A stretch of 12,277 bases of DNA from Desulfobacterales bacterium (GTDB lineage Bacteria > Desulfobacterota > Desulfobacteria > Desulfobacterales > UBA2174_A), in the NCBI GenBank assembly GCA_025454075.1, contig JALOPD010000188.1, positions 1 to 12,277 of the forward strand, given 5' to 3'. A program made the translations under genes and the position numbers. Positions 1 through 12,277 of the stretch are shown in pieces. How positions within the stretch are numbered: position 1 is the first letter of the stretch; every line of letters starts with the position of its first letter. The notes under the pieces were generated by a model. It saw only the letters and a program-made list of their open reading frames with translations. It had not been told where the DNA came from and did not search any database.

Positions 1-1958
<1,958 letters not shown>

Positions 1959-1962
1959 GCGA

Positions 1963-2067
1963 TCATCTCAACATCCCGCTGTGGTAAAGGTTGCCATATC
2001 CCCCCGCCTGTGGTAGGGTCGCCTCAAAACATCCTTCCGGCTGTCCAGCGCTGTCCAGAGTGCTCAT
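1963..2067 (-). CDS. Candidate 34-codon leader ORF before ispG
   Basis: A short ORF beginning MSTLDSAGQPEGCFEATL and ending YHSGMLR has a G-rich ribosome site (GGGGGG, seven bases before the ATG) and a TGA stop 4 nt before the ispG ATG. This geometry would allow translational coupling to ispG. The frame stays open upstream to 2253, but those extra codons look like random translation. The 3' part overlaps a stretch related to the dispersed repeat near 6090, so it may be repeat DNA and not a gene. No known family is recognised; treat as tentative. Confidence 0.25.
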   Translation of the reverse strand: MSTLDSAGQPEGCFEATLPQAGGYGNLYHSGMLR

Positions 2068-2230
2068 TTCGTCGCCCCCCTTCTCGGTCAATACTTTATT
2101 TGGTGCGGCAGGGAGGCGACGGAACACAGGTGCTTGAACCCTGTTGATTGCTTCGGCGACTCTACGCGCACCAACGGGAAATTGGGAGACGGACTCGACC
2201 CCGTTCGCAGAGGGTGCCCGCACCGTCGCA

Positions 2231-2244
2231 TGCCGGAGTAATAA
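2231..2244 (+). repeat. Dispersed 14-bp repeat TGCCGGAGTAATAA
   Basis: This 14-mer matches both outer arms of the inverted-repeat element at 6001-6317 (minus strand at 6001-6015, plus strand at 6303-6317). Downstream bases ACAG also resemble the sequence flanking the left arm copy. Here it stands alone, 37 bp before the start codon at 2281, and could be a solo end of the repeat family or a regulatory site. Confidence 0.55.
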
Positions 2245-2280
2245 CAGACACATTGGCCTACATCAAGCAGGGAGTTCGCC

Positions 2281-2721
2281 ATGACCCAAAAAGATAGGGG
2301 TTCTTTTGCCGCCAAACACGGCCAGGAGGCAAAGGCCGGCATCGTCGCAGCGGTCCGGGCGGGGCTTGAACAGGCGGCGCCGGCGGGCACGCTCTCGTGC
2401 ACGGCCGCCTTCAAGCTGTCGGCCGACCTTGAAAAACCGCCGGCCGAGATCGGCAAGGCGGCCGACCTGCTCGGCATCCGGCTCGTCAAGTGCCAGTTGG
2501 GGCTTTTCGGGTATGCACCCGAAAAAAAGATCGTCCGGCCGGCATCGGCGGTCGATCCCGCCCTGGAAGAGGCCATCCGCGCGGCGCTTCAGGACGGTCG
2601 GCTGAGCTGCCGCACGGCCTGGGGGCTCGCAGAGCGGTTCCGGGTGCCCAAAATGAACGTGAGCGCCGCCTGCGAGGCGCTGGGGGTGAAGGTCAAGCCC
2701 TGCCAGCTCGGCGCATTTTGA
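2281..2721 (+). CDS. Uncharacterised protein with two tandem CQLG-ended helix-turn-helix-like modules
   Basis: The 146-residue product is soluble, with no signal peptide or membrane segment. It consists of two copies of one module: residues 38-76 and 108-146 align without gaps over 39 positions with 14 identities. Each module starts LSC, has a helical middle with a conserved Pro, then LG(I/V) and ends CQLG.F. Each holds a Cys pair 31 residues apart (C40/C71 and C110/C141). The middle could form a helix-turn-helix (LAERFRVPKMNVSAACEALG), which suggests DNA or RNA binding, but that is inference. A good ribosome site (GGGAG, six bases before ATG) supports the start at 2281. The gene lies 45 bp before the mltF-like gene on the same strand and diverges from ispG. 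I recall single-module relatives in sulfate reducers but cannot name a function. Gene reality is well supported; role unknown. Confidence 0.8.
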   Translation: MTQKDRGSFAAKHGQEAKAGIVAAVRAGLEQAAPAGTLSCTAAFKLSADLEKPPAEIGKAADLLGIRLVKCQLGLFGYAPEKKIVRPASAVDPALEEAIRAALQDGRLSCRTAWGLAERFRVPKMNVSAACEALGVKVKPCQLGAF

Positions 2722-2745
2722 GAAGCGGCCTAATCCGCCGTTTTT
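2722..2745 (+). terminator. Weak terminator-like hairpin after the CQLG-repeat gene
   Basis: CGGC (2726-2729) can pair with GCCG (2737-2740), extended outward by a G-T and two A-T pairs, and is followed by TTTTT (2741-2745). It begins directly after the stop codon. The stem is short, so it may only attenuate transcription into the mltF-like gene that starts 22 bp later. Confidence 0.35.
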
Positions 2746-2766
2746 CAAAACACAAGGGATGCCAAC

Positions 2767-4206
2767 ATGAAAAAACTGATTCGCAGACATAGGTTCTTAC
2801 GGGTCGGGGTGCCGACCATGCTGATGGCCGCCGGCGCCGTTGCCATGCTTCAGGGCGGCGCCCCCCCGGCGGACGGCTTTCAGGATCTCAGCCTGGATCG
2901 GATTCTCGCCGCCGGCGAGCTGAAGGTCATTACCGGCAGCTCGCTCCACAGCCACTATGTGTATCGAAACCGGTCCAGGGGATTCGATTACGAACTGGCC
3001 AGGGAGTTTGCCGACCATTTGGGGGTCCGGCTGAAGACTGTGTCCTGCGACACATGGGAGGAGATGCGGGCCGCCCTTTACAGCGGGCGCGGCGACCTGA
3101 TCGCCGCGGGCCTGGAAATCACCGCGGCGCGCACCCGGCAGGCGGCTTTCTCCGACGGCTACCGGGAGGTGCGGCAGCACCTCGTTTCGCATCGCAGCCG
3201 ACCGCCGGTCGCCGCCCTCCGGGACCTCGCCGGGAAAACGGTGGATGTCGCCCGCGGGTCGGCGCACCACGAACGGCTGGAGGAGCTGCGGCGCGAGGGC
3301 ATCGACGTGATCATCCGCCTCCACGACAACCTGTCGGACGACCTCCTGATTCAAAAAGCGGCCCGGGGCGAGATCGATTTCACCGTCGCCAACAGCAACA
3401 TCGCGCTCATGATCCGGCGGTATTACCCTTCGGCGTCCGTCCAGCCCCTCAGCCAAGAGACCGTCCCCCTCGGCTGGGCCGTGCGGCCCGATGCCCGGCA
3501 GCTGCTGGAAACGGTCAACTCGTTTTTCAAGACCGTCGGCGAGAACGGGCGCCTCGACGACATCTATGAAAAATATCACTGGAATATCGGCGACTTTGAC
3601 TACATCGACCTGAAGGCCTTTCACGAGCGCATGCGCACCCGCCTGCCCCGCTACCGGCCCTTCATCAAGGAAGCGGCCCGCAAAAACGGCTTCGACTGGT
3701 GCCTGATCGCCGCCCAGGCCTACCGCGAATCCCACTTGGACCCGCTCGCACGCGGGGCCTTCGATGCCCAGGGGCTGATGCAGATCCTGCCGGCCACCGC
3801 CCGCAGCCTCAAAATCGCCGACGCCTTCGATCCGGTCGCCAGCATCAACGGCGGCGTTCAATACCTGAAATGGCTCTACGAGCTGTTCGACGGGGTCGAG
3901 GAGGACGACCGGACGCTGCTCGCCCTGGCGGCCTACAATGCCGGGCCCGGGCATGTGCAGGACGCCCGGCGGCTGGCAGCCAAAAAGGGGCTTGACCCCA
4001 ACCGCTGGGAGGCGGTGGCGAAAACCCTGCCCCTGCTGCGCTACCGAACCTATTACCGGAACGCCGAGCAGGGCTTCTGCCGGGGGGACATCACCGTGGC
4101 GTACGTCAAGCACATCCTGGTCTACTGGGATATTCTCAAGCGCCAGGAGCTGGACGCCGCCGTGGCCAAAGCCGCCCTTGGGGCCCGCGAGGTCTTTGTG
4201 CATTGA
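2767..4206 (+). CDS. mltF: MltF-type membrane-bound lytic murein transglycosylase
   Basis: Cleaves the MurNAc-GlcNAc bond of peptidoglycan with formation of a 1,6-anhydro end, acting in the periplasm. The 479-residue protein has a basic N-region (MKKLIRRHRFLR) and a hydrophobic stretch to about residue 36, read as a signal peptide or anchor; no lipobox cysteine is seen. Residues about 43-275 form a solute-binding-protein (SBP_bac_3) domain, e.g. GFDYELAREFADHLGV, and about 290-450 a soluble-lytic-transglycosylase domain. The catalytic glutamate is E321 in YRESHLDP, followed by GLMQILPATA and AYNAGPGHV, as expected for the family. Length agrees with E. coli MltF (about 518) within family range. 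The start at 2767 has AAGGGA upstream. It ends facing the hydrolase gene at 4244, with a terminator palindrome between them. Whether the SBP domain binds a muropeptide-like ligand cannot be told from sequence. Confidence 0.93.
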   Translation: MKKLIRRHRFLRVGVPTMLMAAGAVAMLQGGAPPADGFQDLSLDRILAAGELKVITGSSLHSHYVYRNRSRGFDYELAREFADHLGVRLKTVSCDTWEEMRAALYSGRGDLIAAGLEITAARTRQAAFSDGYREVRQHLVSHRSRPPVAALRDLAGKTVDVARGSAHHERLEELRREGIDVIIRLHDNLSDDLLIQKAARGEIDFTVANSNIALMIRRYYPSASVQPLSQETVPLGWAVRPDARQLLETVNSFFKTVGENGRLDDIYEKYHWNIGDFDYIDLKAFHERMRTRLPRYRPFIKEAARKNGFDWCLIAAQAYRESHLDPLARGAFDAQGLMQILPATARSLKIADAFDPVASINGGVQYLKWLYELFDGVEEDDRTLLALAAYNAGPGHVQDARRLAAKKGLDPNRWEAVAKTLPLLRYRTYYRNAEQGFCRGDITVAYVKHILVYWDILKRQELDAAVAKAALGAREVFVH

Positions 4207-4216
4207 ATAATTTCAG

Positions 4217-4244
4217 GAATAGGTCCTATAGGACCTATTCTTTT
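4217..4244 (+). terminator. Intrinsic terminator: perfect 24-bp palindrome between convergent genes
   Basis: Bases 4217-4240 form a perfect palindrome (GAATAGGTCC then TATA then GGACCTATTC) followed by TTTT at 4241-4244. It lies 10 bp after the mltF-like stop and should end rightward transcription. The T-run overlaps the stop codon of the opposing hydrolase gene. In the leftward direction the hairpin is followed by CTGAAATTATT, a poorer T-tract, so leftward termination is less certain. Confidence 0.8.
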
Positions 4245-4879
4245 CAGCCCCCTGCCCCCATCCCAACGAACGGGTTGTGGCGTCTCTCCTCGCCGATGGT
4301 CGTCGCCGGGCCGTGCCCGGTGAACACCTGAACGTCGTCTGCCAGCGCGAAGAGCTTCTTCTGGATGCTGGACTTGAGCGCTTCGAAGTCGCCCCCCGGG
4401 AAGTCCGTACGCCCCACGGAGCCGGCGAAAAGGGTGTCGCCCACGAAGAGGCGGCCGTCGGCGAGCAGCGAGACCCCGCCCGGGGTGTGGCCGGGGGTGT
4501 GGATGACCTTGAAGGTGATCGTGCCGACCGCGACGGTATCGCCCTCGTCGATGGTGCGGTCCGGGGCGGGGGAATCCTCGGCCGACATGCCCCAGGCGGC
4601 GGCGCTGCGCGAGAGCATGCGCAGCATCGGCGCATCCAGCGCGTGGATCAGGATCGGCGCACCGGTGACCGTCTTCATGCGCTTGTTGGCGCCGACGTGG
4701 TCGAAGTGCCCGTGGGTGTTGATGATTTGAGTTACGGTGAGCTTGTCCCCGGCCAGGGTGCGCAGGATCCGGTCCGCCTCGTCGCCCGGGTCGATGACGG
4801 CCGCCTGGCGCGTCTGCTCGCAGCCGACGATGAAGCAGTTGGCCATGATGGGGCCTACCGCAAGCGTCTTGATGATCAT
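4244..4879 (-). CDS. Metallo-beta-lactamase-fold hydrolase, glyoxalase II-like
   Basis: The 211-residue cytoplasmic protein has the full metal-binding set of glyoxalase II-like hydrolases: THGHFDH (H56, H58, D60, H61), H131 in HTPGHTPGG, D148 in GDTLF and H189 in GHGP. The short size and SVGRTDFPGG loop resemble the YcbL/GloB-like family that hydrolyses thioesters such as S-lactoylglutathione or related acyl-thiols. The true substrate is not known, since many sulfate reducers lack glutathione. It has a strong ribosome site (GGAGGA) inside the end of nusB and starts one base after the nusB stop, so the two are very likely translationally coupled. Rightward transcription from mltF converges on its 3' end. 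Fold is certain; substrate is not. Confidence 0.92.
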   Translation of the reverse strand: MIIKTLAVGPIMANCFIVGCEQTRQAAVIDPGDEADRILRTLAGDKLTVTQIINTHGHFDHVGANKRMKTVTGAPILIHALDAPMLRMLSRSAAAWGMSAEDSPAPDRTIDEGDTVAVGTITFKVIHTPGHTPGGVSLLADGRLFVGDTLFAGSVGRTDFPGGDFEALKSSIQKKLFALADDVQVFTGHGPATTIGEERRHNPFVGMGAGG

Positions 4880-4880
4880 C

Positions 4881-5510
4881 TCATTCCTCCGATGGGGGCT
4901 TTTCCTTCTTTTTCCTTTTAACCACCAGCTTCAAGCTTTTGGCTGCCGTCTTTCTTGCCCTCGGTCTTCCCGGCGCGGGCGCCGGTTGCTCCTTCATACG
5001 GTCTTCCGGCGCGCTCGCGGCCACCTTAGCCGGGTCTGGCCCATCTTCCCCTTCGAACGCCTCCGGCGGCGCCTCGGGGTCGCCGCACGGCAGCTGCAGT
5101 TCGCCGGCCTCGACCGCGGCGCGGATGCTGTCCACGATGCCGTTGATGAAGGCGCCCGACTCCTCGGTCCCGAACTTCTTGCCGATGTCGACCGCCTCGT
5201 TGATGCTGACCTTGGCAGGGATGTCCCGGCAGCACACCATCTCGTAGACCGCGATGCGCATCACGTTGCGGTCGACCCCGGACATGCGCCCCAGGCTCCA
5301 GTTCTCCGAAAAGCGCTCGATCAGGGGGTCCAGTTCGGTCTGGGACCGCAGCACGCCGCGGACCAGCCTCAAAAAAAACGGCCGGACGTCAGGCTTGGGT
5401 GCAAAGTTGGCGCAAAACCTGCCGAAGGTCTCCTCCGAAAAATCCCTGCGGGTGTCCATGTAGAAAAGGGCCTGCATGGCCAGCTCGCGCGCCTTGCGAC
5501 GGGTGCCCAT
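4881..5510 (-). CDS. nusB: Transcription antitermination factor NusB with long basic C-terminal tail
   Basis: NusB binds boxA RNA with NusE/S10 and helps antitermination of rRNA operons. Residues 1 to about 135 are the all-helical NusB domain: MGTRRKARELAMQALFYMD, then LDPLIERFSENWSLGRMS, DRNVMRIAVYEM, and the characteristic SINEAVDIGKKFGTEESGAFINGI. The protein is 209 residues, against roughly 130-165 for most NusB. The extra 70 residues are a low-complexity acidic/proline stretch (about 140-180) followed by a strongly basic end (RPRARKTAAKSLKLVVKRKK). The gene starts 3 nt after the ribH stop and ends 1 nt before the hydrolase, as in rib-nus operons of this group. Its weak ribosome site (TAAGGG) overlaps the ribH stop, so it may depend on ribosomes arriving from ribH, which is broken here. 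Confidence 0.95.
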   Translation of the reverse strand: MGTRRKARELAMQALFYMDTRRDFSEETFGRFCANFAPKPDVRPFFLRLVRGVLRSQTELDPLIERFSENWSLGRMSGVDRNVMRIAVYEMVCCRDIPAKVSINEAVDIGKKFGTEESGAFINGIVDSIRAAVEAGELQLPCGDPEAPPEAFEGEDGPDPAKVAASAPEDRMKEQPAPAPGRPRARKTAAKSLKLVVKRKKKEKPPSEE

Positions 5511-5513
5511 CCC

Positions 5514-5878
5514 TTACACGGCGTCGAACAGGTTGACCATCTCGACGGCGGCCATGGCGGCGCTGAAGCCCTTGTTGTCGAGTTTGGCGCCGGCCCGTTC
5601 GATGGCCTGCTCGATGGTGTCCACCGTGATCACGCGGCCCCCAGGCAGATGAGCGCGTCAAAGCGCTTGGTGCGGGCCACGCGTTTGGCCACCAGCGGGA
5701 TCTCGAACGCCCCCGGTACCTTGAACACCTCGATGTCCTTGTCCTTGGCGCCGCAGCGGTTCAGCGCGTCCAAGGCCCCGCCGACCAGCTTCTCGGTGAT
5801 GAAATCGTTGTAGCGGCTCGCCACGATGGCGAACTTCTTTCCCTCCGCGTTGAGTTTCCCTTCGATGATCTTCGGCAT
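5514..5878 (-). pseudogene. ribH: 6,7-dimethyl-8-ribityllumazine synthase, disrupted by internal deletion and frameshift
   Basis: RibH condenses 5-amino-6-ribitylaminouracil with 3,4-dihydroxybutanone phosphate to make lumazine, the last intermediate before riboflavin. The intact N-terminal frame (5878-5633, 82 codons, [16 protein letters not shown]) shows VASRYNDFI and the VPGAFEIPL substrate loop, then reads ICLGAA and hits TGA at 5632-5630. The C-terminal part continues in another frame from about 5639 ([17 protein letters not shown] to a TAA at 5516-5514, about 39 codons). Compared with the family, roughly 34 residues are missing between ICLGA and GVIT, including the RG-T-H segment with the catalytic histidine, and the gap is about 3n+1 bases, near 100. 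It has a good ribosome site (GGAAGGAG). Either a real pseudogene or an assembly error; identity as ribH is certain. Confidence 0.9.
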
Positions 5879-5892
5879 CCTCGCTCCTTCCG

Positions 5893-5965
5893 GGTTTGGT
5901 TGAACAGAAAAAAGTTGAACAGAGAAAAAGTTCAAATGAAAACCGTAAAAAGGAAACGGTTGAAC
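5893..5965 (-). repeat. Degenerate short tandem repeats upstream of ribH
   Basis: On the minus strand, units of about 15 bp of the type TGTTCAACTTTTTTC recur three to four times (GGTTCAACCG, TTTGAACTTTTTC, TGTTCAACTTTTTTC, TGTTCAACC). The run ends next to the ribH ribosome site. A similar unit (TTCGGTTTAACCAAAC) precedes proS, and related sequence in the opposite orientation lies at about 6328-6378. The function is unknown. Confidence 0.45.
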
Positions 5966-6000
5966 CGGAAACCGGCCGGCAATACGGCCACCCCGCCTGT

Positions 6001-6317
6001 TTATTACTCCGGCAAGTAAATATATCCAATACCATCATCTCACGCAGAGGCGGAGCGGGGGGCCCGCCGCGGCGAGCCGCAACCCATTCTTCAGGCGACG
6101 CTGCCACGCCCCCCAGCCGTCTCATGGAACCGATGGCAGGCAGCGACGGCCGGATGCTCCGTGAGAATCAATCCTCCGGGGCTGTCCGGGTCGGTATGGA
6201 GCGAGCTGGCTGCCGTGCGTTGGTTCGTTGAACGGGTGGTTGCGGCTCGCCGCGGCGGGCCCCCCGCTCCGCCTGACATCGGCTGAAGTTGTACCTGTTT
6301 TATTGCCGGAGTAATAA
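6001..6317. repeat. Dyad-symmetric intergenic element with nested inverted repeats, between ribBA and ribH
   Basis: This sits in a 504-bp gap without a credible gene. Two concentric inverted repeats share a centre near 6160. The outer arms are TTATTACTCCGGCAA (6001-6015) and its exact complement (6303-6317). The inner arms, 6048-6084 and 6238-6274, are perfect 37-bp, very GC-rich complements. The 153-bp core (6085-6237) shows no ORF with family features or ribosome site. No transposase, no clear target duplication and no known riboswitch signature is seen. It resembles a MITE or REP/BIME-like dispersed repeat. As RNA it would form an extremely stable stem inside the rib operon message, upstream of ribH. 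Fragments related to it occur at 2010-2030, 2231-2244 and 8410-8437. Confidence 0.8.
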
Positions 6318-6382
6318 CGTATTGACGGCTTAACTGTTCTGCCGTTGTACTTTTTCCCTGTTTGCCTGTTTAACTGTATCGC

Positions 6383-7597
<1,215 letters not shown>

Positions 7598-7613
7598 AGA
7601 AAACTCCAAAACC

Positions 7614-7716
7614 GTTTTAAGATTTAAGTGTTAAGTTTTAAGCCGGAAACCAAACCGGCTCGAGCGGGTGACGGCCACAAACTTTCTCTTAAAACTTAAC
7701 ACGTAAAACTTAAAAC
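7614..7716. repeat. 29-bp AT-rich inverted repeat filling the ribE-ribBA gap
   Basis: Arms 7614-7642 and 7688-7716 are complementary at 27 of 29 positions and are made of TTAAGTTTTAAG-type sequence. The right arm ends one base before the ribE stop codon; the left arm lies 16 bp before the ribBA ATG. The 45-bp loop holds a small AGCCGG/CCGGCT hairpin (7641-7660). As RNA it would bring the ribE end close to the ribBA start. A dispersed intergenic repeat or an RNA processing element are both possible. Confidence 0.7.
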
Positions 7717-7717
7717 T

Positions 7718-8377
7718 CTATTTGATGTACCCCGCCTTGGCGAGGAGCTCCATGCTCACCCCCTGCGACGGGGGCCCGGGATGCTCCTGTTTCGCCGACA
7801 GGAATTTTTCCACGTACTTGCCGATCATGTCGGTTTCGATGTTGACGGGTTCCCCCGTGCGCTTGAGCCCGATGGCGGTCATGCCGGCCGTGTGGGGGAT
7901 GATGCTCACCGTGAAGCGACCCGGCTCCAGAGTGTTGATGGTCAGGCTGATGCCGTCCACGGCGACCGATCCTTTGACGATCATGTAGCGCGTGAGCGCC
8001 GCGGGCACGGCCACGGCGATGACGACGGCGTTGCCGGCCGTTTCGCGCCCGTCGATCGCACCCGTTCCGTCGATGTGACCGGACACCAGGTGGCCGTCGA
8101 TGCGGTCCGAAAGGCGCAGGGCCCGTTCGAGGTTCATGCGCTGGCCCACGCGGGCGGCCCCGAGCGTGGTTTTCGCGAGGGTTTCCGGCGAGACGTCGAC
8201 CTCGAAGCGCCGGCCGGCCAACCGGACCGCCGTGAGGCAGGCCCCGCTCACGGCAATGCTGTCGCCGACCTTGGTGCCGGCCAGGTCGAAATCGGACTCG
8301 ACGATCAGCCGCTTGCCCGCCCCGGAGGGCCGGATCCCGGCGATTACCCCCAGGCCTTCAATGATTCCGGTGAACAT
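7718..8377 (-). CDS. ribE: Riboflavin synthase, alpha subunit type
   Basis: Dismutates two molecules of 6,7-dimethyl-8-ribityllumazine to riboflavin and the pyrimidine that RibH reuses. The 219-residue product begins MFTGIIEGLGVI, the hallmark of the family. It shows two homologous barrels: residues 1 to about 97 and about 98-200, the second opening SGHIDGTGAI. Further expected motifs are SGACLTAV, VSPETLAKTTLG and NIETDMIGKYVEKFL. A C-terminal helix completes the trimer-forming form. The ATG at 8377 is the family start, though its ribosome site is weak (GAGCG). It lies between ribD and ribBA, the standard order. The gene is intact, which makes the broken ribH beside it stand out, because RibE needs lumazine as substrate. 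Confidence 0.97.
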   Translation of the reverse strand: MFTGIIEGLGVIAGIRPSGAGKRLIVESDFDLAGTKVGDSIAVSGACLTAVRLAGRRFEVDVSPETLAKTTLGAARVGQRMNLERALRLSDRIDGHLVSGHIDGTGAIDGRETAGNAVVIAVAVPAALTRYMIVKGSVAVDGISLTINTLEPGRFTVSIIPHTAGMTAIGLKRTGEPVNIETDMIGKYVEKFLSAKQEHPGPPSQGVSMELLAKAGYIK

Positions 8378-8409
8378 GGCGGATCGCTCAAAACTCGCAG
8401 GATATCAAA

Positions 8410-8437
8410 CCGGTCTAAATAGGTACAACTGCAGCCG
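8410..8437 (-). repeat. Dispersed repeat CGGCTGCAGTTGTACCT in the ribD-ribE gap
   Basis: The minus strand reads CGGCTGCAGTTGTACCTATTT then AGACCGG. At 6280-6309 the plus strand reads CGGCTGAAGTTGTACCTGTTT then TATTGCCGG, differing at two of the first 21 bases. The shared segment lies next to the outer arm of the element at 6001-6317, so this may be another fragment of that repeat family. The rest of the 183-bp gap (8378-8560) shows no gene; AAGGTTGAAAGGTCGAAG microrepeats follow the ribD stop. Confidence 0.5.
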
Positions 8438-8560
8438 TTATCAGACGGATCGGAGTGCCCGCCGCAGCGCCGCAACGCCCTTGCCCATTTTAAGAACGGT
8501 TTGCGATTGTTCAATCTCTGGTCCGGGCGTGGAGACCCTCTCTCTTTGAACTTCGACCTT

Positions 8561-9667
8561 TCAACCTTGGATCCCGACGACATACCCCTCGATCATCACG
8601 TCGTCCCCGAAACGCAGCGTCCGGATCCGCTCCAGCCGGATGGCGTCCTTGATCCGCTCCGCACCGCCGCCCCGGCAAACAGGGACGCCGTCGTCTCCGC
8701 CCAGAATCAACGGTGCGTAGAAAAAGCACACTTTGTCGACGATGCCGGCCTTGAAAGCCGAGGCCAGCACCCGGCTGCCGCCCTCGACCAGGATGCTGGC
8801 GACACCCATCGAGCCCAGCCGGGCGGCCAACGCCGCCATGTCGACCCGTCCCTCCCGGGTCTCCACCTCGATCACCTGCACCCCCTTGCGGGCGATGCGG
8901 CGTTTGGCGTCATCGGGCGCGCCGCGCCCGGCAACCACCAGCGTGTCGGCCGGGGAGGCGTGGTTCAACACCCGGGCGGTCGGGGCGATCCGCAGCTGCG
9001 TGTCCAGAATGACGCGGATCGGGTCCTTGGGCCGGCGGCGGACGATTCGTGCCGTCAGGAGAGGGTCGTCGGCGGCGACGGTCCCGGCGCCCACCAGGAC
9101 GGCATCCACGGCGCAGCGCAGCTCGTGCACGAACGCCCGGGCGGACTCGCCGGTGATCCATTTGGAATCCCCGGTCCGGGTGGCGATCCGGCCGTCCAGG
9201 GTGGCGGCGCACTTGGCGATCACAAAGGGCCGGCCGGTGCAGGCGTGTTTGACGAAGGCCTCGTTGAGCTGCCGGGCCTCCTCCGCGCACACCCCGAGCG
9301 TGGTGTCGATCCCTCTGGCTTTCAGGAATTCCGCGCCGCCGCCCACCACCCGCGGGTTGGGGTCCTGCATGCCGATAACGACGCGCCGGATGCCGGCCTC
9401 GATGATCTTGAGCGTGCAGGGCGGGGTCCGCCCGGTGTGGTTGCAGGGCTCGAGGGTCACGTAAAGCGTCGCGCCGCGCGACTGTGCACCCGCCGCATCG
9501 ATGGCAACCACTTCGGCGTGGGGCCCGCCCGCGAACTCGTGAAAGCCGCGGCCGACCACCTCCCCATCCCGGACCACGAGGGCCCCCACCATCGGGTTGG
9601 GGGATGTGGTGCCCCGTCCTTGAGCGGCCAGCTCCAGCGCCGCCCGCATGAAACGCTCGTCGTTCAA
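8561..9667 (-). CDS. ribD: Bifunctional diaminohydroxyphosphoribosylaminopyrimidine deaminase / 5-amino-6-(5-phosphoribosylamino)uracil reductase
   Basis: Carries out the second and third steps after GTP cyclohydrolase II: deamination of the pyrimidine and NADPH-dependent reduction of the ribose. The 368 residues have an N-terminal cytidine-deaminase-like domain (1 to about 145) with H50-A-E52 and PCNHTGRTPPC (C75, C84) as zinc ligands and proton shuttle. The C-terminal DHFR-like reductase domain (about 146-368) has RPFVIAKCAATLDGRIAT, WITGE and ILVEGGSRVLASAF. The start is TTG at 9667, giving MNDERFM, which matches family N-termini; the next ATG (9649) would cut six residues. GGAAAGG lies upstream but about 14 bases away. 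It begins 24 bp after the nrdR stop and heads the riboflavin part of the operon. Confidence 0.96.
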   Translation of the reverse strand: MNDERFMRAALELAAQGRGTTSPNPMVGALVVRDGEVVGRGFHEFAGGPHAEVVAIDAAGAQSRGATLYVTLEPCNHTGRTPPCTLKIIEAGIRRVVIGMQDPNPRVVGGGAEFLKARGIDTTLGVCAEEARQLNEAFVKHACTGRPFVIAKCAATLDGRIATRTGDSKWITGESARAFVHELRCAVDAVLVGAGTVAADDPLLTARIVRRRPKDPIRVILDTQLRIAPTARVLNHASPADTLVVAGRGAPDDAKRRIARKGVQVIEVETREGRVDMAALAARLGSMGVASILVEGGSRVLASAFKAGIVDKVCFFYAPLILGGDDGVPVCRGGGAERIKDAIRLERIRTLRFGDDVMIEGYVVGIQG

Positions 9668-9691
9668 TGGTTTTTCGAAAACCTTTCCGGT

Positions 9692-10183
9692 TCAGGCCGG
9701 CTCCGCCGCCTTGTCCGCCTTTTCGGCCTTCTGGGCGCTCAGAAGCTTTTTCAGCTCCGCCACGAAATCGTTCACGTCCTTGAATTCGCGGTAGACCGAG
9801 GCGAACCGAACGTAGGCCACGTCGTCCAGCTCATGGAGCTTCGCCATGATCTTCTCGCCGATGGCGGTCGACGGGATCTCCTTTTCTTCGGACTCCCGCA
9901 GGTCGCGCTCCATCTCGTCGATGAACTCCTCGATGGTGTTCATGCTGATGTTGCGCTTTTCACAGGCCTTGAGCATCCCCGACCGGACTTTGTCCCGGCT
10001 GAAGAGCTCGCGCCCGCCGTCCTTCTTGATGATCATGATCGGGATCTCTTCGATGTGCTCGTAGGTGGTGAAACGCCGGTTGCAGGTCAGGCATTCCCGG
10101 CGCCGGCGGATGACGCTGGCATCTTTGCTCAACCTGGAGTCGATCACCTTGTTTTCAATCTCGCTGCAGAACGGACACTTCAT
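9692..10183 (-). CDS. nrdR: Transcriptional repressor NrdR of ribonucleotide reductase genes
   Basis: NrdR senses ATP/dATP through an ATP-cone domain and represses nrd operons by binding NrdR boxes. The 163-residue protein has the N-terminal zinc ribbon (C3, C6, C31, C34) with VIDSRLSKDASVIRRRREC, followed by the ATP-cone from about residue 49 (IMIIKKDGGRELFSRDKVRSG) to about 139 (YVRFASVYREFKDVNDF). The last 20 residues are an Ala/Lys-rich tail. The start at 10183 has GGGAGGG and GAGGG upstream. The gene lies between dCMP deaminase and ribD, a common bacterial pairing of nucleotide and riboflavin genes. No NrdR box was recognised in the gaps near it. Confidence 0.97.
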   Translation of the reverse strand: MKCPFCSEIENKVIDSRLSKDASVIRRRRECLTCNRRFTTYEHIEEIPIMIIKKDGGRELFSRDKVRSGMLKACEKRNISMNTIEEFIDEMERDLRESEEKEIPSTAIGEKIMAKLHELDDVAYVRFASVYREFKDVNDFVAELKKLLSAQKAEKADKAAEPA

Positions 10184-10323
10184 CCCTCACGCCCTCCCCA
10201 TTCGTAATCCCGTCGCCCTCATGGACTCACCGGCCTGTTCGCCCAGCGTTTCATCGATGATGTTGGGACTCGACATACTGGATTGCCTGAACAATATAAC
10301 GGTTGACCGCTTGCATGGAGCGC

Positions 10324-10803
10324 TCAGCCCTGAGTGCTCGGCGCTTCCGTGCCGCTGATCTGAATCATCCCGATCCCCGCCTCGGCAAGCATGTCCCGCG
10401 CCAGTTCATCCGCATAGTCGGACCGATAGTAGATCATCGTGATGCCGGCGTTGATCAGCATCTTCGCGCATATGGAGCAGGGCTGGGTCGTGCAGTAAAG
10501 GCTGGCGCCTTTCACCGAAACCCCGTGGTAGGCCGCCTGGATGATGGCGTTCTGCTCGGCGTGAATGCCGCGGCACAATTCGTGGCGCATGCCGGACTGC
10601 ACGTTGAGCTTCTCGCGCAGGCAGCCCACTTCGGCGCAGTGGCGAATGCCGGAAGGCGCGCCGTTGTAGCCGGTGGACAGGATGCGCTTGTCCTTGACGA
10701 TCACCGCCCCGACCGCCCGCCGGGTGCACGTCGTGCGCTTGGCGACCAGGATGGTGATGTCCATGAAATAGGTTTCCCAACTGGGGCGTTGAGTCGTGAT
10801 CAT
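10324..10803 (-). CDS. comEB: dCMP deaminase (ComEB-like cytidine/deoxycytidylate deaminase family)
   Basis: Deaminates dCMP to dUMP, feeding thymidylate synthesis. The 159-residue product holds the zinc centre H81-A-E83 and P108-C109-S-I-C112. It has the family start [21 protein letters not shown], the TGYNGAPSG loop, and the characteristic insert with C56, C61 and C77 ([10 protein letters not shown] ... HELCRG) that can bind a second zinc. Length is typical. The ATG at 10803 leaves the usual short N-terminus; no clear ribosome site precedes it. It stands 140 bp before nrdR and 354 bp after fabF, beyond a strong terminator, so it probably heads its own transcription unit with nrdR and rib genes downstream. 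The substrate dCMP is assigned from family resemblance. Confidence 0.93.
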
Positions 10804-10884
10804 TGGAATCGAGAATCAGGATCCATTTATTTGTGGACACTCAGGGCGACAAACGCCTAACAATTTGAAAATACAGCTACCTAT

Positions 10885-10911
10885 AGTATAGTGATGGGCG
10901 TGCAACCGCAA
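10885..10911 (-). promoter_or_regulatory. Possible sigma-70 promoter for the dCMP deaminase-nrdR-rib unit
   Basis: On the minus strand TTGCGG (10911-10906) and TATACT (10890-10885) are 15 bp apart, a short but usable spacing. The site lies between the fabF terminator and the dCMP deaminase start, where a promoter is needed. The surrounding CTATAGTATAG is nearly palindromic, and the plus strand also offers TTGAAA (10865-10870) and TATAGT 16 bp later with no gene clearly downstream. Assignment by eye only. Confidence 0.35.
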
Positions 10912-10946
10912 GAGAAAAGTTGCCGAAGATCTCTCCGGTCGCAGAC

Positions 10947-10997
10947 AAAAAGAGCACGGCTCGCAGGGCGGCTTTGCCAGCCCTCGACGCCGTGCTC
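10947..10997 (-). terminator. Intrinsic terminator downstream of fabF
   Basis: On the minus strand GAGCACGG (10997-10990) pairs with CCGTGCTC (10959-10952). An inner helix (AGGGCTGGC with GCCGCCCT, 10984-10965, one bulge) caps it, and TTTTT follows at 10951-10947. This is a long, GC-rich stem with a T-tract, the standard intrinsic terminator form, about 160 bp after the fabF stop. Confidence 0.85.
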
Positions 10998-11030
10998 TCC
11001 AGCGCTTCCGATGAATTATCTATTTTCTCC

Positions 11031-11078
11031 GGAAGCGGTATGTTGCCGCGACGATGGTCGCGGCAGAAAGCCGCTTCC
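11031..11078 (-). other. Two-tier hairpin in the fabF 3' region
   Basis: Outer arms GGAAGCGG and CCGCTTCC (11031-11038, 11071-11078) and inner arms GCCGCGAC and GTCGCGGC (11045-11052, 11057-11064, loop of four) form a nearly symmetric stem with a 6 x 6 internal loop. No T-tract follows on either strand, so it is not itself a terminator. The outer arm at 11031-11038 can alternatively pair with CGCTTCC at 11003-11009. It could stabilise the fabF message 3' end. The rest of the 354-bp gap holds only the terminator and candidate promoter listed separately. Confidence 0.65.
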
Positions 11079-11157
11079 ACAGGGACCACCGTTCGTTCTC
11101 AAGCGGCGTTGGCGCAACGCGCCGCAACCGGCGGCCCGACAGGCTTGAACCGGCCGG

Positions 11158-12277
11158 CTATCCCTTGTACTTGCCGAACAGCAGCGTCGCGTTGGTCCCG
11201 CCGAACCCGAAGGAGTTGGACATGGCAAAGTTCACCGTGGCTTTGCGGGCCGTGTTCGGCACGTAGTCCAGGTCCAGTTCCTCGGCCGGGTGCTCGTAGT
11301 TGATGGTGGGCGGCATGATGTCGTCGTGGACGGCCATGGCGGAGAACACGGCTTCGATGCCGCCCGAGCCCCCCAACAGATGGCCCGTCATGGATTTGGA
11401 AGAGCTGACGGCCACCTTGTGGGCGTGCTCCTTGAACACCGCTTTGATGGCGCGCGTCTCGTAAAGGTCGTTCAACTCGGTGGACGTTCCGTGGGCGTTG
11501 ATGTAGTCCACCTGGTCGCAGCGGATGCCGGCGTCGTCGAGCGCCATCTGCATGCAGCGGGAGGCGCCGTTGCCGTCCGGCGGCGGCGAGGTCATGTGGT
11601 AGCCGTCTCCGGTGAGCCCGTAGCCGACCATTTCGGCGTAGATCCGGGCATGGCGCCGGCGGGCGTGCTCGAGCTCCTCCAGGATGAGGATGCCCGCCCC
11701 TTCCCCCGGCACGAACCCGTCGCGGTCGCGGTCGAACGGCCGCGAGGCCCTCTCCGGCTCGGCGTTGCGCGTGGACAGGGCCTTCATGGCATTGAACCCC
11801 GCCACGCAGGAGGGGGAGATGACGGCTTCGGTCCCGCCGGTGATCATGGCGTCGGCGCGTCCCTCCTGGATGACCTTGAACGAATCCCCCACCGCGTGGG
11901 CGCCCGCCGCGCAAGCGGTCGCCAGCGACAGGTTGGGGCCCCTGGCCCCGAAGAGGATCGATATCATCCCCGGCGCCATGTTGCCGATCATCATGGGGAT
12001 GAAAAACGGACTCACGCGCTTGGGCCCGTTCTGGTGGATGGTCAGGACCGTGTCCTCCATGAACCGCAATCCTCCGAGCCCGCAGCCCGTGATCACCCCC
12101 ACCCGGTCGCCGTTTTCGGGGGTGATGGCGATCCCGGCGTCATCCACCGCCATGCGCGCGGCGGCAATGGCATAGGAGATGAAAAGCTCGAAGCGCTTGG
12201 CCTCTTTCTTGCTCATCCAGTCTTCGGCCTTGAATCCTTTGACTTCACCGGCGATCTGGGTCTCGTAGGGCGTCGGA
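11158..12277 (-). CDS. fabF: Beta-ketoacyl-[acyl-carrier-protein] synthase II, C-terminal part (cut by window edge)
   Basis: Condenses malonyl-ACP with acyl-ACP in each elongation round of type II fatty acid synthesis. The frame is open to the window end; the first visible residues PTPYETQIAGEVKGF match the region about 50 residues into FabF, so the N-terminus lies beyond 12277. The catalytic triad is present: Cys in LATACAAGAH (codon 11911-11913), His in INAHGTST (11491-11493) and His in KSMTGHLLG (11380-11382). The end NSFGFGGTNATLLF is typical. KAS II (FabF) is favoured over KAS I (FabB) by overall resemblance and usual neighbours; acpP would be expected just beyond the window. Transcription ends at the terminator near 10950. 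Confidence 0.94.
   Translation of the reverse strand, partial: PTPYETQIAGEVKGFKAEDWMSKKEAKRFELFISYAIAAARMAVDDAGIAITPENGDRVGVITGCGLGGLRFMEDTVLTIHQNGPKRVSPFFIPMMIGNMAPGMISILFGARGPNLSLATACAAGAHAVGDSFKVIQEGRADAMITGGTEAVISPSCVAGFNAMKALSTRNAEPERASRPFDRDRDGFVPGEGAGILILEELEHARRRHARIYAEMVGYGLTGDGYHMTSPPPDGNGASRCMQMALDDAGIRCDQVDYINAHGTSTELNDLYETRAIKAVFKEHAHKVAVSSSKSMTGHLLGGSGGIEAVFSAMAVHDDIMPPTINYEHPAEELDLDYVPNTARKATVNFAMSNSFGFGGTNATLLFGKYKG

Follow-up and report, generated by a model that had tools for sequence, protein, structure and literature searches.

The Locus and Its Genes

The window, that is, the whole stretch of 12,277 nucleotides analysed here, carries on its minus strand the genes nrdR, ribD, ribE, ribBA, ribH and nusB (Table 1), and the order ribD-ribE-ribBA-ribH-nusB is the same as in the loci of four relatives (L001-L004). 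Among the genes checked, ribH is the only broken one. Its frame begins with ATG at 5878 and is closed after 82 codons by TGA at 5632-5630, as read from both the list of open reading frames and the sequence itself, where a single open frame of about 154 codons is expected for a lumazine synthase. A second piece lies one frame over, from GTG at 5633 to 5517 with its stop TAA at 5516-5514, and all of its residues (39/39) are identical in the relative L086 (G005). The TGA of the N-terminal piece overlaps the GTG opening the C-terminal frame (GTGA, 5633-5630). Both pieces pass the curated cut-off of PF00885, 26.7 bits, with 85.8 (N-terminal) and 39.4 bits (C-terminal), and at the E values of the two matches the identity of the gene as ribH is not due to chance.

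Table 1. Features of the ribH region, in order of position in the window
Feature	Position	Strand	Description
nusB, open	4881..5510	minus	PF01029, E 1.5e-36; ATG at 5510, 3 nt after the stop of the ribH C-terminal piece
ribH C-terminal piece	5633-5514	minus	39 aa, VITVDTIEQ...DAV + TAA; PF00885 profile 104-138, E 7.1e-10
ribH deletion junction	5633..5637	minus	100 nt fewer than in relatives; located to within 1-2 bases
ribH N-terminal piece	5878-5633	minus	82 aa, MPKIIEG...ICLGAA; PF00885 profile 2-68, E 3.3e-24
Terminal-inverted-repeat element, 317 nt, in the ribBA-ribH spacer	6001..6317		15-nt ends TTATTACTCCGGCAA; inner 37-nt perfect inverted repeat
ribBA, intact	6383..7609	minus	PF00926 + PF00925
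ribE (riboflavin synthase), intact	7718..8377	minus	PF00677, two stretches
ribD, intact	8561..9667	minus	PF01872 + PF00383

The neighbours of ribH are in good order. The preliminary description had called ribD, ribE and ribBA intact and had placed the start of nusB 3 nt after the ribH stop, and both statements hold, since the three genes match their family profiles without an internal stop and the ATG at 5510 follows the TAA at that distance. Besides ribH, eleven genes (ispG, mltF, orf146, mbl, nusB, ribBA, ribE, ribD, nrdR, a deaminase gene and fabF) are free of internal stops, and for each of them one relative or more could be aligned along almost the full gene; for the final third of nusB this was G005 alone, and in L003 and L004 no match to mltF was obtained. 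A sequence rich in errors is therefore not supported. The gene proS, cut by the window end, is open as far as seen. RibBA is 83-87% identical to the compared relatives over nearly its whole length, and its best matches are Desulfobacterales metagenome-assembled genomes, the top four being 87, 86, 84 and 83% identical. A 146-aa open reading frame on the plus strand (2281-2721) is conserved in L001 and L002, at 56% and 64% over its length, and appears by eye to consist of two similar halves (VKCQLGLFG and VKPCQLGAF). No Rfam match at the gathering threshold was obtained, whether for an FMN riboswitch or for another known RNA.

The early ribH stop lies 119 nt before the ATG of nusB and, judged from the sequence, could plausibly lower the translation of nusB. 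Because the TGA overlaps the GTG opening the C-terminal frame, reinitiation toward nusB is possible, and it could keep part of the ribH-nusB coupling.

The Missing Part of ribH

Lumazine synthases (RibH, PF00885, 6,7-dimethyl-8-ribityllumazine synthase) form icosahedral or pentameric assemblies. The ribH of the window matches both ends of the family profile but, unlike the family, lacks positions 69-103 of its 139 positions and has a broken frame. Aligned to six relatives it shows a gap of 100 columns, and the loss is exactly 100 nt, that is, 33 codons plus one nucleotide (3 x 33 + 1). The preliminary description had proposed an internal deletion of about 100 bp with a frameshift, about 34 missing residues and a missing length of 3n+1, all of which the alignment and the spacing in relatives bear out and make exact. 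The segment RG(A/S)TPHFD with its conserved histidine is absent from the window and kept in the six aligned relatives and in 1hqk; in solved lumazine synthases, 1hqk among them, the RGATPHFD segment of the relatives has its aligned counterpart, and P0002, an intact and near-identical relative, aligns to these structures over nearly its full length. The catalytic-His segment is therefore lost as had been described, this histidine being the one which we take to be the catalytic residue. As written, a ribH with a 100-base gap should not yield a working enzyme. Apart from the gap, it is an ordinary gene of an uncultured Desulfobacterales-type bacterium.

Among the loci compared, the loss is seen in the window alone. 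From the CLGA codons to the VIT codons the spacing, measured by script and extrapolated from the ends of tblastn matches, is 2 nt in the window and 102 nt in 96/96 measurable locus copies. These copies are 72 of the 80 loci L001-L080, together with 24 loci retrieved again from G001-G007; at eight loci (L010, L027, L028, L034, L039, L047, L067 and L080) the spacing was not measurable. Counted as distinct relatives, of which G005-G007 are new beyond the L001-L080 set, all 75 informative ones have the 102-nt spacing, which rules out a divergent but intact ribH. The same junction, which the preliminary description had proposed to look for in close relatives, occurs in none of these 75.

What remains of the gene is constrained like a working gene. 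For the N-terminal piece, dN/dS between the window and L002, L001, G005, G006 and G007 is 0.09, 0.11, 0.12, 0.07 and 0.12, and for the C-terminal piece 0.13, 0.08, 0, 0.05 and 0.02, respectively; against L003 and L004 it is 0.25-0.27 for the N-terminal piece and 0.10 and 0.06 for the C-terminal one. The five nearest relatives compared among themselves give 0.09-0.22 (N-terminal) and 0.02-0.17 (C-terminal). The window's pieces thus show no relaxed constraint and have dN/dS like intact relatives, in values which average both branches and are blind to a short relaxed period, so that they would miss a very recent loss. Since there has been no long drift in the pieces, either the lesion arose very recently or it has no biological origin.

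ribH in Related Genomes

Of the genomes compared, the nearest by ribH DNA is G005 (89% over the N-terminal and 93% over the C-terminal piece), and the window appears to belong to the family and genus of G002. The seven genomes examined for this family are also those of the genus, and exactly one ribH match without an internal stop is found in each of the seven, so the same deletion throughout the genus is rejected. In an even sample of 291 genomes of the order, ribH is present in 274 and without a match in 17, which may be incomplete assemblies; internal stops were assessed among the matches listed. Weak or double matches in six genomes were looked into (G085, G107, G118, G093, G167 and G271): partial pieces lie at contig ends in the first four, a second match in G167 does not reach the cut-off, and two complete ribH matches are present in G271. 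Among these six, no further broken ribH of the order was recognised. Three of the four contig-end cuts fall at profile positions 66-95, that is, within or adjoining the lost part. A back-up copy in the organism of the window is possible but unlikely, because only one of the 274 ribH-bearing genomes has two complete copies.

Intact and Broken RibH Proteins

In the protein search, scoring covered the 8000 candidates with the most words in common, and the best 120 were considered; residues were compared in the 103 of those 120 matches that are 154 aa long, the 17 of other lengths being left out. Intact RibH proteins very close to that of the window exist, P0001, P0002 and P0003 having 2, 3 and 4 differences, respectively, over the 120 residues remaining in the window. 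Moreover, a NusB protein identical to that of the window (P0239) is present on nine contigs, the longest of 29228 bases; one of the nine may be the window's own and several may share one study.

The window junction was found as a protein end in none of 118 short RibH-like proteins in a database clustered at 90%. Because of this clustering the absence of the truncated RibH is weak evidence, and the window's own N-terminal piece is likewise absent from the database listing. The short proteins include 77 N-terminal pieces ending over residues 40-139, with 15 ends in residues 90-99 and 14 in 70-79. The best short match, P0121, is 96% identical over 83% of the N-terminal piece, lies on a contig of 64870 bases, and looks by eye frameshifted at about residue 68 without a visible large loss. 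Three public metagenome proteins (P0126, P0127 and P0195) have, like the window, internal losses with both ends kept; unlike the window they stay in frame, and none of these or P0121 has the window's junction. All four are perhaps further assembly errors or pseudogenes of ribH, and such broken records in close relatives shift the odds of error versus mutation neither way. No ribH loss in this group is named in the portions of the literature that the search returned.

The Junction and the Neighbouring Repeat Element

In six of the seven nearest relatives the hexamer GTGATC stands on both sides of the lost part; L001 is without the right-side copy. Slippage between these two repeats was rejected, as it would remove 102 nt in frame and the observed loss is 100 nt. 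A junction of this kind comes out of a k-mer assembler only by way of reads or a scaffolding step. Exact words of at least 31 nt that nine relatives have in common are denser in the lost segment, with 6 in its 102 nt, than in the rest of the region, with 38 in ~2,400 nt; the two longest (63 and 59 nt) are found in other parts of ribH, and ribBA and the spacer contain the majority (25/44). The shared words and the contig-end cuts, which are small and non-independent numbers, give a hint that assembly from mixed communities is difficult in this stretch.

The 317-nt element in the ribBA-ribH spacer is a neighbour of the lesion and not part of it. Members of its family are found at dozens of sites in the genomes of two relatives, DNA related to it giving at least 62 matches in G001 and at least 52 in G002 (best 40 candidates per genome), which are matches and not distinct copies, as the arms also match. 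One short match each was found in G005 and G006, and none in G003, G004 or G007. Eight of the nine end-to-end copies measured in G001 and G002 are 317-318 nt long and one is 315 nt; the exact end repeat TTATTACTCCGGCAA occurs 35 times in G001, 26 times in G002 and not at all in G005 and G006. No clear target-site duplication was seen at the element, which we would guess to be MITE-like or REPIN-like. Partial pieces of it lie elsewhere in the window (8417-8476 and 2230-2245). In addition, the ribH leader (5899-5973) contains three imperfect copies of GTTGAACAGAAAAAA; it has no long match in the relatives' loci, and its weak match to positions 793-835 of the window (79% over 43 nt, E 0.029) falls directly upstream of a proS-like start at 780.

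Origin of the Gap

The absence of decay, the near-identical intact proteins and the lack of a second sighting of the junction incline us toward either a faulty assembly or an event that happened very recently. Of these, a local assembly or sequencing error at the conserved ribH stretch is judged, with some reservation, the most likely cause of the gap, with somewhat better odds than a real deletion of recent date. Such an error at the conserved core would drop 100 nt from the assembled sequence; the organism itself would be without the gap, and ribH is probably intact in the living population. That ribH is the sole broken gene checked, that its pieces are constrained and that the 102-nt spacing is found in 75/75 relatives speak for this; what speaks against it is that the assembler would need reads or a scaffolding step to make the join, and that the only repeat seen at the junction is the short GTGATC, whose joining would remove 102 nt. 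A real and very recent deletion, which we hold to be a serious but less probable account, would mean that lumazine synthase has been lost and that riboflavin or 6,7-dimethyl-8-ribityllumazine comes from neighbours, or that a dying lineage or a minority allele was sequenced. The sequence as given does show the gap between clean flanking genes, a very recent event fits the lack of decay, the 317-nt element, which was not found in that spacer of L001-L004, indicates that the locus has changed in the lineage, and the ribH of a close relative (P0121) is also recorded as broken, though possibly by sequence error too. Against it stand the intact ribD, ribE and ribBA, the presence of ribH in nearly all genomes of the order sample, the near-identical intact proteins and the failure of the junction to reappear among the short RibH proteins.

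The preliminary description had left three outcomes for its deletion and frameshift in an otherwise intact operon: riboflavin auxotrophy, another ribH, or a wrong assembly. The lesion itself has stood; of the outcomes, base rates (1/274) speak against a second ribH. A real deletion compensated by such a copy elsewhere in the genome has a precedent in G271 and is nevertheless very improbable in view of that rate and of the single match in each genome of the G002 family. Still harder to credit is a split enzyme, in which the N-terminal piece, the stop, reinitiation at GTG and the C-terminal piece would together give a reduced enzyme that is assembled: the GTGA overlap and a C-terminal frame open to the native stop would allow it, but the 33 absent residues with RGATPHFD are not restorable by a split, and reading the conserved GTGATC in a shifted frame is enough to produce the TGA of the N-terminal piece.

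Implications

If the gap is an artefact, as we favour, riboflavin auxotrophy should not be called from one assembly unless reads support the conserved ribH core, where a few other assemblies break as well. If it is real, the window would capture a vitamin auxotrophy at its very start, lumazine synthase being lost while ribD, ribE and ribBA, the remaining genes of the pathway in the window, are intact. A bolder form of the latter, which we regard as unlikely, is that a free-living bacterium related to sulfate reducers has just given up the lumazine-synthase step alone and now depends on its community for riboflavin or its lumazine precursor, while reinitiation at GTGA would keep nusB translated.
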